From Pseudodesulfovibrio alkaliphilus (GTDB lineage: Bacteria > Desulfobacterota > Desulfovibrionia > Desulfovibrionales > Desulfovibrionaceae): DNA of 64,000 nucleotides. Positions 1 through 64,000 of the stretch are shown piece after piece. A program made the translations under genes and the position numbers. The stretch spans positions 682,001-746,000 of the forward strand of contig NZ_WODC01000001.1 in the NCBI RefSeq assembly GCF_009729555.1, given 5' to 3'. Numbering within the stretch: position 1 is the stretch's first letter; every line of letters begins with the position of its first letter. The notes below the pieces were generated by a model, which was not told the DNA's origin, made no database searches, and saw nothing but the letters and a program-made list of their open reading frames with translations.

Positions 1-70
1 CGTCCTGGCGAACTCGTCGCGCCTGTTGCGCCACCAACCCCCGGCTCTGGCGGCCGGAACCGAGGACTAA
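1..70 (+). CDS. C-terminal tail of a P-type ATPase (partial, enters from left edge)
   Basis: Only the last 22 codons are in the window. They read VLANSSRLLRHQPPAL and end in TAA at 68-70. The N-S-x-R-L-L-R pattern matches the end of the last membrane helix in P1B heavy-metal ATPases (family knowledge). The next gene starts two bases later, so the two are probably co-transcribed. If the assignment is right, this locus has three P-type ATPases in about 7 kb. Everything upstream is out of view, and so short a tail cannot give the subclass or metal. Confidence 0.5.
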   Translation, partial: VLANSSRLLRHQPPALAAGTED

Positions 71-72
71 CC

Positions 73-372
73 GTGAACCTTTCGACCCTGATGACCCTGC
101 GCGACCACCTGAAGATCCAGCACCATGTGCCCGGACGCATCCGCATCAAGTTCACCCCGGCCCTGCTGGCCGATCCACGGGCCATGGCCCTCAGGGACAA
201 GACCACTGATCTTCCCGCCTTTGTGCGCGAGGTGCGGGTCAATGTCTTCACCCGCGACATCGTCATTGAATACGATCCCAAGGCCGTGGTGCCGGAAGCG
301 CTGCACGAGGCGCTGACCACCGCGGACCAAGAGAGATTGAGCGAACTGGCCGCACAGTTCGAGACCGTCTGA
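73..372 (+). CDS. small VPGR-type heavy-metal-associated domain protein (HMA_2-like), 99 aa
   Basis: GTG start two bases after the preceding stop. The protein is one small domain with HHVPGRIRIKF near residue 17 and a closing strand DIVIEYDPKAVV near residue 72. The same framework (V-x-GR-x-R-x-K/R, then VIEYD) opens both ATPases downstream and forms the gene at 7529-7876. This is the HMA_2-like fold that lacks the CxxC of ordinary heavy-metal domains, so metal binding through cysteine is not expected. It is soluble with no signal peptide. The likely role is as a cytoplasmic partner or membrane-recruiting module for the P-type ATPases of this cluster; that role is inference. Confidence 0.6.
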   Translation: MNLSTLMTLRDHLKIQHHVPGRIRIKFTPALLADPRAMALRDKTTDLPAFVREVRVNVFTRDIVIEYDPKAVVPEALHEALTTADQERLSELAAQFETV

Positions 373-404
373 CACGACAGAAAGCAACCCGAAGGAGGAG
401 CGAC

Positions 405-959
405 ATGGATTATTCGAATCAGGCGCAGTACGGCCCGGCAGCGGGCGCTGCCGAACCCCAGGGAGCCCAGCCGCAGCCCGGCGGACTCTACCAGTTTCAA
501 CCCGGCGTGGGCTTCGTGCCCGTGCAGGGACAGCCCGCCCAAGCCCAGGCCGCGGGCATGGAAGGCCAGGCCGCGGGCGCTCAGGCCGCCGGGCAGAGCA
601 TGGGTACGCAGGGCATGGGAAGCCAGACCATGGGCGGATCGGCCGCCTTCAGCCAAGGCATGTATGGCCAGGGCATGCCCGAGGGCGCACAACCCAAGTT
701 CGATCAGAACAAGCTCGGCCAGATGTACGGCGTCATGACCGATGTCATGAACGGCGAGGCCGAGCCGACCAAGCTGCTGGGCCTGCTCGACGGCACGGGC
801 GGCGAATTTTGGAAGGGGGCCCTGGTGGGCGCGGCCGCCGTGGTCCTGCTCAACAACGACGCCGTCAAGGGTGCGCTGGCCGGTCTGGCCGCCTCGGCCG
901 GGTCCATGTTCCGCGAGGCCGACCCCGAGGGCGAACAGGTTACCGTGGGCTCCAAGTAG
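405..959 (+). CDS. Gly/Ala/Gln/Met-rich protein with a C-terminal glycine-zipper membrane segment, 184 aa
   Basis: A strong ribosome site (AAGGAGGAG) precedes the ATG. Residues 1-100 are low complexity, rich in Gln, Ala, Gly, Pro and Met, with repeated SMGTQGMGSQTMGG-like units. Residues 103-125 hold a short charged helix. Residues about 130-165 form a Gly/Ala hydrophobic stretch beginning FWKGALVGAAAVVLLNN. A closely similar block occurs in the 125-residue protein at 1548-1925, so the two are diverged paralogues. I do not know a named family. The position in an ATPase/FeoA cluster suggests a structural membrane protein of an iron-storing compartment, by analogy with small hydrophobic Fez proteins (inference). 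Confidence 0.55.
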   Translation: MDYSNQAQYGPAAGAAEPQGAQPQPGGLYQFQPGVGFVPVQGQPAQAQAAGMEGQAAGAQAAGQSMGTQGMGSQTMGGSAAFSQGMYGQGMPEGAQPKFDQNKLGQMYGVMTDVMNGEAEPTKLLGLLDGTGGEFWKGALVGAAAVVLLNNDAVKGALAGLAASAGSMFREADPEGEQVTVGSK

Positions 960-986
960 CCCGACACACTTGCCAAGGAGCAAAAC

Positions 987-1526
987 ATGACCAAGCAATA
1001 TACTACTGCGGCCAGGGCTGTGCCCCTGAGTGGCGCCGTTCTGGGCGCGGCCGTATTCGGCGCCGTGATCGGCGCCACGGCAGCCGCGGCCCGAGGCATT
1101 CGACAGGTGAAAAACGGCGAGGCCACAAAACAGGACGTGGCCATGGATGTGGCCCGCGAGAGCGGCTCCACCGCCGTGGCCGCAGGAGCGGGCGTGGCCG
1201 TGGCCTCGGCCCTCGGCCTTGGCCCGATCCTCTCCGCCGTGGGCGTGGTGGCCGTGGCCGTGGGCACCAAGTACGCCATCGATTCCGTTCTCAGCCCCTC
1301 CCGCCCCAAACCCGCAGCCAAAGCCGCGGTCCCTGCCGCGTCAGCGACCGAAAAGACGGCACCCAAAAAAACCGCAGCAATCAAAACCCCGAGCTCCGCA
1401 GCCAAAAAAAGCGCGGCTCCCCAAAAGACCGTCAAAAAGGCTGCGCCCAAAAAAGCTGCGCCCAAAAAAGCGGCCACGACCACGAAACAGACCGCCAAAA
1501 CCACCGAAACCCCAGACAAGGCATAA
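987..1526 (+). CDS. membrane-associated protein with a histone-H1-like Lys/Ala/Pro tail, 179 aa
   Basis: The ATG follows AAGGAG. Residues 1-40 hold a Gly/Ala-rich hydrophobic segment (PLSGAVLGAAVFGAVIG). A charged linker follows, then a second hydrophobic region near residues 66-95 (VAAGAGVAVASALGLG). From residue 108 to the end the protein is almost entirely Lys, Ala, Pro and Thr, with tandem KKAAPKKAAPKKAAT units like the tail of histone H1. Such a tail could bind nucleic acid, polyphosphate, acidic lipid headgroups or mineral surfaces. It sits 27 bases after the previous gene in the same run. No family is recognised; the tail is visible, its ligand is a guess. Confidence 0.55.
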   Translation: MTKQYTTAARAVPLSGAVLGAAVFGAVIGATAAAARGIRQVKNGEATKQDVAMDVARESGSTAVAAGAGVAVASALGLGPILSAVGVVAVAVGTKYAIDSVLSPSRPKPAAKAAVPAASATEKTAPKKTAAIKTPSSAAKKSAAPQKTVKKAAPKKAAPKKAATTTKQTAKTTETPDKA

Positions 1527-1547
1527 GCGCCTCAAGAGGAACAGAGC

Positions 1548-1925
1548 ATGAGCGATCACAGCACACAGTGGCCCCAGCCCGGCGCCTCCTCTGCCGAGGG
1601 CGCGTACTCCAGGGACCCGCAGAACCCCACCCACTACTTCCAGGACGCCAACCAGTTCGGCGCCGCCATGCAGTCGGTCCCGGCCTCGCGGCCTGCCGTT
1701 GCCCAGGCTCCCTCTCCTGTGGCCTCCTGGTTCGCCTTCACCAACGCCGACTACCTCAAGGGACTGGCCCTGGGTGTGGGCGCGGCCCTGGTGGTGACGA
1801 ACCCCACGGTGCAAAAGGCCGTGGTCTCCGGCGCGGTCAAGGCATGGGCGGCCATCCAGGGCGGCGTTGAAGAACTCAAGGAACAGGTCCAGGACGCAAA
1901 GGCCGAACTGAGCCAAAAGGACTAG
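1548..1925 (+). CDS. small membrane protein, paralogue of the 184-aa protein upstream, 125 aa
   Basis: The ATG follows AAGAGGAAC. Residues 1-60 are polar and Pro/Gln/Ser-rich. Residues 64-100 read DYLKGLALGVGAALVVTNP and onward into VVSGAVKAW. They match the C-terminal block of the 405-959 product: aromatic-x-K-G-x3-G, a hydrophobic run, then N-x-x-V. The last 25 residues form a charged helix (GGVEELKEQVQDAKAELS). The gene lies in tight succession with its neighbours. Function is unknown; the shared block suggests a common membrane-inserting or self-associating module within the cluster. Confidence 0.55.
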   Translation: MSDHSTQWPQPGASSAEGAYSRDPQNPTHYFQDANQFGAAMQSVPASRPAVAQAPSPVASWFAFTNADYLKGLALGVGAALVVTNPTVQKAVVSGAVKAWAAIQGGVEELKEQVQDAKAELSQKD

Positions 1926-1928
1926 ACC

Positions 1929-2168
1929 ATGTCAGGCAAAAACGCCACGGGCCTGTCCCGTCCCACGGGAATGTCCACCACCACCAAGCGGACCCTGGCC
2001 AAGGTCGGCATGGCCACATCCTTAGGCCTGCTTGTGACCACAGGGCTGCTTGAAACGGGCAAGACCGAGACCCTCAAGAGGCTCCACCTCTGGTCCGGCT
2101 TCGCCCTGGTGGGCTTCTCCTACTGGCACTATTCCCTGTATACCCGCAAACCCTCGGGCGGAGCCTAG
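1929..2168 (+). CDS. two-helix membrane protein with a HLWSG-x8-WH motif, 79 aa
   Basis: Starts three bases after the preceding stop, and its own stop is three bases before the ATPase start, so it is clearly operonic. It has two hydrophobic stretches, near residues 27-43 and 51-71. The second contains LHLWSGFALVGFSYWHYSLY, which has paired histidines at a spacing seen in DUF4405-type and cytochrome-b-like two-helix haem proteins (family resemblance only). It could carry haem or a metal in the membrane beside the ATPases, or simply be structural. Identity is unproven. Confidence 0.5.
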   Translation: MSGKNATGLSRPTGMSTTTKRTLAKVGMATSLGLLVTTGLLETGKTETLKRLHLWSGFALVGFSYWHYSLYTRKPSGGA

Positions 2169-2171
2169 CCC

Positions 2172-4319
2172 ATGACCGCCCACGCGGCACCGACCTTCAC
2201 CGTGGTCCACGAGGTGGCGGGACGCATGCGCCTTCGCAGCCGCCGCCTCTACGACCCCGCCCTGGACCTCGCCTACCTGGAGGCCCTGATCGGTGCGTTG
2301 CCCGGCGTGGACGAGGTACGCATCAACCGCTGGGGCGCATCCGTGGTGGTGGCCCACGACGGCCGCCCCGAGACGCGGGCCAGGGTGCTCAACCTCCTTG
2401 ACCACGTCCCGCCCGATGCCTATGCGCCGGGCAACGCGGGTCGGGAAGAGGTCTCGGCCCTGACTGTGACAGGCCAGGGACTCGCGGCCGCCCTGACCCC
2501 ATTCGCCCCCCAGACGGCGGCCGCACCGGCCAGTTGGCTGATGGGCGCCCCCACCCTGCTCAAGGGGCTGCACACCCTGCTCTACGACGGCGTCAAGGTG
2601 GAGGTGCTGGACGCGGCGGCGGTGGGCTTCTCCCTGTTGCGGCGCGACTACTTCACGGCCAACGCCATTGTGGCCATGCTCGGCCTGGGCGGCTACCTGG
2701 AGCACTGGACCGAAAAGCGCTCCGACGACCTGCTCAAGAGTCTGCTGCGGCCCGCCGTGGAAGAGGTTTCGGTGGAGCGCGACGCCAGGGAGATCCGTAT
2801 TCCCTTCGACAGCCTGACCGTGGGCGATCTGGTCATCTGCGGCGCGGGCGAGCTGCTGCCGGTGGACGGTGTGGTCGTGGACGGCGACGCTGCCCTGAAC
2901 CAGAGCTCCATCACCGGGGAATCCCTGCCCGTGCATGTCAGCGAGGGAGACGAGGTGCTCTCCGGTGCCGTCATCGAAGACGGCCGCATCAAGGTGGCGG
3001 CCCGCGCCGTGGGTCGGGAAACCTCCATGGCCCGCATCGGCCGCTTTCTTGAGAACTCCCTTCGCACCCGCTCCGCCTCGCAGAAGCGCTCCGACGAGCT
3101 GGCCGACAAGCTGGTGCCTGTCACCTTCGGCCTGGGGCTGGTCCTGTTCGTCCTGACCCGCGACGTGAGCCGCGCCGCTTCGGTGCTCACAGTGGACTAC
3201 TCCTGCGCCATCAAACTGGCCTCGCCCGTGGCAGTCAAGTCGGGCATGCACACGGCCGGGCACTGCGGGGTGCTGCTCAAGGGAGCGCAAGCCCTGGACA
3301 ACCTCTCCCGCATCGACACCATCGTGTTCGACAAGACCGGCACCCTGACCCGGGGCGACCTCGCGGTCACGGATGTACGGCCCCTGGACGGCATGGCCCC
3401 CCACGCCCTGCTGGCCCTGGCTGCCGGGGCAGAGGAGCATTACGCCCATCCGGTGGCTCGGGCCGTGGTGGCCGAATCCAGGCGGCGCGGCCTGCCCCTG
3501 CCGCCCATCAGCCAGGTGGACTTCATTGTGGCCCACGGCGTTTCCGCCTATGTGGAGGGCGAACGCGTACTGGTGGGCAGCCGACATTTCCTTGAAGACG
3601 ACGAGGGCGTGGACTGCGCCCCGGTGCGCGACGAGGCCCGCGCCCTGCGCCGGGAAGGCAAGTCCATTCTCTATGTGGCCCGCTCGGGGCGGATTCTCGG
3701 GGTCATCGCCCTGCGCGACGAACTGCGGCCCGAGGCGGCCGAAGCCCTGGCAATGCTCAAGGAGCGCGGCATAACCACCATCGTCATGCTCACAGGAGAC
3801 CATCGCGACACGGCCCGGTCCATTGCCGACGCCCTTGGCGGCATCGACGAGGTCCACTGGGAACTCAAACCCGAAGACAAGGCAGCCATCGTCAGGCGGC
3901 TCCAGGAGTCCGGGCACACCCTCGCCTTTGCCGGAGACGGGGTCAACGACGCCCCGGCCCTGCTCTCGGCCGATGTGGGCATCTGCATGCCCGGCGGCGC
4001 GGACCTCGCCCGCGACTCGGCCCAGGTGGTCCTGCTGGAGGACGATCTGCGGCTGTTGGCCGTGGCCCGCGACGTGGCCGACCGCACCCGCCTCGCCCTC
4101 AGGCGGACCTTCCAGGCCGCCGTGGGCTTCAACTCCGCCGTGCTCCTGGCTGCCACACTGGGCCGCATCTCGCCCGTGGTCTCGGCCTTCCTGCACAACG
4201 CCTCCACCCTTTGCATCGTCAGCTACGCGGCCGCGGCCTGCCGCCGCCGTCCCGCATCAGCCGATTTTCTCGAAGCCATCAAACCCTCCCAAGAGGCCAG
4301 CCATGTACGCCACCCTTAA
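2172..4319 (+). CDS. P1B-type heavy-metal ATPase, no CPC motif (P1B-6-like; FezB candidate), 715 aa
   Basis: ATP-driven metal transporter. The N-terminus carries a VPGR-like module (VAGRMRLRSRR near residue 14) instead of a CxxC domain. Hydrophobic segments lie near residues 130-170. The actuator motif TGES is at 248-251, SCA replaces CPC in the metal-site helix at 344-346, the phosphorylation motif DKTGT starts at D387, the HP motif is at 426-427 and GDGVNDAP is at 588-595. All catalytic motifs are intact and the length is usual. The absence of CPC and CxxC matches the P1B-6 group to which the ferrosome ATPase FezB belongs; iron as substrate is inferred from that and from the FeoA-like neighbour. 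The end overlaps the next gene by 17 bases. Confidence 0.85.
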   Translation: MTAHAAPTFTVVHEVAGRMRLRSRRLYDPALDLAYLEALIGALPGVDEVRINRWGASVVVAHDGRPETRARVLNLLDHVPPDAYAPGNAGREEVSALTVTGQGLAAALTPFAPQTAAAPASWLMGAPTLLKGLHTLLYDGVKVEVLDAAAVGFSLLRRDYFTANAIVAMLGLGGYLEHWTEKRSDDLLKSLLRPAVEEVSVERDAREIRIPFDSLTVGDLVICGAGELLPVDGVVVDGDAALNQSSITGESLPVHVSEGDEVLSGAVIEDGRIKVAARAVGRETSMARIGRFLENSLRTRSASQKRSDELADKLVPVTFGLGLVLFVLTRDVSRAASVLTVDYSCAIKLASPVAVKSGMHTAGHCGVLLKGAQALDNLSRIDTIVFDKTGTLTRGDLAVTDVRPLDGMAPHALLALAAGAEEHYAHPVARAVVAESRRRGLPLPPISQVDFIVAHGVSAYVEGERVLVGSRHFLEDDEGVDCAPVRDEARALRREGKSILYVARSGRILGVIALRDELRPEAAEALAMLKERGITTIVMLTGDHRDTARSIADALGGIDEVHWELKPEDKAAIVRRLQESGHTLAFAGDGVNDAPALLSADVGICMPGGADLARDSAQVVLLEDDLRLLAVARDVADRTRLALRRTFQAAVGFNSAVLLAATLGRISPVVSAFLHNASTLCIVSYAAAACRRRPASADFLEAIKPSQEASHVRHP

Positions 4320-5034
4320 CGACGCGCCCACCGGCACACCCCTGACCATTTCGCGCATCGCGGGCGAAGACCTGGAGGGCCGCATGGGCCGCATGGGCCT
4401 GTTCGTGGGCGAGACCATCACCCGGCTCGACGAGGACGTGGCCCTGCGCACCGTCCGGGTGCGCGGCCCAAGGGGCGAAGTGGTCCTGGGCAGCGGCATG
4501 GGCGGCAAGGTCATGGCCCACCTCGACGACGGGCGCATCCTCCCGCTTATGGAGATGCGACCCGGCGACCGGGGCCATGTGGAATACATCAACGCGGGCG
4601 AGGCCCTGCGACAGGGCATGGCCGCCCTCGGACTCGACGAGGACGACCCCATAGAGCTTGTACGGGTGCTGCCGCCCATGGAATACACGGCCCTGGTCGT
4701 CGGACGTGGCCGGGTGCGGCTGGCCGAAGGCATGGCCGCCAAGATCCTCGGACGCATGGGATCGACCAGTTGCCAGTTCGCCAACGCCCGGGCCGGGCAG
4801 GATTTCACGGTGGAAACCATCATCGGCGGTCAGCGCGCCCAACGCGCCATCCGCTCCCTGCACATTACGCCGGGTACGACCCTGCGCCTGGAGATGGTGG
4901 GAGAGGCGCCAAGCTACCGCATGCCCGGCCGCGACCGCTGCGTCATCGCCGGAACGGGCGGCCTGCGGGTATATCTGCGCCTTGACCAGGCCGATCAGGT
5001 GGTGGTCGAATACGACGAGAGGGCCGCGCAGTGA
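4303..5034 (+). CDS. triple FeoA-like (SH3-fold) repeat protein, 243 aa
   Basis: I start this at the ATG inside the end of the ATPase gene, since the open frame upstream is only a shadow of that gene. Three successive blocks (about 1-78, 79-152, 153-243) each show the FeoA pattern: a short strand, a helix ending in (M/L)GL or LHI, then P/V-G-x-x-(I/L) and several strands. The middle repeat is clearest (MRPGDRGHVEYI, then LGLDEDDPIELVR, ending AEGMAAKILGR). FeoA is the small cytoplasmic partner of the ferrous transporter FeoB (established). Here it stands alone between two P-type ATPases with no feoB, so it may serve them instead (inference). Its stop overlaps the next start by four bases. Confidence 0.65.
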   Translation: MYATLNDAPTGTPLTISRIAGEDLEGRMGRMGLFVGETITRLDEDVALRTVRVRGPRGEVVLGSGMGGKVMAHLDDGRILPLMEMRPGDRGHVEYINAGEALRQGMAALGLDEDDPIELVRVLPPMEYTALVVGRGRVRLAEGMAAKILGRMGSTSCQFANARAGQDFTVETIIGGQRAQRAIRSLHITPGTTLRLEMVGEAPSYRMPGRDRCVIAGTGGLRVYLRLDQADQVVVEYDERAAQ

Positions 5035-7145
5035 CCGACAACCGGATCACAGAAGAGTCCGCAGGAGGGCTCCGAAAGCCCCGACTGGTTCACGAAACCG
5101 GCTGTCGGCTCCGATTCCGCTGGAACCGCCTGCTCGACCCGGCCCTGAAGCCCGACTGGCTTGAAGCCTGGCTGGCCAACCTGCCGGGCGCCAGCCGGGC
5201 GCGGGTCAATCCCGCCGGACGCTCCCTGGTGATCGAATACGACGGCAAGACCGATCATCGCGCCCTCATCGCCGCCGCCCTTCAGGATGTGCCGGCAGAG
5301 GCATTCGGCGGCACCAGACCTGCCGAACCGCGCCGAAGGCTCATCGACGCGGCCGCCCACGGTGCGGCGGCGGCGCTGCTGCCCCTCGCCCCCCTGCCCG
5401 TGCAGGCCGTGGCCGGAACAGCCATGGGCCTGCCTCACATCCTGCGCGGCGTGGATACCCTGGTCAACCGTGGGCTCAAGGTCCGCGTCCTGGACATGAC
5501 CACCATCGGCGTCAGCCTGCTGCGAGCGGACTTCACTACCGCGGCGTCCATTTCGGCCATGGTCATCCTCGGGGAATACCTCCGCACCATGTCCGACGAC
5601 AAGTCCAACGCCCTGCTGCGTCGGCTCATCGCCGACCCGGTGGATACGATCCGGGTGGAGCGCGGCGGCGTGGAGGTCCGGGCCGGGTTCGGGGAAGTGA
5701 CGGCAGGCGAGGTGGTGGTCTGCGGCCAGGGCGAGGTGGTGGCCGTGGACGGTGACATCGTCGAGGGCGAGGCCCTGCTGGACCTCGGCTCGATAACCGG
5801 AGAATCCGCGCCCGTGCATGTCGGCCCGGGAGACACCGTGGTCTCGGGCAGCGGCGTGGTCGAGGGACGGCTGCGCATCGAGGCCCGGCGCACAGGCCCC
5901 GAAACGAGCATGGCCCGCATCGCTGCCCTCATGGCCCGCGCCGCAGAGGAACCATCCGCCGCAGAGGTGCGCAGCACCCGGCTGGCCGACGCCCTGGCCC
6001 CCATCACCCTGGGCCTTGGCGCGGCTCTGTACGCGGCTACTGGCGATCTGAACCGCGCCCTCTCGGCCCTGACTGTGGACTTTGCCTGTGCCGTGAAATT
6101 TCCCGCCCCGGTGGTGGTCAGAACCTCCATGCACTCGGCCGCCAAGCTGGGAGCCATCGTCAAGACCGGGCGCGGCCTCGAAGCCCTTGGCGAGGTGGAT
6201 GCCGTGGTCTTTGACAAAACCGGCACCCTGACCCGGGGGATCATGTCCGTGACCGACATCCGCCCCGTACCGGGCGGCAACGCGGACCACCTGCTGCGGC
6301 TGGCCGCTGCCGTGGAGGACAGGCATGGCCACCCCATTGGCCGGGCCATACTGGCCGAAGCCCAAAGGCGCGGGCTGGACATCCCCACTCCGACCCGCAC
6401 CGACTGCTCCGTGGCCCACGGGGTCAGCGGCATGGTCGAAGGTATCCTGGTCCGCGTGGGCAGCCGACACTTCATCGGCGACGACTGCGGCATCGACTGC
6501 TCCAGCCTGGAAAAAACCGCCAGCCGTTACCGCGCCGAAGGCAAGAGCCTGATCTATGTTTCGGCCGGAAACTCCCTGCTCGGCGTGGCTGCCCTGCGCG
6601 ACACCCTTCGGCCCGAGGCGCGGAGCGTGGTCGAGTCCCTGTGCGCGGGGGGCGTACGCACCGTGGTCCTGCTCACGGGCGACCATGCGGCCACAGCCAA
6701 ATCCCTTGCTGCGGAACTTCCGCTGATCGACGCCATCCACTCCGGGCTGACGCCCGAGGAAAAGGCCCTTGAGGTGCAGCGGCTCAAGGAGGCAGGGCAC
6801 ACCGTGGCCGTGGTGGGCGACGGGATCAACGATGCCCCCGCCTTTGCCGCGGCCGACGTGGGCATTTGCATGTCGCGGGCTACGGGCCTTGCCCGGGATT
6901 CGGCCCAGGTGGTGCTGACCCGCGATTCGCTGGAACCGCTGGCCGATGTCCACCGGCTGGCCAGACGCTCGGGAGCGATTCTCCAGCGCTGCTTCGCCGA
7001 GGGAGTGACCGTCAACGTGGGCCTGCTTCTGGCCGCCTCGGCCGGGTATCTCTCACCCGCCACCGCCGCGGCCATCCACAACGCCAACACCTTTGCCCTT
7101 CTCGGGGTCGCGGCCCATGCCTCGTCGCGCCCCCTTGCCCCATGA
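5031..7145 (+). CDS. second P1B-type ATPase, no CPC motif (P1B-6-like), 704 aa
   Basis: GTG start overlapping the previous stop (GTGA), so translational coupling is likely. The architecture matches the ATPase at 2172: an N-terminal module with HETGCRLRFRW near residue 20 and a strand ending VIEYDG. TGES starts at T256, FACA stands in place of CPC at 351-354, DKTGT starts at D395, the HGHP motif lies near residue 430 and GDGINDAP starts at G596. All catalytic motifs are present. The metal-site helix differs from the first ATPase (FACAVKF against YSCAIKL), which suggests paralogues that have diverged in substrate or partner. This is the last plus-strand gene of the run and is followed by a hairpin. 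Confidence 0.85.
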   Translation: MTDNRITEESAGGLRKPRLVHETGCRLRFRWNRLLDPALKPDWLEAWLANLPGASRARVNPAGRSLVIEYDGKTDHRALIAAALQDVPAEAFGGTRPAEPRRRLIDAAAHGAAAALLPLAPLPVQAVAGTAMGLPHILRGVDTLVNRGLKVRVLDMTTIGVSLLRADFTTAASISAMVILGEYLRTMSDDKSNALLRRLIADPVDTIRVERGGVEVRAGFGEVTAGEVVVCGQGEVVAVDGDIVEGEALLDLGSITGESAPVHVGPGDTVVSGSGVVEGRLRIEARRTGPETSMARIAALMARAAEEPSAAEVRSTRLADALAPITLGLGAALYAATGDLNRALSALTVDFACAVKFPAPVVVRTSMHSAAKLGAIVKTGRGLEALGEVDAVVFDKTGTLTRGIMSVTDIRPVPGGNADHLLRLAAAVEDRHGHPIGRAILAEAQRRGLDIPTPTRTDCSVAHGVSGMVEGILVRVGSRHFIGDDCGIDCSSLEKTASRYRAEGKSLIYVSAGNSLLGVAALRDTLRPEARSVVESLCAGGVRTVVLLTGDHAATAKSLAAELPLIDAIHSGLTPEEKALEVQRLKEAGHTVAVVGDGINDAPAFAAADVGICMSRATGLARDSAQVVLTRDSLEPLADVHRLARRSGAILQRCFAEGVTVNVGLLLAASAGYLSPATAAAIHNANTFALLGVAAHASSRPLAP

Positions 7146-7150
7146 CAGAG

Positions 7151-7175
7151 GCCCTGCCGAAAACTCCGGCAGGGC
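7151..7175. terminator. perfect 9-bp stem-loop after the ATPase operon
   Basis: GCCCTGCCG and CGGCAGGGC flank a 7-base loop. It starts six bases after the ATPase stop and lies between convergent genes. No T-run follows on either strand, so intrinsic termination is plausible but weak. Confidence 0.5.
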
Positions 7176-7246
7176 CGCAAAAGAGCCCTCCCACCGGCCA
7201 CCCAAAGGCGCTCGGCAGGAAAGTTCGGTAAATTATTGCGCCTGGA

Positions 7247-7465
7247 TCAGGCCTTCTGGACTTCCTTGCGGGCGTCCTTGACCAAAGCCGTCACTTCATC
7301 CCTGGCCTTGCCGTACTGGGCCACAGTCCAGTCCTTGGCCTTGAGACCCGCCTTGATGGCGCACTTGGTGGTCTTCTTCACGGTCTGGGACCTGGTGGCG
7401 GCATAACCGATGACCCCGCCAACCACCGTACCGGCGGCGAAGATGGCGATTCGTCCTAAACTCAT
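7247..7465 (-). CDS. small membrane-anchored protein (YtxH-like layout), 72 aa
   Basis: I start at the ATG that follows AAAGGAGGACGCC; the longer frame lacks a ribosome site. An N-terminal helix (IAIFAAGTVVGGVIGYAAT) is followed by a basic, amphipathic region rich in Lys and Ala (KKTTKCAIKAGLKAKDW) and an acidic-basic helix at the end. One membrane span plus a charged coiled tail resembles YtxH-type small proteins. The Gly-zipper helix also resembles those of the small proteins at 405-1925. It runs opposite to the main cluster and may belong with the next minus-strand gene. Function is unknown. Confidence 0.55.
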   Translation of the reverse strand: MSLGRIAIFAAGTVVGGVIGYAATRSQTVKKTTKCAIKAGLKAKDWTVAQYGKARDEVTALVKDARKEVQKA

Positions 7466-7528
7466 GGCGTCCTCCTTTGTGCCCGGCAACAGCCCGGCGT
7501 TCATGCAATCATTGCCTTGGTGCCCGCT

Positions 7529-7876
7529 TCAACACCGGAATCGTTCGATATCCACGCCGCAGGCTTCGGCCAAACTGGCGGCAACGCTCCCGAACTCGTC
7601 CTCGCCCTCGCAGACGAACAGCCTGTGGAGCAGTTCGGGCTCGATGATCTGCCGGTCATACTCCATGACCATGGAGCGGGTCAGTGGATTGAACCGCGTC
7701 CGCCTCACAGCGGGTACTGACAACTCCGCGGGCGGTCCGAAGCCGTTGACCCTGACATACTCTATGACCCTGGGGTCGGCAATGACGCCAAGCCCGATCT
7801 TGAGGGTCAAACGGCCGGGCACATGGCTACCCACCCGGACATGGTCGCGCAAACCGTATACCAGATCAAGAGACAT
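7529..7876 (-). CDS. VPGR-type heavy-metal-associated domain protein, 115 aa
   Basis: I chose the ATG that gives MSLDLVYGLRDHV; the upstream extension is not conserved with its relatives. The start is equivalent to that of the 99-residue protein at 73-372 (LRDHVRVGSHVPGRLTLK here, LRDHLKIQHHVPGRIRIK there). A second strand reads RSMVMEYDRQIIEP. This is therefore the fourth copy of the module in 8 kb. The C-terminus contains cysteines (LFVCEGED, EACGVDIERFRC) that the first copy lacks. Probably a cytoplasmic partner of the P-type ATPases. It lies 63 bases upstream of the small membrane gene on the same strand. Confidence 0.6.
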   Translation of the reverse strand: MSLDLVYGLRDHVRVGSHVPGRLTLKIGLGVIADPRVIEYVRVNGFGPPAELSVPAVRRTRFNPLTRSMVMEYDRQIIEPELLHRLFVCEGEDEFGSVAASLAEACGVDIERFRC

Positions 7877-8134
7877 CGCTCTACTCCAGGTGAAGCGCTC
7901 CCGGTCCTGGCACCCTGGCCAGCCCAGCTGCGAGCGCCGAGTTTGCATCATCATACGCCTTTGGCTGCCCTTGTAAAACCGCGAAGCTGAATCGCATTAT
8001 CAGCTACGGCCTGGGCTGGCAGGTGAAGGCATCCCGGAACCGGACCGGCCGTGGCCAAAACGGCACGGCACGGTCGGGCTGTCTGTGCAAAGAGACAGGA
8101 CGATTCGCCGCAGAGAACATTCGCAACGATCATG

Positions 8135-8164
8135 TTGACATACATGGAAATGACTGGGTATACC
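8135..8164 (+). promoter_or_regulatory. sigma-70-type promoter for the DUF4198 gene pair
   Basis: TTGACA at 8135-8140 is a perfect -35 box. An 18-base spacer leads to TATACC at 8159-8164. Transcription would start near 8171, about 45 bases before the coding start. Confidence 0.55.
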
Positions 8165-8175
8165 TGCCCTCGGAG

Positions 8176-8190
8176 TGAAAACGATTTTCA
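8176..8190. promoter_or_regulatory. Fur-box-like operator
   Basis: TGAAAACGATTTTCA is a palindrome with 6-bp arms. Against the 7-1-7 Fur core TGATAATnATTATCA it agrees at 10 of 14 arm positions. It lies just downstream of the predicted transcription start, where bound repressor would block transcription. Function as a Fur site is inferred from sequence and iron-related context. Confidence 0.5.
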
Positions 8191-8214
8191 GATTCAATTG
8201 AAAGAGGAGTTGTC

Positions 8215-8940
8215 ATGAAGAAGTTCCGTATTGCCTTTGGACTGATGAGCCTGCTGATCCTGGTTGCCGCCACTGCGGCCCAGGCCCATGACATGTGGCT
8301 GGAAAAACGGGGCGACCGGGCATGGCTGCTATACGGCCATCCGGGAAGCACCGACCCCTATCCCCTGTCCAGGATCACCGCCCTGACGGGCATTACCGCC
8401 AACCAGTGGAAAGTGGCGCTGGAGCCCGTGGAGCACAAGGGCGAGGCCTTTGCCTGGCTCAATGACGACTTTGCCCTGCTCTGCGTCGATTTCGACAACA
8501 AATACTGGTACAACACCGAGGAAGACGGCTGGCGCAACTTCCTTGATCCGCGTGAGGTGCGGGGCACCGTCATTGATGAGGGCCGCTCCTGGAAACTCGC
8601 CAAGGAGATCGTCTCCTGGCAGCCGTTCATGGCGCAGCCGATCGGGCAACGCATCGAAATCGTGCCCCTGAAGGACCCCACCTCGCTCAAGCAGGGCGAC
8701 TCCCTGCCTGTAATGGTCTATTACGAAGGCAAACCAGCGCCCACCACCGGAGCAGCCGTATCCATCACCTCCGACTTCGCCATCGAGCACCCGGAGATGC
8801 GTACGCTCACCGACCAGAAGCCGGTCAACGTCAAGATCGGTCCTGCGGGACGCCAGCTGATCATCGGCAAGTACGAGCACCGCCTCGACGATACCCGCCG
8901 GGTCTGGTACGCCTTTTCCCTGAGCTTCACCACCAAGTAA
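8215..8940 (+). CDS. secreted DUF4198 / NikK-like periplasmic protein, 241 aa
   Basis: A signal peptide (residues 1-23) ends in AQA, and the mature protein would begin HDMWLEKRG. DUF4198 proteins such as NikK are periplasmic helpers of Ni/Co uptake and present metal-binding histidines at or near the mature N-terminus (family knowledge). The body has the usual beta-sandwich pattern (LKQGDSLPVMVYYEGKPAP, then TTGAAVSITSD). GAAAGAGGAG is a good ribosome site. No ECF or ABC transporter genes are adjacent, and a Fur-like box sits in the leader, so iron rather than nickel may be the metal (inference). It pairs with the next gene, 15 bases downstream. Confidence 0.7.
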   Translation: MKKFRIAFGLMSLLILVAATAAQAHDMWLEKRGDRAWLLYGHPGSTDPYPLSRITALTGITANQWKVALEPVEHKGEAFAWLNDDFALLCVDFDNKYWYNTEEDGWRNFLDPREVRGTVIDEGRSWKLAKEIVSWQPFMAQPIGQRIEIVPLKDPTSLKQGDSLPVMVYYEGKPAPTTGAAVSITSDFAIEHPEMRTLTDQKPVNVKIGPAGRQLIIGKYEHRLDDTRRVWYAFSLSFTTK

Positions 8941-8955
8941 TATTACGGAGAAGCC

Positions 8956-9279
8956 ATGACCAGACGACATATCCTGCCAGCCATGCTCATCGTCGCTTCC
9001 CTGCTGATCCCGGCGAGTGCCATGGCCCACGCCGCCATCTGCTCCTGCTTTGACAACGGCGACAACACCATCACCTGCGAAGGCGGCTTCTCGGACGGCT
9101 CGTCCGCCGCCGGAGTCCGGGTGTTTGTCCGCGACGCAAACGACACCACCGTCGCTCGCGGCGCCATGAACGATGACAGCGAGTTCACCTTCGACAAACC
9201 CGCCGGAGCCTACACGGTGCTCTTCGACGCCGGGCCCGGGCATCAGGTCGAGATCCAAAGCCGCAACATCGTCCAATAA
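8956..9279 (+). CDS. small secreted NikL-like protein, 107 aa
   Basis: A signal peptide ends SAMA, and the mature form would start HAAICSCFDNGD. A single beta-sandwich domain follows, with GGFSDGSSAAGVRVFVRD, then DSEFTFDKPAGAYTVLFD and a final DAGPGHQVEIQ. The GPGH ending and single-domain layout recall NikL, the partner of the NikK-type DUF4198 protein in nickel ECF systems. An ATG behind TACGGAG is the start. With its neighbour it makes a two-gene operon closed by a strong terminator. The role in periplasmic metal binding or delivery is inferred. Confidence 0.6.
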   Translation: MTRRHILPAMLIVASLLIPASAMAHAAICSCFDNGDNTITCEGGFSDGSSAAGVRVFVRDANDTTVARGAMNDDSEFTFDKPAGAYTVLFDAGPGHQVEIQSRNIVQ

Positions 9280-9300
9280 CACCAACGAGTTGAACAGCAA

Positions 9301-9326
9301 GAGGGCGCACCCTGGGGTGCGCCCTC
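9301..9326. terminator. bidirectional rho-independent terminator
   Basis: GAGGGCGCACCC and GGGTGCGCCCTC form a 12-bp inverted repeat, followed by TTT and preceded by AGCAA. It serves the NikL-like gene from the left and the kinase operon from the right. Confidence 0.8.
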
Positions 9327-9408
9327 TTTGCTGCTGTGCCATTTTCGGGAATGGACAATGTCCTTCCACGGCTGGCGCTTCCCAGCCGGACGGTATTTCG
9401 CGCCCAGG

Positions 9409-10545
9409 CTAGGTCTTGAGGTGGGCGGTGGGGATGGTGACGGTAAAGATGGCGCCCTGCCCCACGCGGGAATTGGCCATAATGGAACCGCCCATCTCCT
9501 TGACCAGCTTCTTGGTGGCCATCAGGCCGATGCCCGTGCCCCGGCTGCCCTTGGTGGTGAAAAAGGAATTGAAAATCCTGGTCAGAATCTCGGGCGCAAT
9601 GCCGTGGCCCGTGTCCTCCACCTCGTAGCGCACAGCCATGCCGCCGCCATCGCGGGTGCGGATGATCACCTTCTTCTCCCCTTCGAGCCGATCCTGGCAG
9701 GCGTCTATGGCATTGGACACGAGATTGGTCAGACATTGATGAATCGCATTGGGATCAATACGCATGGCGGGCAGCGTTCCGTCCAGGTCCAGGACGAGGT
9801 CCACGCCGCAGTTGGCAGCCTGGGAGGCCATCAGGTCATGCACCTGCCTGGCCGGGGCATCGGGGTCCGCCTCCACGGGACTGATGGTCACGGGCTTGGC
9901 GTAATCAAGCAGTTCCATGGAGAGATTGCGGATGCGCTCCACATCGCGACGCACCATCTCCCAGCCCTGGCGCAGATACTCGCGGTTTTCGAGCTCCAGC
10001 CCCTTTTCGATGACGAACATGCCGCCTTCGAGGCCGCCTGCCACGTTCTTGATGGCATGCGACATGGAGGCCACGGTCTGCCCCACTGCGGCCATGCGTT
10101 CCGCCTCCACCAGCTCCTTGCTCTTCTCAAGCACGAGATGTTCCAGATTCTCTGTGTATTCACGCAGCTGGTCGCGAATGGAGATCTTCTCTTCGGCGCG
10201 TTTGAGCGAGATTTCGAGGGCGTTCTCGTGCAGGGGTTTGGTGATGAAGTCTCCGGCACCCAGACGCAGGCTCTCAATGGCCACGTCCATGTCGCCGTGC
10301 CCGGTGATCATGATCACCTCGCAGTCGGGACAGTCCCTCTTGACACGCTTGAGCAGCTCAAGCCCGTCCATTCCGGGCATCCTGATGTCGGTCACGATCA
10401 AGGGGATTTCACGCGCCGTCAACAGTTCGAGCGCCTGTGCGCCCGTGGCCGCCGTGACCACATCGTATCCGGCATCGGCGATGGCCAGCGCGAGTACGGT
10501 GCGGATTCCCTCTTCATCATCAACGAGCAATACTGTTTTCTGCAT
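9409..10545 (-). CDS. response-regulator/histidine-kinase protein (REC then HK), 378 aa
   Basis: An N-terminal receiver domain has acidic residues D9-D10, phospho-acceptor D53 (TDIRMPGMDG), T81 and K103 (FITKPL). A coiled linker leads to a kinase core with the H-box SMSHAIKNVAGG (H163). A GHKL ATPase follows, with N-box NLVSNAIDAC, DTGHGI and GTGIGL. It is soluble, with no membrane segment and no DNA-binding output. The start codon lies one base after the stop of the upstream sensor kinase (TGAGATG), so the two are translationally coupled. The receiver may take phosphate from that sensor and gate this second kinase; the final target is not in view. Confidence 0.85.
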   Translation of the reverse strand: MQKTVLLVDDEEGIRTVLALAIADAGYDVVTAATGAQALELLTAREIPLIVTDIRMPGMDGLELLKRVKRDCPDCEVIMITGHGDMDVAIESLRLGAGDFITKPLHENALEISLKRAEEKISIRDQLREYTENLEHLVLEKSKELVEAERMAAVGQTVASMSHAIKNVAGGLEGGMFVIEKGLELENREYLRQGWEMVRRDVERIRNLSMELLDYAKPVTISPVEADPDAPARQVHDLMASQAANCGVDLVLDLDGTLPAMRIDPNAIHQCLTNLVSNAIDACQDRLEGEKKVIIRTRDGGGMAVRYEVEDTGHGIAPEILTRIFNSFFTTKGSRGTGIGLMATKKLVKEMGGSIMANSRVGQGAIFTVTIPTAHLKT

Positions 10546-10546
10546 C

Positions 10547-12817
10547 TCAACTGTCCGCGACTGGAAGTGTTATGGTGAACCGTGCCCCGGCTTCACCGTT
10601 GTCCACATGGATGGCGCCGCCGATGTTCTTGACCAGGCCATAGCTGATGGAGAGCCCCAACCCGGTTCCCTTGCCGACCTTCTTGGTGGTGAAGAACGGA
10701 TCGAAAATCTTGCTGAAGATCGCCTCGGGTATTCCGCCGCCGTTGTCCTCCACCTGGATGAAGACCCTGTCCTGGTCGCGTCCGGTACGCACGGTTATGA
10801 GTGCCGTATCAGAATTGACGGCTCCTGTCTTCTCCTCAAGCACGTCCCTGGCGTTGACCAGGAGGTTGACCACGACCTGCTCCAACTGCTCCGGCGAGGC
10901 CATGACCGGCGGGGGAGACTGGGCCAGCTCCCAGCGCACGGTGATGCCATGGGCGTCGAACTGCTTGTTGAGCAGGGTGAAGGCCCGGTTGACGCAATCG
11001 TTGACGTTGACCCGCTCCAGCTGCCTGTCCGCCTTGCGGCCGAACTCCCGCATGTGGTTGATGATCCTGGTGGCCCTGTCCACATAGCTGTCCACCTCGC
11101 GGGCCAGGGTGGCGATGGTCTCGGCCGGGATGGTCTCGCCCGCATTGATCTTCTTGATGAAGAAGTTGCTGGCGGACTTGATGACCGTGAGCGGCTGGTT
11201 CAGCTCGTGGGCCACGCCCGTGGCCATTTCGCCCAGAGTGGCCATCTTCCCGGCATGAAAGAGCAGTTGCTCGGCCTCCAGCCTCTCGGTGATGTCCGTG
11301 GTGCTGATGAGCAGATACTCTGTGCTGGCATGAGCCGAGATGGCCTGCATGACATCCACGAAAAAGGCGGAGCCGTCGCTGCGAACGGACTTGACCTGGT
11401 TGATGGAGGTGAAGGCGCGCAGCTGCGCCTTGATCCGCTCCGCCTCGTCGGGGTGGATGACCGTGAGAAAGGACCGGCCGACAAGCTCTTCGGGCTCGTA
11501 GCCGTAAACCGACGAAGCCGTGGAGTTGCAGTCGATGATGTTGAGGGTGGTGTTATCCACCACAAAGATGGAGTTGGGCACGCTGTTGAAGATGGTGTGG
11601 TATTTCTTCTCCGACTCCCTGAGACGCTCCTCGAGCTTCTTGCGTTCGGTAATGTCCAGGCACATCTCCATGGCCTTGGTCACCCGGCCGTGTTCGTCGC
11701 GGATGGGTGCGGTATGGACAATCCAGTGGGAATAGGTTCCGTCGGGATTGCGTCTGCTCTCCTCGCTGCAATGGGCCAAACCGTTCTCAAAGGTCTTCTC
11801 CACAGGGCAATCCTCGCACCGCTCGTCGATACCCTTGTATGCCTGATAACAGAAGGCACCCGGAAACGGGCTGAACCGCTCTCGGGTCTCCTTGTTGTAT
11901 TCAAGCAGCTTGTAGTCGCGATCCTGGACCGTGACCACGCAGGGGACGTTGTCGAAAAGCAGCTCGTATTCGAGCATCTTGGCATTGAGGGCCTGTTGTT
12001 TGGCGTGCAGGGCCCGGACCATGGCCGTGTGCGAACGGGCCAGCTCGCCCAGCTCGTCCTCTCGCCCGGCAATGGGCAGGTCCGCCCTCAAGGTGCGCCC
12101 CTCGGCGATGTCGCGGGAACTCTTGTTCAGCTGGGAAAGGGGCTTGGTGATGATCTGACGCAGCCCAAGGAAGATGCCTCCAGAGGTGATGATGAAGAAG
12201 ATGGTCCCAAGGACGATAAGGCCGGTGCGGTAGTCCGCAACCATGATGTCCGTATCGTCGAAGGAGAAAACGAGTTCCATTGTCCCGAGAATGGACTTGT
12301 CCGGCGGATGAAAGTGGCACGGCCCGCCCGAACATTCGGTCGAATTCTCAATGGGCGTCTGTACGCTGAAAAGATGGGCCCCCTCCCCGGAGCGGATCTC
12401 GCGGATGCGTTCCTCCCTGGAGAGGGCGGTCTTGGGCGGCGTCCACGCATGGCAGGCTTGGCACAGGGAGCTGTCCTGACCGATAACCGTTTCTTTTTCA
12501 TCGGGATTGTTGGAGAACTTTATCTCCCCTTCCTTGTTGATGACCCGGATGGAGGTGATGGGATTGATCTCCGCGACCTTGCGGATGATCTGGTCTATCT
12601 CGTGGCGGGAGTTGCGCAGCATGGCGTTGTGCAAACCCAGCTTGATGGTTCTGCTGACCATGTCGGCAGTGATGACGTGCTCTGAGAGGGTGTGGGTGTT
12701 GACGAAGCCGATGCTCAGGTGGATGAGGATCAGAGTGCCCGCCAGCATGATGCCGCCAGTGGCGACAATAATCTTGGCGATCAGGTTTTTCCTGATGATC
12801 ATGATGAGCCTGAGCAT
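10547..12817 (-). CDS. membrane sensor histidine kinase with periplasmic c-type haem motifs, 756 aa
   Basis: TM1 (about 12-37) and TM2 (about 197-218) bracket a periplasmic sensor of about 160 residues. This holds CQACH at 119-123 and CSGGPCH at 162-168, that is CXXCH and CX4CH haem-attachment motifs like those of Desulfovibrio multihaem cytochromes. Then come HAMP (about 219-271) and a first PAS (about 283-395) with an unusual Cys cluster at 323-337 ([15 protein letters not shown]). A second PAS (about 405-512), HisKA with H537 ([10 protein letters not shown]) and an ATPase domain ([16 protein letters not shown]) follow. A covalently haem-bound redox or ligand sensor is likely. The start follows GAGGGA. 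Confidence 0.88.
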
Positions 12818-12975
12818 CTTCCCTCGTCAACTCCGCTGCCGCCATCCGACAGATAAATTTGTGGTTTATAGGCAAAAAAATGAAACAAAACCAGCCGACG
12901 TGTCAAGGCAAATCGATTGCAGACCGCCGAGGTCGGAAATTGTCGAAACGAGCCCGGATACGGGGGCGGCCGCGT

Positions 12976-13626
12976 TCAGGGGGTGTCGCGGCGCTTCTGT
13001 GGCGGAGGGGCGTCCTGGGGCGATGCGGCCTGACGGGCGGCGTGAAAGGAGTAAATGCGGCGCAGGGTCGCGAAGGTCTCCACGCAATGGTAGAGGGCAA
13101 AGGCCGCGCAAAAAAGCGTGACCAGGTCCCTGTTGAAATGGAGCGAGGCGAGGTAAAGCAGATAAAAGACGTATTTGGAACGGACAAAGCGGCGCAGCTT
13201 CACGCCCAGCTCGTTGGCGTAGATGACCAGCCCGATAAAGGCCACGTAGGTGGCGGCGAAGAGGACCATGGCAGGCCCCCACGCCCCGATATGGTAGACG
13301 GCCGCGGCAGGCAGGACAATGACCCCGAGCTGGTCGGCCACAATGTCCACCAGCAGCCCGCCGGGGTGGGGCGTGCCGGTCCTGCGGGCCAGAGGCCCGT
13401 CCAGGCCGTCGCAGAGCACATACAAGGCCATGCCCACGAATGCCAGCCAGGCCAGGGAGGGAGGCGTCAGCCCGGCCAGCACAAGGAATCCGACTCCGGC
13501 CGCCGAAACCTGGTTGGGCGTGACCCGAAGCCGCGCCAGCAGCCCGACAACCGGCGAGAAAATCCGGTCGCGCATTCCCGCGAAGTCGCGCTGGCTGGCC
13601 CGTTCCTCAAAGTTGAAATAGTCCAT
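12976..13626 (-). CDS. CDP-alcohol phosphatidyltransferase family membrane protein, 216 aa
   Basis: The family signature is complete at about residues 72-97: DGLDGPLAR, then G and D-x3-D (GGLLVDIVADQ). It transfers a phosphatidyl group from CDP-diacylglycerol to an alcohol acceptor at the cytoplasmic face of the membrane; which alcohol cannot be told. About five hydrophobic segments are visible. I start at the ATG giving MDYFNFEERASQ; an earlier GTG would add 20 residues but gives a poorer N-terminus. The C-terminal 20 residues are Pro/Gln-rich and probably disordered. It stands alone on the strand between the kinase operon and cbiET. Confidence 0.8.
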   Translation of the reverse strand: MDYFNFEERASQRDFAGMRDRIFSPVVGLLARLRVTPNQVSAAGVGFLVLAGLTPPSLAWLAFVGMALYVLCDGLDGPLARRTGTPHPGGLLVDIVADQLGVIVLPAAAVYHIGAWGPAMVLFAATYVAFIGLVIYANELGVKLRRFVRSKYVFYLLYLASLHFNRDLVTLFCAAFALYHCVETFATLRRIYSFHAARQAASPQDAPPPQKRRDTP

Positions 13627-14050
13627 GGCGTTGCCTGCCCGTTTGCCGTCGATCCCGCCGTCGGTGCGCCCGACAGCGGGCCACACCCTGTCACGGGATC
13701 GTGACCATTGCCAGAAGTGTCCGTCATGCCGGAATATTTGTCAAGAGTAGGGGACAGATGGTTTTGCGCGACGATGCGTGGATTGAGGCATCGAGTCCAA
13801 GCGGGAAAAAAATGAAAACCCCCGGGAAAAAACACCGTGTCGGCAATCCCTTGAGCTTCACCTTCTGGCACACATACCAGTTTAGCAGACTGTAAAAAAA
13901 TGGAGGAGCGACGGCTCTTTCTTCTCTCTTGCTCCCCACCTGGGCCATCGCAGGATGGGACAACCACTTCCCACTATGGGTGCTGACCGGAAAACAGACG
14001 CCTTTCCCGCCCGCAGCCTCGCTGCGATCGCCCGCGTATCACCCCTCTGG
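13627..14050. other. 424-bp gap between cbiET and the phosphatidyltransferase gene
   Basis: No coding region is credible. The left part has A-tracts around CCCCCGGG (13810-13830). The right part is rich in short palindromes: CGCAGC/GCTGCG around GAG at 14019-14033, CCATC/GATGG near 13945-13958, and a GGAGC/GCTCC pair near 13905-13935. On the minus strand this is the 3' flank of cbiET and the leader of the next gene. It may hold a structured RNA, but I recognise no known RNA family. Confidence 0.3.
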
Positions 14051-15295
14051 TCAGGGTTTTTCGGCCCAGAGGATAAATACCGGGTTTTGGGCCTTGAAAC
14101 GCAAATCGCCAGCCAGGGAATCGGTGGCCGAGGCCTGGAGCTGGGTGACGCCAAAGTGCCAGCCTAAGGCTTGGAAATGGTCTTTGGCCGTGTGCAGGGT
14201 GTCGAGAAGGATGCAGTGGATGACCATGCGGCCGCGGGGCTTGAGGCGCTCGCAGGCTATTTCAAGCAGGGCGGTGTCCTCGTTGGAAGGGCCGCCGAGA
14301 CCACCGCCGATGAAAACGCGATCGGGCCGAGGCAGGCCCTTGAGGCAGTCGGGCATGGTGCCGAGAACGACATCGACCAGCCAGGCGCCGGTACGACGGA
14401 TGTTTTCGCGGATCATGGCCGCACGGGTCTTGTGGCGCTCCACGGCGAAAACGCGGCCGCGCCGGGCCAGATGGGACGCCTCGATGGAGACCGAACCGCA
14501 ACCCGCGCCCAGATCCCATATGGTGGATTCGGGCTCCACGTTGAGCAGGGCGAGGCCGGTGGCGCGTACCGGCAGCTTGGTGATGAGGTTCTTCTGATGC
14601 AGGTAGAAATGGTCGGGAATGCCGAGGGTCAACTCAATCTCGGGCGGGTAGAGCCGTTCGAGAATGACAAGATTGAGGTCTGAAAAGTCCATGCCCCAGG
14701 TCTCGGGCAGGGCCAGGGGACGGATGCGCTCCTGCAAAGTGCCCAGGTCTTCGAGCACGGTCATGGAAAAGCATTCGGCCCCGCGCTCGAGCAGGGCGCG
14801 GGCCACCTCGGCCGGGGTATTCTCCGCATCCGTGAACACGGCGATAAGATCGGCGCGGACCAGGGCGGCGTAGAGGGGCGAGAAGTCGTCGCGGCCGTGC
14901 AGGGAGACGAAATCCATCTCCTGCCAGGCCAAACCGAGACGGGCTGAAGCCAGCTGCACGGTGGAAAGATTGGGCTCCACGATCAGGTTTTCGCTGCCCA
15001 GCTCCTCGGCCAGCCGCTTGCCGATGCCGAAAAAGAGCGGGTCGCCGTCGCAGAGCACGACCACGACGCGGCCCTTGGACGCGGCCTTGCGGATGGTCTC
15101 GAGCACGGGCGCGAGGTGGCCGGTGATGGGCAGCCGCTCGGCCCCCTTGGGGATCAGATCGTCCGGGCAGGCGGCCAGGAGCCGCTTGCCACCCGCCACC
15201 AGATCGGCGCGGGCCAGCGCATCGCGGGCACGGGGAGGAAGCTGAAGCGATCCGGGGGCAAGCCCGATGACGTAAACAGGGTTTGTGGTCGGCAT
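14051..15295 (-). CDS. cobL: bifunctional precorrin-6Y C5,15-methyltransferase/decarboxylase (CbiE-CbiT)
   Basis: Cobalamin (corrin-ring) biosynthesis. The N-terminal half (about 1-205) is a tetrapyrrole methylase with VYVIGLAPGS and LCDGDPLFFGIG, the CbiE part that methylates C5. The C-terminal half (about 220-414) is a SAM-binding CbiT domain with IWDLGAGCGSVSIEAS and FIGGG, which methylates C15 and decarboxylates the acetate side chain. At 414 residues it is the usual length of the fused CobL/CbiET enzyme. I start at MPTTNPVYVIG, which aligns with the family; the frame extends further upstream. No other cobalamin gene lies in the window. Confidence 0.9.
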   Translation of the reverse strand: MPTTNPVYVIGLAPGSLQLPPRARDALARADLVAGGKRLLAACPDDLIPKGAERLPITGHLAPVLETIRKAASKGRVVVVLCDGDPLFFGIGKRLAEELGSENLIVEPNLSTVQLASARLGLAWQEMDFVSLHGRDDFSPLYAALVRADLIAVFTDAENTPAEVARALLERGAECFSMTVLEDLGTLQERIRPLALPETWGMDFSDLNLVILERLYPPEIELTLGIPDHFYLHQKNLITKLPVRATGLALLNVEPESTIWDLGAGCGSVSIEASHLARRGRVFAVERHKTRAAMIRENIRRTGAWLVDVVLGTMPDCLKGLPRPDRVFIGGGLGGPSNEDTALLEIACERLKPRGRMVIHCILLDTLHTAKDHFQALGWHFGVTQLQASATDSLAGDLRFKAQNPVFILWAEKP

Positions 15296-15360
15296 GGTCG
15301 CCAATGTATCCAAAATGCGGCCTGGGGGAAAGGGGAATGGACCGACCGTCACACTACCGT

Positions 15361-15388
15361 TTGACCGTCTGAAAAATTGTGCTATGGT
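15361..15388 (+). promoter_or_regulatory. promoter of the transaldolase-like gene
   Basis: TTGACC at 15361-15366 and TATGGT at 15383-15388 are separated by 16 bases, about 55 bases ahead of the coding start. This fits a housekeeping sigma-70 promoter. Confidence 0.5.
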
Positions 15389-15442
15389 CGGAGCAAATCA
15401 AGAAAGGTCAATGGGTTGTCACCGCGTCGCCAAGGAGGTTGC

Positions 15443-16090
15443 ATGCGATTTTTTCTGGATACGGCCAATGTGGAGCAGATTCGCGAGGTGAAGGAACTGG
15501 GTCTGCTTGACGGCGTGACCACCAATCCGACCATCATGGCCCGCGAGGGGGGCGACTGGCGCACCCAGGCCGAGCGCATCTGCTCCCTGGTGGACGGCCC
15601 GGTGAGCCTCGAGGTGATCGCCACCACCCACGAGGAGATGATCAAGGAGGCCAAGGATCTGGTCTCCTTCGGCGAAAACGTGGTGGTCAAGATCCCGCTG
15701 ATCGCCGAGGGGCTCAAGGCCATGCGCGAGCTTGCCGAGCGCGGCATCCGGGTCAACGCCACCCTGGTTTTCTCCCCGGCCCAGGCGCTGCTGGCGGCCA
15801 AGCTGGGCGCGGCCTACGTCTCGCCCTTCGTGGGGCGGCTGGACGGCCTCTCCCAGAGCGGCATGGAGTGCGTGGAGCAGATACGAACCATGTTCGACAA
15901 CTACGACTTCAAGACCCAGATCCTGGTGGCCAGCGTACGCCACCCCCTGCATGTGCTGGACGCGGCCCTCATCGGCGCGGACGTGGTCACCCTGCCCTAC
16001 GCCACCCTGACCCAGCTCATCCGCCACCCCCTGACCGACTCCGGCCTGGCCGCCTTCCTGTCCGACTGGGAGGCGTATCAGAAGGGGTAA
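15443..16090 (+). CDS. fsa: transaldolase / fructose-6-phosphate aldolase family protein, 215 aa
   Basis: Short-form transaldolase (TalC/Fsa group): MRFFLDTANVEQIREV, then DGVTTNPTIMA. The Schiff-base lysine lies in VVVKIPL (about residue 84), and the end of the barrel reads VASVRHP and GADVVTLPY. It is a cytoplasmic TIM barrel acting on C3 aldol donors of the pentose-phosphate pathway; sequence alone does not separate transaldolase from F6P aldolase. The ATG follows AAGGAGG at 15432. It is a single gene with its own promoter, just left of the AT-rich restriction-modification islet. Confidence 0.88.
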   Translation: MRFFLDTANVEQIREVKELGLLDGVTTNPTIMAREGGDWRTQAERICSLVDGPVSLEVIATTHEEMIKEAKDLVSFGENVVVKIPLIAEGLKAMRELAERGIRVNATLVFSPAQALLAAKLGAAYVSPFVGRLDGLSQSGMECVEQIRTMFDNYDFKTQILVASVRHPLHVLDAALIGADVVTLPYATLTQLIRHPLTDSGLAAFLSDWEAYQKG

Positions 16091-16335
16091 GGGGGGAGGG
16101 CAGAAGCTTGGAACACTCGAGATTAGGTCGCCCCTAAAATTCTCCTATCCATCTGATCAGTTACTAGACTATTCCGAAGTTTCTGCGATGTGTCAGCGGG
16201 TACCAAAGAATTTGAGTAGGCGAGTTCAGCCGGGAATCTCCTTGAAGCTGAAGCGATTTGGCTTGAAAAGCGGCTTGTTACCCGTTATTTTCTTTTATCG
16301 TTTTTTATAAGGAAATCAAAGAAACTCTGGCGAAC

Positions 16336-16545
16336 ATGGTTCCAAAAGGCGAACTGCTTACCATGGAGGAGCTTTCTGGTGATCTGAAGATGAGCCGAAG
16401 CACGCTTTACCAAATGACCAAGAAAGGCGAGCTACCCGACTCCAAAATTAGAACACAATAACACTTCGGCCGAGACAGAATTGAGGCATTGATGGAATAT
16501 TATTCTAATAGCCCAGAACACAAAGCAGGGACGAATATAAAATGA
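16336..16545 (+). pseudogene. helix-turn-helix (excisionase/HTH_17-like) gene interrupted by an in-frame TAA
   Basis: Translation from ATG 16336 gives a typical HTH_17 protein: ELLTMEELSGDLKMSRSTLY, then QMTKKGELPDSK. It meets TAA at 16459-16461. In the same frame after the stop the family pattern resumes (HFGRDRIEALMEYYSN) and runs to a TGA that overlaps the methyltransferase ATG by four bases (ATGA). In intact relatives the stop position normally carries an aromatic residue before R/H-F. The visible remnant is a 41-residue peptide. It was probably a control protein for this restriction-modification unit. Confidence 0.6.
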
Positions 16546-17426
16546 GCCAAAAGTTTCACGACAGAGGCGACCATATAATTTACCATGGTGACGCATTAGA
16601 CGTGCTAAATTCGTCAATACCAACTGAGTCTGTTGATTTGATTTTTGCTGATCCGCCATACAACATCGGCAAGAGATTCTCTCAGTTTGAAGACTGTTGG
16701 CCTTCAGAAACTGAATACGTAGAGTGGTCTTACAAGTGGATCGATGAGTGCATTAGGATCCTTAAACCTTCAGGAACTATATACTTGATGACTAGCACTC
16801 AGGCGATGCCATATTTTGATCTTTATGTAAGAAGCAAGCTTTCAATTCTTAGCCGAATTGTTTGGTATTACGATAGCTCAGGAGTACAGGCAAAAAAGCA
16901 TTATGGCTCTCTGTACGAGCCCATTTTGCATTGCGTGAAGGACAAAAAGTCCTATTGCTTTAATACCAATGAAATTCTCGTTGAAGCGAAGACTGGAGCA
17001 AAACGTAATTTAATCGATTATCGCGGAGTAGTTCCCAAGCCATATAACACTAAAAAAGTACCTGGTAATGTTTGGGAATTCCCAAGAGTGCGCTATCGTA
17101 TGGATGAATACGAAAAGCACCCTTCTCAAAAGCCAGAAGCATTACTTGAAAGAATAATTCTGGCCAGCAGCAGAAAAGGCGATACTGTTCTTGATCCATT
17201 TTCCGGCACCTTCACAACCGGAATAGTCTCTAAAAAGCTGGGCCGGAAAAGCATCAGTATAGAGTCGCAGGAAGAATACGTAAAAATTGGCTTGCGGCGT
17301 GTTTTGGGCCATAAGGAATATCAAGGAGAACATCTCTCGTCCGTGACGAAAAACACAACAATGAAAAATGGGCGCAGCGCAAAGCATGGTGTAGAGATGG
17401 GAGATCTTTTCAATGTCAATTGTTAA
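16542..17426 (+). CDS. site-specific DNA N6-adenine methyltransferase (N6_N4_Mtase, beta-type order), 294 aa
   Basis: The catalytic DPPYN lies at residues 37-41, near the N-terminus. The SAM-binding motif comes late (VLDPFSGTFTTG, F220-G222), the beta-class order also seen in HinfI- and RsrI-type enzymes. DPPY implies transfer of methyl to exocyclic N of adenine (or cytosine N4). It protects the host sequence from the endonuclease encoded by the next gene, whose start overlaps its last 14 bases. The start overlaps the stop of the broken HTH frame. Recognition sequence cannot be read from the protein. Confidence 0.88.
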   Translation: MSQKFHDRGDHIIYHGDALDVLNSSIPTESVDLIFADPPYNIGKRFSQFEDCWPSETEYVEWSYKWIDECIRILKPSGTIYLMTSTQAMPYFDLYVRSKLSILSRIVWYYDSSGVQAKKHYGSLYEPILHCVKDKKSYCFNTNEILVEAKTGAKRNLIDYRGVVPKPYNTKKVPGNVWEFPRVRYRMDEYEKHPSQKPEALLERIILASSRKGDTVLDPFSGTFTTGIVSKKLGRKSISIESQEEYVKIGLRRVLGHKEYQGEHLSSVTKNTTMKNGRSAKHGVEMGDLFNVNC

Positions 17427-18564
17427 TCACGACTTCACGGACAGAATCATTGAAATCCTCAACCTCCATTCCGGCGGAAGCGGTAGATTGCTGCTGAAAA
17501 ACTCCGAACTTATCCAGTACCTTAATATCAAGACCAAGGCTGCTAATCGTGGATCTAAATCACGGGCAGGGCTTGCAAACCATTACGCTATTTACGTACT
17601 GGTTGAGGATTATATCAACGGTGGATTTAACACTATCAATGGCTACGCAGATTACGATGGAGCAAAATTTTGTGATCTCTTTCGTCGCCAAAGAGAGCTA
17701 CCCTTCGGTAGCAAATTACAAAACCATGCTTTAAACCATCGCCTCAATGAAGAGTTTAGGAAATACTTTCCTTCTTGTGAAAATCTCCCAATAATTAGAG
17801 ACGTAGGAAGCAATAGATATTGGATAAACGAAAAGCTTCTTCTTGCTGATTTGAACGAGAGGCAGATTAATCTTGCTGTCCCCATCAAGGAGATTATTGA
17901 AGCCTATATAAAAGCACGTAAGAGTGCCTTTTCTGAATTTATGAATTACTGCCAAGAGATTGTTGACATTCAGGAAAACTCTCCAGAAAAGGCTATCGAC
18001 TTCATAAAAGGGCTGTTCAGACCCAATGTTGATGCAAGGATTTTTGAAATTGCAAGTTTCGCAGTACTTAAGCAATATTATGCAGATCGGCGCATATACT
18101 GGGGATGGTCACCTGAAGAGTTAATTGAGGAGTCACTTGTCCTGTATAAAACCGGAAGAACAAATGCCAATGATGGCGGAATAGACTTCGTTATGCGTCC
18201 GCTTGGACGATTCTTTCAAGTCACTGAGACTGTTGATGCTGGTAAATATTTTTTGGACATTGACAAGGTTCAAAGATACCCCATCACATTTGTTGTGAAA
18301 ACTAACGAATCTTGCGCCGAAATCCTAAAAAAAATTGAACTTCAAGCAGAGGCTAAATACCAAATAAAAGCGATTGTGAAAAAATACATCGAATCCGTTG
18401 AAGAAATTATTAACATTCCTCGATTAATGGCTATTTTTAAAAGCGTTCTCGGGTCAGGCAAAGGATCGAATGTTGTAGAGGAAATAATTCTTCAAAGCAG
18501 AGTCGAGTTTAATATTGAAGCTGAGGAGCAGGATGTCCTCACTTTTAAAAACGCTGACATGTAA
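17413..18564 (+). CDS. probable type II restriction endonuclease, 383 aa
   Basis: No nuclease family is certain by eye, but position and layout are those of the cognate enzyme: it overlaps the methyltransferase by 14 bases and shares its AT-rich codon use. A PD-(D/E)xK-like core may lie at residues 250-272: GRTNANDGGIDF (D258) followed by GRFFQVTE, with Q269 where the second acidic residue usually stands and T271 in place of the lysine. The N-terminal region is mixed helical. It could be an ApaLI-like or similar specialised family. If the core is degenerate the enzyme may be inactive, which a plain reading cannot decide. Confidence 0.65.
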   Translation: MSIVNHDFTDRIIEILNLHSGGSGRLLLKNSELIQYLNIKTKAANRGSKSRAGLANHYAIYVLVEDYINGGFNTINGYADYDGAKFCDLFRRQRELPFGSKLQNHALNHRLNEEFRKYFPSCENLPIIRDVGSNRYWINEKLLLADLNERQINLAVPIKEIIEAYIKARKSAFSEFMNYCQEIVDIQENSPEKAIDFIKGLFRPNVDARIFEIASFAVLKQYYADRRIYWGWSPEELIEESLVLYKTGRTNANDGGIDFVMRPLGRFFQVTETVDAGKYFLDIDKVQRYPITFVVKTNESCAEILKKIELQAEAKYQIKAIVKKYIESVEEIINIPRLMAIFKSVLGSGKGSNVVEEIILQSRVEFNIEAEEQDVLTFKNADM

Positions 18565-18598
18565 GCACAAGAATTACTTCACCCCCCTTCGCCGCGTC

Positions 18599-19369
18599 TC
18601 ACGCAGTGTCGATCTCCACCCCGACCGGGCAGTGGTCCGAGCCGGGCACTTCGGGCTCTATCCAGGCGCGTGTTACCTTGGGGCGCAGCTCCTCGGAGAC
18701 GAAGAAGTAGTCGATGCGCCAGCCCGCGTTGTTCTGGCGGGCGTTGAAGCGGTAGGACCACCATGAGTAGTGGCCGGGGCCGTCCTCGAACAGGCGAAAG
18801 GTGTCCACATAACCGTGGGCGATGAAGCGGTCGATCCAGGCCCGCTCCTCGGGCAGGAAGCCGGAGCGCTCCGCATTGGCCTTGGGGTTCTTGAGGTCGA
18901 TCTCGCAGTGGGCGGTGTTGAAGTCGCCGCCGACCACGATGGGTTTGGTCCTGCGCAGGGCCTCGGCATGGTCCAGGAAGGCGTCGTAGAAGCCCATCTT
19001 GAAGGCGAGACGATCGTCGCCCATCTGGCCGTTGGGGAAGTAGATGTTGAAGAGGTGGAACTCGGGATATTCCAGATGCAGCACACGCCCCTCGTCACGG
19101 AAGCGGGCGTCGGGCAGCCCGGTGGTCACGGCCAGGGGCTCGGGATTGGCGAAGCAGGCCACCCCGGAGTAGCCCTTTTTCTTCTTGGACCAGTTCCAGT
19201 AGTGGTTGGCGTAGGCGTCGGGCTCGCGTTCCCCGGGCGCGAGCTGGTCCGGGTGGACCTTGGTCTCCTGAAGCATGACAATATCGCCGCCGCAGCCGTC
19301 CAGCCAGTCGCGAAAGTTCTTCCTGAGCACAGCCCGGTAGCCGTTGACGTTCCAGGAGTAAATGATCAC
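18599..19369 (-). CDS. xth: exodeoxyribonuclease III, 256 aa
   Basis: AP endonuclease and 3'-5' exonuclease of base-excision repair (endonuclease/exonuclease/phosphatase fold). Motifs in order: IIYSWNVNGYRAV, MLQETKVHPDQL, GYSGVACF, VGGDFNTAHCEIDL, WRIDYFFVSEEL and GSDHCPVGVEI with the catalytic Asp-His. The GTG start (residue V12 of the longer frame) lies eight bases after GGAGG. An ATG further upstream would add 11 residues that are not part of the fold. It is a single gene whose stop faces the restriction endonuclease gene 34 bases away. Confidence 0.93.
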   Translation of the reverse strand: MIIYSWNVNGYRAVLRKNFRDWLDGCGGDIVMLQETKVHPDQLAPGEREPDAYANHYWNWSKKKKGYSGVACFANPEPLAVTTGLPDARFRDEGRVLHLEYPEFHLFNIYFPNGQMGDDRLAFKMGFYDAFLDHAEALRRTKPIVVGGDFNTAHCEIDLKNPKANAERSGFLPEERAWIDRFIAHGYVDTFRLFEDGPGHYSWWSYRFNARQNNAGWRIDYFFVSEELRPKVTRAWIEPEVPGSDHCPVGVEIDTA

Positions 19370-19484
19370 GCGCACACCTCCAATGGCAAAGGGGAACCGC
19401 ATCCCGGTTCCCCTCGCAAGCGCCGGTCGCCCGGCGAAATTCCCTCTGCCGCTCCGCCCCGAAGGACGGCGGACGGCACGCCGA

Positions 19485-19571
19485 CTAATCCTCGCTGGGA
19501 GTGCTGACCTTGATCATCACCAGCGCAGCGATGGTCATGCCCAGGCCCAGGAAAAACCAGAAGAAACCCAT
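19485..19571 (-). CDS. 28-residue single-span membrane protein
   Basis: MGFFWFFLGLGMTIAALVMI followed by KVSTPSED. The ATG is preceded by AACAGGAGGATGTGGTT, a strong ribosome site, whereas the longer open frame has none near its start. The layout is one hydrophobic helix with a short acidic cytoplasmic or periplasmic tail. It lies between xth and the flavoprotein gene and is not overlapped by either. Function is unknown. The clean ribosome site and membrane helix are the evidence that it is real. Confidence 0.5.
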   Translation of the reverse strand: MGFFWFFLGLGMTIAALVMIKVSTPSED

Positions 19572-19684
19572 AACCACATCCTCCTGTTTGCTTGGTCGAA
19601 CCCTATTCCTAGCAGAAACCTTCATGAATGAAAAGACGGTTTTGCCCTCTGGCCCGGCAGGTCCAAGCCTGATACTGTCGCCCC

Positions 19685-20878
19685 ATGCCGACGCCAGCGC
19701 CATATGACGCCATCATCCTCGGGGCCGGGGCCTCGGGGCTCTTCTGCGCCCAGAGGGCGGCCGGGCGCGGGCTGCGGGTGGCAGTAATCGATCACGCGGA
19801 CAAGCCAGCACGCAAGGTCCGCATCTCCGGCGGCGGCATGGGCAACTTCACCAACCTTCACGCCTCGTCCGCCAACTACCTCTGCGCCAATCCCCACTTC
19901 GTCAAATCCGCCCTGGCCCGGCTCTCGCCCTGGGATGTCATCGATTTCCTCACAAGACTCGGGGTGACGTATGAGGAGCGCGAGCACGGCCAGCTCTTCA
20001 CCCTGACCGGGGCCGGTCATCTGGCAGGCATTCTGGTGGACCGCTGCCGCAAACTCGGCGCGTATCTGCTCACGGGCCGGAAAATCGAGTCCGTGGACGG
20101 CCCCGGCCCGTTTCGCGTGGTCGCGGGCGGCGAGTCCCTGGAGGCGGCGGCACTGGTACTGGCCCTGGGGGGCCCCTCCTGGCCCCAGGCCGGGGCCACT
20201 GACCTCGGATTCCGGCTGGCCCGGCGGTTCGGTCTGGCCCTTGTCAACCCAAGGCCCGGACTGGTGCCCATGACCCTGGGCCCGGCCGACCGGGAGCGCT
20301 TTGCCCCGCTGGCTGGCAACGCCCTGCCCGTGACCATCGAATGCGGCCCGGTCCGCTTCACCGATCCCCTGCTCTTCACCCACAGGGGTATCTCCGGCCC
20401 TGCCGTGCTTCAGATCTCGTCCTACTGGCGCGAGGGCGAGCCTGTGACCATCGACTTCCTGCCCCAAGGCCGCGTGGCCGACCTGATGGAGGGCAACCGC
20501 TCGTCCTCCATGCTGTTACGCACCCTGCTCGGCCGGGCGCTGCCAAAACGGCTGGTTCAGACCCTCCTGCCCGAAGCCCTGGCCTCTGCAGAGGTGCGTC
20601 GGCTGGACAGACGGCAGGTCGAGGAGGCGGCGGGACTGGTCCACGGCCTGACCATCACCCCGTCCGGGACCGAAGGCTACGCCAAGGCCGAAGTGACCGT
20701 GGGCGGGGTGGATACCGCGAACATCTCGTCCAAGACCTTTGCCTGCGCCAACGTGCCCGGCCTGCACGTCATCGGCGAGACCCTGGACGTGACCGGCCAC
20801 CTGGGCGGCTTCAACCTGCACTGGGCCTTTGCCTCGGCCGCGGCCTGCGCCGACGCCCTGCCCGGCGGAAACGGGTAG
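19685..20878 (+). CDS. HI0933/BaiN-like FAD-dependent oxidoreductase, 397 aa
   Basis: Flavoprotein with a dinucleotide fold at the N-terminus (DAIILGAGASGLFCAQRAAG). The family signature KVRISGGGMGNFTN comes next (usually SGGGRCN, here GMGN). THRGISGPAVLQIS lies mid-protein, and the FAD-binding end reads GETLDVTGHLGGFNLHWAFA. The length is normal for the family. Members are annotated as NAD(P)/FAD-dependent oxidoreductases or BaiN-like; the substrate is unknown. It is a single plus-strand gene converging on cmk, with a hairpin between them. Confidence 0.85.
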   Translation: MPTPAPYDAIILGAGASGLFCAQRAAGRGLRVAVIDHADKPARKVRISGGGMGNFTNLHASSANYLCANPHFVKSALARLSPWDVIDFLTRLGVTYEEREHGQLFTLTGAGHLAGILVDRCRKLGAYLLTGRKIESVDGPGPFRVVAGGESLEAAALVLALGGPSWPQAGATDLGFRLARRFGLALVNPRPGLVPMTLGPADRERFAPLAGNALPVTIECGPVRFTDPLLFTHRGISGPAVLQISSYWREGEPVTIDFLPQGRVADLMEGNRSSSMLLRTLLGRALPKRLVQTLLPEALASAEVRRLDRRQVEEAAGLVHGLTITPSGTEGYAKAEVTVGGVDTANISSKTFACANVPGLHVIGETLDVTGHLGGFNLHWAFASAAACADALPGGNG

Positions 20879-20900
20879 CGAAACCAAAGGCAAACAGCCC

Positions 20901-20919
20901 CTCTTGCCCGAGGCAAGAG
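20901..20919. terminator. stem-loop between convergent flavoprotein and cmk genes
   Basis: CTCTTGCC and GGCAAGAG (8 bp) flank a 3-base loop, CGA. No T-run follows. Confidence 0.5.
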
Positions 20920-20948
20920 AGACCGATGGAAACCCAAGGATTGCGGAA

Positions 20949-21611
20949 TCAGCCGCGTATTCCCCGGACCAGGGCGGCGAAGACCTGCTCCTGGCCGAGG
21001 TTGGTGGTGTCGATGATCACCGCGTCGGGCGCGGGCTTGAGAGGCGCTTCGGCCCGATTGCGGTCCTGGTGGTCGCGCCGGGCGATCTGCTCGCGCAGTT
21101 CGTCGAAATCGGCCGTTTTCCCCATGCCCGCCAATTGGCGCAGACGGCGCCGGGCGCGTTCGTCGGCCGTGGCGTCGAGGAAGAACTTGCACCGGGCGGC
21201 GGGGAAGACCACGCTGCCCATGTCGCGCCCCTCGGCCACCAGGGAAAAACGCTGGCCAAGGGTCTGCTGGGCGGCCTTGAGACTGGCCCGGACCACGGGG
21301 AGCACCGCGATGTTCGAGGCCCACATGGCCACCTGCTCGGAGCGCACCTCGTCACCGATGGGTACGCCGTCCAGGGAAAGAACCGAATCCTCGCCGATGC
21401 CGGACAGGGAAAACTCCATCCCGGCCAGATCAACCGTCAACCTGGCATCGCCCCGCTCCCAGGCCCCGTCGCCCAGCCGCCAGGCCACGGCCCGGAACAT
21501 GGCCCCGGTATCGAGATAGGGGATGGATAGTTCCCGAGCCAGCCGCTTGGCCATGGTGGACTTGCCCACCCCTGCCGGGCCGTCGAGGGTAACGATGAGC
21601 GGATCAGCCAT
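20949..21611 (-). CDS. cmk: cytidylate kinase, 220 aa
   Basis: Phosphorylates CMP and dCMP with ATP. The P-loop is at the start (VTLDGPAGVGKSTMAKRLA), followed by YLDTGAMFRAVAW, VAEGRDMGSVVFP and the lid FFLDATADERARRR, ending with RRDHQDRNRAEAPL. All hallmarks are present at normal length. The true start is the ATG giving MADPLIV, eight bases inside the end of hisC. The longer frame upstream is a shadow of hisC. The gene forms a two-gene operon with hisC. Confidence 0.93.
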   Translation of the reverse strand: MADPLIVTLDGPAGVGKSTMAKRLARELSIPYLDTGAMFRAVAWRLGDGAWERGDARLTVDLAGMEFSLSGIGEDSVLSLDGVPIGDEVRSEQVAMWASNIAVLPVVRASLKAAQQTLGQRFSLVAEGRDMGSVVFPAARCKFFLDATADERARRRLRQLAGMGKTADFDELREQIARRDHQDRNRAEAPLKPAPDAVIIDTTNLGQEQVFAALVRGIRG

Positions 21612-22704
21612 CAAGCACCTCGGCCAGAGCGGCGAAGAAGGCCCGATTTTCGGCATCGGTGCCCATATTGACCCGGATGTATTCGCCCAGGCCGAAACTG
21701 GCCAGGGGACGGACGATGAAGCCCCGTTCAAGGAGCGACTCGAACACCTGCCGGGCGGGCATGGGCGGCTCGAACATGACGAAATTGGCCTGACTGGGCC
21801 AGACCCGGCAGCCGATGCGGGGCAGCTCATTCAGAAAAAACTCGCGCCCGCGCATGACCGTGGCCAGGGTCTCGTTGTAGAAGGTGTCGTCGTCAAGGGC
21901 GGCCAGGGCGGCCTCCTCGGCCAGCAGGTTGACGGTAAAGGGGATGCGCGAGTTTTTCATGTGCGCAGCCACCTGGGCAGGCATGAGGCCGTAACCGACG
22001 CGCAGCCCGGCCAGCCCGTAGGCTTTGGAAAAGGTACGCAGGACCACGAGGTTCTCGAAGCGGTCAAATGCCTGGACAGGGGTATATGACTCGGGGGGCC
22101 AGACAAAGTCGATATACGCCTCGTCCACCACCAGCAGGCAGTCGGGCGGCAGCACCCCGGCCAGGACAGAGAGGTCTTCGGCGCTGGCGGCCTGCCCCGT
22201 GGGATTGTCCGGGCTGGTGACAAAGACCATGATGGTGTTCTCGTCGGCTGCCTCGGCCATGGCGTCCAGCGGCAGCTCGAAGGCCGCGCCCCGCGGCACC
22301 TCGCGGTACTCCACCCCGGACAGCTTCGCGCACATGCGGTACATGGAAAAACTGTGCTCGTAGCAGATCACGTTGCTCTTGCCCGGCACGGCCCGGATGC
22401 GAAAGAGCATGTCGATGATCTCGTCGCTGCCGTTGCCCGCCACCACGCACTCGGACGGCACACCCACGGCACGGGCTATGGCTTCCACCAGCCTTGGCGA
22501 ATGGTTCTCGGGATAGCGGAAGACGCGGGCCGCGTGCTGCGCGAGAACTTTCCGAACCACGGGCGAAACGCCAAGGGGGTTCTCGTTGCTGGCCAGCTTG
22601 ATGACGGTGTCGAGCCCGTACAGCTCCTTGATCCGCTCAATGGTCAGGCCCGGCGTGTACGGGCTGAAATCCCGTATCTCGGGACGGACGCTGAAATCTC
22701 TCAT
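21604..22704 (-). CDS. hisC: histidinol-phosphate aminotransferase, 366 aa
   Basis: PLP-dependent fold-type I aminotransferase of histidine biosynthesis. Visible: IKLASNENPLGVSP, VAGNGSDEIIDML, FVTSPDNPTGQAAS, VVDEAYIDF (PLP Asp) and the Schiff-base lysine in RTFSKAYGLAGLRVGYG. HisC-type enzymes can also act on aromatic keto acids. I start at ATG 22704 (MRDFSVRPEIRDFSPYTPG), preceded by GGGGGT. It overlaps cmk by eight bases and is the first gene of that operon. Confidence 0.92.
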   Translation of the reverse strand: MRDFSVRPEIRDFSPYTPGLTIERIKELYGLDTVIKLASNENPLGVSPVVRKVLAQHAARVFRYPENHSPRLVEAIARAVGVPSECVVAGNGSDEIIDMLFRIRAVPGKSNVICYEHSFSMYRMCAKLSGVEYREVPRGAAFELPLDAMAEAADENTIMVFVTSPDNPTGQAASAEDLSVLAGVLPPDCLLVVDEAYIDFVWPPESYTPVQAFDRFENLVVLRTFSKAYGLAGLRVGYGLMPAQVAAHMKNSRIPFTVNLLAEEAALAALDDDTFYNETLATVMRGREFFLNELPRIGCRVWPSQANFVMFEPPMPARQVFESLLERGFIVRPLASFGLGEYIRVNMGTDAENRAFFAALAEVLDG

Positions 22705-22757
22705 GAGTACCCCCAAAATGGTGTCTGACCCGGCGGCGGCAAGGCCGCGGCATGGCA

Positions 22758-22783
22758 AAGGGAACGGCCGGAGCCGTTCCCTT
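22758..22783 (-). terminator. rho-independent terminator of uspA
   Basis: AAGGGAACGGC and GCCGTTCCCTT form an 11-bp stem with a 4-base loop. On the minus strand TTTG follows directly. It lies 30 bases after the uspA stop and ahead of hisC. Confidence 0.75.
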
Positions 22784-22814
22784 ATAATCTTTACCGTGTC
22801 CAGTAAAGGGCGGG

Positions 22815-23255
22815 CTAGCTGGGCCGGACCGTGAGCACAGGAACCTTGGATGCCTTGACCACCTTCTCGGCCACCGAGCCGAAGAGAATGCGGTCGATGC
22901 CCTTGCGGCCATGAGTGCCCATGACGATCATGTCGCACTTCTCAGCCTCGGCAATGGCCAGGATCTCCTCGGCCGGATAGCCGGTGACGACCTTGCCCAC
23001 CGTGGCAGAGTCCTTGAAGTTGTCCTTGACGAACTCGTTCATGGTGTCCTCGGCTCCGGTGACGATCTCTCCCACGAAGTTCTCAATGGAGCTTGGGGGG
23101 ACGTGAAAACCCACATACTGACTCAAGGACGGCGCCACATACAGCACCAGCACCTGTCCGCCAGCGCACCCGGCAATCATGTTCGCGTACTCGGCCACCT
23201 TGGGGCTGTAGTCAGAAAAATCCACCGCGCACAACACTTTCTTCACATTGGCCAT
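22815..23255 (-). CDS. universal stress protein (UspA family), 146 aa
   Basis: Single UspA domain: VKKVLCAVDFSDYSPKVAEY at the N-terminus and the ATP-binding G-x2-G-x9-G(S) pattern near the C-terminus (MGTHGRKGIDRILFGSVAEK). The intact glycine motif indicates an ATP-binding member. The start at MANVKK follows AAGGAGAG; the 22 codons upstream are not part of the domain. It is a single gene with its own terminator. Role: cytoplasmic stress-linked nucleotide-binding protein, partner unknown. Confidence 0.9.
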   Translation of the reverse strand: MANVKKVLCAVDFSDYSPKVAEYANMIAGCAGGQVLVLYVAPSLSQYVGFHVPPSSIENFVGEIVTGAEDTMNEFVKDNFKDSATVGKVVTGYPAEEILAIAEAEKCDMIVMGTHGRKGIDRILFGSVAEKVVKASKVPVLTVRPS

Positions 23256-23520
23256 CGTCGCTCTCCTTGTCTTGCGGTTACACACCCCCTCACACAGCCC
23301 GCGCAACGCGCCAAAGCGCACACCGCGCCGTGCCAGGGACTGGATATTCGGAGTCTTACATCTATTTTTTGCCAGAGGCCGAGGAGATAGACAACCATTA
23401 TTTTGTCCTTTACTCTCTTAGGCGGGGCGTGGATGTCGCACCTTCCGGCATCGGCACTTTTTTCCTACTCCTCTTCCAGGGAAATGCAATCTTTCCGAGC
23501 CGATGCACCACCACTCCCCC
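23256..23520. other. intergenic region upstream of uspA
   Basis: No coding sequence is credible. It contains the uspA leader on the minus strand and AT-rich stretches at 23355-23420 and 23455-23475. I see no clear -35/-10 pair. Confidence 0.4.
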
Positions 23521-23537
23521 CTGGCAAGCTCCTTGCA
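23521..23537 (+). promoter_or_regulatory. sigma-54 promoter
   Basis: CTGGCAAGCTCCTTGCA matches YTGGCA-N6-TTGCW, with the GG and GC dinucleotides exactly 12 bases apart (-24/-12). Transcription would begin near 23549, 25 bases before the next start codon. The same promoter type precedes fliK and flagellin in this window. Confidence 0.7.
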
Positions 23538-23573
23538 TAAACTGAGGCAAACCACAGGATAGGAGTGCGAATC

Positions 23574-24035
23574 ATGAAGATCCGTCCTGATCAGATCGAA
23601 GGCGTTCAGCCGGAGCAAACGCAACGGAAGACTCCCGCTGTCTCCGGGCAGGCCTTCGGCGATCTCCTCACCCAGGAAGTGGCCAAGGGGACCACGGCAG
23701 CCGCCGCCCCGGCGCCCCCGCCCCTGATGGTGAACCCTCTGCTCGCTTCCGGCGCCCTGGGCGCCTCGCAGCAGGTGGATGGAGCCGCCGTGGCCGACCG
23801 GGTCGAATCCATTCTCGACAGGTGGGAAAGCTACGCCGCCACCCTCCAGAGCCCCGGAGCCTCCCTCAAGGAAGCCAACGGAGCCCTGGACGAGATCGCG
23901 GCCGAGGTGAAAGCCCTCAAGGCTGAATCGCCGGGCCTTGGCTCCAGCCATCCGGGCCTTCAGACCATCGTTGACGAGCTGGACGCCCTGGCCGCCGCCG
24001 AGCGATTCAAGTTCAACCGGGGCGACTACATCTAG
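23574..24035 (+). CDS. conserved hypothetical protein, possibly flagellum-associated, 153 aa
   Basis: ATG preceded by AGGAGTGCGA; an ATG nine bases earlier is too close to that site. The N-terminal third is polar and ends in an Ala/Pro-rich linker (GTTAAAAPAPPPLM). The C-terminal half (about 75-153) is predicted helical and acidic (VADRVESILDRWESYAATLQ, then LDEIAAEVKALKAE). There is no signal peptide or membrane span. I recognise no family. The N-terminal MKIRPDQIEGVQ with a helical tail and the sigma-54 promoter suggest a flagellar or chaperone-like helper, which is inference only. Confidence 0.6.
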   Translation: MKIRPDQIEGVQPEQTQRKTPAVSGQAFGDLLTQEVAKGTTAAAAPAPPPLMVNPLLASGALGASQQVDGAAVADRVESILDRWESYAATLQSPGASLKEANGALDEIAAEVKALKAESPGLGSSHPGLQTIVDELDALAAAERFKFNRGDYI

Positions 24036-24055
24036 TCGCCCCGCCCTTCCCGCAG

Positions 24056-24083
24056 GACCCGGACAGCCCCCGCCGTCCGGGTC
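24056..24083 (+). terminator. stem-loop after the sigma-54-driven gene
   Basis: GACCCGGAC and GTCCGGGTC (9 bp) flank a 10-base loop. It sits 20 bases after the stop and is followed by TTC. Confidence 0.55.
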
Positions 24084-24104
24084 TTCGTGCTGCCCCGGCC
24101 ACAC

Positions 24105-24144
24105 GAACAAGGCCCCTCCCGGAAATCCGGGGGGGGCCTTGTTC
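24105..24144 (-). terminator. long terminator hairpin of livF
   Basis: An 18-bp stem (GAACAAGGCCCC arm) with one wobble pair and loop AAAT, 21 bases beyond the livF stop. It can act on both strands. Confidence 0.7.
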
Positions 24145-24165
24145 GCTTCCAGGGCTCAGGCGGGG

Positions 24166-24894
24166 CTACTCGCCGAGGTATGCCTTGCGGATGTCCGGGT
24201 TGTGGAGCAGGACCGAGGCATCGTCCTCCATGACCACGGAGCCGGTTTCGAGCACATAGCCGCGCCGGGCGCACTGGAGCGCGAGGTTGGCGTTCTGCTC
24301 CACCAGGACCACGGTCACGCCCTGACCGTTGATGGTGGCGATGATGTCGAATATCTGCTTGACCAGGAGGGGGGCCAGGCCCATGGACGGCTCGTCCAGC
24401 AGCAGCACCTTGGGCCGCGACATGAGGGCGCGGGCCATGGCCAGCATCTGCTGCTCGCCGCCGGAGAGCGTTCCACCCAGCTGCCTGCGCCGCTCGCGCA
24501 GCTTGGGAAACAGCTCGTACACCCGCTCCAGGTCCTCCTTGATCCCGGCCGAATCGCGGCGGAAAAAAGCGCCCATGTCCAGATTCTCGGTGACCGTCAG
24601 CCTGGGGAAGATGCGCCGCCCCTCGGGCACCTGACACAGTCCCCGAGAAGGCAACTGGTCCGGGGCCACGTCGTTGATACGCTCGCCCTTGTAGAAGATG
24701 TCGCCTTCCACGGCCTTGACCACGTTGCACATGGTCATCAAGGTGGTGGACTTGCCCGCGCCGTTGGCACCGATGATAGTCACGATCTCGCCCTCATATA
24801 CCTTGAGGGAAATGCCCTTGAGCGCCCTGATCCGGCCATAGGCCGAGACCACGTTCCGCAGTTCGAGGATGGGCTGCCTGCCGTCTTGACTCAT
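24166..24894 (-). CDS. livF: branched-chain amino acid ABC importer, ATP-binding subunit LivF, 242 aa
   Basis: ABC ATPase with Walker A IIGANGAGKSTT, Q-loop region GLCQVPEGRRIFPRLTV, signature LSGGEQQMLAMARAL, Walker B VLLLDEPSMGLAP and the switch His region VVLVEQNANLAL. EGRRIFPRLTVTENL is typical of LivF as against LivG. It couples ATP hydrolysis to transport through LivH-LivM. It is the last gene of the liv group, separated from livM by 186 bases that hold a repeat-like hairpin, unlike the tight spacing elsewhere in the operon. Confidence 0.92.
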   Translation of the reverse strand: MSQDGRQPILELRNVVSAYGRIRALKGISLKVYEGEIVTIIGANGAGKSTTLMTMCNVVKAVEGDIFYKGERINDVAPDQLPSRGLCQVPEGRRIFPRLTVTENLDMGAFFRRDSAGIKEDLERVYELFPKLRERRRQLGGTLSGGEQQMLAMARALMSRPKVLLLDEPSMGLAPLLVKQIFDIIATINGQGVTVVLVEQNANLALQCARRGYVLETGSVVMEDDASVLLHNPDIRKAYLGE

Positions 24895-24913
24895 GGGGGG
24901 ATGCCTCCGGCGG

Positions 24914-24963
24914 CTTAGGAAACCTTTTGAAAAAGGTCTCCTAAGAACCTTCCAAAACTTTTT
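24914..24963. repeat. hairpin plus A/T-rich tail between livM and livF
   Basis: CTTAGGAAACCTTTT and AAAAGGTCTCCTAAG form a 15-bp stem with one mismatch. AACCTTCCAAAACTTTTT follows. On the minus strand this reads as a strong hairpin between livM and livF. It resembles dispersed intergenic repeats of Desulfovibrio (memory of such sequences, not verified). Next to it, 24970-25010 holds a second imperfect hairpin around GTCAGCCAC. Confidence 0.5.
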
Positions 24964-25080
24964 AGCGTAACGGCGCTAGTACACCCGTGGTCAGCCACAG
25001 GTCGGGTACGCCGTTTTCAATCATTGTCATCAGCCCAAGACGTGCCTGTTGCGCTTGGGCGTCTTCCTGCCTAGTCCATC

Positions 25081-26271
25081 CTAGTCCATCTCTTCGGACC
25101 TGCGGCCCATGCGCTTGGCAGGCCAAAGCCCGGCAGGGCGCACGAGCATCATGGTACACATGACCCCGCCGAAGACGAGCATGCGGTAAAGCTCGAAGTC
25201 GCGAAACAGCTCGGGCAGGGCCACCAGGACCAGCACGCCGAGAATGACGCCGGGGATGGAGCCCATGCCGCCGAGCACGACCATGGCCAGAACCATGGCC
25301 GATTCGAGGAAGGTGAAAGATTCCGGCCCGACAAAGCGCATGCGCGAGGCAAAGAACGCCCCGGCCAACCCGGCGAAGGTGGCGCCCATGGCATAGGCCA
25401 GAAGCTTGAGCAAAAAAGTGTTCACGCCCATGAGTTCGGCTGCGGTCTCATCCTCGCGGATGGCCTCCCAGGCCCGGCCGATGCGCGAGTGATTGAGCCG
25501 GTAGACCGCCAGCACCGTGAAAACGGCGATACCCAGAATGACGTAATAGAGCGACGAGAGGGATGCGAAGTTGTAACCGAAGAAGTCGGGCCTGGGGATG
25601 CCGAGGATGCCGTTGGGACCGTTGGTCAGGGCCATCCAGTTGTTGAGGATGAGGCGCACAATCTCGCCGAAACCCAGGGTGACGATGGCCAGATAGTCAC
25701 CGCGCATGCGCAGGGTGGGAAACCCGATGATGCAGCCGGAGATGGCGGCCAACAGGGCGGCCACGGGCAGACAGGCCCAGAACGAAAGGCCGAAATGCAG
25801 ACTGAGCAGAGCGTAGGTGTAGGCCCCCACGCCGTAAAAGGCGATGTAGCCGAGGTCGAGCAGCCCGGCCAGCCCTACCACCACGTTGAGGCCAAGCCCA
25901 AGGCAGATGTAAATGAGTACCGAGATGGCCACATCGTTGCCGTAGCGGCCCGCGAACTGGGGATAGATCAGGGCTGCGGCCAGGACAACGGCCAGCAGCA
26001 GCCAGGTGGGAGCCTTCTGGTAGCCCCTGCCCACGGCTTCTGTCGCCCGGACCAGAGGGGTGCCGATGAAATCAAGGAGCCCCGCCCGGCGAAGGTGGTA
26101 AACGGCCACGATGAGCGCGGCAGCCACGGCGACCTTGCTGAAGACCGCCCAGGTCTCGGAAAACTCGAATCCCCCTGGCTTGATGCCCAAAAGAGGCCAA
26201 AGCAGCATCAGAAACCAGAAGAGCCCGACCCCGAGGCCGATCCACAATCGCTTAGACTCTTGTATCGTCAA
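25081..26271 (-). CDS. livM: branched-chain amino acid ABC importer permease LivM, 396 aa
   Basis: Inner-membrane permease with ten or more hydrophobic segments. The conserved core includes GLNVVVGLAGLLDLGYIAFY, the EAA-like loop RIGRAWEAIREDETAAELMG and the end segment LAMVVLGGMGSIPGVILG. An extra N-terminal membrane region of about 110 residues precedes the core, as in longer LivM proteins. Two CTAGTCCATC copies sit at the stop, where the reading ends RRSEEMD. The start overlaps the end of livH by 20 bases, so the permeases are coupled. Confidence 0.93.
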   Translation of the reverse strand: MTIQESKRLWIGLGVGLFWFLMLLWPLLGIKPGGFEFSETWAVFSKVAVAAALIVAVYHLRRAGLLDFIGTPLVRATEAVGRGYQKAPTWLLLAVVLAAALIYPQFAGRYGNDVAISVLIYICLGLGLNVVVGLAGLLDLGYIAFYGVGAYTYALLSLHFGLSFWACLPVAALLAAISGCIIGFPTLRMRGDYLAIVTLGFGEIVRLILNNWMALTNGPNGILGIPRPDFFGYNFASLSSLYYVILGIAVFTVLAVYRLNHSRIGRAWEAIREDETAAELMGVNTFLLKLLAYAMGATFAGLAGAFFASRMRFVGPESFTFLESAMVLAMVVLGGMGSIPGVILGVLVLVALPELFRDFELYRMLVFGGVMCTMMLVRPAGLWPAKRMGRRSEEMD

Positions 26272-27154
26272 CGTTCTCTCCCATGATGCCGGTGGGCTTG
26301 AAGTAGAGCACCCCGATCAGGATGATGAAGGCGAACACGTCCTTGTACTGGCTGGATATGTATCCTGCGGCGAAAATTTCGACCATGCCGATGATCAGCC
26401 CGCCGAGCATGGCTCCGGTGATGTTGCCGATGCCCCCGAGCACGGCCGCGGCAAAGGCCTTGATGCCTGGCACAAAGCCCATGGAGTAGCTGACCGTGCC
26501 GTAGTAGAGTCCGACCATGATGCCTGCGGCCGCGGCCAGCCCGGCACCGATGGCAAAGGTGAAGGCGATGATGTGGTTGGCGTTGATGCCGACCAGGGCG
26601 GACATGACCTTGTCCTGGGCCGTGGCCCGCATGGCCTTGCCGATGCGTGTCTTGAAAACCAGCAGGTTCAGGACCAGCAGCAGAAAGACGGTCAGCGCCA
26701 CGATGAGGCACTGCATGTAGGAGATATACAACCCGCCAAGCTGGAACCCGCCCGCCGTGATCTCGGTGGGATAGGCCTTGTCGTACTGTCCCTGGGTGAG
26801 CATCAGCCCGTTTTGCAGGAAGATGGACATGCCAAGGGCCGACAGGAGCACAGCCAGCCGCGATGCTTGGCGCAACGGACGGTAGGCCAGCCGTTCCACG
26901 GCCATGGCCAGCATGGCGCAGTAGAGCATGGCCAGCACAAGCCCTATGCCCAGACAGACATAGGGATGCACCCCCTGGGCGGCCAGCCAGGAGATGAAGA
27001 TGACGCCCATGTACCCGCCCGCGGCAAAGAACTCGCCGTGGGCGAAGTTGATCAGCTGGATGATGCCGTAGACCATGGTGTAGCCCAGGGCGATAAGGGC
27101 GTACACGCCGCCCAGGGTCAGGCCGTTGATGAGCTGCTGAATGAAGTAGTCCAT
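26252..27154 (-). CDS. livH: branched-chain amino acid ABC importer permease LivH, 300 aa
   Basis: Membrane permease: FIQQLINGLTLGGVYALIAL at the start, LGYTMVYGIIQLINFAHGEF next, and late AFAAAVLGGIGNITGAMLGG. About eight membrane helices are visible. It forms the channel with LivM and takes substrate from the LivK lipoprotein. The gene lies 85 bases after livK, with a hairpin in the gap, and runs into livM. Start MDYFIQQ is the only good choice for the helix. Confidence 0.93.
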   Translation of the reverse strand: MDYFIQQLINGLTLGGVYALIALGYTMVYGIIQLINFAHGEFFAAGGYMGVIFISWLAAQGVHPYVCLGIGLVLAMLYCAMLAMAVERLAYRPLRQASRLAVLLSALGMSIFLQNGLMLTQGQYDKAYPTEITAGGFQLGGLYISYMQCLIVALTVFLLLVLNLLVFKTRIGKAMRATAQDKVMSALVGINANHIIAFTFAIGAGLAAAAGIMVGLYYGTVSYSMGFVPGIKAFAAAVLGGIGNITGAMLGGLIIGMVEIFAAGYISSQYKDVFAFIILIGVLYFKPTGIMGENVDDTRV

Positions 27155-27169
27155 GTGCTTCCGGGAGTG

Positions 27170-27195
27170 GCGGAGCCCCGCGCACGGGGCTCCGC
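27170..27195 (-). terminator. attenuating hairpin between livK and livH
   Basis: GCGGAGCCCC and GGGGCTCCGC (10 bp) enclose a 6-base loop. There is no T-run. Such a hairpin after a binding-protein gene often stabilises its mRNA relative to the permeases. Confidence 0.5.
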
Positions 27196-27239
27196 TCTCG
27201 TAGTTGCGGGTGAAGCGGCAGACCGGGTCTGCCCCTTGG

Positions 27240-28397
27240 CTAGTACTTCTGGCCGGTCAGGGAGTTCCAGTACGGCACGAACTGGCCGTCCTTGACCTGA
27301 TAGACCGTGTAGTTGGAGCCGGAGTCGCCCTTCTCGTCGTAGCTGACCTTCTTGGAGGCGCCGTCAAAGGAGAGCTTGAGCAGCTCCTCGCGCACCTTGG
27401 CCGGATCGGTGGTCCCGGCGGCCCTGACGGCCAGCAGATAGGCCATGGCCGAGTCATAGGAATAGGCCGAGTAGGCACCCGGGTCGGAGTACTTGGACGA
27501 GTAGTTGGCCAGGAAGTCCTTGTATCCCTGGGTGCTGGTGTCGATGTCGCCGAATGTGCAGAACATGCCTTCGGAGTCGGCCTTGGCGAACTCGATAAGC
27601 TTGGGATGGAACACGGCGTCCTGGCCCATGAGGATGGCGTCGACGCCCATGCGGCGGGCCTGGATGACCATGGTGGCCCCGGAGGAGGAGTTCTGCAGGG
27701 AGATATAGAACAGGTCGGGATTGCGGTCCTTGACCATGGTCAGGACGGCGGAGAAGTCCTTGTCGCCCTGGTTGACGTGCTCGTGGCCCAAGACCTCGAT
27801 GCCCGCCTCCCTGGCGGCGGCGGCCACGCCGTCGGCCATGCCCTGGGAGTAGGTGGTCTTGTCGTCCACGATGAAGACGCTCTTCACGTCAGCCACTTCC
27901 TTCATGAACTTGACCGCGGCCGGCGCCTGATGGTCGTCGCGGCCGCAGGTGCGGAACATGTAGGGCAGGCCGCGCTCGGTGACAGCCGGGCTGGTGGAGG
28001 CCGGGGTGATCATGATGATGTCTTCCTCGGCCAGGGTCTCAGAGGCCGGGATGGTGGCGCTGGAGCAGTAAGCGCCGATAACGGCCGGAACCTTGTCGTT
28101 GATCAGCTTGTTGGCCGCGGCCACGGCCTGCTTGGGATCGCAGGCGGAGTCGGCGGGGACCACGACGATGTCGGAAAAGCCCGGCAGACCGCCCTGCGCC
28201 TTGATGACCGCCACAGCGGCTTCGGCTCCCTGCCTGATGTCGTTGCCATCGGCGGCGTAGGGGCCGGTCAGGGGCGACAGGGTGCCGATCTTCAGAACCG
28301 GATCGGCCTGCTTCTGTTCCTCGCCACCACCGCCGCAGCCCGCCAGGACCAGGGCCAGAGCGGCCATGGCCACTCCCAGTACGATTAACCGTTTCAT
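27240..28397 (-). CDS. livK: branched-chain amino acid ABC importer substrate-binding lipoprotein, 385 aa
   Basis: Lipoprotein signal with lipobox LVLAGC (Cys near residue 21), then a Gly/Gln linker. The mature Leu/Ile/Val-binding fold starts LKIGTLSPLTGPYAADG. Further family motifs are PAVIGAYCSSATIPAS and YMFRTCGRDDHQAP. It is anchored at the periplasmic side of the inner membrane and captures the ligand, which may be a branched amino acid, amide or other small compound. The ATG (MKRLIV) follows GGAGAG; a GTG six bases earlier is less likely. Confidence 0.92.
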   Translation of the reverse strand: MKRLIVLGVAMAALALVLAGCGGGGEEQKQADPVLKIGTLSPLTGPYAADGNDIRQGAEAAVAVIKAQGGLPGFSDIVVVPADSACDPKQAVAAANKLINDKVPAVIGAYCSSATIPASETLAEEDIIMITPASTSPAVTERGLPYMFRTCGRDDHQAPAAVKFMKEVADVKSVFIVDDKTTYSQGMADGVAAAAREAGIEVLGHEHVNQGDKDFSAVLTMVKDRNPDLFYISLQNSSSGATMVIQARRMGVDAILMGQDAVFHPKLIEFAKADSEGMFCTFGDIDTSTQGYKDFLANYSSKYSDPGAYSAYSYDSAMAYLLAVRAAGTTDPAKVREELLKLSFDGASKKVSYDEKGDSGSNYTVYQVKDGQFVPYWNSLTGQKY

Positions 28398-28437
28398 TGA
28401 CACTCTCTCCGTTGTTGCGGTTGCGGCCAGCCTCTCG

Positions 28438-29193
28438 TCACTGGCCCAAATATGCCTCGATCACCTTGGGGTCGCGCTGAATTTCCTCAGGCCTCCCCTC
28501 GGCAATCATCACACCGTGATCAAGCACGACGATGCGGCTGCAAATGCCCATGACCACCTTCATGTCATGCTCGACCATGAGCACGTTGACGCCCAGGTCG
28601 GTGATATGCCCAATGGCGTCCACCAGCTCCCTGGATTCCGAGGGATTGAGCCCCGCTGCGGGCTCGTCAAGCAGCAGGGTCTGCGGCTCGCTGGCCAGGG
28701 CGCGGGCTATCTCGAGCCTGCGCTGGTGGCCATAAGGCAGATTGGAGGAGATTTCGTCGGCCATATCGCCAAGCCCCATGAAGTCGAGGGCCCGCTGGGC
28801 CTTATCCTGGATGCGCGCCTCCTCGCGCCGCTGGGAGGGGCTGCGCAAGACCGCCCCAACCACTCCGGCAGACGAGCGGGAATGCTGGGCCACCATACAG
28901 TTCTCCAGGGCGGTCATCTTGGGAAAAAGGCGGATGTTCTGAAAGGTCCGGGCGATGCCCATGGCCAGAACCTGGTAGGGCCGAAGCCCGGTGATGCGTT
29001 TTCCATCGTAGGTAGCCTTGCCCGCCGAGGCCCTGTACACGCCGGTAATAACATTGAATACCGTGGTCTTGCCTGCGCCGTTGGGGCCGATGAGCCCCAC
29101 CACCTCGCCTTCGCCAAGGGAGAACGACACATCGGTCAGGGCCTGCAGTCCTCCAAAGCGGACACAGATGTCATCAAGAATGAGATTCGCCAT
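28438..29193 (-). CDS. livG: branched-chain amino acid ABC importer, ATP-binding subunit LivG, 251 aa
   Basis: ABC ATPase: Walker A LIGPNGAGKTTVFNVITG, the LivG-typical GIARTFQNIRLFPKMTALEN, signature LPYGHQRRLEIARALA, Walker B LLLDEPAAGLNP, and VNVLMVEHDMKVVM at the switch. I start at MANLILDDICVRFGG; the frame extends upstream without homology. It is the first gene of livG-livK-livH-livM-livF, an order that differs from the usual KHMGF arrangement. It is 40 bases from livK. Confidence 0.92.
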   Translation of the reverse strand: MANLILDDICVRFGGLQALTDVSFSLGEGEVVGLIGPNGAGKTTVFNVITGVYRASAGKATYDGKRITGLRPYQVLAMGIARTFQNIRLFPKMTALENCMVAQHSRSSAGVVGAVLRSPSQRREEARIQDKAQRALDFMGLGDMADEISSNLPYGHQRRLEIARALASEPQTLLLDEPAAGLNPSESRELVDAIGHITDLGVNVLMVEHDMKVVMGICSRIVVLDHGVMIAEGRPEEIQRDPKVIEAYLGQ

Positions 29194-29501
29194 ACAAACC
29201 CGATCAATGAGTAAAAGACACTTTTTCAACAGGAAGCACATTCGCAGCCGTTCCCGGCTCTCCGGCTCGGCGCATCTTTTTCTGACAGGACGCACACCTT
29301 TACCCTATTTGCGTAAAATTGTCTAATTTCCCTCAGCAATGGGAGCATCTTGCTCATTGTTTTGTCTTTGGTTATTTTTCAGAATATCATTTTTCTCCAA
29401 ACAAGAGCAGCAGACGATCCTTCGCGGCACCCCTCGTTTTCTTGTCGATTGCCCTGAAATCGTCGCAAAGACGAAGGGAGACCTCCCGGCCTGCAAACAA
29501 A
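29194..29501. other. intergenic region upstream of livG
   Basis: No coding sequence is credible. It is AT-rich near 29300-29400, where the livG promoter should lie on the minus strand. I cannot fix a convincing -35/-10 pair. Confidence 0.35.
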
Positions 29502-29531
29502 CCGGGGCCGGAGCATTCGCTCCGGCCCCGG
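29502..29531. terminator. terminator of the proVWX operon
   Basis: CCGGGGCCGGAGC and GCTCCGGCCCCGG form a 13-bp stem with loop ATTC. On the minus strand TTTGTTTG follows. It is 36 bases beyond the proX stop. Confidence 0.75.
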
Positions 29532-29566
29532 GCATATATCTGGGCAGGGAGATGTTTCGGACAGGA

Positions 29567-30595
29567 CTATTTCGCCGCGTCCCTGGCCGCCTGGAGCCAG
29601 CCGTCCCAGGTGGCCTTGTTGGCAGCGATCCACTCGTCCACGTGCTTTTCTATGGATGCCTGCGACTTCTCACCTTTGTTCATCCGGGCGTTTTGCGCGT
29701 TAATGTCGGCAAGTGGCAGCGTGAAGGCCTCGAAAAACTTCCTGACCGCCGGGTTGTCGGCGAGGAATTTCTTGTTAGCCGCGATCCGAATATCGGAAAC
29801 CACGAACCCGAGGTCGATGGGATCGGAGACTGCACCTTCGACCCCGGCGACGGTCATCCGATCCTCAGCGCCCTTCTGGGCTTCGCTGGGCAGAATTTCT
29901 GGCACGTTGATCCACATCACATCGGTGCCGGGCTTGAGCACATAGGTGGTCCAGTTGGGTGTCCAGGTATAAAAGAACACGGGTTCCCCGCTCTTGAACG
30001 CACCCACGGCACCTGCCATGCCCGCCTCGTAAGAGGCCTTGATCGGATTGACGTACTCTTTCAGGCCGTAGACCTCCATGTGATGGGCGATGGCTGTTTC
30101 ACATCCCCAGCCGGGGGGGCAGGCGGTCAGGTCGGCCTTGCCGTTGCCGTTGGCGTCAAATGCCTTGACCACTTCAGGACGCTTGAAGTCTTCCAGGGAC
30201 TTGATGCCGAACTCCTCCACATGCTTTTTGGACACCAGATACCCCTGGAGTCCGCCAGCCTTGGCCACATAGCCGATAAGCTCGCACTTGTCCGCAAAGT
30301 CGGCAGGCAACTGGGGATCATGCAGGGGGAACCAGCCGTTAGTCCAATAGTCCAGGTCACCCAGGGCGATGGACTTGTATGCCAGGGGATTGGCGAGATC
30401 CTTGGGCTTTTTGACCGTGTAGCCTAGCTCCTCAAGCCCGCGGCGCACAAGCGCCTCCTGGAAAAAGCCGGTGTTCCACGTGGCCCTGGCCGGGTTGACG
30501 GTCACGCCCTGGCCGGGCTTTTCGGCCGAGGCATGGGCCGGGATCGTCAGGAACAGCGCACAGGCTGCGGCAAGCAGGATTTTCTTCAGTTTCAT
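29567..30595 (-). CDS. proX: glycine betaine/proline ABC importer substrate-binding protein ProX, 342 aa
   Basis: A cleavable signal peptide (KILLAAACALFLTIPAHASA) precedes a ProX/OpuAC-type fold. Features are VTVNPARATWNTGFFQEALV, LDYWTNGWFPLHDP, and GEPVFFYTWTPNWTTYVLKP with the aromatic cage that holds a quaternary ammonium. The start follows AGGAGG. Periplasmic osmoprotectant receptor. It is the third gene after proV and proW; the order V-W-X is standard. Confidence 0.92.
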   Translation of the reverse strand: MKLKKILLAAACALFLTIPAHASAEKPGQGVTVNPARATWNTGFFQEALVRRGLEELGYTVKKPKDLANPLAYKSIALGDLDYWTNGWFPLHDPQLPADFADKCELIGYVAKAGGLQGYLVSKKHVEEFGIKSLEDFKRPEVVKAFDANGNGKADLTACPPGWGCETAIAHHMEVYGLKEYVNPIKASYEAGMAGAVGAFKSGEPVFFYTWTPNWTTYVLKPGTDVMWINVPEILPSEAQKGAEDRMTVAGVEGAVSDPIDLGFVVSDIRIAANKKFLADNPAVRKFFEAFTLPLADINAQNARMNKGEKSQASIEKHVDEWIAANKATWDGWLQAARDAAK

Positions 30596-30642
30596 GAGTT
30601 CCTCCTCAAATGGTTTGGAGCCCCCCCCATCCGGTGGGCGCG

Positions 30643-31470
30643 TTATTTCCGGGCCATGGACTGGGTGATGCGGTCAAGGATGATGGCCATGAGCACGATG
30701 CCCAGACCGCCGATGACGGCGCGCCCGATGTCCAGGGTATTCAGGCCGAGGACCACGGGTGAGCCGAGCCCGCCAGCGCCGATGAGCGCGGCGATGACAA
30801 CCATGGACAGGGCCATCATCATGGTCTGGTTGAGTCCCGCCAGTATGGTGGGCATGGCGAGCGGTATCTGCACCCGCACCAGCACCTGCATCCGGGTGGC
30901 GCCAAAGGCCTGGGCAGCCTCGATCAGCTCGGGATGAACCCCCCGGATGCCGAGGCTGGTCAGCCTGATGATGGGCGGCAGGGCAAAGACTATGGTGGCC
31001 AGCACTCCGGCCACATTGCCCACCGAAAAAAGCATGACGATGGGCACAAGATACACAAAGGCCGGGGTGGTCTGCATGGCGTCGAGCACCGGACGCAGGG
31101 CCGACTCGAAACGGTCGCTGCGGCCGGATGCTATGCCCAGGGGAACGCCCGCAACGGTGCAAAAGACCACGGAAGAGAGAACCATGGCCAGAGTGGTCAT
31201 GGACTCCTCCCAAAGCCCCAGCATGCCGATGAGCACCAGCGATCCCAGAGTGAATGCGGCCATGCGTTTGCCCACGAACCACCATGCCGCAAAGACCACC
31301 ACCGCGATGACGACAAGCGGGTGCAATGCGTTGAGTCCGGCGTCAAAGCCGTTGAGGGTCTGCTCCACAGGCCACTTGAGGGCCTGGAAAACTTCGCGGT
31401 GGTTCACCACCAGCCAATCGACGCCTTTGGATACCCAGACGTCCATGGGTATGACTTGTTCTTCAAACAT
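30643..31470 (-). CDS. proW: glycine betaine/proline ABC importer permease ProW, 275 aa
   Basis: Binding-protein-dependent permease with about six membrane helices: VVIAVVVFAAWWFVGKRMAA, then TPAFVYLVPIVMLFSVGNVA. The EAA loop (ELIEAAQAFGATRMQVLVRV) docks on ProV. The end, ALIGAGGLGSPVVLGLNTLD, is characteristic of ProW/OpuAB. It lies 97 bases after proV, with a stem-loop between, and 47 bases before proX. Confidence 0.93.
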   Translation of the reverse strand: MFEEQVIPMDVWVSKGVDWLVVNHREVFQALKWPVEQTLNGFDAGLNALHPLVVIAVVVFAAWWFVGKRMAAFTLGSLVLIGMLGLWEESMTTLAMVLSSVVFCTVAGVPLGIASGRSDRFESALRPVLDAMQTTPAFVYLVPIVMLFSVGNVAGVLATIVFALPPIIRLTSLGIRGVHPELIEAAQAFGATRMQVLVRVQIPLAMPTILAGLNQTMMMALSMVVIAALIGAGGLGSPVVLGLNTLDIGRAVIGGLGIVLMAIILDRITQSMARK

Positions 31471-31526
31471 GCGTTATGCTCCTGAGCCGTTGCCTTGTCT
31501 TATCAAATCCACCCTGGAGGCTGCTC

Positions 31527-31557
31527 ACAAAGGTCCGAGCCCGGCTCGAACCTTTGT
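31527..31557 (-). terminator. stem-loop between proV and proW
   Basis: ACAAAGGTCCGAGC and GCTCGAACCTTTGT form a 14-bp stem with one mismatch and a 3-base loop. There is no T-run, so it is probably a processing or attenuation element. Confidence 0.45.
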
Positions 31558-31567
31558 CAGCAACCGG

Positions 31568-32782
31568 CTAGACGGAATCGGCCATTTCCTGTTCGGTGCG
31601 ATGCAGGGTTCGCAAAAAGCGGTTTTTCGAAACCACGCCCCGGTACCGCCCCTCGTCATCCACCACCGGAACCGGGTAATGGCGCGAGGCCACCAGCGGC
31701 AGGATGACCTGCATGTTATCCGTGGCGTTGACAGTCTGCGCACCCTCGATGAAGGCCTGATCAATGGGCGCGTCGGCTGCCCCCCGCTCCATGCACTCGC
31801 CGATGGAGTCGGCCGAAACCACGCCCAGAAAGCGCCGCTTGGTATCGAGAATGTAGGCATAGTCACGGTCGCTGCCGCTGATAATCTCATGCACGGCCCG
31901 CAGGCTGCCCTGCTTGGACTTGATCACCGTGGGATAGCTGTCGCGGGCAATGTCCCCGGCCGAGATGACCCCCGTGGGGTCCACGCCCCGGAAGAAGGCG
32001 CGCACATAGTCGTCGGCCGGGTTCTGCAAAATCTCCTCTGGTGTGCCCACCTGCACCACGCGGCCGCCCTCCATGATGGCGATGCGGTCGCCGATACGCA
32101 GCGCCTCGTCCAGGTCGTGGGAGATGAAGACAATGGTCCGCTTCTGCTCCTCCTGGAGCTTGACCAGCTCGTCCTGCATCTCGGTGCGGATCAGCGGGTC
32201 CAGGGCTGAAAAAGCCTCGTCCATGAGCAGGATGTCCGGGTCCACGGCCAGCCCCCGGGCCAACCCGACGCGCTGCTGCATTCCCCCGGAGAGTTCGCGG
32301 GGGTAGGATTCCTCCCACCCGGCCAGCCCCACCTGGGCCAGGGACTCGCGGGCCCGATCATAGCGCTGCTCCCGGCCGACTCCGGCCAGCTCAAGGCCAA
32401 AGGCAGCGTTATCCAGCACGTTGAGATGGGGCATGAGGGCAAAGGACTGGAAAACCATGCTCATGTTGTGCAGCCGGAAGGTGACCAGCTCGTCGTGGCT
32501 CATGGCGGTCACGTCCTGACCGTCCACGAACACCTTGCCCGCCGTGGGCTCAATGAGCCGGTTGAGCAGCCGCACGATGGTCGACTTGCCCGACCCGGAA
32601 AGGCCCATGATGACGAATATCTCCCCGGCCTCTATGGAAAAGGACGCATTGTCCACCCCCACGGTCATGCCGGTCTTCTCATGAACCGACTCCTTGTCGG
32701 CCCCCTGCCCCAGCAGGCGCATGGCCTTTTGGGGATTGGGGCCAAAAATCTTGTATAATCCTTCAACTCGTATCTTTTCCAT
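31568..32782 (-). CDS. proV: glycine betaine/proline ABC importer ATPase ProV with CBS domains, 404 aa
   Basis: ABC ATPase: Walker A IMGLSGSGKSTIVRLLNRLI, QSFALMPHLNVLDN, signature ELSGGMQQRVGLARGLA, Walker B DILLMDEAFSALDPL, and IVFISHDLDEAL. After about residue 285 come two CBS motifs (RDYAYILDTKRRFLGVVSAD; VVDDEGRYRGVVSKNRFLRT), which in OpuA sense ionic strength or nucleotides. The start is ATG giving MEKIRVEGLYKIFG. It is the first gene of the operon, with no clear promoter seen in the long gap upstream. Confidence 0.94.
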   Translation of the reverse strand: MEKIRVEGLYKIFGPNPQKAMRLLGQGADKESVHEKTGMTVGVDNASFSIEAGEIFVIMGLSGSGKSTIVRLLNRLIEPTAGKVFVDGQDVTAMSHDELVTFRLHNMSMVFQSFALMPHLNVLDNAAFGLELAGVGREQRYDRARESLAQVGLAGWEESYPRELSGGMQQRVGLARGLAVDPDILLMDEAFSALDPLIRTEMQDELVKLQEEQKRTIVFISHDLDEALRIGDRIAIMEGGRVVQVGTPEEILQNPADDYVRAFFRGVDPTGVISAGDIARDSYPTVIKSKQGSLRAVHEIISGSDRDYAYILDTKRRFLGVVSADSIGECMERGAADAPIDQAFIEGAQTVNATDNMQVILPLVASRHYPVPVVDDEGRYRGVVSKNRFLRTLHRTEQEMADSV

Positions 32783-33377
32783 TGAACGCTCCATGAAATG
32801 ACAGGACAAGAGCGGTCCGCACCGGGACCGACCAGAACACGACTCGTCGTGCGGGGGGATCAGAGCACCGGATAACGGTCGCGAAGGCCCCGAAAGGCCG
32901 CCACGGCGAAACAGAACCGCTGGCGATGGGAACAGCCGGAAGCAGGGGCTGACAACCGCTCAAAGCTGCCATACGGCATGTGATGTGACAATGTCATCGG
33001 TGTGTAGTGAGAATGGATAATGACTGTATCAGTGTGAGGTTGTATAATGCACATCGCTGTTTTCAACTGCGTCCTTGAAGCATCATATCATCATGCCCGG
33101 CATTGGTGAAAATCCATGTCCCGAGCTAAGAGATCGACTAGAACGCCACTTTGAGATGATGAACAATATATAAATCATTGGCGCTTGTCAAACGCATGGC
33201 TCGACGCCGAATCCTGCTTCATCGTCAATCCCCATGATTCCTTTGTGTACCAACGGCATCAACCGAATCCAACCCTCTGCTTGCGTCCGCTTCGGACGCT
33301 TAATCCACCCCCTCTGCCGCCCGGCGCTGCCCCCTTTCCTGCGCCCATGCCCTTGCCAGGGCTCAGTCCCGTCAAAC
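32783..33377. other. 595-bp intergenic region upstream of proV
   Basis: No supported coding sequence. It lies between proV and the terminator of the qmo operon, both on the minus strand. The middle (33000-33190) is AT-rich and should hold the osmotically responsive proV promoter. I could not assign -35/-10 boxes with confidence. Confidence 0.35.
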
Positions 33378-33412
33378 AAAAAAAGGCCCCCGCGCATACG
33401 CGCAGGGGCCTT
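33378..33412 (-). terminator. rho-independent terminator of the apr-qmo operon
   Basis: AAGGCCCC and GGGGCCTT with an inner CGCG/CGCG pair form the stem. On the minus strand seven Ts follow directly, a textbook intrinsic terminator 35 bases past the last gene. Confidence 0.85.
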
Positions 33413-33447
33413 GGAATCGATCAGCAGCTGATCGGTAAGCGACAGGC

Positions 33448-34104
33448 CTACCAGGTGTCGCCGGAGAAGGCATCGCCGCCGAGGCCGAAGTCGGCCTCAG
33501 GCTCGCCGCCCACCACCGGGCCATCAGCCGCGCCAGCGGCCGGAGCCGCAGCGCCCTCGCCGCCAGCCACGCCGGCAACCACCACGCCCTGGCTCTTGAC
33601 CTTCTCCACTTCGGCCATCAGGTCGTTGAGCTTCTTGGTCATCTCGTCCAGCTTGCTGGAGGCCACAGTGACCTTCTGCTCGCCAGCCGCGTTCTGAGCG
33701 GCAACGGTCTTGGCCTGGGCCTCAAGCGGTGCGATCTTGGCGGCCAGATCGGCCTTTTCTGCGGTCAGGGCCTCCACCTGGGCCTTGAGGGCTTCGTTTT
33801 CGGCCTTGAGGGCGCCGAGCACCTCCAGCACCTTCTGTGCGCGGGCTGCCTCGGCTGCGGGCAGCGCCTCGATCTTGACCTGGTTGCCGAGCTTGGCGAT
33901 GTCGCCCTCGGCATACTTGGTCAGGCCGGGCTCCTGCTCATAGATCCACGCCTTGGACAGGGACTGCGCCACCGGGGCGAACTCCGCGTCGAGGGTTTCG
34001 GCCTGGGTGATGTAAGCCAGCATATCGAGCTGAGTCTGGTCGGCGGCGTCGCCGCGGAGCACAGACACGAAAGCGTTCATGGGGAAAACCTTAGCTTCAG
34101 CCAT
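33448..34104 (-). CDS. qmoD: QmoD-like protein, coiled-coil, 218 aa
   Basis: The N-terminal domain (about 1-85) is unlike anything I can name (MAEAKVFPMNAFVSVLRGD). A coiled coil spans about 95-170 (ALKAENEALKAQVEALTAEK), and the Gly/Ala-rich tail contains DADFGLGG-like acidic patches. It is soluble with no signal peptide. The last gene after qmoABC matches the promoter-distal gene of D. vulgaris (DVU0851, qmoD), reported to affect sulfate respiration (established). It might tether QmoABC and AprAB, which is inference. Identity rests mainly on position. Confidence 0.7.
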   Translation of the reverse strand: MAEAKVFPMNAFVSVLRGDAADQTQLDMLAYITQAETLDAEFAPVAQSLSKAWIYEQEPGLTKYAEGDIAKLGNQVKIEALPAAEAARAQKVLEVLGALKAENEALKAQVEALTAEKADLAAKIAPLEAQAKTVAAQNAAGEQKVTVASSKLDEMTKKLNDLMAEVEKVKSQGVVVAGVAGGEGAAAPAAGAADGPVVGGEPEADFGLGGDAFSGDTW

Positions 34105-34155
34105 TTGATGCCTCCTTAACGAAGTAAGCTTCTTTAATTATGTTCACCCAGGCGA

Positions 34156-35427
34156 CTATTTGTCGGCGCCCATGGGAATGCGGCCAATCTTCTTGGCATA
34201 GGACAGAGCCACGGTACGGTACACGAGGTGACCCAGCTTGGACCAGGGCAGGTACGCAAGCAGCATGAAGACCGAAACCAGGTGTATGTAATAGGTCGGA
34301 TAGGCCAGCAGGCCCGCGCCCACGACCCGGAAGACCATGGCGCCGATCCCGGTGCCGAAAACAACCCAGACCAGGGTGATCAGATACCAATCGTACCAGC
34401 TGGAGGACTGCTTGGCCGCGTCCAGGTTGACCCGGCGCTTGGTCAGGGCCACGAGTCCGTACACGCCGAGCCCCGCTCCCACCAGCGCCAGCAGCTTGAT
34501 CGGGTGATAGAAAGGCATCGGAGTGTGGCCGATGGCCGAGACGATCTCGCCCAGACCGCTGATGCCCATGGTGCGCAAGAGCCAGCCGCCCCAGTGGCCC
34601 GAGGCCACCACGCCGGTAACGACCATCAGGGCGATGAAGGCGAACATGAGCCAGCGGTGGCCCTTGGCGCGCTTCACATCCAGTTCGTCGGCGTCGGCGT
34701 CGTTGCAGTCATTGAACTGGGTGTGCTGCAGGATCTCGTACTTGACGGTGTCGATAAGCGCCGCCAGCATGGTGGGCGCAGACTTGCGGCCGACGATGAA
34801 GGTCTTGGGCTGCGCATCGAACGCCTTGATCATGTTGCGCACGCCGGTATAGAAGGCCCAGATCATGAAGGCGAACACGGCCATGAATATGGGGTCTATG
34901 GTGTAGTCGCCGGGGAACAGGCCGCCGAAGACGATCTTGCCGTCAGCGGAGGGAATCCAGGCGTGGTTGGCCGCGTCCCACTCGAAACGGGGCAGAAACG
35001 AGCCCACCTTGCCCGCCATGATCACCCAGATGATGCCGTAGATCAGGGCCGGGATGGCGGCCAGGGGCAACATGCCCGCAGAGCTGCTCATCCACTTGCC
35101 GATGATGGGCAGCGGAGCGAGGTTGCGGTAGGCCATGTTGCGCAGGGCCGAGAGCAGATCGCCCGGCTTGGCGCCCCGCGGGCACAGGTCCGAGCAGGTG
35201 CCGCAGTTGTGGCACAGCCAGATATCGATATCGTTGACCAGGCGATCCTTGAGCCCCCACTGGGCCCAGACCATCTCCTTGCGCGGATAGGGGTTGTCCG
35301 CCGGGGAAAGCGGGCAGACAACCGAGCAGGTGGCGCACTGGTAGCACTTCTTCAAAGAGTCGCCGCCCACGGCCTGCAACTCTTTCACGAACTTAAGGTC
35401 CGGTTGTACCTTTACGGTGTTGGACAT
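34156..35427 (-). CDS. qmoC: quinone-interacting membrane-bound oxidoreductase subunit QmoC, 423 aa
   Basis: The membrane subunit of QmoABC. The N-terminal 110 residues carry two [4Fe-4S] ferredoxin motifs (CYQCATCSVVCP; CHNCGTCSDLCP) as in HdrC. The rest is a membrane region of about six helices with histidines for haem b (GHWGGWLL, FYHPIKLLALVG, YIHLVSVFMLLAYLPWSKLG) as in HdrE/NarI proteins. It exchanges electrons with menaquinol and passes them towards AprAB. I start at MSNTVKVQPDL, just after TAGGAGG. It follows qmoB by 10 bases. Confidence 0.94.
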   Translation of the reverse strand: MSNTVKVQPDLKFVKELQAVGGDSLKKCYQCATCSVVCPLSPADNPYPRKEMVWAQWGLKDRLVNDIDIWLCHNCGTCSDLCPRGAKPGDLLSALRNMAYRNLAPLPIIGKWMSSSAGMLPLAAIPALIYGIIWVIMAGKVGSFLPRFEWDAANHAWIPSADGKIVFGGLFPGDYTIDPIFMAVFAFMIWAFYTGVRNMIKAFDAQPKTFIVGRKSAPTMLAALIDTVKYEILQHTQFNDCNDADADELDVKRAKGHRWLMFAFIALMVVTGVVASGHWGGWLLRTMGISGLGEIVSAIGHTPMPFYHPIKLLALVGAGLGVYGLVALTKRRVNLDAAKQSSSWYDWYLITLVWVVFGTGIGAMVFRVVGAGLLAYPTYYIHLVSVFMLLAYLPWSKLGHLVYRTVALSYAKKIGRIPMGADK

Positions 35428-35437
35428 TCCGTACCTC

Positions 35438-37720
35438 CTAGTAGCCCTTGAACGGGTTGGGGCCGAAGTTGTTGACAATGTTCGAGACGAATTCGTCGAT
35501 CATGTCGGGAACCTTGTCGTACATGTCGATGGAGACCTCGTACTGCTCGACGCGCTCGGGCTCGACACCCAGGCGGCCCAGGGACTCGGCGATATTCTCC
35601 TTGCGGCGGTTGCACAGCTCGGAGCCCTTGACAAAGTGGCACTGGTAGTCGTCGCCGTACTTGCAGCCGAGCAGCATCAGGCCGTCAACACCCTTGCTCA
35701 TGGCGTCGGCCACCCAGATGGCGTTGACCGAACCGAGGCAACGGACTGGCAGGAAACGCACATAGGGGCTCCAGCTGCGTCCGCGCATGGCGGCCATGTC
35801 CAGCGCCGGATAGGCGTCGTTCTCGCAAGCCAGGATGATGATGCGCGGGCCGCCGGCGTCCAGGGTGTCGGGCACCTTGACTTCCTTGATGGCCGATCCG
35901 ATCTGGTCGATGCCATAGTTGGCAAAGGAGATGACGCGCTCGGGGCAGGCGCCCATGCAGGTGCCGCAGCGACGGCAGCGCGTCGGGTTGGGCATCGGCG
36001 TTCCCTTCTCGTCGTCGTCCAGGGCGCCGAACGGGCACTCCTCGGTGCAACGCTTGCACTGGGTGCAGCGCATGAAGTTGAACTCAGGGAAACTGAGGTC
36101 GCCCGAACGGGGATGCACGGAAACACCCCGGTTGGACGACTCGATGCACTGTATGGCCTTGAGGGCGGCACCGGCAGCGTCATCGGCGGCCAGGCCCAGC
36201 CCCATGGGCTGGCGCACGCAGCCTGCGGCGTAAACGCCGGTGCGGCGAGTCTCGTAGGGGAAGCAGATGTAGTTGGAATCCGCAAACCCGTCAAACAGCT
36301 CCAGGTCCGGGAAAGCCGGTCCCTGGCGGTAGACGAAGTTCATGGTCGGGTCAGCCGCGGTGGTGGGCACGATGGCCGTGGGCACCACCACGAGATCGGC
36401 GCTGATGGCGATATCGTCGCCGATCAGGGTGTTCTTGGCCTTGATGACCACCTCGCTGCCCGCTTCGTCCACCGAGGTGACGGTGCCCTTGGTCAGCATG
36501 ACGCCGGGATCGTCCTGGGCGGTCTGATAGTATTTCTCGTTGATGCCGGGGACCATCATGTGATCGTAAATCACGTAGGCCAAGGCGTCGGGGGCCAGCT
36601 CGCGCACATAGTTGGCCTGCTTGAGGGCGACCAGCGAGGTCAGCTCCGAGCTGTAGGCCAAATGCCTGGCGGATTCCTTGTCCTCGTACTCGAAGACCTC
36701 GCACTCATCAGAGGTGTCGGCAGGGGCCTCTTCCTTGCAGGGCATGTCTTCCGGGGCGGCGCAGGCATCCCCGCACTCGCCGTAGCTTACGCCCTTCATG
36801 AGCAGGGTTGTGTCCACGATGAAGGCCACGGAGGACGGGGCCTTGCCTTCAGCCGTCTTGATTCCTCCGTTCTTGGCCATGGCCTCGAACTCGGCGGAGG
36901 TGACCACGTTCTTGACCCTGCCGTAACCCAGCGGGGCGAGGAACTTGGACTTGCCGGGAACCCAGCCCGTGGCCATGACCACTGCGCCGATCTCGTACTC
37001 GGTGCCGCCAATGGTGGCCTTGTATTTTGCGGGCGCTCCGGCCAGGGATTCCAGAGTGGCTCCGGTGATGACCTTGATCTTGTCGTTGGCCTGCACCTCG
37101 GCAATAAGTTCCTTGACGCCGATCTCCTGGGTCTTGTCCCCAAAGGAGCCGGACAGGGGGAACGACTTGTACATGGTCGCGGCCTTGCCGCCCAGCGTGT
37201 CGGACTTTTCGACCAACACCACGGGGTAGCCCAGGCTGGCGGCATTGAGGGCCGCGTTCAGACCCGCATAGCCGCCGCCGAGAACCAGCACGGTCTTGAA
37301 GGCTTCGGGAATTTCAGGGGCGGGAATCCGGCTCTTGGTGAGCTTGGAAACGCCCATGTTGATGTAGTCCTTGGCGATGACCTCCATCTGACCCGGGAAG
37401 GCGGGGTCGTCCTGGAAGGACCAGACGCAATGCTCGCGCAGATTGACGCGCTCCACCTGGACCTTCTCGCCGAACTTGAACACATCCCACTTGGCGCGGG
37501 GGGTGCAAGCGCAGCAAACCACGCCGTCGAGTCCCAGCTCGGCGATGTCGGCCTCGATTGCGGCCTTGCCTTCGGGGCTGCACAGCACGGGGTTGGACTT
37601 GGCCACCCCGACCGCTGCCGAGTGCTTGCCCCCGGCGACGAACTGGGCCAGGGCATCGACATCGAGATTGGCCCCGATGTCGCAGCCGCCACAGATATAT
37701 ACTCCAAGCTTTTCAGCCAT
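35438..37720 (-). CDS. qmoB: quinone-interacting membrane-bound oxidoreductase subunit QmoB, 760 aa
   Basis: Flavoprotein related to HdrA. An FAD fold lies at about 140-175 (VLVLGGGYAGLNAALNAASL, with a leading Cys-rich segment near 65-75). ICFPYETRRTGVYAAGCVRQ comes late in the flavin domain. Two [4Fe-4S] clusters follow (CTQCKRCTEECP; CRRCGTCMGACP), and the last 130 residues resemble MvhD (YVRFLPVRCLGSVNAIWVAD, then DGLMLLGCKYGDDYQC). It is cytoplasmic, bound to QmoC. In sulfate reducers it relays electrons between the quinone pool and APS reductase; a bifurcating role with a third partner has been proposed. Confidence 0.94.
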   Translation of the reverse strand: MAEKLGVYICGGCDIGANLDVDALAQFVAGGKHSAAVGVAKSNPVLCSPEGKAAIEADIAELGLDGVVCCACTPRAKWDVFKFGEKVQVERVNLREHCVWSFQDDPAFPGQMEVIAKDYINMGVSKLTKSRIPAPEIPEAFKTVLVLGGGYAGLNAALNAASLGYPVVLVEKSDTLGGKAATMYKSFPLSGSFGDKTQEIGVKELIAEVQANDKIKVITGATLESLAGAPAKYKATIGGTEYEIGAVVMATGWVPGKSKFLAPLGYGRVKNVVTSAEFEAMAKNGGIKTAEGKAPSSVAFIVDTTLLMKGVSYGECGDACAAPEDMPCKEEAPADTSDECEVFEYEDKESARHLAYSSELTSLVALKQANYVRELAPDALAYVIYDHMMVPGINEKYYQTAQDDPGVMLTKGTVTSVDEAGSEVVIKAKNTLIGDDIAISADLVVVPTAIVPTTAADPTMNFVYRQGPAFPDLELFDGFADSNYICFPYETRRTGVYAAGCVRQPMGLGLAADDAAGAALKAIQCIESSNRGVSVHPRSGDLSFPEFNFMRCTQCKRCTEECPFGALDDDEKGTPMPNPTRCRRCGTCMGACPERVISFANYGIDQIGSAIKEVKVPDTLDAGGPRIIILACENDAYPALDMAAMRGRSWSPYVRFLPVRCLGSVNAIWVADAMSKGVDGLMLLGCKYGDDYQCHFVKGSELCNRRKENIAESLGRLGVEPERVEQYEVSIDMYDKVPDMIDEFVSNIVNNFGPNPFKGY

Positions 37721-37723
37721 TGC

Positions 37724-38959
37724 TTACCTCCCTACCACGGTTTTGATCGCCTTCATCGCGGCGGCGGTGCCGGACTGGGCGGTCTTCATGACGTCAAAGG
37801 GCTGCTTGGCGCAACCGGCGGCAATGATGCCATTGCCGTCAATGACAAAACCGTCGGCATCAACGGCCCCGGCCGGAACCTTGAGGCCGGCGATGCTGGG
37901 CTCCATGCCGGTGGCCAGCACCACCAGGTCGTACTTCTCGTCTGTCTTGATGCCGGTGACGGCGTTCTCGACCGTGACCACAGGGTTGCCCGTGCCGTCG
38001 TCAACGATGGCCGCCACCTTGCCCTTGACCAGGCTGAGCTTGTCGTCGGCCTCGGTGATGGCCTTGAACTTGTCGTAGCGGCCCGGGGTGCGCAGATCGA
38101 TGTAGTAGACCGTGACGTTTGCGTCACTGCGCTCGCGGATGTAGCGGACATGCTTCAGGGAGGCCATGCAGCAGATGTATGAACAGTAGTTGAGGTGGTT
38201 CTGGTCACGGGACCCGGCGCACTGGACAAAGGCGATGCGCTTGGGCTCGGCGCCGTCGGACGGGCGCAGGATCTTGCCGCCTGTGGGTCCGTTGGGCGCG
38301 GCCAGACGCTCGAACTGCATGTTTGTGACCACGTTGGGCACCTTGCCGCCGCCCAAGTTGGTCAGCTTGGCGATATCGTAGGGCTTCCAGCCCGTGGCCA
38401 CGACGATGGCCCCGACCTTGAGATCGATGCTTTTCGGCTGCTCGTCCAGGTCTACCGCGTCGTACTTGCAGGCGTCCTTGATGGCGGCCAGCTCGGAGTC
38501 GGAGGCATTGTCCGCGTCCACCACATAGCGCATGGGAAACATGAAAGGATGGGTCTTGTAGGCGACCTTGCGCTTGCCCACGCCGAAATCGAACTCGGAA
38601 GCCACTGTGGTCGTGGCGGCCTTCTCGCAGTCGCCGCAGGCTGTGCACCGCTCGTTCACATGGCGGGGGCGCTGGGTGATCTTGACATCATAGTCCCCGG
38701 CCGAGCCGGAAACGGATGCCACCGAGGCCATGGTCAGCACCTTGACTTTGGGGTTGTTCTTGATGCGCTGAAACTGGATCTCCAGGCCGCAGGAGGGGGG
38801 ACACAGCTTCGGGAAGTACTGATTGAGCTGCGCCACCCGGCCACCGAGATAGGGGTTTGTTTCAACGATGTACACCTCGTAGCCCACTTCGGCGGCTTCG
38901 AGGGCGGCGGTGATTCCTGCGAACCCGCCGCCTACCACGAGAATACTGTTATTCGACAT
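37724..38959 (-). CDS. qmoA: quinone-interacting membrane-bound oxidoreductase subunit QmoA, 411 aa
   Basis: HdrA-like FAD protein, shorter than QmoB: SILVVGGGFAGITAALEAAE at the N-terminus, LGGRVAQLNQYFPKLCPPSC next, then GAIVVATGWKPYD and YICCMASLKHVRYIRE. FAD closure lies near GIIAAGCAKQP. A CTACGDCEKA cysteine group is visible near residue 107. I use the second ATG (MSNNSIL), since the first is too close to the GGAGG. It is three bases ahead of qmoB. The aprA-qmoA gap of 168 bases holds a strong hairpin. Confidence 0.94.
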   Translation of the reverse strand: MSNNSILVVGGGFAGITAALEAAEVGYEVYIVETNPYLGGRVAQLNQYFPKLCPPSCGLEIQFQRIKNNPKVKVLTMASVASVSGSAGDYDVKITQRPRHVNERCTACGDCEKAATTTVASEFDFGVGKRKVAYKTHPFMFPMRYVVDADNASDSELAAIKDACKYDAVDLDEQPKSIDLKVGAIVVATGWKPYDIAKLTNLGGGKVPNVVTNMQFERLAAPNGPTGGKILRPSDGAEPKRIAFVQCAGSRDQNHLNYCSYICCMASLKHVRYIRERSDANVTVYYIDLRTPGRYDKFKAITEADDKLSLVKGKVAAIVDDGTGNPVVTVENAVTGIKTDEKYDLVVLATGMEPSIAGLKVPAGAVDADGFVIDGNGIIAAGCAKQPFDVMKTAQSGTAAAMKAIKTVVGR

Positions 38960-39074
38960 TCTCTTCATTCCTCCCGAATAATGTTGAGGCTTCGCCCAAA
39001 AATGGCCTAAACCCGGACCGGGAGCGGCATCCCGGCCCGGATTCAGACCATTTTAGCCCCGGCAGATTGGGAAA

Positions 39075-39103
39075 GTGACCGCGGGCCGGGGGCCCGCGGT
39101 CAC
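39075..39103 (-). terminator. strong stem-loop between aprA and qmoA
   Basis: GTGACCGCGGGCC and GGCCCGCGGTCAC form a perfect 13-bp stem with a 3-base loop. There is no T-run, so partial termination or mRNA processing is likely, letting aprBA be expressed above qmo. Confidence 0.6.
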
Positions 39104-39127
39104 GGGTCGATCACTACCTACTGCAGC

Positions 39128-41125
39128 TTAGGCGTCGGGGATGATCTTCACGTAGGGCTTCTTGAAGATGGTGGTCACGCCAGTGGCGGGATCGTACTTC
39201 GAGTTGACGAAGCACTTCCACTTGGAATCGTCAAGGCCCATGAAGTCGCCGCGGTAGTAGAAGCCCGGGTAACGGGACTCCTCGCGGAACTCGATGTGCT
39301 GCATGTGCAGGCGCACGGTCCACAGGCGATGGTACTGCTCCCAGCAGCGCATCAGCTCGTGCAGATCGCGGGCCGCAAGCTTCTTGGAGTCCTCCTCCAT
39401 CATGCCGAGCAGCCAGAAGCCGGTGTTCAGCAGAGCCTTGGAGGTCATGTACAGGGTGGCAACGCCGCCGCCGTATTCATCGGTGCACTTGATGAGGCGC
39501 ATCATGAAGTTGTGCGGGGTGATGTAGGCCGGGTTGACGACCGGGTCGGTGGAACCGCCCTTGGCGGCCTCGTAGGTGTACCAGGGCTGGTAGATTTCCT
39601 TGGCCAGATCAGCGGCCTTTTCCTTCAGGGTCGGCTTGAAGCCCTTGTGATCCACGCACCAGCGCACCATCTGCTTGCCGACGATGCGGCCTTCAGCATG
39701 GGAACCGGAGGAGAACTTGTGGCCGGAAGCGCCGACGCCGTCAGCGCAGGTCCACAGGCCGTTGACGGAGGTCATACGGTTGTAGATCTTGCCGTTGTCA
39801 GCCTTGATCTTGTAGGAATCGGGAACCCAGGACTCGTCCGGACCGGAAACCCAGATACCGCAGCAGCCGGAGTGGGAACCCAGGAGGTACGGCTCGGTGG
39901 GCATGATCTCGGAACCGCGATCCTCGGGAGCGCAGTTGGTGGCGGCCCAAAGGTTGGCCTGACCGACGCACATGTCGAGGAAGTCTTCCCAAGCCTCGGA
40001 CTCGAGGTGCTTCCACTCGGGTCCGCTCAGGTCGCCGTTGACGGTGGTCAGCAGGGCTGTCTTGGTGTCCATGAAGATGGGGCCGCGACCTTCGCGCATT
40101 TCGCGAAGCATCATGTGGTTACGCAGGCAGGTCGGGATGATGTGACCCTTGGCGTAGCCGCGATCCTCGTAGGGCTTCAGCATGGCGCGGTTGGTGACGC
40201 AGTAGTCCTCGCCCTTGTAGTTGGTGGCCTTGGCCTTGAAGAGCAGGAACCAGGCGCCGACCGGGCCGTAACCGTCCTTGAAGCGGGCGGGCACGAAGCG
40301 GTTTTCCATCATGGTCATCTCGCCGCCGACCTGGGCGACCATGGTGTAGGTGGAACCGGAGTTCCACACCGGGTACCAGGCGCGACCCATGCCCTCACCA
40401 GTGGAGCGGGGGCGGTAGACGTTGACCGCGCCGCCGCAGGCGACGACACAGGCGTTGCAGGTGTAGACGTACACCTTGTTCTCGCGGGTGGAGAAGCCGA
40501 CGGCACCGGCGATGCGGTTGGGCTCGTTGGCGTCCAGGAGCAGCTTCACGATGAAGACGCGCTCAACGTAGCGGTCCTCGCCGATGGCGTTCTTGGCGGC
40601 CTCGGCCACGATGCACTTGTAGGACTCACCGTTGATCATGATCTGCCAGCGGCCGGAACGGACCGGCTCGGCGCCGTTGCGGATGGCCAGACCCTCGGCC
40701 TTGGCCTTGCCGCCGTCGACGTTCTTGCCGTCTTTCTTGACCCAAACGGGCAGGCCCCACTCTTCGAAGAGGTGGACGGAATCGTCAACGTGACGGCCCA
40801 GGTCGAAGATCAGGTCTTCGCGAACCAGGCCCATGAGGTCGGTGCGGACCATGCGGACGTAGTCGTCCACATCGTTGGCGCCAACATAGGTGTTGATGGC
40901 GGAGAGGCCCTGGGCCACGGCGCCGGAGCGCTCAAGGGCGGCCTTGTCAACCAGCTCCAGGGTCAGGCTCGGGTCCACTTTCTGGATCCAGCGCATGGCC
41001 TCGAAAGCCACGCCGCAGTTACCCATACCGCCGCCGACGAGCAGAAGATCGACGTGTTTCTCGACGATCGTCGGCTCGGCCAGAGCGACACCTTTGGAAG
41101 CTTCTTTGCTGGGAAGCAGAGGCAT
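39128..41125 (-). CDS. aprA: adenylyl-sulfate (APS) reductase alpha subunit, 665 aa
   Basis: FAD-binding catalytic subunit of dissimilatory APS reductase, which reduces APS to sulfite and AMP. Diagnostic segments: VDLLLVGGGMGNCGVAFEAM (FAD), SGAVAQGLSAINTYVG, VYTCNACVVACGGAVNVYRP, CGIWVSGPDESWVPDSY and SSGSHAEGRIVGKQMVRW. The length is exactly that of Desulfovibrio AprA. It is cytoplasmic, paired with the ferredoxin-like AprB encoded 65 bases upstream. Its electrons come from QmoABC, encoded downstream. Confidence 0.97.
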   Translation of the reverse strand: MPLLPSKEASKGVALAEPTIVEKHVDLLLVGGGMGNCGVAFEAMRWIQKVDPSLTLELVDKAALERSGAVAQGLSAINTYVGANDVDDYVRMVRTDLMGLVREDLIFDLGRHVDDSVHLFEEWGLPVWVKKDGKNVDGGKAKAEGLAIRNGAEPVRSGRWQIMINGESYKCIVAEAAKNAIGEDRYVERVFIVKLLLDANEPNRIAGAVGFSTRENKVYVYTCNACVVACGGAVNVYRPRSTGEGMGRAWYPVWNSGSTYTMVAQVGGEMTMMENRFVPARFKDGYGPVGAWFLLFKAKATNYKGEDYCVTNRAMLKPYEDRGYAKGHIIPTCLRNHMMLREMREGRGPIFMDTKTALLTTVNGDLSGPEWKHLESEAWEDFLDMCVGQANLWAATNCAPEDRGSEIMPTEPYLLGSHSGCCGIWVSGPDESWVPDSYKIKADNGKIYNRMTSVNGLWTCADGVGASGHKFSSGSHAEGRIVGKQMVRWCVDHKGFKPTLKEKAADLAKEIYQPWYTYEAAKGGSTDPVVNPAYITPHNFMMRLIKCTDEYGGGVATLYMTSKALLNTGFWLLGMMEEDSKKLAARDLHELMRCWEQYHRLWTVRLHMQHIEFREESRYPGFYYRGDFMGLDDSKWKCFVNSKYDPATGVTTIFKKPYVKIIPDA

Positions 41126-41190
41126 AATTTCCTCCTAGGATTATTCTTGTTTTGCAGTCTGTAACGACAAATCAACGCTTCGGACGGAAA

Positions 41191-41691
41191 CTAGACGAGG
41201 TTCCCGTAGTCGTCGGCCTTCCACTCTTTCTTCAGGTCGGCCTCGGTCACAGGGGCCTGCTCCTGAATGACAGCCTTGGGGGTCGCCAGCTCGGCCTCGG
41301 TGAAGAGCAGCTCGTTCTCGAGGTCGGTCGGCTCAGGCTTGCCGTCAAAGGGCTTGATGGAGCCTTCGGGAGTGGTGCGGATGGGGAACTTGAAGCGCTT
41401 GACGCTGCCGTTGCGGAACTTCACGGTCCACATGATGTCCTCGGCGGAACGCATCGGGATGGAGGTACCACCCATGGGGGCGAAGTCGGCGTACGGACGG
41501 GCTTCAATAGCGCCCTGGGGGCAAATTTTCACGCAGGAGTAGCATTCCCAGCACGCGGACGGCTCCTGGTTGTATGCCTTCATCTCGTCGGCATCCAGGA
41601 TCATCAGATCGTTCGGGCAAATGTACATGCAAGCGGTCTTTTCGCCACCCTTGCAGCCGTCACATTTTTCCGGGTTAACAAAGGTCGGCAT
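41191..41691 (-). CDS. aprB: adenylyl-sulfate (APS) reductase beta subunit, 166 aa
   Basis: Two [4Fe-4S] clusters: CDGCKGGEKTACMYICP (the insertion-bearing first cluster specific to AprB) and CWECYSCVKICP. They pass electrons to the FAD of AprA. The C-terminal half wraps around AprA. It is the first gene of the aprBA-qmoABC(D) unit. The ATG giving MPTFVNPEKC follows AGGAGAAG. Length and motifs are those of Desulfovibrio AprB. Confidence 0.97.
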   Translation of the reverse strand: MPTFVNPEKCDGCKGGEKTACMYICPNDLMILDADEMKAYNQEPSACWECYSCVKICPQGAIEARPYADFAPMGGTSIPMRSAEDIMWTVKFRNGSVKRFKFPIRTTPEGSIKPFDGKPEPTDLENELLFTEAELATPKAVIQEQAPVTEADLKKEWKADDYGNLV

Positions 41692-41794
41692 AACTTCTCC
41701 TCCTAAATAGGGTTTTATTATTCACGATAACCGACGTCCTCTACCTAAAAACAAAAATTTGCATCGCATCGGGTTGAAGCCGATGGGAATTTCG

Positions 41795-41823
41795 AATTAG
41801 CAACTCCGCGCCCAACTTGTCAA
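41795..41823 (-). promoter_or_regulatory. predicted apr promoter
   Basis: On the minus strand TTGACA (41823-41818) is followed after 17 bases by CTAATT (41800-41795). The -35 is perfect; the -10 is weak (a one-base shift gives TAATTC). It lies about 100 bases ahead of aprB. Confidence 0.4.
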
Positions 41824-41828
41824 CGAGA

Positions 41829-41846
41829 AAGTGAATTTTTTAACAA
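41829..41846. promoter_or_regulatory. Rex-like box upstream of the apr promoter
   Basis: On the minus strand TTGTTAAAAAATTCACTT matches the Rex consensus TTGTGAAATTTTTCACAA at 12 of 18 positions (left arm 7 of 8). It sits just upstream of the predicted -35. Confidence 0.3.
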
Positions 41847-42174
41847 GCTCACCGCACTGCCCTGATGGGCAAACCTGCGTAAAACCGCCTCGCAGGCTTG
41901 TTTTCACCCTGTTCGCCCCTAAAAAGGGGCACACATGCCCAGACAGAGGGGTCAAAGACATATTATTACCACCAGTAATAGAGCAATTTTCAACCCGAGT
42001 GCAAGCCTTTTTTGGTCTTTTGATGCAACGATCCGGTTTCTCGCCTCAGGCCGGACCCAGGCTGGAAAATCAGCGCCCGCATGCGTTTTTTCTAGACAAT
42101 GTCCCGAAAACCTCTAAGCAAAACCCCTCCGGCCCGGGGGATGCAGGACCCCGGCCGACGGCCGGAAAAAGCGC

Positions 42175-42203
42175 TTGACACGACTTTCACAAACGTACAT
42201 TAA
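42175..42203 (+). promoter_or_regulatory. predicted sat promoter overlapping a Rex-like box
   Basis: TTGACA at 42175-42180 is a perfect -35; 17 bases on, CATTAA is a weak -10. The 18 bases from 42175 to 42192, TTGACACGACTTTCACAA, fit the Rex palindrome at 12 of 18 positions, with a perfect right arm TTTCACAA. Rex is known to control sat in D. vulgaris (established). A repressor here would cover the -35 element. Confidence 0.5.
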
Positions 42204-42312
42204 GGGGCTTACCCTGTTACGTGGGACACTATCATGGTCAACCAGCGCTCACCAGAACGCACCATGAATGAAGGCTATGGAATCATTTGACAAACTTTTT
42301 TAGGAGGCTCAC

Positions 42313-43599
42313 ATGTCCAACCTCGTAGCACCTCACGGTGGAAAAGGTCTCGTCTGCTGCCTGCTCGAAGGCGCGGAACTCGCTGCTGAAATCAAGAAAG
42401 CCGAAGGTCTGAAGACCCTCAACATCTCCGACCGCGCCAAGGGCGACCTGATCATGATGGGCATCGGCGGCTTCTCCCCGCTGAATGGCTTCATGGGCAA
42501 GGCCGACTGGGCTGGCGTCTGCGAAAAGTTCCTGATGGCCGACGGCACCTTCTGGCCCATTCCCATCACCCTCGACACCAACGACGAAGACGTCAAGGTC
42601 GGTGACGAAGTGGCTCTCAAGGCCGCCGACGGCGTGATCTACGCCACCATGAAGATCACCGAAAAATTCGAGATGACCGAGAAGGACAAGAAGTGGGAAT
42701 GCGAGCTGGTCTACAAGGGCCAGGGCGAAGACTCCGCTGACGACAAGTTCTGGTCCGTGGCCCTGGAAGACCACCCGGGCGTTCAGATGGTCATGGCTCA
42801 GGGCAAGTACAACTTGGCCGGCCCGGTCAAGGTCCTCTCCGAGGGCGACTACGCCAAGCGCTTCCCCGGCGTCTACCTGACCCCGGCCCAGATCCGCGCC
42901 GAGATGGAAAAGCGCGGCTGGTCCAAGGTCGCCGCTCTGCAGCTGCGCAACCCCATGCACCGTTCCCACGAGTACCTGGCCAAGATCGCCGTGGAAGTGT
43001 GTGACGGCGTGGTCATCCACTCCCTGATCGGCAACCTCAAGCCCGGCGACATCCCGGGTGACGTGCGCATCAAGTGCATCCAGACCCTGATCGACAACTA
43101 CTTCGTGCCTGCCAACGTCATCAACGCCGGCTACCCGCTCGACATGCGTTACGCCGGTCCCCGCGAGGGCCTGATGCACGCCACCTTCCGCCAGAACTAC
43201 GGCATCAACAACATGCTCATCGGCCGCGACCACGCCGGCGTCGGCGACTTCTACGGCCTGTTCGAGGCGCAGGACATCTTCAAGCGCATCCCCTACGCCA
43301 CCGAAGCCTGCCCCGAGCCGGGCAAGGCCCTGCTCTGCCAGCCGATGAACATCGACTGGACCTTCTACTGCTACAAGTGCGACGGCATGGCCTCCATGCG
43401 CACCTGCCCGCACACCAAGGAAGACCGCGTCATCCTGTCCGGCACCAAGCTGCGCAAGGGCCTGTCCGAGGGCACCGAGATCCCGGACCACTTCGGCCGC
43501 GACGAGGTTCTGGACATCCTGCGCGAATACTACGCCGGCCTGACCGAAAAGGTCGAGGTCAAGATGCAGAAGGCCGCTTCCGGCTCCAGCATGAAGTAA
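42313..43599 (+). CDS. sat: sulfate adenylyltransferase (ATP sulfurylase), 428 aa
   Basis: Activates sulfate with ATP to APS, the first step of dissimilatory sulfate reduction. The catalytic motif appears as [18 protein letters not shown] (QxRNPxHRxHE), followed by the nucleotide-site [12 protein letters not shown] and a Cys cluster C-x2-C-x-n-C-H near 355-370 ([14 protein letters not shown]) that is typical of Desulfovibrio Sat with its structural metal. The length is normal. The ATG follows TAGGAGG. It runs divergently from aprBA and ends at a strong terminator. Confidence 0.96.
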
Positions 43600-43624
43600 A
43601 GGGTTTAAGCCCGTTGCGACTCCG

Positions 43625-43655
43625 GGGGGAGGCAGCTTGCGCTGCCTCCCCCTTT
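43625..43655 (+). terminator. rho-independent terminator of sat
   Basis: GGGGGAGGCAGC and GCTGCCTCCCCC form a perfect 12-bp stem with loop TTGC, then TTT. It lies 26 bases after the sat stop. Confidence 0.85.
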
Positions 43656-43777
43656 CAGTTCCTCCGGGCGAACCGGGAGCCGCCCCCTCGCAGGGCTTGC
43701 CACGCCGCATCTTTCGGGATAGAGAACCGATTCCCCGTCCGGGGAGCCATATCAATTATAAGGAAGACGGAAAGACC

Positions 43778-45517
43778 ATGATCAAAATCCGCAAGGAAGA
43801 CACCGGGCGCACCCCTGTCGGCAAGGGCTCAGGCAGAGGGGGGCGTCCGGCCCGCGGCGAGGGGCCGGTGAAATTCGGCAAACGCCCCCCCCGCCCGACC
43901 CGCGACACCGACCAGGATGGCGAGGATGCGCCATTTGCCGACAAGGCGGCCGATGTTGCCCAGCACCGCTTCACCGACATCTCCCAGATCGACGGCCAGA
44001 TTCTGCATCTGCTCGAGAAGCGCTCGTTCCTCATCCGCAAGGAAGGGGCGTGGCGCAAGTCGCGGCAGAAATCCCTGGTGGACCCCAAGCTCGAGAAACT
44101 CCTGCGTACCGCCTTTGACCAAGCCGCCTCTGACCTGGGACTCGACGCCCGGCTGACGCGCACCCTGTTCACCCTGCTCAACCAGTTCTCCCTGGCCGAT
44201 GTGCGCAAAAAATTCACAGGCGAAGGCTACAAGCTCGCCCCGCGCCAGGAGCCCGTTCAGGCAGCCATCACCGGGCCGCGCTCCTTCCGTCGCACCCGGA
44301 TGATGCTGGCCATGGCCGCCAGCGCCGGGCTGCGCACCACTCTGGCCCCGGTGACCATGAACGCGCCCAACAAGGATCTGGCCAAGGCCCTCAAGCAGGT
44401 GGGCGCCCCCATCCACTGGGACGAGGACTTCATCCGCAACGACGGCGGGCGCACCCTCGGCTTTGAGGGGGCCATGGTCTTTGTGGGCGAGGATTCCTTC
44501 AATTTCTACCTTCTCCTGGCACTGGCCCTGGGCCATGCCGGACGGTGCAAGTTCACGGGCAAGCCCGGTCTGCAGCTCATGGACATTGCGTCCCTGAACA
44601 AGGTCCTGCCGAATCTGGGGGCGCGGCTGGTGCCCATGAATCCCAACAACCCCGGCCTGCCCGCCCGCCTGGAATGCGGCGGGGCCATGGACGAGGAGAT
44701 CACCCTGCCCGGATCCCTTGACCCGGACTTTGCCGCGGCCCTGACCCTGGCCGCCTGGACGTATCCGGGGGGACTGACCATCAGGGGCCTTGGCCCCGAG
44801 GCGCGGGAGCGGGTGGCAGAGGCCGTGGACGTACTCGCCGTCTGCGGCATCCAGGCCAGCTTAAGCGGCGACACGGTCACGGTCAACGACGGTGTCCCGG
44901 TCATGGAAGAGGTCCCGACCATCCCCCTGTCCGTGTCCTTGTGCGGTCTGCTGCTGGCCCTGCCCATCATGACAGGCGGCTCCATCAACATCCAGGGCAC
45001 CTGGCCCTCAAGCGAAAGGGGAAGGCGCGTGCTCGACGAGCTTTCACGCCTTGGCCTGCGCATCGACACGGCCACCGACAACCTCATCGCCACCAAGGTG
45101 GCCGACATGCCCCGGGGCGCGGCTATCGCCCTGGGCAGCGATCCCGATCTGCTCCCCCTGGCCCTGGCCCTGGCCCTCAAGGGCGAGGACGCCGTGCTCA
45201 AGAATGCGGACGACACGGTCATGGAACTGCTCGACCGCATGGGCGCTGCCTATGAGCAGACCGACGATGGTCTGGCCCTCAAACCCGGCGGCCGGACCTG
45301 GGAGGGGACATGGTACAGTCCCGCCCCGACCTGGTCCATGGGTTGCGCCCTGGCCGCCTATGCCGTGCCCGGCATCGTGCTGGAGAACCACGGCGAGGTG
45401 ACATCCACCTGGCCGGAGTTCTGGAACTTCTACAACTCGCTTCCCACCGGAAAAATGAAGCCAAAACCGGCCACGGAGAAGAAAGATGACACCCGCAGAC
45501 GAATCAAAATCCGGTGA
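43778..45517 (+). CDS. chorismate-mutase-like / EPSP-synthase-like fusion protein, 579 aa
   Basis: The N-terminal 60 residues are basic and disordered. Residues 66-140 look like an AroQ chorismate mutase helix bundle (ISQIDGQILHLLEKRSFLIR, then RLTRTLFTLLNQF). From about 160 to 555 comes an AroA-type inside-out barrel: AAITGPRSFRRTRMMLAMAA stands where EPSP synthase has PGSKS-x2-NRALLLAALA, and GGSINIQGTWPSSERGRRVL resembles the second-domain start. The lysine and serine of PGSKS are replaced, so classical EPSPS activity is doubtful. It may be the divergent AroA-like protein of the Desulfovibrio aromatic pathway or a regulator. The following gene starts 32 bases before its stop. Confidence 0.6.
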   Translation: MIKIRKEDTGRTPVGKGSGRGGRPARGEGPVKFGKRPPRPTRDTDQDGEDAPFADKAADVAQHRFTDISQIDGQILHLLEKRSFLIRKEGAWRKSRQKSLVDPKLEKLLRTAFDQAASDLGLDARLTRTLFTLLNQFSLADVRKKFTGEGYKLAPRQEPVQAAITGPRSFRRTRMMLAMAASAGLRTTLAPVTMNAPNKDLAKALKQVGAPIHWDEDFIRNDGGRTLGFEGAMVFVGEDSFNFYLLLALALGHAGRCKFTGKPGLQLMDIASLNKVLPNLGARLVPMNPNNPGLPARLECGGAMDEEITLPGSLDPDFAAALTLAAWTYPGGLTIRGLGPEARERVAEAVDVLAVCGIQASLSGDTVTVNDGVPVMEEVPTIPLSVSLCGLLLALPIMTGGSINIQGTWPSSERGRRVLDELSRLGLRIDTATDNLIATKVADMPRGAAIALGSDPDLLPLALALALKGEDAVLKNADDTVMELLDRMGAAYEQTDDGLALKPGGRTWEGTWYSPAPTWSMGCALAAYAVPGIVLENHGEVTSTWPEFWNFYNSLPTGKMKPKPATEKKDDTRRRIKIR

Positions 45518-45788
45518 GCCAAGGCTTTCCGAGGACATTCCGACCCTGGAGGCCGAGATCGCCGCGCTGACCCTTGAACGGGAGAAGACCGTTCGGACCA
45601 TCCGCGAGTTGATGGCCGCCGAGAAACCCGCGGAAGGCATCTTTCATCACGAGCAGATATTCGAACTGCAGCGCGACAAGCTGCGCCTGGATGTGGACAT
45701 CCAGTTCCGGGTGAACAAGATCAACCGGCTCAACCTGGGCATTGACGGCCTGAGCCAGTCCGAACCCGGAAACGGTTTCCTGTTTTAG
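45486..45788 (+). CDS. small coiled-coil hypothetical protein, 100 aa
   Basis: Starts inside the end of the previous gene (32-base overlap) behind GGAGAAGAAAG. It has two helices: LEAEIAALTLEREKTVRTIR and LQRDKLRLDVDIQFRVNKIN. The C-terminus is polar (GLSQSEPGNGFLF). There is no Cys, signal or membrane span. The overlap implies co-expression with the AroA-like protein. No family is recognised; a dimeric coiled coil acting as a partner is plausible. Confidence 0.55.
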   Translation: MTPADESKSGEPRLSEDIPTLEAEIAALTLEREKTVRTIRELMAAEKPAEGIFHHEQIFELQRDKLRLDVDIQFRVNKINRLNLGIDGLSQSEPGNGFLF

Positions 45789-45845
45789 CGGCCCGCGCAC
45801 GACGCATTGAGAACCCGACACCCCAACGACCCGCAGGAGAGGCAG

Positions 45846-47765
45846 ATGGGCAAGAGCATCACCCACAAGATCATCGAGAAGCATCTCGTCTCTGGCGAGA
45901 TGATCCCCGGCCGCGAGGTCGGGCTGCGCATAGACCAGACCCTGACCCAGGACGCCACCGGCACCATGGCCTGGCTCCAGTTCGAGGCCATTGGCGGCCG
46001 GGTCCGCACCGACCTCTCGGTCAGCTATGTGGACCACAACACCCTGCAGATGGGTTTTCGCAACCCGGACGACCACCGCTACCTGCGCACCGTGGCCGCC
46101 AAATCCGGCGCGGTCTTCTCCCCGGCCGGCACGGGCATCTGTCACCAGCTTCATCTGGAGAACTTTGCCAAGCCCGGCGCGACCCTGATCGGCTCTGACT
46201 CCCACACGCCCACTGCGGGCGGCATCGGCTCCATGGCCATGGGCGCGGGCGGACTCTCCGTGGCCCTGGCCATGGCGGGCGAGCCCTATTTCATCCCCAT
46301 GCCCAAAGTGGTCAAGGTCCACCTGACCGGCGCTCTCACTGGCTGGGCACAGGGCAAGGATGTCATTCTCCACCTGCTTGGCCTGCTCACGGTCAAGGGT
46401 GGCGTGGGCAAGGTCTTCGAGTACGGCGGGCCGGGCGTGGCCTCGCTCTCGGTGCCGGACAGGGCCACCATCACCAACATGGGCGCGGAGCTGGGGGCCA
46501 CCACCTCGATCTTTCCGGCCGACGCCCGCACCCGCGAGTTTCTGGAGAAGATGGGCCGGGGCGCCGACTTCCGCGAACTTACGGCCGACCCGGACGCCGA
46601 GTACGACGAGGTCATCACTATCGACCTTGGCACCCTTGAGCCCCTGGTGGCCCAGCCCCACATGCCAGATCGGGTCTGCCGGGTCAGCGAGCTGGCAGGC
46701 AAGGCCATTGACCAGGTTGCCATCGGCTCCTGCACCAACTCCTCTTACTCGGACCTCAAGAACACGTCCCAGATCCTGGCCCGGCGCAGGATTCCGCCCA
46801 GCACCGACCTGCTCATATCCCCCGGTTCCAAGCAGGTGATGAAGATACTGGCCCGCGAAGGTCTCATCGAGCCGCTTCTCGACGCCGGGGCACGGGTGCT
46901 TGAATGCACCTGCGGTCCGTGCATCGGCATGGGCGGATCGCCGGTCAGCGCAGGCGTGTCCGTACGGACTTTCAACCGCAACTTCGAGGGCCGCTCCGGC
47001 ACTCAGGACGGACAGGTGTATCTCGCCTCGGCCCAGACCGCAGCCCGGCTGGCGCTGGACGGCAAATTCACCGACCCCGCCACCTGGGGCGATGCGCCCG
47101 AGCGGGTGGAGCTGCCCGCCGAGGTTCCCTCCATCCGCGACCTGTTTGTATTCCCGCCCGACAACGCCGAAGCCCTGAGCATCGTGCGCGGGCCCAACAT
47201 CGTGGCCCTGGAGGAGTTCGACGACCTGCCCGGAACCATCGAAACCACTGTGGCACTGAAGGTGGGGGACAACATCACCACTGACCACATCCTGCCCGCC
47301 GGAGCCGAGATAACGGCCCTGCGCTCCAACATCCCGGCCATCAGCCAGTACATATTCAGCCGGGTGGACAAGGAATTCGTGGCCCGCATCCGCGAGCTGG
47401 GCGGCGGAGTCGTGGTGGGCGGCGAAAACTACGGCCAGGGGTCGAGCCGGGAACATGCGGCCCTGGGGCCGCGCCACCTGGGAGTCAGGGCGGTCATCGT
47501 CAAGTCCCTGGCGCGTATCCACCGGGCCAACCTCGTCAATTTCGGCATCCTGCCGCTGCTCCTTGCCGACCCCGGCGACTATGACCGTCTGCAACAGGGC
47601 GCGGGGCTGACCATCCCGGCCGAAAGGATCACGCCGGGCAATACCGTGGACATCCGCCTCGCCAGCGGCGAAACCGTGGCCGTCACAAATGATTTGACCA
47701 AAAAGGAACTGGATATTATCCAGGCAGGTGGTCTGCTCAACGCAGTCCGCAACAACCAGTCCTGA
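45846..47765 (+). CDS. acnA: aconitate hydratase, 639 aa
   Basis: [4Fe-4S] aconitase isomerising citrate and isocitrate. Cluster ligands are the Cys in [15 protein letters not shown] and the pair in [13 protein letters not shown]. Other landmarks: [29 protein letters not shown], and the swivel domain [20 protein letters not shown] with the Arg needed for substrate binding. At about 640 residues it belongs to the shorter bacterial aconitase form. I start at MGKSITHK, six bases after CAGGAGAGG; the frame upstream is not coding. It feeds the incomplete TCA branch that supplies glutamate. Confidence 0.93.
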
Positions 47766-47836
47766 CGACCGATACGAACGCTGCCGCCGCCCGGATCCGT
47801 GCCGGGCGCGGTCAAACGCGCCTCTGTGGAGTAGCA

Positions 47837-49735
47837 ATGCTTGAGATAATGCGTGAAAACGCCTCGGGATGGATCGTCAAGATCCTGTTTGGCATCATCA
47901 TCGTGGTCTTTGTCTTCGCCTTTGGAATGAGCGGGTTCGACACCGGGCAGGACCCGGTGCTGGCCACGGTCAACGACCAGAGCATCACCCGGGCCGAATT
48001 CGAGGACGCCTTCCAGCGCGCGGCCGAGGGATTGCGAAGCACCAACCCCGAAGTGACCACCGCCCAGTTGCAGGACCCCCAGTTCAAGCAGATGGTGCTG
48101 GGCGAACTGATCAACAACCGGCTGCTTCTGGACGAGGCCGACCGCCTGGGCATCACGGCCTCGGACGATGAGGTCTTCGCCGCCATCACCCGCCAGTCCT
48201 ACTTCTGGAATCAGGCCGGAGCCTTTGACCGCGAGATCTACATGGCCGCCCTGCGCTCCATCCGCATGACGCCCGCACAGTTCGAGGCCAACTTCAAGCG
48301 GGAAATCATCGCAGGCAAGGTCACGGACATGGTCCGCAGAACCGCTGTAGCCACCCCGGAACAGGCCCGCCAGATATACGACTGGGTCGGCGAGGAGGCC
48401 CGCGTGGAGTACATCCTCTCCGTTCCGGCCGACTTCCTCGGCCAAGTGAGCGTTGACGAGGCAGAGGTCGAGGACTTCTACGCCACCAACGAGTCGCGCT
48501 TCATGGTGCCCGAGCAGGTGCGTGTGCGCTACCTGCTCTTCACGCCCAAGGATCTGGCCTCCCGCCAGGAGGCGAGCGACGATGAGGTCGAGGCATACTT
48601 CGAGGCCAATGCGGCGTCCCTGCGCCAGGAGGAAGCCGTCAAGGCCAGCCACATCCTGATCCAGTCCAGCGACGCCGATCCCGAAGAAAAGCAGGCCGAC
48701 GCCCGCAAACGCATCGAAGCAGTATACGCCCGAGCCAAAGCCGGCGGCGATTTCGCTGCCCTTGCCCGGCAGTATTCCGAAGGCCCCAGTGCCCCGGGCG
48801 GAGGCGATCTCGGCTGGTTCGGCCGGGGCGACATGGTCCCCGAATTCGAAGCGGCCGCCTTTGCCACGGCCAAGGGGCAGGTCAGCGAGCCGGTGCGCTC
48901 ACAGTTCGGCTGGCATGTCATCTTTGTCGAGGACCGCAAGGAACCGGGCGAACCGACCCTGGACGAAGTCAGACAGGACATCGTCCGCGCCATTGCCGAA
49001 GAAAAGGCGGCCGACAAGGTCACCGACCTGTTGGACGAAGCCATGGACCTCATGCTCTCAGGCATGACGCTTGATGCCGTGGCCGACGAACTGGGCATGC
49101 TTGCCGTGACCTCCAGCCCTGTCCCGGCCCAGGGGCTGGCCCAGGGTTTCGGCATGACTCCCGAGGCGGCGGCCGTGGTCATGCACATCGGCCCCGGCGA
49201 ATCGCACAAGACCCCCATATCCATCGAGGGCGGCTACATGCTGGTGGAAAAGGTCGAGGACATCCCGGCCGCCCCCCTGCCGCTCGGCGAGGTACACGAG
49301 TCCATCGTCGCCTCCCTCTCCCAACGCAAGGCGTTTGAAATGGCCATGGCTGACGCCCAGGCCACCCTTGAGCGTCTGACCGGGCCTGACGCGGCAAAGG
49401 CGGCCACCGGGCTGGCGCGGCGCCTCAAGACATCCGAACCTTTCGACCGCCAGGGCTTCGTTCCCGGCCTGGGACAGAACAGGAATCTGGCCGACGCCGC
49501 CTTTGCCGCCGAGGAAGGCGCATGGCTGCCTGAGCCCTTTGCCCTGGAGGCAGGCGTTATCGTGGCCCGGCTCAAGGAGATCATCCCGGCCTCCGAGGCA
49601 GACTGGGAGAACCAGAGGGACACATGGCTCGAACAGGCCAACCGCAACTACCAGTTCGAGGCCATCAACGCCTACATGACCGAACTGCGCCAGCAGGCGG
49701 AAATCAAGATAGCCCGGCCCGATCTGCTCAACTGA
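47837..49735 (+). CDS. PpiD/SurA-like periplasmic peptidyl-prolyl isomerase, 632 aa
   Basis: Membrane-anchored foldase. A single N-terminal helix ([20 protein letters not shown]) is followed by a SurA_N-type region (about 40-230) and a parvulin domain (about 265-360: [20 protein letters not shown], then [16 protein letters not shown] and [12 protein letters not shown]). A long C-terminal region resembles PpiD. It assists folding of secreted proteins at the outer face of the inner membrane. The start [12 protein letters not shown] is standard for PpiD. It is 71 bases from acnA and ends at a strong terminator. Confidence 0.9.
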
Positions 49736-49759
49736 TCCGTACCGTTGACCGACACTCCC

Positions 49760-49795
49760 CGCCCGCGCCGGTTCACGCCGACGCGGGCGTTTTTT
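49760..49795 (+). terminator. rho-independent terminator of ppiD
   Basis: CGCCCGCG and CGCGGGCG with an inner CCGG/CCG pair form the stem, followed by six Ts at 49790-49795. Confidence 0.85.
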
Positions 49796-49898
49796 CTCCC
49801 GCAAGCCCCAAGGGCAAGGCGGCCACCCCGACAGACCCGGCCTGTCCGCCCGTCGCCGGAGTGGACAAATACCCAGGCTGCCGTTAGTGAGAGGGGCA

Positions 49899-51113
49899 AT
49901 GCAGACATCCCCGAACACCTGGCCAAAATTCCGCCAAACGTCGCCGCGCATCCTGCTGCTCACCAGCCAATACTTCCTGACGGGTGAACTGAAGGCCGCG
50001 TGTCAGCGGCTTGGCGTGGAGCATCAGGTCATGGACTTCGGGACCAGGGAAATGGACCTTGACGCCTTTGTCTCGCGCACGGTCACAGCCCTGACCACCT
50101 TCCGCCCCGACTTCGTGCTCACGGTCAACCACCTGGGCGTGGACCGCGAAGGCGTACTGGCCGCCCTGCTCCACCGCTTCGACGTGCCCCTGGCCTCCTG
50201 GTTCGTGGACAATCCCCACCTGATCCTGGGCTCCTACCAGAACCTGCAAGGCATGCGTACAGCCATCTTCACCTGGGATTCGGACAATCTCGACTCGCTG
50301 ACGGCCATGGGCTTCAGCCATGTCTTTTATCTGCCCCTGGCCGCGGACCCCACCCGGCTGGTGCCCCACCGGACCCGGCGCGTGGCCGCATGGCGGGCGC
50401 CCATCTCCTTTGTGGGCAATTCCATGCTGGGCAAGACCATCAAGCGGCTGGAGGCGTCCAACCCGCCACCCCGGCTGGTGGAAGCAGGCATCATGGTGGC
50501 CCGGGCCTTTGGCGAATCCGACGAGCGCTGCTCGGGCCGCTTTCTGATCCGCCATTTCCCGGAGCTGCGCGAAGAGTTCGAGGGGCTGGGCAGTCCGGAA
50601 CGCATCCAGGCGTTCGAGACATTCCTCACATGGCAGGCCACATTGCTCTATCGGCTCGACTGCGTACTGCGCATCCTCGACCACTCACCGCTCATCGTGG
50701 GCGACGCGGGCTGGAAACAGCTGCTGGCAGCCCGCACAGGCTGGCGCTACCACCCGGAGCTGTCCTATTACGACGATCTGCCGGACTTTTACCCGCAAAG
50801 CGACATCAACTTCAATTGCACCAGCCAGCAAATGAAGGGCGCGGTCAACCAGCGGGTATTCGACGTTCCCTGCTGCGGCGCCTTCCTGCTCACCGACTAC
50901 CGCAGGCAGATGGAGGAGCTGTTCGAGCCGGGCAGCGAGGTGGTTTTTTACAGCCATCCCGACGAGATCCCCGGACTGGTGGACATCTACCTGAACGATC
51001 CGGACAAGCGCCGCCGCGTGGCCGAGGCCGCCCGCAGACGCGTCCTGGCCGAGCACACCTACGACCACCGCATGAACCGGCTCATGGCCCTCATGCGCGA
51101 CACCTTTGCCTGA
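49899..51113 (+). CDS. CgeB-like glycosyltransferase, 404 aa
   Basis: Two-domain GT-B layout. The N-terminal domain (about 10-165) includes RILLLTSQYFLTGELKAACQ, FVLTVNHLGVDREGVLAALL and SWFVDNPHLIL, the DUF3880-like part. The C-terminal part (about 250-400) has DINFNCTSQQMKGAVNQRVF, CCGAFLLTDYRRQMEELFEP and YSHPDEIPGLVDIYLNDPDK, typical of spore-maturation-protein CgeB/Glycos_transf_1_2. Cytoplasmic; donor sugar unknown. The start is the ATG following GAGAGGGG. A GT9 gene follows 12 bases on, and flagellar genes follow that, so flagellar or surface glycan assembly is possible. Confidence 0.8.
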   Translation: MQTSPNTWPKFRQTSPRILLLTSQYFLTGELKAACQRLGVEHQVMDFGTREMDLDAFVSRTVTALTTFRPDFVLTVNHLGVDREGVLAALLHRFDVPLASWFVDNPHLILGSYQNLQGMRTAIFTWDSDNLDSLTAMGFSHVFYLPLAADPTRLVPHRTRRVAAWRAPISFVGNSMLGKTIKRLEASNPPPRLVEAGIMVARAFGESDERCSGRFLIRHFPELREEFEGLGSPERIQAFETFLTWQATLLYRLDCVLRILDHSPLIVGDAGWKQLLAARTGWRYHPELSYYDDLPDFYPQSDINFNCTSQQMKGAVNQRVFDVPCCGAFLLTDYRRQMEELFEPGSEVVFYSHPDEIPGLVDIYLNDPDKRRRVAEAARRRVLAEHTYDHRMNRLMALMRDTFA

Positions 51114-51125
51114 CCCTGGCCCGCC

Positions 51126-52535
51126 ATGAGTGCCAAACGCCCCATTCTCATCCTCCAGATGCAGCGCATGGGAGACCTCATCCTCTCCTACCCGCTCTTG
51201 CTCTGGCTCGCCCGGCAATATCCGGGCCACCCCCTGTTCGTGGCCGCCGAGGAGATTTTCTACAAACCCCTCATGCGCATCTCACCCAAGGCGACCTATG
51301 TGCCCTGGACCGGGGTCAACATCCTGCGCCAGCAGCACTTCGAGCTGGTCATCAACCTGAGCATCCGCGAGGAGGCAGCCCGGCTGGCCCACGATCTGCG
51401 GGCCGAGGCCCGGCTCGGGCCGACGCAAACCCCGGACGGGGTCCGCTTTGTCCACGGCCCCTGGCAGCTCTATCGAACCTCTCTGGTGGGCAACAACCGT
51501 TTCAATCGATTTCACTGGGCCGACCTCAACGCCATGGACGCCATTCCGGCCAAGGCCATGGCAACCACCCGGTTCGACCCCCCGCGCACCCTGCCGCCCG
51601 ATACCGGCCGGGTGGGCCTGTTTCTGGGCGCAAGCGAACCGGGCAAGCGCCCCTCTGCCGCGTTCTGGGCCGATCTCGTACGCGAACTCCTGGGACGCGG
51701 GCTGCGGCCCGTGCTCTTTGGCGGCCCGGCCGAAAAGGACCTGGGCCGCCAAGTGATGGCCTTGTCCAAGGCTCCGGCCCTCAACCTGTGCGGCACCCTG
51801 GGGCTGGACGAATTTGGTGCCGTGGGCCAGAGCCTGGCCCTGCTCGTCACTCCGGACACGGGCCCCATGCATCTGGCCGCATGGACCGGGCTCAAGTGCC
51901 TCAACCTGTCCATGGGCCACGTCAACCCGTGGGAAACCGGCCCTTACCCCCCCGGCCACCTCGTGCTGCGGGCAGACATGGACTGCGCCCACGGCTGCTG
52001 GCAATGCACCCGGGACAGGCTCCACTGCCACGCCCCCTTTGCCCCTGCCCGCATCGCGGTCCTGGCCGCCCGCGTGGCGGCTGGCGACAAACCAGACAAG
52101 CTGGCGCGGCTGACCCTGCCCGGCCTGACACTCTCCAGCACGGCACGGCGGCATGGCCTCTTCGCCCTGCACAGGCTCGACCCGGACGCACCTGACGCCC
52201 AACGACTCGTCTCCCGCTTCTGGCAAGCCTTTTTTCTCTGGCGGCTGGGCGGACGCGCCGAACCCGCGGCTCTCGCCGCATGGAACGAACTGGCCGGGTC
52301 CGCGCCCGAGGCCGCCAACGCCCTCCTGACCCACATCCCGGAGATGGGCCGCCAGCTCAAGCACGGTCTGCGCACCGGAGCGCTCCTGTCCGACACCTTC
52401 TGGACCTGCAGCCCGGCCGTTGCCCGTCCTCTGGCCGGATATGTCCAAATGGCCCTGGCCAACGGCTGCCACTCCCGCACGGCATGGGCCGAGGCCCTGG
52501 AGCTGCTGGAGGCGCTCATCTCCGTCAGCGGTTGA
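51126..52535 (+). CDS. glycosyltransferase family 9 (heptosyltransferase-like) protein, 469 aa
   Basis: ADP-heptose:LPS heptosyltransferase-type protein: ILILQMQRMGDLILSYPLLL at the N-terminus, GRVGLFLGASEPGKRPSAAF in the middle, and ALLVTPDTGPMHLAAWTG in the donor site (the GT9 signature DTGPMHLA). A Cys group C-x3-C-x2-C-x5-C near 291-305 (ADMDCAHGCWQCTRDRLHC) and a helical C-terminal extension of about 150 residues make it longer than standard heptosyltransferases (about 340). It is co-directional with the CgeB-like gene. Acceptor unknown. Confidence 0.8.
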   Translation: MSAKRPILILQMQRMGDLILSYPLLLWLARQYPGHPLFVAAEEIFYKPLMRISPKATYVPWTGVNILRQQHFELVINLSIREEAARLAHDLRAEARLGPTQTPDGVRFVHGPWQLYRTSLVGNNRFNRFHWADLNAMDAIPAKAMATTRFDPPRTLPPDTGRVGLFLGASEPGKRPSAAFWADLVRELLGRGLRPVLFGGPAEKDLGRQVMALSKAPALNLCGTLGLDEFGAVGQSLALLVTPDTGPMHLAAWTGLKCLNLSMGHVNPWETGPYPPGHLVLRADMDCAHGCWQCTRDRLHCHAPFAPARIAVLAARVAAGDKPDKLARLTLPGLTLSSTARRHGLFALHRLDPDAPDAQRLVSRFWQAFFLWRLGGRAEPAALAAWNELAGSAPEAANALLTHIPEMGRQLKHGLRTGALLSDTFWTCSPAVARPLAGYVQMALANGCHSRTAWAEALELLEALISVSG

Positions 52536-52661
52536 TTCCGTCCCGGTCCAACCCCGATTCCCCCGGCAAAGAAAGCCGCCGACACCGCCCGAGAGGGGCA
52601 GGGTGGCGATTTGTGCCGCTTCAGCCCAACGGCAACATGCTTGAATTGCAGACTTTCACAC

Positions 52662-52678
52662 TTGGCACGTCTTTTGAT
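52662..52678 (+). promoter_or_regulatory. sigma-54 promoter of fliK-flgD-flgE
   Basis: TTGGCACGTCTTTTGAT: TTGGCACG with GG at -24 fits perfectly. The -12 element is TTGAT in place of TTGCA. GG and the -12 dinucleotide are 12 bases apart. It lies 26 bases before the fliK ATG. Confidence 0.6.
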
Positions 52679-52703
52679 TGTAAGCATGCCGAAGGAGTGA
52701 ACC

Positions 52704-54659
52704 ATGCAAAATATTCCTGGCATCGCCCTGAAAGAAACCGAGAGCAAACTCACGGCCCCCACATACTCCGCCATTGGCAGAGATGAGCGGCAGTCCATGT
52801 TTGCCGAGGTTTTTGCCATGCACTCCGCCTCGGTAGAGAGCGAGTTGTCCATGGCGCCCGTCGCCACCAGGGAAAAAATGCTCGACGCCGCTCCGCAGCG
52901 CCAGGAGGAAGTCCGTACAGTTGCCCAAGGCTCTGAAACCCGCTCCTGCGAGACGGGCAAGGAGGCCCTCCGCCCCGCGCACGAAGCCCGCGATGCCAAG
53001 AGGGACGAACAGGCCGAGCGCGATGAACGCGACGAACGCATGACCAGAGAGGACTTCGAGAAGATCAAGGATGATCTCAAGGCATACGGCCTGACCGACG
53101 ACGAGATCAAGGCTCTGGAGAAAAAGGTCGGCAGCGACGAAGGCATGACCTGGAAGGAATTCGTGGCCGCCCTGGCAACCAAGATGGAGGCCACGCGCAA
53201 GGCCGCTCTCGGCGACGAGCAAAAGGGTGTGCTCGCCAACTTCTTCGCCAAGCTCGGTTTTTCGGCCGAGGAGTCTGACACACTGCTGGCCAGACTTGAA
53301 AACGGCGAACAGGACAAGGTCATGGGCGAGTTGCAGGCCAAACTGGCTGAACTGCCCAAGGCCAGGCAACTGCTCCTGACCAAGGAGGAAATTGTCGCCT
53401 TCTCGTCCGCCATGGGCTTCTCCGGCGAGTTCACGACCAAGCTCAAGGAGATGTTCGGCTCCGGCACCACGGCCAAGGAGATGCGCGAGGCATTTACCCT
53501 GATCCGTCAGGAAATGTCCGACATGAACGCCAAGGACCGCGCTCTGGTTCGCGCCGTGGGCAAGGCATTTGCCCAGGCCATGGGCGAGACGGCCCGGGAG
53601 AGCAGCGCGGCTCGCGACCTTGAGGCCGCCGTGGACCTGACCCCCCGCGTGGCCGAAGACGCTCCCAAGGCCAAGGGCCAGCCCCAGGCACAAGCCAATA
53701 CCCAGGCACAAGCCAAAGCCCAGGCCAACCTTGATGCCAACGTCAAAACCAACATCAAGACCGACGCAAAGGCCAACGCCGGGGCCGAAGTACAGACCGA
53801 TATGAAGGCCAATGCCAGGGCCGACGCTCAGACCGACGCGAAGGCCAATGCCGAGGTCAAAGCCCAAGCCAGTGTGGAGATTCGCGAGGACTTCAAGGAA
53901 GCGGTGGACACCCGCCGGCACAACACCGGGGCAGAAGCCGCCCGCAAGAGTTCCTCTCCCCTGCCCGAAAAGGCTGGCGAAACGCGGCCAGACAGCGGCC
54001 AGGGCGACCCCAGGCAGGATTCCAGATCAGACGCCGACGCCGAGTCCAACAAGGCGTGGAACAATTTCTTCGGCCGCCTGAAGGACGACTCCGGTACCGC
54101 CGCGAGCCGCACCCAGGTCAGGACCGAAACCATAGAGCAGGCGCTGAGGACCGATGTAACGGACGCGGCCTCAAGGTCCCAGAACCGGGCCTGGGAAAAG
54201 GTGGACGCCCCCCGGGTCATGCGCCAAGTCGAAAATGCCGTGTTCAGAAACCTGACCAACGGCACCAAGCAGCTCACCCTGCAACTCACCCCCGAGAACC
54301 TCGGCAAGTTGAACATCATGCTTCAGGTGCAGGGCAAGGAAGTCAACGCCGTGATCCGGGCTGACAACCCAGAGTCCGCCAGGATCATCAACGAGAACAT
54401 CGAAGTGATCCGCAGCGCCCTGGAGGGCCAGGGACTCAAGGTCGAAAAACTCGATGTGCAGGCCGGACTGGCCGGCAACCAGGACAACGCCTGGACCGGG
54501 CACGACCAGCACAATCTTTCCCGCGAGCGGGAAATCATGGCCGCCATGCGCAGACACATGCGGGCCATGCGCGGCGACACAGGCGCGGCGGGCACTGCCG
54601 CACAGGCCGAAATGGTCCATTCTCCGCGCACCGAAAACGGCATTCACGTCATCGCTTAA
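52704..54659 (+). CDS. fliK: flagellar hook-length control protein FliK, 651 aa
   Basis: Secreted molecular ruler that stops hook growth and switches export specificity. The C-terminal Flg_hook domain (about 525-600) is clear: KQLTLQLTPENLGKLNIMLQ, then VIRADNPESARIINENI and LEGQGLKVEKLDVQ. Residues about 90-215 form a charged helical region. Residues about 323-392 are a repetitive Ala/Gln/Lys/Asp/Asn tract (QAQANTQAQAKAQA, then TDAKANAGAEVQTDMKANAR). The long variable N-terminal half is normal for the family. It is the first gene of a three-gene unit. Confidence 0.88.
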   Translation: MQNIPGIALKETESKLTAPTYSAIGRDERQSMFAEVFAMHSASVESELSMAPVATREKMLDAAPQRQEEVRTVAQGSETRSCETGKEALRPAHEARDAKRDEQAERDERDERMTREDFEKIKDDLKAYGLTDDEIKALEKKVGSDEGMTWKEFVAALATKMEATRKAALGDEQKGVLANFFAKLGFSAEESDTLLARLENGEQDKVMGELQAKLAELPKARQLLLTKEEIVAFSSAMGFSGEFTTKLKEMFGSGTTAKEMREAFTLIRQEMSDMNAKDRALVRAVGKAFAQAMGETARESSAARDLEAAVDLTPRVAEDAPKAKGQPQAQANTQAQAKAQANLDANVKTNIKTDAKANAGAEVQTDMKANARADAQTDAKANAEVKAQASVEIREDFKEAVDTRRHNTGAEAARKSSSPLPEKAGETRPDSGQGDPRQDSRSDADAESNKAWNNFFGRLKDDSGTAASRTQVRTETIEQALRTDVTDAASRSQNRAWEKVDAPRVMRQVENAVFRNLTNGTKQLTLQLTPENLGKLNIMLQVQGKEVNAVIRADNPESARIINENIEVIRSALEGQGLKVEKLDVQAGLAGNQDNAWTGHDQHNLSREREIMAAMRRHMRAMRGDTGAAGTAAQAEMVHSPRTENGIHVIA

Positions 54660-54671
54660 GGGAGGTCTGTC

Positions 54672-55406
54672 ATGGGATACACCGACACCACCGGCGTCTA
54701 CCTGGGCGCACAGGAGCAGCGGCTGGCCGCATCCAACTCGCCCACCAACAAGACGAGCCTTGCCCAGCAGGATTTTCTGACTCTTCTGGTGGCCCAGTTG
54801 ACGCACCAGGACCCGCTCAACCCCATGCAGGACACGGACATGACCTCACAACTGGCCCAGTTCTCAAGCCTTGAGCAGCTGACCGACATCAACGATGGCG
54901 TGAAGTCCCTCAACTCCGCCATGACCCAGACCGACATGCTTTCTGCAGCCGCATACATCGGCAAGGAAATCAAGGCAGAGGGCTACAAGGTCAGCGTCAA
55001 CGAAGGCACAGCCTCGACCATCTACTATGGATTCGGCGAGCCAGTGACCAACATCTTCATGAACATTTACGATGCCGAAGGCGCCATCATCCGCACCGTG
55101 GAGCTTGGCAGCAAGGAAGCCGGCTCCTACCAGTACAAGTGGGACGGCAGGAACGAGGCCGGGGAGCTGGTGCCCGACGGCATCTACGGCGTGGGCATCA
55201 TCGGCCGCGATGTCAGCGGCGGCGCGGTCATGGTCCAGACCGAGATATCGGGCACTGTCGATGCCGTGGTCAACGAGGGCGGCACCCAGTACCTGCGCCT
55301 CAAGGACGGCCGGTTCATCAGCTTCCTCAACGTCAAGGAAATCGTGGACCCCGGAAGCAAGACCGTCACCGACGACACCGACACCTCGGAAGGGGCTGAA
55401 GGCTAG
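54672..55406 (+). CDS. flgD: flagellar hook-capping protein FlgD, 244 aa
   Basis: Scaffold that caps the growing hook. The N-terminal FlgD motif is intact: QQDFLTLLVAQLTHQDPLNP and MTSQLAQFSSLEQL. The middle FlgD-Ig/Tudor part contains YYGFGEPVTNIFMNIYDAEG, YQYKWDGRNEAGELVPDGIY and the strand YLRLKDGRFISFLNVKEIVD. The ATG sits behind GGGAGG, 12 bases after the fliK stop, so the two are co-translated. Confidence 0.93.
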   Translation: MGYTDTTGVYLGAQEQRLAASNSPTNKTSLAQQDFLTLLVAQLTHQDPLNPMQDTDMTSQLAQFSSLEQLTDINDGVKSLNSAMTQTDMLSAAAYIGKEIKAEGYKVSVNEGTASTIYYGFGEPVTNIFMNIYDAEGAIIRTVELGSKEAGSYQYKWDGRNEAGELVPDGIYGVGIIGRDVSGGAVMVQTEISGTVDAVVNEGGTQYLRLKDGRFISFLNVKEIVDPGSKTVTDDTDTSEGAEG

Positions 55407-55465
55407 GCAAAAACCGCCGGAGGCGACAACGTCCCGGCTTCTTGGAGAAGATACAGGAGGTAATT

Positions 55466-57127
55466 ATGGGTTTAGGGTCATCTCTCTACGCGGGCATCAC
55501 CGGCCTGACCGTGCACTCCGAGCGCATGACGGTCATCGGCAACAACCTCGCCAACGTCAATACCGTGGGCTTCAAAGGCACCACCATGCAGTTCGAAGAC
55601 CTCATGAGCCAGGATTTCGCCACGGTCAACGGCATCGGACAGGTGGGCAGAGGAGTGCGTGTCTCCACCATTTATTCGGACTTCGGCCAGGGCTCCTTCG
55701 AGTCCTCCACCGAGGCCACGGACATGGCCATCTCCGGTGACGGCATGTTCATCGTCTCGCCCAAGGGAACCGACGCCAGACTCTTCACCCGGGCGGGGAA
55801 CTTCCGCTTTGACAACGACGGCTATCTGGTGGACCCCCACGGATACGTGGTCCAAGGCTGGCAGGTGGAGCAGGCGGTCACCACTGTTTCGACCGCCAGC
55901 GCCGCCACCCCTTCAGGCAGCGGCTCGACCCGCATTGTGGGCACGCCCACAGACATCCGCCTTGAAAACTTCCAGTCCGCTCCAAAGGCCACCACGACCA
56001 TGACCATGGTGACCAACCTCGACCCCACGGCATCGGACAAGGCCAAGAACGACACCAACCCCTACTTCGCCATGTTCGAATTCTGGAACGGCACCGAGGA
56101 CACCCCGCTGGACAACAACCGCTACTCCTACTCCACCACCATGAAGGTGTTCGACGACATCGGCACCGCCCACAACGTGACCGTCTACTTCGACCCGGTC
56201 ACCTTGAGCAATGCGGGCGGCGACACGGCCTGGGAATTCATGGTCACTGTCGATCCCATGGCCGACAAGCGTGTCCTCAGCGGCGCCGACGGCAACCCGA
56301 CCCCAATAGGCAAGGGGCAGAACTCGGCCGCAGGCATCCTGATGATCGGCACCCTGACCTTCTCCACCGGCCAGCTCACGGGCATGAGCGCCTACACCCT
56401 CAAGTCCAACGGCGGCATGACCGGCGGCACCAAGAACCTGGACAACTGGACCCTGGCCGACTTCTCGACCGGCGGCTACCCGGTGTTCACGGCCAACTTC
56501 CTGGGCAAGTCCAACGCCAGCGCGACAAATCAGGACGACGCCACCCTCATCCAGATGGACTTCGGCATGTCCAACAGGAACCTCAGCGGCAACGGCTGGA
56601 CCGTGCCCATCGGCACCGTGCCCGAAAGAGCTTCGGACATAGGCGCTGCCACCGCCAACACCAGCAGACTGCCCAACTTCCGGGACCCCTCCATCAGCGC
56701 CCTGGCCACCCAGAGCTACAACACCGGCGGTTCGTCCACACTGTTCCAGAGCCAGAACGGGTACTCGGCCGGCATCCTGCAAAACATCTCGGTCTCACGC
56801 GAGGGAGTGCTCACCGGCCACTACTCCAACGGACAGGTGATCGAGCTGTATGCCCTGACCCTGGCCACCTTCACCAACAAGCACGGCCTACGGCGCGAGG
56901 GCGGCAACCTCTTCTCCGAGACTCGCGAGTCCGGCCCGGCCCTGACCGGCCAGGCGGGCACAAGCGGCAAGGGCACCGTGGACGGCAACGCCCTGGAATT
57001 GTCCAACGTGGACATGGCCACGGAGTTTGTGCGCATGATCACCACTCAGCGCGGGTTCCAGGCCAACACCAAGGTCATCACCACCACTGACTCCATGCTC
57101 GGCGAAGTGATCGCCATGAAGCGCTAG
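55466..57127 (+). CDS. flgE: flagellar hook protein FlgE, 553 aa
   Basis: The N-terminal rod domain GLGSSLYAGITGLTVHSERM and NNLANVNTVGFKGTTMQFED (the FlgB/C/E/F/G signature), and the C-terminal LSNVDMATEFVRMITTQRGF with VITTTDSMLGEVIAMKR are both intact. Between them is a large variable hook domain, which makes it longer than enteric FlgE, as is common in Desulfovibrio. The ATG follows ACAGGAGGTAATT; an ATG 24 bases earlier lacks a ribosome site. It is the last gene of the fliK-flgD-flgE unit. Confidence 0.94.
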   Translation: MGLGSSLYAGITGLTVHSERMTVIGNNLANVNTVGFKGTTMQFEDLMSQDFATVNGIGQVGRGVRVSTIYSDFGQGSFESSTEATDMAISGDGMFIVSPKGTDARLFTRAGNFRFDNDGYLVDPHGYVVQGWQVEQAVTTVSTASAATPSGSGSTRIVGTPTDIRLENFQSAPKATTTMTMVTNLDPTASDKAKNDTNPYFAMFEFWNGTEDTPLDNNRYSYSTTMKVFDDIGTAHNVTVYFDPVTLSNAGGDTAWEFMVTVDPMADKRVLSGADGNPTPIGKGQNSAAGILMIGTLTFSTGQLTGMSAYTLKSNGGMTGGTKNLDNWTLADFSTGGYPVFTANFLGKSNASATNQDDATLIQMDFGMSNRNLSGNGWTVPIGTVPERASDIGAATANTSRLPNFRDPSISALATQSYNTGGSSTLFQSQNGYSAGILQNISVSREGVLTGHYSNGQVIELYALTLATFTNKHGLRREGGNLFSETRESGPALTGQAGTSGKGTVDGNALELSNVDMATEFVRMITTQRGFQANTKVITTTDSMLGEVIAMKR

Positions 57128-57539
57128 AAACGCCCTTACCGCGTCCCGCCCATACCGCGAGGACGCCTTCTCCAAGACTGCTCCGCGTCTGACCCGCGTG
57201 GAGCAACGCACCCAACGGCCCGGCAGGATATTCCTGCCGGGCCGGCTCGTCATGCCCCCGGACCCGCCAGTACACGGCTTGAGCCCCTGCCGAGCCACCA
57301 ATCAAGGACATCGCCGCGAGCCGCTTTCAGGCACGTTCCATAGCCGCCCTTTCCGGGGCATCCCGCCGTAACCAACCCGCCGGCCCCTTCGCGCCAGCGG
57401 GGCAGGGCATTTTTTGCTGCCGCCAAGCGGCAATCCTTTGACGAGACAAGGCTTGCCGGAGATTCGGCCTTAGGAAAAAACGATCTGTCTAGACATTTTT
57501 TAGAACATTAACATCTTAATATAAATAAATAAACCTTAG
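57128..57539. other. 412-bp intergenic region between flgE and flagellin
   Basis: Holds the flgE terminator hairpins (57216-57415) and then an AT-rich upstream region (57475-57540, TTAATATAAATAAATAAACC), suited to IHF or sigma-54 activator binding ahead of the flagellin promoter. No coding sequence is credible. Confidence 0.45.
57216..57244 (+). terminator. stem-loop after flgE
   Basis: CGGCCCGGCAGGA and TCCTGCCGGGCCG form a 13-bp stem with a 3-base loop. No T-run follows. A second, weaker hairpin at 57383-57403 is followed by six Ts at 57410-57415 and may be the real stop. Confidence 0.6.
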
Positions 57540-57556
57540 TTGGCATACATAATGCT
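57540..57556 (+). promoter_or_regulatory. sigma-54 promoter of flagellin
   Basis: TTGGCATACATAATGCT: the -24 GG and -12 GC dinucleotides are 12 bases apart and TTGGCA is a perfect -24 box. Transcription would start near 57568, 34 bases before the flagellin ATG. Confidence 0.65.
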
Positions 57557-57601
57557 TGAGATGGCACAAATGGATTTGAAGTTTGAACAAGGAGGGTTCT
57601 G

Positions 57602-58531
57602 ATGTCTTTAGTTATCAACCACAACCTGATGGCGATGAACGCCCAGAGGAACCTGACGGACCATTACGGCCGCCTTGGTGTCTCGACCCGGCGTTTGTCA
57701 TCCGGTCTGCGTGTTGGCACGGCTGCCGACGATGCGGCCGGGCTGGCGATCCGCGAACTCATGCGCTCGGAAATAAGCTCATTGCACCAGGGCATCCGCA
57801 ACGCTGCCGACGCGATTTCGCTCATCCAGACGGCCGACGGCGCACTGCAGGTCATTGATGAAAAGCTCATCCGCATGAAAGAGCTGGCCATGCAGGCATC
57901 CACCGGCACGTACAACTCCGACCAGCGCCTGATCATCGATTCCGAATACCAGGCCATGTGCTCGGAAATCAACCGTATCGCCATGGCCACCGATTTCAAC
58001 GGCATTTACCTGCTCAACGGCAACCTCTCCGGCGACCCGGGCGTGGACCACAACGGCAGGGGCCTCGCGCCCACCGGCCCGCTGAAGATCCACTTCGGCA
58101 CGGGCAACGACTGCGCCGAGGACTACTACTATGTGGCCATCCAGGGCTCCACTTCCTCGGCCTTCGGCCTGGGTCACGGCGCCGCGATAAAAACGGAAGG
58201 CGCCACCTGGGAGGAGCAGAACGCGGGCAAGGCCATTTCCACCCAGGCCCTGGCCCAGGCGGCCATGGCGGCCATCAACGACGCGATCATCTCCAAGGAC
58301 AAGATCCGCGCCAACCTCGGCTCCATGCAGAACCGCCTGGAAAACACCATCACCAACCTGGAAATCCAGGCCGAAAACCTGCAGGCCGCGGAATCCCGCA
58401 TCTCTGACGTGGATGTCGCCCAGGAGATGACGGAGTTCGTGCGCAACCAGATCATGACCCAGTCCGCGGTCGCCATGCTGGCGCAGGCCAACTCCCTGCC
58501 CAGAATGGCCATGCAGCTCATCGGCGGCTAG
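57602..58531 (+). CDS. fliC: flagellin, 309 aa
   Basis: Both conserved ends are present: VINHNLMAMNAQRNLTDHYG at the N-terminus with LSSGLRVGTAADDAAGLAIR, and at the C-terminus ESRISDVDVAQEMTEFVRNQ with AVAMLAQANSLPRMAMQLIG. The variable surface domain (about 135-215) is short and contains CAEDYYYVAIQGS. The ATG follows AAGGAGGG. It is a single-gene unit with its own sigma-54 promoter and terminator. The nearby glycosyltransferase genes raise the possibility of glycosylated flagellin (inference). Confidence 0.94.
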   Translation: MSLVINHNLMAMNAQRNLTDHYGRLGVSTRRLSSGLRVGTAADDAAGLAIRELMRSEISSLHQGIRNAADAISLIQTADGALQVIDEKLIRMKELAMQASTGTYNSDQRLIIDSEYQAMCSEINRIAMATDFNGIYLLNGNLSGDPGVDHNGRGLAPTGPLKIHFGTGNDCAEDYYYVAIQGSTSSAFGLGHGAAIKTEGATWEEQNAGKAISTQALAQAAMAAINDAIISKDKIRANLGSMQNRLENTITNLEIQAENLQAAESRISDVDVAQEMTEFVRNQIMTQSAVAMLAQANSLPRMAMQLIGG

Positions 58532-58566
58532 CCGCACCGGGTCGGCTGACGCGACTGAAGACGATC

Positions 58567-58600
58567 GGAACCGGCCCGGCGGCCTCTGGCCGCCGGGTTC
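58567..58600. terminator. bidirectional terminator between flagellin and rnc
   Basis: CCCGGCGGCC and GGCCGCCGGG (10 bp perfect, loop TCT) with GGAACC/GGTTCC outside it. It lies between convergent genes. Confidence 0.65.
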
Positions 58601-58652
58601 CGGTCGCCGGTCGTCTGCGTGTCCGGCCAGGGCGCAGGGCCGGGGCCGGGCG

Positions 58653-59363
58653 CTACTGGTCCTTGAAGGCAATGGGGTTTTCGCCGGGCTCCAATGTCTC
58701 AAGGGCGAGCCGTGCCGCCTCCTGTTCCGCCCGCTTGACGCTGGTGCTGATGCCGCGAAACACCTCCCCCGTGGGCAGGGCGGCATCGACCATGAAAATC
58801 TTCTCGTGTTCAGGGCCGCTTGTCCCGGCCAGCATGTAGACCGGCCGATCGCGGAACCGTTCCTGGGCCACCTCCTGCAGGCGGCTCTTGTAATCCTTGG
58901 TCTCGGGCAGCATCTCTGGCCGGGGCCATCTGTTCTTGAAGATATGGAGGATGGTCCGCCGGGCCGCCTCGAACCCTCCGTCCAGAAACACCGCACCCAT
59001 GAGCGCCTCGAAGGCGTCGGCCAGCAACGCATCGCGGTCGCGCCCGCCCTGCAGCTCCTCGCCCCTGCCCAGCAGAATGTGGCGATGCAAGCCAAGCTCT
59101 CGGGCGATGGCGGCCAGGCTCTTCTCCTTGACCATCTGGGACCGGATGCGGGTCAGCTGGCCTTCGGGCGCATCTGGAAACCGCCGGTAGCCCTCCTCGG
59201 AAACGCACAGCTCCAACACGGCGTCGCCGAGAAACTCCAGTCGCTCGTTGTCGCCGTCGCCCTCCTGCTCGTTGGCATAGGAGCTGTGGGTCAGCGCGGC
59301 CCGCACAAGCTTGACTTGGGCAAACCTATGGTGGATAGATTGCTGCAGGTCGCCGATATCCAT
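58653..59363 (-). CDS. rnc: ribonuclease III, 236 aa
   Basis: Double-strand-specific endoribonuclease. The catalytic signature NERLEFLGDAVLEL sits near residue 39, ADAFEALMGAVFLDGG holds the second acidic site, and the C-terminal dsRNA-binding domain reads DYKSRLQEVAQERF to KRAEQEAARLALETLE. The length is normal. It processes rRNA and mRNA. It is divergent from the acyl-CoA ligase gene, with only 18 bases between the start codons. Confidence 0.95.
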   Translation of the reverse strand: MDIGDLQQSIHHRFAQVKLVRAALTHSSYANEQEGDGDNERLEFLGDAVLELCVSEEGYRRFPDAPEGQLTRIRSQMVKEKSLAAIARELGLHRHILLGRGEELQGGRDRDALLADAFEALMGAVFLDGGFEAARRTILHIFKNRWPRPEMLPETKDYKSRLQEVAQERFRDRPVYMLAGTSGPEHEKIFMVDAALPTGEVFRGISTSVKRAEQEAARLALETLEPGENPIAFKDQ

Positions 59364-59381
59364 TCAACCTCTCCGTGGTAT

Positions 59382-61484
59382 ATGCAATCAGACGCCAGCC
59401 TCGCCACCCTGTTCAATCCCGACTCCGTCGCCGTCATCGGCGCCTCGGACAACCCGGGCAAACTCGGCCATCTGGTGCTCGCCAATCTGGTGGGCGCAGG
59501 GTACAGGGGGAAATTGTTTCCCGTCAATCCCGCCGGGGGCGAAATCCTCGGAATTGCCGTAAGCCCCGCCATCGATCAGTTGCCACACCCCCCGGACTTG
59601 GCCGTGGTGGTCCTGCCGCGCCAACAGGTGCTGGACACCCTGGCCGAACTGGCCGAAGCCCATGTCCGCTCCGTATGTGTCATCACCGCCGGGTTCCGCG
59701 AAACCGGCCGGGACGGCTTTGACCTTGAGATGGAAATGGCCGAGCTGGCACGGCGCCGCAACATGACCCTGCTCGGGCCCAATTCGCTCGGGCTCATCAA
59801 CACCGCCTGCGGCCTCAACGCCACCATCGCCCAGGCCATGCCCGCCAAAGGCTCCATCGGCTTCTTCTCCCAATCCGGGGCACTGTGTTCGGCCATTCTG
59901 GACTGGGCGGACGGCGAGCAGTTCGGCTTCTCCAAGTTCGTCAGCCTGGGCAACAAGGCCGCCCTTTCCGAAGCGGACGTGCTCGAAGCCCTGGGCGACG
60001 ACCCTGACACCAAGGTGATTATCGGCTACCTCGAAAGCGTGGACGATGGGGAAAAATTCCTGCGCAAGGCACGGGCAGTGACCAGCTCCAAGCCGGTGAT
60101 CATGATCAAGGCGGGCACCACCCCCTCGGGTGCGCGGGCCACATCGAGCCACACGGGCTCCATGGCCGGCTCCGTCGAAGCGTCCGCCGCCGCCTTCCGC
60201 CAGGCGGGCATCATCCAGGTGAACGACCTGGAAGCGCTCTTTGACCTGGCCCGTGCCTTTGCCGAGCAGCCGCTGCCGCAAGGCCCCAACCTGACCGTGA
60301 TCACCAACTCCGGTGGCCCGGGCATCCTGGCCGCCGACGCCTGCGAAGGGGCCGGGCTCGCCCTGGCCCGTCCCGGTCCGCAATGTCTTCAGGCCCTGAC
60401 CGAGGCGCTGCCCCCCTTTGCCTCCATATACAACCCCATCGACATCATCGGCGACGCCAGGGCCGATCGCTACCGGGCCACCCTGGAAGCGGTTGCCGAC
60501 GACGAAACCACCCACGCCGTCCTGACGCTGCTCACGCCCACGGCCTCGGCCGAGATAGAGGCCACGGCCCAGGCGATCATCGACACGGCCGCCGCCTGCC
60601 ACAAGCCCATGTTCGCCTGCTTCATGGGCCATGAGCGCGTCGGCCCGGGACGGGACATGCTGCTGGCCGCAGGAGTGCCCTGCTACGCCTATCCCGAGCC
60701 CGCCATCCGCGCCATCGCGGCCATGCTCGCCCACCACCGCTGGCTCAACCGGCCCCATCCGGTGGAGGTGTGCTTCCGCCGCGACAAAGGCAAGGCCGAG
60801 TATGTCATCGACAAGGCCCGCAAGCTCGGCCTCAAGGAACTGCCCTTTGCCGACGCCATGACCGTGGCCGCCGCCTACGAGCTGCCCGTGCCGGAAACAC
60901 GGCTGGTACGCACCAGCGAGCAGGCCGTGCGCGCTGCCAAGAAACTCGGCTATCCCGTGGCGCTCAAGATCGTCTCGCCCCATATCCAGAGCCGGGCCGA
61001 CGTGGGCGGCGTGGCCATCGACCTGCACACCCCCCGCGACGTGCGCGACGCCTGGCTGGACATCACCAGCCGCTGCCAACGCAAACGGCCCGACGCCTAT
61101 ATCGCGGGCTGCATGGTCCAGACCATGGGTCCCATCAGGGGGCGCGAGGTGGAGGTTCGCTTCACCCAGGACCCGCAGTTCGGCCCGCTGCTCTCCTTCT
61201 GTCTGGCCGGGCCTCTCTCGGAAATGCTCGGCGATGTCAGCCACAGGCTGGCCCCGCTCACTCTTCAGGATGCCCAGGACATTGTCCGCGAAATCCGCTC
61301 GTTCCCGCTCCTGCGCGGGGTTCGCGGGGAGGAGCCGGTCAATCTGGCGGCCATTGAGGACATTCTCTTGTCCATGTCGCAACTGGCCTGCGACTTTCCC
61401 TCCATTCAGGAGGCCGTGCTCAGTCCGGTGCTGGTCAACGCCGAAGGTGCCCTCGTTTCGGACCTGCGCTTGACCATCGGCTGA
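59382..61484 (+). CDS. acyl/acetyl-CoA ligase (ADP-forming), fused alpha-beta form, 700 aa
   Basis: Makes ATP from acyl-CoA. Order: CoA-binding domain (about 8-130: VAVIGASDNPGKLGHLV; LLGPNSLGLINT), succinyl-CoA-ligase-like domains with the phospho-His region GARATSSHTGSMAG near residue 255, NSGGPGILAADACEG, and an ATP-grasp domain (about 475-700: YELPVPETRLVRTSEQAVRA; GVAIDLHTPRDVRDAWLDI). Alpha and beta regions are in one chain, as in many Desulfovibrio. The real start is MQSDASLATLFNPDS; the frame to its left is antisense to rnc. Substrate acid unknown. Confidence 0.87.
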   Translation: MQSDASLATLFNPDSVAVIGASDNPGKLGHLVLANLVGAGYRGKLFPVNPAGGEILGIAVSPAIDQLPHPPDLAVVVLPRQQVLDTLAELAEAHVRSVCVITAGFRETGRDGFDLEMEMAELARRRNMTLLGPNSLGLINTACGLNATIAQAMPAKGSIGFFSQSGALCSAILDWADGEQFGFSKFVSLGNKAALSEADVLEALGDDPDTKVIIGYLESVDDGEKFLRKARAVTSSKPVIMIKAGTTPSGARATSSHTGSMAGSVEASAAAFRQAGIIQVNDLEALFDLARAFAEQPLPQGPNLTVITNSGGPGILAADACEGAGLALARPGPQCLQALTEALPPFASIYNPIDIIGDARADRYRATLEAVADDETTHAVLTLLTPTASAEIEATAQAIIDTAAACHKPMFACFMGHERVGPGRDMLLAAGVPCYAYPEPAIRAIAAMLAHHRWLNRPHPVEVCFRRDKGKAEYVIDKARKLGLKELPFADAMTVAAAYELPVPETRLVRTSEQAVRAAKKLGYPVALKIVSPHIQSRADVGGVAIDLHTPRDVRDAWLDITSRCQRKRPDAYIAGCMVQTMGPIRGREVEVRFTQDPQFGPLLSFCLAGPLSEMLGDVSHRLAPLTLQDAQDIVREIRSFPLLRGVRGEEPVNLAAIEDILLSMSQLACDFPSIQEAVLSPVLVNAEGALVSDLRLTIG

Positions 61485-61560
61485 TTATTTCGCAATGTCA
61501 TCAAGACGAGTCGCGGGCCGAGGCCCTGCACTCGCTTCACAACCAGGGAGGAAATTCGGC

Positions 61561-62625
61561 ATGGCAGGTCTCTACATCGGTTCGACCACCGGGTATTCGG
61601 GCAAGAACATGATCATCATGGGCCTGGGACTCAAGCTCCAGAAAGACGGCTTCAACGTGGGCTACATGAAGCCTGTCGGCGCCATGCCCATGGAAATCGA
61701 CGGCAAGCTCGGCGACGAGGACGCCGCCTTTGTCCAGGATGTGCTCGGCATCAGCGAGGACCCGGAACTGGTCTCCCCCGTGGTGGTCACCCAGGATTTC
61801 AAGGTCAAGGCGTTCTCCGGCAATATGGAGGGGCTCCTCGACAAGATCGAAGAGGGCTACAAGACCCTGTCCGCGTCCAGGGATGTCACCCTGGTGGCCG
61901 GATCGGGCTCCATGTATTCCGGCAGGTACTGCAACACGGACGCCATCTCGGTCATCAAGCAGCTGGGCATCAAGGCGGTCATCATCGACCGCTTCCAGAA
62001 GGAGCTGAAATACGACTATCTCATGGTCATGAAGGAGCAGCTGGGCGACCATCTGGCGGGGGTGATCCTCAACGACATCCCGCCCCACTTCGTGGACGAG
62101 GTGGACCAGTTGCTCGGCCCGGCCCTGGAGGCCAAGGGCATCAAGATTCTCGGGGTCATCCCCCACGACCCGCTCATGGGGGCCATCAAGGTGGGCGACC
62201 TGGCCGACCGGCTGGGCGGCAAGATCATCTCGGCCCACAACAAGGCCGAGCGCGTGGTCGAGACCTTCCTCATCGGCACCATGCAGGTGGAGAACTTCAT
62301 GACCCACTTCCGCAAGAAGAAGAACTCCGCCATCATCGTGGGCGGCGACCGCTCGGATGTCCAGCTGGTGGCCCTGGAAGGCGACTGCCCCTGTCTGGTG
62401 CTCACCGGCAACCTCTACCCCAACGACATCATCCTGACCCGATCCGAGGTGCTGGAAACCCCCATCATCATGGTCCGCGAGGACACCTTCACCGTGGCCA
62501 AGAAAATGGACGACATCCTCTCCCGCCACAAGCTGCGCGACGCCATCAAGATCAAGCAGGGCGCCGAGCTGGTGGCCGACCACCTCGACTTCCAGCACAT
62601 CAAGAAGGAGCTGGGGCTGAAATAG
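61561..62625 (+). CDS. BioD-like / DRTGG-domain phosphotransacetylase-family protein, 354 aa
   Basis: The N-terminal P-loop domain (GLYIGSTTGYSGKNMIIMGL; MKPVGAMP) is like dethiobiotin synthase and the N-part of long Pta, here with GYSGKN as the nucleotide motif. The C-terminal DRTGG domain is at about 210-330 (HDPLMGAIKVGDLADRLGGK; AIIVGGDRSDVQLVALEGDC; VLTGNLYPNDIILTRSE). There is no phosphotransacetylase catalytic domain, so it is probably regulatory or a nucleotide sensor. It lies 76 bases after the acyl-CoA ligase with a strong ribosome site (GGGAGG) and a terminator after it. Confidence 0.83.
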   Translation: MAGLYIGSTTGYSGKNMIIMGLGLKLQKDGFNVGYMKPVGAMPMEIDGKLGDEDAAFVQDVLGISEDPELVSPVVVTQDFKVKAFSGNMEGLLDKIEEGYKTLSASRDVTLVAGSGSMYSGRYCNTDAISVIKQLGIKAVIIDRFQKELKYDYLMVMKEQLGDHLAGVILNDIPPHFVDEVDQLLGPALEAKGIKILGVIPHDPLMGAIKVGDLADRLGGKIISAHNKAERVVETFLIGTMQVENFMTHFRKKKNSAIIVGGDRSDVQLVALEGDCPCLVLTGNLYPNDIILTRSEVLETPIIMVREDTFTVAKKMDDILSRHKLRDAIKIKQGAELVADHLDFQHIKKELGLK

Positions 62626-62656
62626 GCGAGAGCCCGGCGATTCCCATTCAACACCC

Positions 62657-62677
62657 AAGGCCCCGAATCGGGGCCTT
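62657..62677 (+). terminator. rho-independent terminator
   Basis: AAGGCCCCG and CGGGGCCTT form a 9-bp stem with loop AAT, followed by ATT. It closes the ligase/DRTGG unit. Confidence 0.75.
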
Positions 62678-62750
62678 ATTCGTGGATGATTCGAAGATCC
62701 GAACACCTCCGCCTGTTGCCATCCCGGCGGACACGGGCTAGGACCAGACC

Positions 62751-63056
62751 ATGAAGAACACCTCAAGACGAAAGCCCCGCAAACGGGCCTGTCCGCCGCC
62801 GCCGCTGCACTCGGCGCGGACCTATGTGCGGGTGGAGCCATCGAAGATCGGGCTGTTCCGCTTTCTGCTCGAAGCCCACGACAACCTCGGCGTGTTCACC
62901 GTGACCAACCGCTTCACCGGCATCCTGCAACTGCGCTACAGCCCCCACATGCGCCGGGAGATGCGCTCCTTTCTCGACGCTGCAGCCACGGAGATGGCCC
63001 TTGAGGTCGTCCTGGACCCGGGCGGGGCCACTGCCCGGACCGGCCGAAAGGGCTGA
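62751..63056 (+). CDS. DUF4911 domain-containing protein, 101 aa
   Basis: A basic N-terminus (KNTSRRKPRKRACPPPP) is followed by a compact alpha-beta domain, TYVRVEPSKIGLFRFLLEAH, then NLGVFTVTNRFTGILQLRYS and PHMRREMRSFLDAA, matching DUF4911 as I remember the family. The role is unknown. It is a separate short gene after the DRTGG unit and has no clear partner. Confidence 0.7.
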   Translation: MKNTSRRKPRKRACPPPPLHSARTYVRVEPSKIGLFRFLLEAHDNLGVFTVTNRFTGILQLRYSPHMRREMRSFLDAAATEMALEVVLDPGGATARTGRKG

Positions 63057-63408
63057 CGCGACCGAAAAAGCCGACACGGCCAACCCACCCCGGCGGCCAG
63101 CCGGGGGCGACACACCCATCATTTCGAGAATATCGGGATCGAATTCACGGGCAGGTCAGGCCCGGGGCGCGATGCCTGCGCCTGCGAACCGCTCGCATAA
63201 AGCGGCCTACGGTTCGATATATAAGTCGAAACACGCAGACTGTTCAAATGGTGAGATGCGAGGCTCGAAAAAAGTTCAAGGCCGAAGCCCTTGAGCCGTT
63301 GGCGAGTCTTCGAGCCTTACGGATCATGAGAGCAGAGATGTACTCCACGTACGCGAGGGTTTGAACTTTTTGAAGCAACGACGCAGATCGCCATTTTTCA
63401 ACAGCCTG
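63057..63408. other. intergenic region between the DUF4911 gene and the FlgM-like gene
   Basis: Holds the inverted-repeat element described separately (63261-63371). No coding sequence or further promoter is seen. Confidence 0.4.
63261..63371. repeat. MITE-like intergenic element bounded by inverted repeats
   Basis: AAAAAGTTCAA (63269-63279) is the exact inverse of TTGAACTTTTT (63361-63371). Inside lie a second 9-bp inverted pair (AGGCTCGAA at 63261-63269 and TTCGAGCCT at 63309-63317) and a short hairpin. It has no coding capacity. No other copy is in this window; similar sequences are scattered in related genomes as I remember them, unverified. Confidence 0.5.
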
Positions 63409-63645
63409 TTACGGGGTGGGGTCCATGGCAGAGGTGAGCAGCCTGGCGATGTCCTTAATGTCCGGGCGATAGTCGCCGGAGCGCACCAGGGACTTGAGCC
63501 GGGCGATCTTTTCGGCCCGCTGCGCCTCCTCGCTGTGGCTGAGGCGACAGCGCTCCGGGCGCTCCCCCCTGGCTGCGTCGAACTCCCTGAGGACACGCTC
63601 GGTTTCGATTTCAACAGCGCAGCCGCCTGATTCCTGCCTCTTCAT
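63409..63645 (-). CDS. flgM: FlgM-like anti-sigma-28 factor, 78 aa
   Basis: A small basic/acidic protein. The C-terminal half carries the FlgM pattern E-K-I-A-x-L-K-x-x-V-x-S-G-x-Y (RAEKIARLKSLVRSGDYRP, then DIKDIARLLTSAM), which binds FliA. The N-terminal half is disordered, as usual. The ATG is preceded by GGGAGGGG. No flagellar gene is adjacent on this strand, but fliC and flgE lie 6-8 kb away. FlgM is usually about 90-100 residues, so this is slightly short; the assignment is by C-terminal motif. Confidence 0.6.
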   Translation of the reverse strand: MKRQESGGCAVEIETERVLREFDAARGERPERCRLSHSEEAQRAEKIARLKSLVRSGDYRPDIKDIARLLTSAMDPTP

Positions 63646-63977
63646 CAACCCCTCCCTGGGTCTTTGAAGGTATGGGGGGACGGGCCTGACGGCCCATCCC
63701 CCAGTCTCCCCCCGTCCGTTTCGCGCCCTGGTCCGCGTCCGTGCGGACGGCTCCTTCCGGTTCAGGCGGCAGCTTCCGGCTTTTTCCCGGCCATGCGTCC
63801 GCTGTTCCCGGCCTGGTTGCCCCTCTTATCGGCAGGGAGTCAGGTTTGGCTTAGGTCTGGACCGCCCTTTTCCATTCACGACAAACTCTATTTATATCAA
63901 CATGTTGACCTGAGCGTCCCGAGCGTTCCCAAGAGACCGCAGACTGAAAAAAAGGAGCGTGGCAGAGGGGTTATCCC
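63646..63977. other. intergenic region at the right end
   Basis: GC-rich, then AT-rich around 63880-63910 (CTCTATTTATATCAACATG). It separates the minus-strand FlgM-like gene from a possible plus-strand start at 63978. I see no definite promoter. Confidence 0.35.
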
Positions 63978-64000
63978 ATGACAACCAGGGGGAAATCGGG
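63978..64000 (+). CDS. possible start of a gene cut by the window edge
   Basis: ATG at 63978, eight bases after GAGGGG, reads MTTRGKS and then leaves the window. Only the ribosome site and seven codons support it. Confidence 0.3.

Follow-up and report, generated by a model that had tools for sequence, protein, structure and literature searches.

The gene run at the start of the window, by which we mean the whole stretch of 64,000 nucleotides analysed, belongs to a sulfate reducer and most probably represents an expanded, putatively Fur-regulated ferrosome (fez) operon with a MamC-like protein that may handle mineral. Ferrosomes are membrane-bounded iron stores, a recently recognised class of organelles of which few gene sets have been studied. 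MamC (Mms13) is a protein of magnetosomes, the magnetite organelles of magnetic bacteria. FezB-clade pumps, FezA-like and FezC-type proteins are all encoded in the run, which argues for its membership among fez loci, and together with a Fur-like box they agree with the first-pass annotation, which had proposed a ferrosome-like locus. Its suggestion that the locus is possibly expanded is borne out by a second FezB-type pump, a CPC-type pump and a triple FeoA protein.

Extent and gene order

The run of iron-compartment-type genes is tight and co-directional, starts about 2.1 kb upstream of the window and has its plus-strand genes spaced 2 to 32 bases apart, with two overlaps. Every item that had previously been listed for this compact run was located among script-made gene calls, which were generated without annotation. 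The run goes beyond chance because the same order is seen in other genomes, and the window-type gene order is also present in further families of the phylum. Synteny of the small proteins was likewise recovered, with relatives of HMA2a and of the GQ family occupying the same place in other genomes.

ATPases

ATPase 1 (2172..4319, plus strand, 715 aa) is assigned by tree and motifs to FezB of the P1B-6 type, the class that also includes RS-1 FezB, and ATPase 2 (5031..7145, plus strand, 704 aa) is, on the same grounds, a second FezB-clade pump and a paralogue of ATPase 1. Both have neither CPC nor CxxC and have kept TGES, DKTGT, GDGxND and HNxxT; the FezB-type membrane motifs are DYSCA and HNxxT in ATPase 1 and DFACA and HNxxT in ATPase 2. 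The AF2 model of ATPase 1 has a pLDDT of 81. The first-pass annotation had made its proposal depend on the placement of the ATPases relative to Cu/Zn groups, and both trees put ATPases 1 and 2 within the FezB clade (support 100/100 in the smaller one), apart from E. coli CopA and ZntA in the smaller tree, which also grouped both with pumps of Rhodomicrobium, Rhodobacter and Hahella (100/99). Cu/Zn efflux identity was thus rejected for these two pumps, which have no CPC and lie in a clade distinct from CopA/ZntA. Trees were built from chosen sequences, namely 65 of 128 candidate ATPases and later 34 of these 65; the smaller tree excluded L112, which was first labelled FezB and fell outside the FezB clade in the 65-row tree, as well as L106, L116, L121 and L143, which form an outer branch of the FezB clade with other motifs.

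The description of the P1B ATPases as free of CPC and CxxC motifs holds for the two complete ones and has to be limited to them, because the third, of which only the C-terminal tail lies in the window (1..70, plus strand), has a CPC motif in its whole gene (L009:7860-10070, corresponding to G000:C1:679860-682070, 736 aa) and falls into a clade of its own (100/100). That the first gene of the cluster encodes this CPC-type ATPase and not FezB was counted against the ferrosome reading. Among the eight second-pump genes, L048:11776 alone is devoid of GDGxND, for which it was dropped at the motif filter, and has TGEA replacing TGES, so the second pump may be decaying in places.

HMA_2, FeoA, FezC-type and FezA-like proteins

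The 'VPGR'-type domain proteins noticed earlier are HMA_2-like (PF19991, cut-off 30 bits). HMA2a (73..372, plus strand), a small protein of conserved position, scores 29.9 bits; HMA2b (7529..7876, minus strand), which is conserved beside several sister clusters, scores 15.7 bits, and the N-termini of ATPases 1 and 2 reach 18.1 and 13.1 bits. The N-terminus of the CPC-type ATPase scores 32.8 bits, the other four of the five HMA_2 scores being below the cut-off. The protein described as a triple FeoA (4303..5034, plus strand) indeed contains three FeoA stretches (PF04023, E 1.8e-20).

The FezC-type protein at 1929..2168 (plus strand, 79 aa) has no HMA half and matches PF14358 (DUF4405) with E 0.0052, under the curated cut-off. 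RS-1-type FezC itself has no Pfam DUF4405 match at E 0.01; the window protein matches it with E 1e-8, and two His are invariant across 16 FezC-type proteins, RS-1-type FezC among them. The window protein is consequently a candidate DUF4405-like heme protein. Heme is bound by recombinant FezC of Desulfurispirillum indicum, according to PMC10979944.

The Gly/Ala-rich small membrane proteins of the first-pass annotation are present as well. A FezA-like small membrane protein is encoded at 7247..7465 on the minus strand, with AGGAGG upstream of its ATG; hhalign aligned it to a FezA-type profile, whose members were selected by their place before FezB, with a probability of 96% and an E of 3.5e-9 for one comparison. 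The C-terminal half of p125 (1548..1925, plus strand), another small membrane protein, appears distantly FezA-like (hhalign, 84% against a FezA-type profile), and relatives of p125 adjoin FezB in Rhodomicrobium, Rhodobacter and Hahella, among the matches listed. The GQ protein (405..959, plus strand) is Gly/Gln-rich with a hydrophobic stretch at its C-terminus and has no match in Pfam or NCBIfam. That alphaproteobacterial FezB operons contain some of the same small-protein families was counted in favour of a ferrosome, and the DUF4405, MamC and four of five HMA_2 scores below curated cut-offs were counted against it.

Pumps, FeoA and HMA_2 domains need no vesicle by themselves, and membrane invagination cannot be read from sequence, so that a plasma-membrane complex for iron export or trafficking without an organelle could also be considered. 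We regard this as unlikely in view of the FezA-like and FezC-type partners, the resemblance of the MamC-like protein to an organelle protein, and the finding, given in the review PMC12574912, that C. difficile needs both FezA and FezB for ferrosomes.

MamC-like protein

The histone-H1-like tail noted earlier was found as the C-terminus of a membrane protein encoded at 987..1526 (plus strand), with 18 K and 22 A in 74 residues. Judged by its profile match, this protein is a MamC homologue, which the first-pass annotation had not recognised. It matches NF038051 (MamC) over nearly the whole 97-position model with E 3.1e-11 and 43.4 bits, not reaching the equivalog cut-off of 100 bits; the best relative has E 2e-16, and the top score for any relative is 60.3 bits. 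The model is matched by 16 of 19 family members, the window's own included, and a MamC-like protein is present in 26 of the 28 genomes with an ATPase 1-type operon. Composition was rejected as the source of the match, since neither the controls made from MamC-like proteins (four reversed, one shuffled) nor five other forward proteins from fez clusters matched MamC. The protein was also rejected as a FezA relative (hhalign against the FezA-type profile, 10%), a comparison that served as control for the FezA-like protein as well.

The AF2 model of the MamC-like protein is poor (pLDDT 61); its low-confidence helices 14-42, 48-75 and 79-102 would fit the published topology, in which a helical loop lies between two membrane helices. 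The loop of the window protein carries D50, D54 and E58. When loop places were set from published MamC residue numbers and spacing, Glu occurred at the Glu18-like place in all 17 close relatives and the Asp14-like place was acidic in only six of the 17; across the wider set of 19, acidic residues stood at the three loop places in 9, 10 and 10 members. In the PDB, the MamC-like profile matched no MamC chain and gave only two hits, both at chance level. The window protein differs from MamC in scoring under the equivalog cut-off, in its long Lys/Ala-rich tail and in the lack of a magnetochrome match in the genome.

Distribution

Among the matches listed for 199 genomes of the same order, 28 have an ATPase 1-type operon, 68 an RS-1-type fez operon and one has both, with types defined by thresholds of 700 and 540 bits chosen in this analysis and at most five candidates scored per genome. 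The near mutual exclusion of the two types (Fisher p 6.8e-5) was counted in favour of a ferrosome operon and is confounded by descent. Magnetochrome (PF18509) is found in three of the 199 genomes, G172, which we take to be RS-1, and two others, and in none of the 28 ATPase 1-type genomes, the window's own included. A magnetosome-related locus, whether remnant or precursor, that forms a crystalline iron mineral would account for the MamC homologue and the 16 matching family members, but the FezB-type pumps and the missing magnetochrome make this very improbable, in a search that covered magnetochrome and MamC. A magnetosome remnant was rejected on the absence of PF18509 from the window's genome.

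Fur-like boxes and iron-regulation context

With an E. coli-type Fur box, the leader before the first gene did not stand out (14 of 19 matches, a score that 9% of background leaders reached or exceeded), and the published delta-proteobacterial consensus (PMC545781) was therefore used. This leader contains a Fur-like box with 14 of 16 matches, and box scores are enriched in 21 cluster leaders compared with 366 background leaders (p 6.5e-8); eight of the 21 have 11 or fewer of 16 matches. On the strength of this box, Fur control of the operon is predicted. A further Fur-like box, GTGAAAACGATTTTCAG (8175..8191, 13 of 16 matches), precedes a neighbouring DUF4198 gene (8215-8940; PF10670, E 2.5e-13). 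By Pfam, Fur genes lie within or next to the sister clusters L047, L048, L049 and L050, and feoB adjoins L045 and L048.

DUF4198 proteins adjoin both the window's and sister clusters, and a likely Co/Ni-type transporter, identified by eye, adjoins sister cluster L059. Together with the CPC-type P1B ATPase as first gene and the HMA_2 domains, this would suit an island that exports Cu, Zn, Ni or Co or confers tolerance to them, and in which the small proteins are accessory metal carriers. Such an island is improbable, because ATPases 1 and 2 are of FezB type and not of Cu/Zn type; the triple FeoA, the FezC-type protein, the Fur-like box and the genes for Fur and FeoB that accompany sister clusters also speak against it.

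Proposed function and significance

In an expanded ferrosome operon, iron shortage would release Fur and allow expression, and the FezA-like, p125, GQ and MamC-like proteins may populate or shape inner-membrane vesicles. Fe(II), handed over or gated by the HMA_2 domains and the triple FeoA protein, would be pumped into the vesicle by ATPase 1 and perhaps also by ATPase 2, and the FezC-type cytochrome could set the redox state of the iron. By analogy to a proposal for magnetosome MamC, the MamC-like loop would lie on the lumen side and handle mineral; the Lys/Ala-rich tail would then be cytosolic and could tether the vesicle to the nucleoid or to acidic lipid.

A broader reading, which we consider possible rather than probable, gives ferrosomes and magnetosomes a component for handling mineral in common. 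MamC-like proteins would then be regular components of large fez operons of non-magnetotactic bacteria and would act from the lumen side as template or cap for an iron(-phosphate) mineral. The long type, with about nine genes that include two for FezB pumps and one for a redox cytochrome, would make a ferrosome that controls its mineral and differs from the RS-1 type, by which it is replaced in sister species. If true, MamC may originally have been a ferrosome protein or have spread from one. The locus defines a long, probable ferrosome gene set whose conservation extends over different families of a single phylum, provides a paralogous pump pair and a third pump for comparison, and ties the ferrosome to the magnetosome through the MamC-like protein. 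This combination makes the origin of MamC and the control of mineral form in ferrosomes directly testable.

Comparison with known systems

The fez operon of Desulfovibrio (Solidesulfovibrio) magneticus RS-1, which we take to be L040:9455-13095 in G172 on grounds that include its magnetochrome matches, shares with the window a FezB-clade pump, FezA-like and FezC-type proteins and an HMA_2 domain; its fezA was assigned from its place before fezB. It differs in having one pump, a FezB 42% identical to ATPase 1, and a FezC that carries a fused HMA_2 half and is followed by an HD-domain gene. A MamC search of the G172 genome gave no match. The relatives of C. difficile fezAB in Clostridia (L084, L085 and L087) have no MamC-like, GQ or p125 match beside them, and resemble the window in their FezA-like protein and FezB and, in L085 and L087, in Fur- and FeoA-like genes nearby, as judged by eye.

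Rhodopseudomonas palustris has a six-gene fez operon, RPA2333-2338, according to PMC12016538. As proxies for it we used loci of Rhodomicrobium udaipurense (L083), Rhodobacter capsulatus (L086) and a Hahella MAG (L081), named examples among the matches listed from a generic-pattern scan of genome contigs. In the 10 kb flanking each side of these proxies there is neither a CPC-type ATPase nor a triple FeoA nor a second pump, and their MamC-like members are more diverged, that of R. capsulatus being without an NCBIfam match. They resemble the window in having members of the GQ, MamC-like and p125 families immediately upstream of FezB, and pumps of the same group as ATPases 1 and 2.

Gene organization and phylogeny of the ATPases

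To judge from its sequence, the cluster belongs to the ferrosome gene family and represents an expanded form. It begins upstream of the window, the start of which lies inside it. A complete CPC-type ATPase with a CPC motif is encoded on the plus strand at L009:7860-10070 (L009 being the stretch fetched from the same genome that reaches before the window) and ends at window base 70. It is followed on the same strand by genes for an HMA_2-like protein (HMA2a, 73-372), a Gly/Gln-rich protein (GQ, 405-959), a MamC-like protein whose tail is rich in Lys and Ala (987-1526), the small membrane protein p125 (1548-1925), a 79-aa FezC-type protein (1929-2168), ATPase 1 (2172-4319), a triple FeoA protein (FeoA3, 4303-5034) and ATPase 2 (5031-7145), with a spacing of 2 to 32 bases and two overlapping pairs. 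The minus strand then encodes a FezA-like protein of 72 aa (7247-7465), whose start was placed by an AGGAGG ahead of ATG, and a second HMA_2-like protein (HMA2b, 7529-7876). All items of the gene run described in the first-pass annotation are present; its third ATPase, of which only the tail lies in the window, turned out to have a CPC motif.

The P1B ATPases were placed in a tree of 65 sequences and a more careful one of 34. In these trees, ATPases 1 and 2 form one clade (support 100/100), which is joined by the Rhodomicrobium, Rhodobacter, Hahella and Pseudothauera pumps (100/99). Together with RS-1-type FezB and pumps of Clostridia and Methanobrevibacter they constitute a wider FezB clade (100/100), which is separate from E. 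coli CopA and ZntA, so that the proposed ferrosome type of the ATPases, which placement with Cu/Zn P1B groups would have contradicted, was upheld. The CPC-type ATPase belongs to a separate clade (100/100) that is not part of the FezB clade. ATPase 1 and the FezB rows of the 34-sequence tree carry D[YF]SCA at the CPC place and HNxxT near the C-terminus, with the exception of the Rhodobacter capsulatus pump (DYACP at the CPC place); ATPase 2 has DFACA and HNxxT. In an AlphaFold model (pLDDT 81), ATPase 1 has an N-terminal alpha/beta domain followed by the P1B core; the solved structures that match the model best are copper and zinc P1B ATPases.

ATPase 2 occurs in a subset of family loci, namely 8 of the 15 having the CPC-type ATPase. 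Since it branches with an orphan pump of another genome (G068; 100/99), the second pump is an older paralogue and not a recent tandem copy. One of the eight second-pump genes, L048:11776-13869, is devoid of GDGxND and has TGEA in place of TGES. The missing GDGxND counts against the second-pump reading. Given both changes, this paralogue may have decayed or may no longer pump.

A MamC-like protein in the cluster

The main surprise of the cluster was a MamC homologue. Positions 5-91 of 97 of the NCBIfam magnetosome MamC model were matched by the protein with the H1-like tail (E 3.1e-11, 43.4 bits at a cut-off of 100), and 16 of 19 proteins from different clusters, including this one, matched at E ≤0.01 (best 1.7e-16); the proteins of R. 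capsulatus (L086), Pseudothauera (L082) and L041 did not. Neither four reversed and one shuffled copies of MamC-like proteins, used as composition controls, nor the other Gly/Ala-rich cluster proteins tested matched the model. Within the order, 28 of 199 genomes gave a match to the model, never above its cut-off, and 26 of these belong to the 28 genomes with an ATPase 1-type pump; the two ATPase 1-type genomes without a match are represented by contigs of 3.1 and 4.3 kb. Of the two additional genomes, G129 has its MamC-like gene next to an RS-1-type fezB, and G181 shows a weak match on a different contig from its fezB. Magnetochrome was matched in none of the 28 ATPase 1-type genomes and in three others of the 199.

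Iron binding by the loop residues Asp14, Gly16 and Glu18 was described for a MamC peptide (PMC6206293); Asp14 corresponds to Asp70 of the full protein, in which the 66/70 pair is considered important for magnetite (PMC6584501). Set by spacing, the loop places in the window's protein are D50, D54 and E58, with Ala at the place of Gly16. Among 17 close relatives, an acidic residue occupies these places in 12, 6 and 17 proteins, respectively, but in the wider set of 19 only in 9, 10 and 10. The part of the literature on MamC and ferrosomes that was surveyed contains no mention of a kinship between the two. The sister clusters L044 (1328-2532) and L046 (4371-5672) have a second MamC-like gene in a divergent unit with HMA2b and FezA-like genes; this additional MamC-like gene is missing from the window's cluster.

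Distribution and predicted Fur regulation

Within the family, the order CPC ATPase, HMA2a, GQ, MamC-like, p125, FezC-type, ATPase 1, FeoA3 is repeated among the matches listed. A MamC-like profile search in 395 genomes of the phylum was positive in 13, of which five belong to the family of the window and eight do not. Among these eight, the fetched stretches of five hold a clear FezB-type pump and that of L180 an ambiguous one; the remaining two are short contigs. The full order occurs outside the family in three loci (L175, L179, L181), and a Desulfarculaceae contig (L080) shares its GQ-to-FeoA3 part. In Pseudothauera (L082:7865-14923), a single run comprises HMA_2, rubrerythrin-like (weak, below cut-off), FezB and, by eye, feoA- and feoB-like genes.

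Of the 199 genomes, 68 were found to encode RS-1-type pumps and 28 ATPase 1-type pumps, with both types in a single genome (Fisher p 6.8e-5, computed without control for descent). In the genus of the window, 25 genomes were sampled: four have one type, four the other and 17 neither. Because the two types nearly never share a genome, the distribution fits interchangeable versions of one function, with descent uncontrolled. An RS-1-type fezB cluster of the same genus (L041:8450-14605) includes a cation efflux family gene (PF01545) and encodes a 159-aa FezA-like protein ending in a long Lys/Ala-rich tail; Lys-rich tails are a recurrent feature of fez clusters, carried by more than one kind of small protein.

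The delta-proteobacterial Fur box was published as WTGAAAATNATTTTCAW, and Fur sites of D. vulgaris include those of an HD-domain gene and a P-type ATPase/hydrolase-domain gene (PMC545781). In the 400 bases ahead of the CPC ATPase, the best predicted Fur-like site (L009:7689-7705) has 14/16 matches. At least 14/16 were reached by 10 of 366 background leaders, one of them a catalase leader to which this very same site belongs. The catalase gene in question (PF00199, L009:5904-7421) is divergent from the fez-like operon, with a common leader containing the Fur-like box. The scores of 21 cluster leaders, with 12 or more matches in 13 and 11 or fewer in eight, exceeded the background (p 6.5e-8, a value that is too small because the loci are related). 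Fur genes lie within or next to the sister clusters L047, L048, L049 and L050, and feoB close to L045 and L048 (Pfam).

Downstream of the cluster, a DUF4198 gene (8215-8940) has a Fur-like box 40 bases upstream and is followed by a small secreted protein (region 8175-9279). Together with the DUF4198 genes close to L043, L048 and L058, this box suggests that the DUF4198 gene and the fez-like cluster form a linked iron-regulated unit.

Comparison with known ferrosome systems

For comparison we used the fez cluster of G172, which we take to be RS-1, magnetochrome matches being among the grounds. RS-1 has three Fez proteins; the label fezA for the small gene ahead of fezB was given by position. 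The 72-aa minus-strand protein matched a FezA-type profile (96% probability, E 3.5e-9 for a single comparison), and p125 matched it weakly (84%). The 79-aa protein aligns to the C-terminal half of RS-1-type FezC (E 1e-8), and two His are invariant across 16 proteins. RS-1 FezC was described as DUF4405-like, and recombinant FezC of Desulfurispirillum indicum bound heme (PMC10979944); in Pfam, the RS-1-type FezC protein did not match DUF4405 at E 0.01. RS-1-type FezC contains a fused HMA_2 half (40.2 bits), whereas the window's cluster encodes its HMA_2 proteins as separate genes. By sequence, the alphaproteobacterial type of ferrosome gene set comes nearest to the window's cluster.
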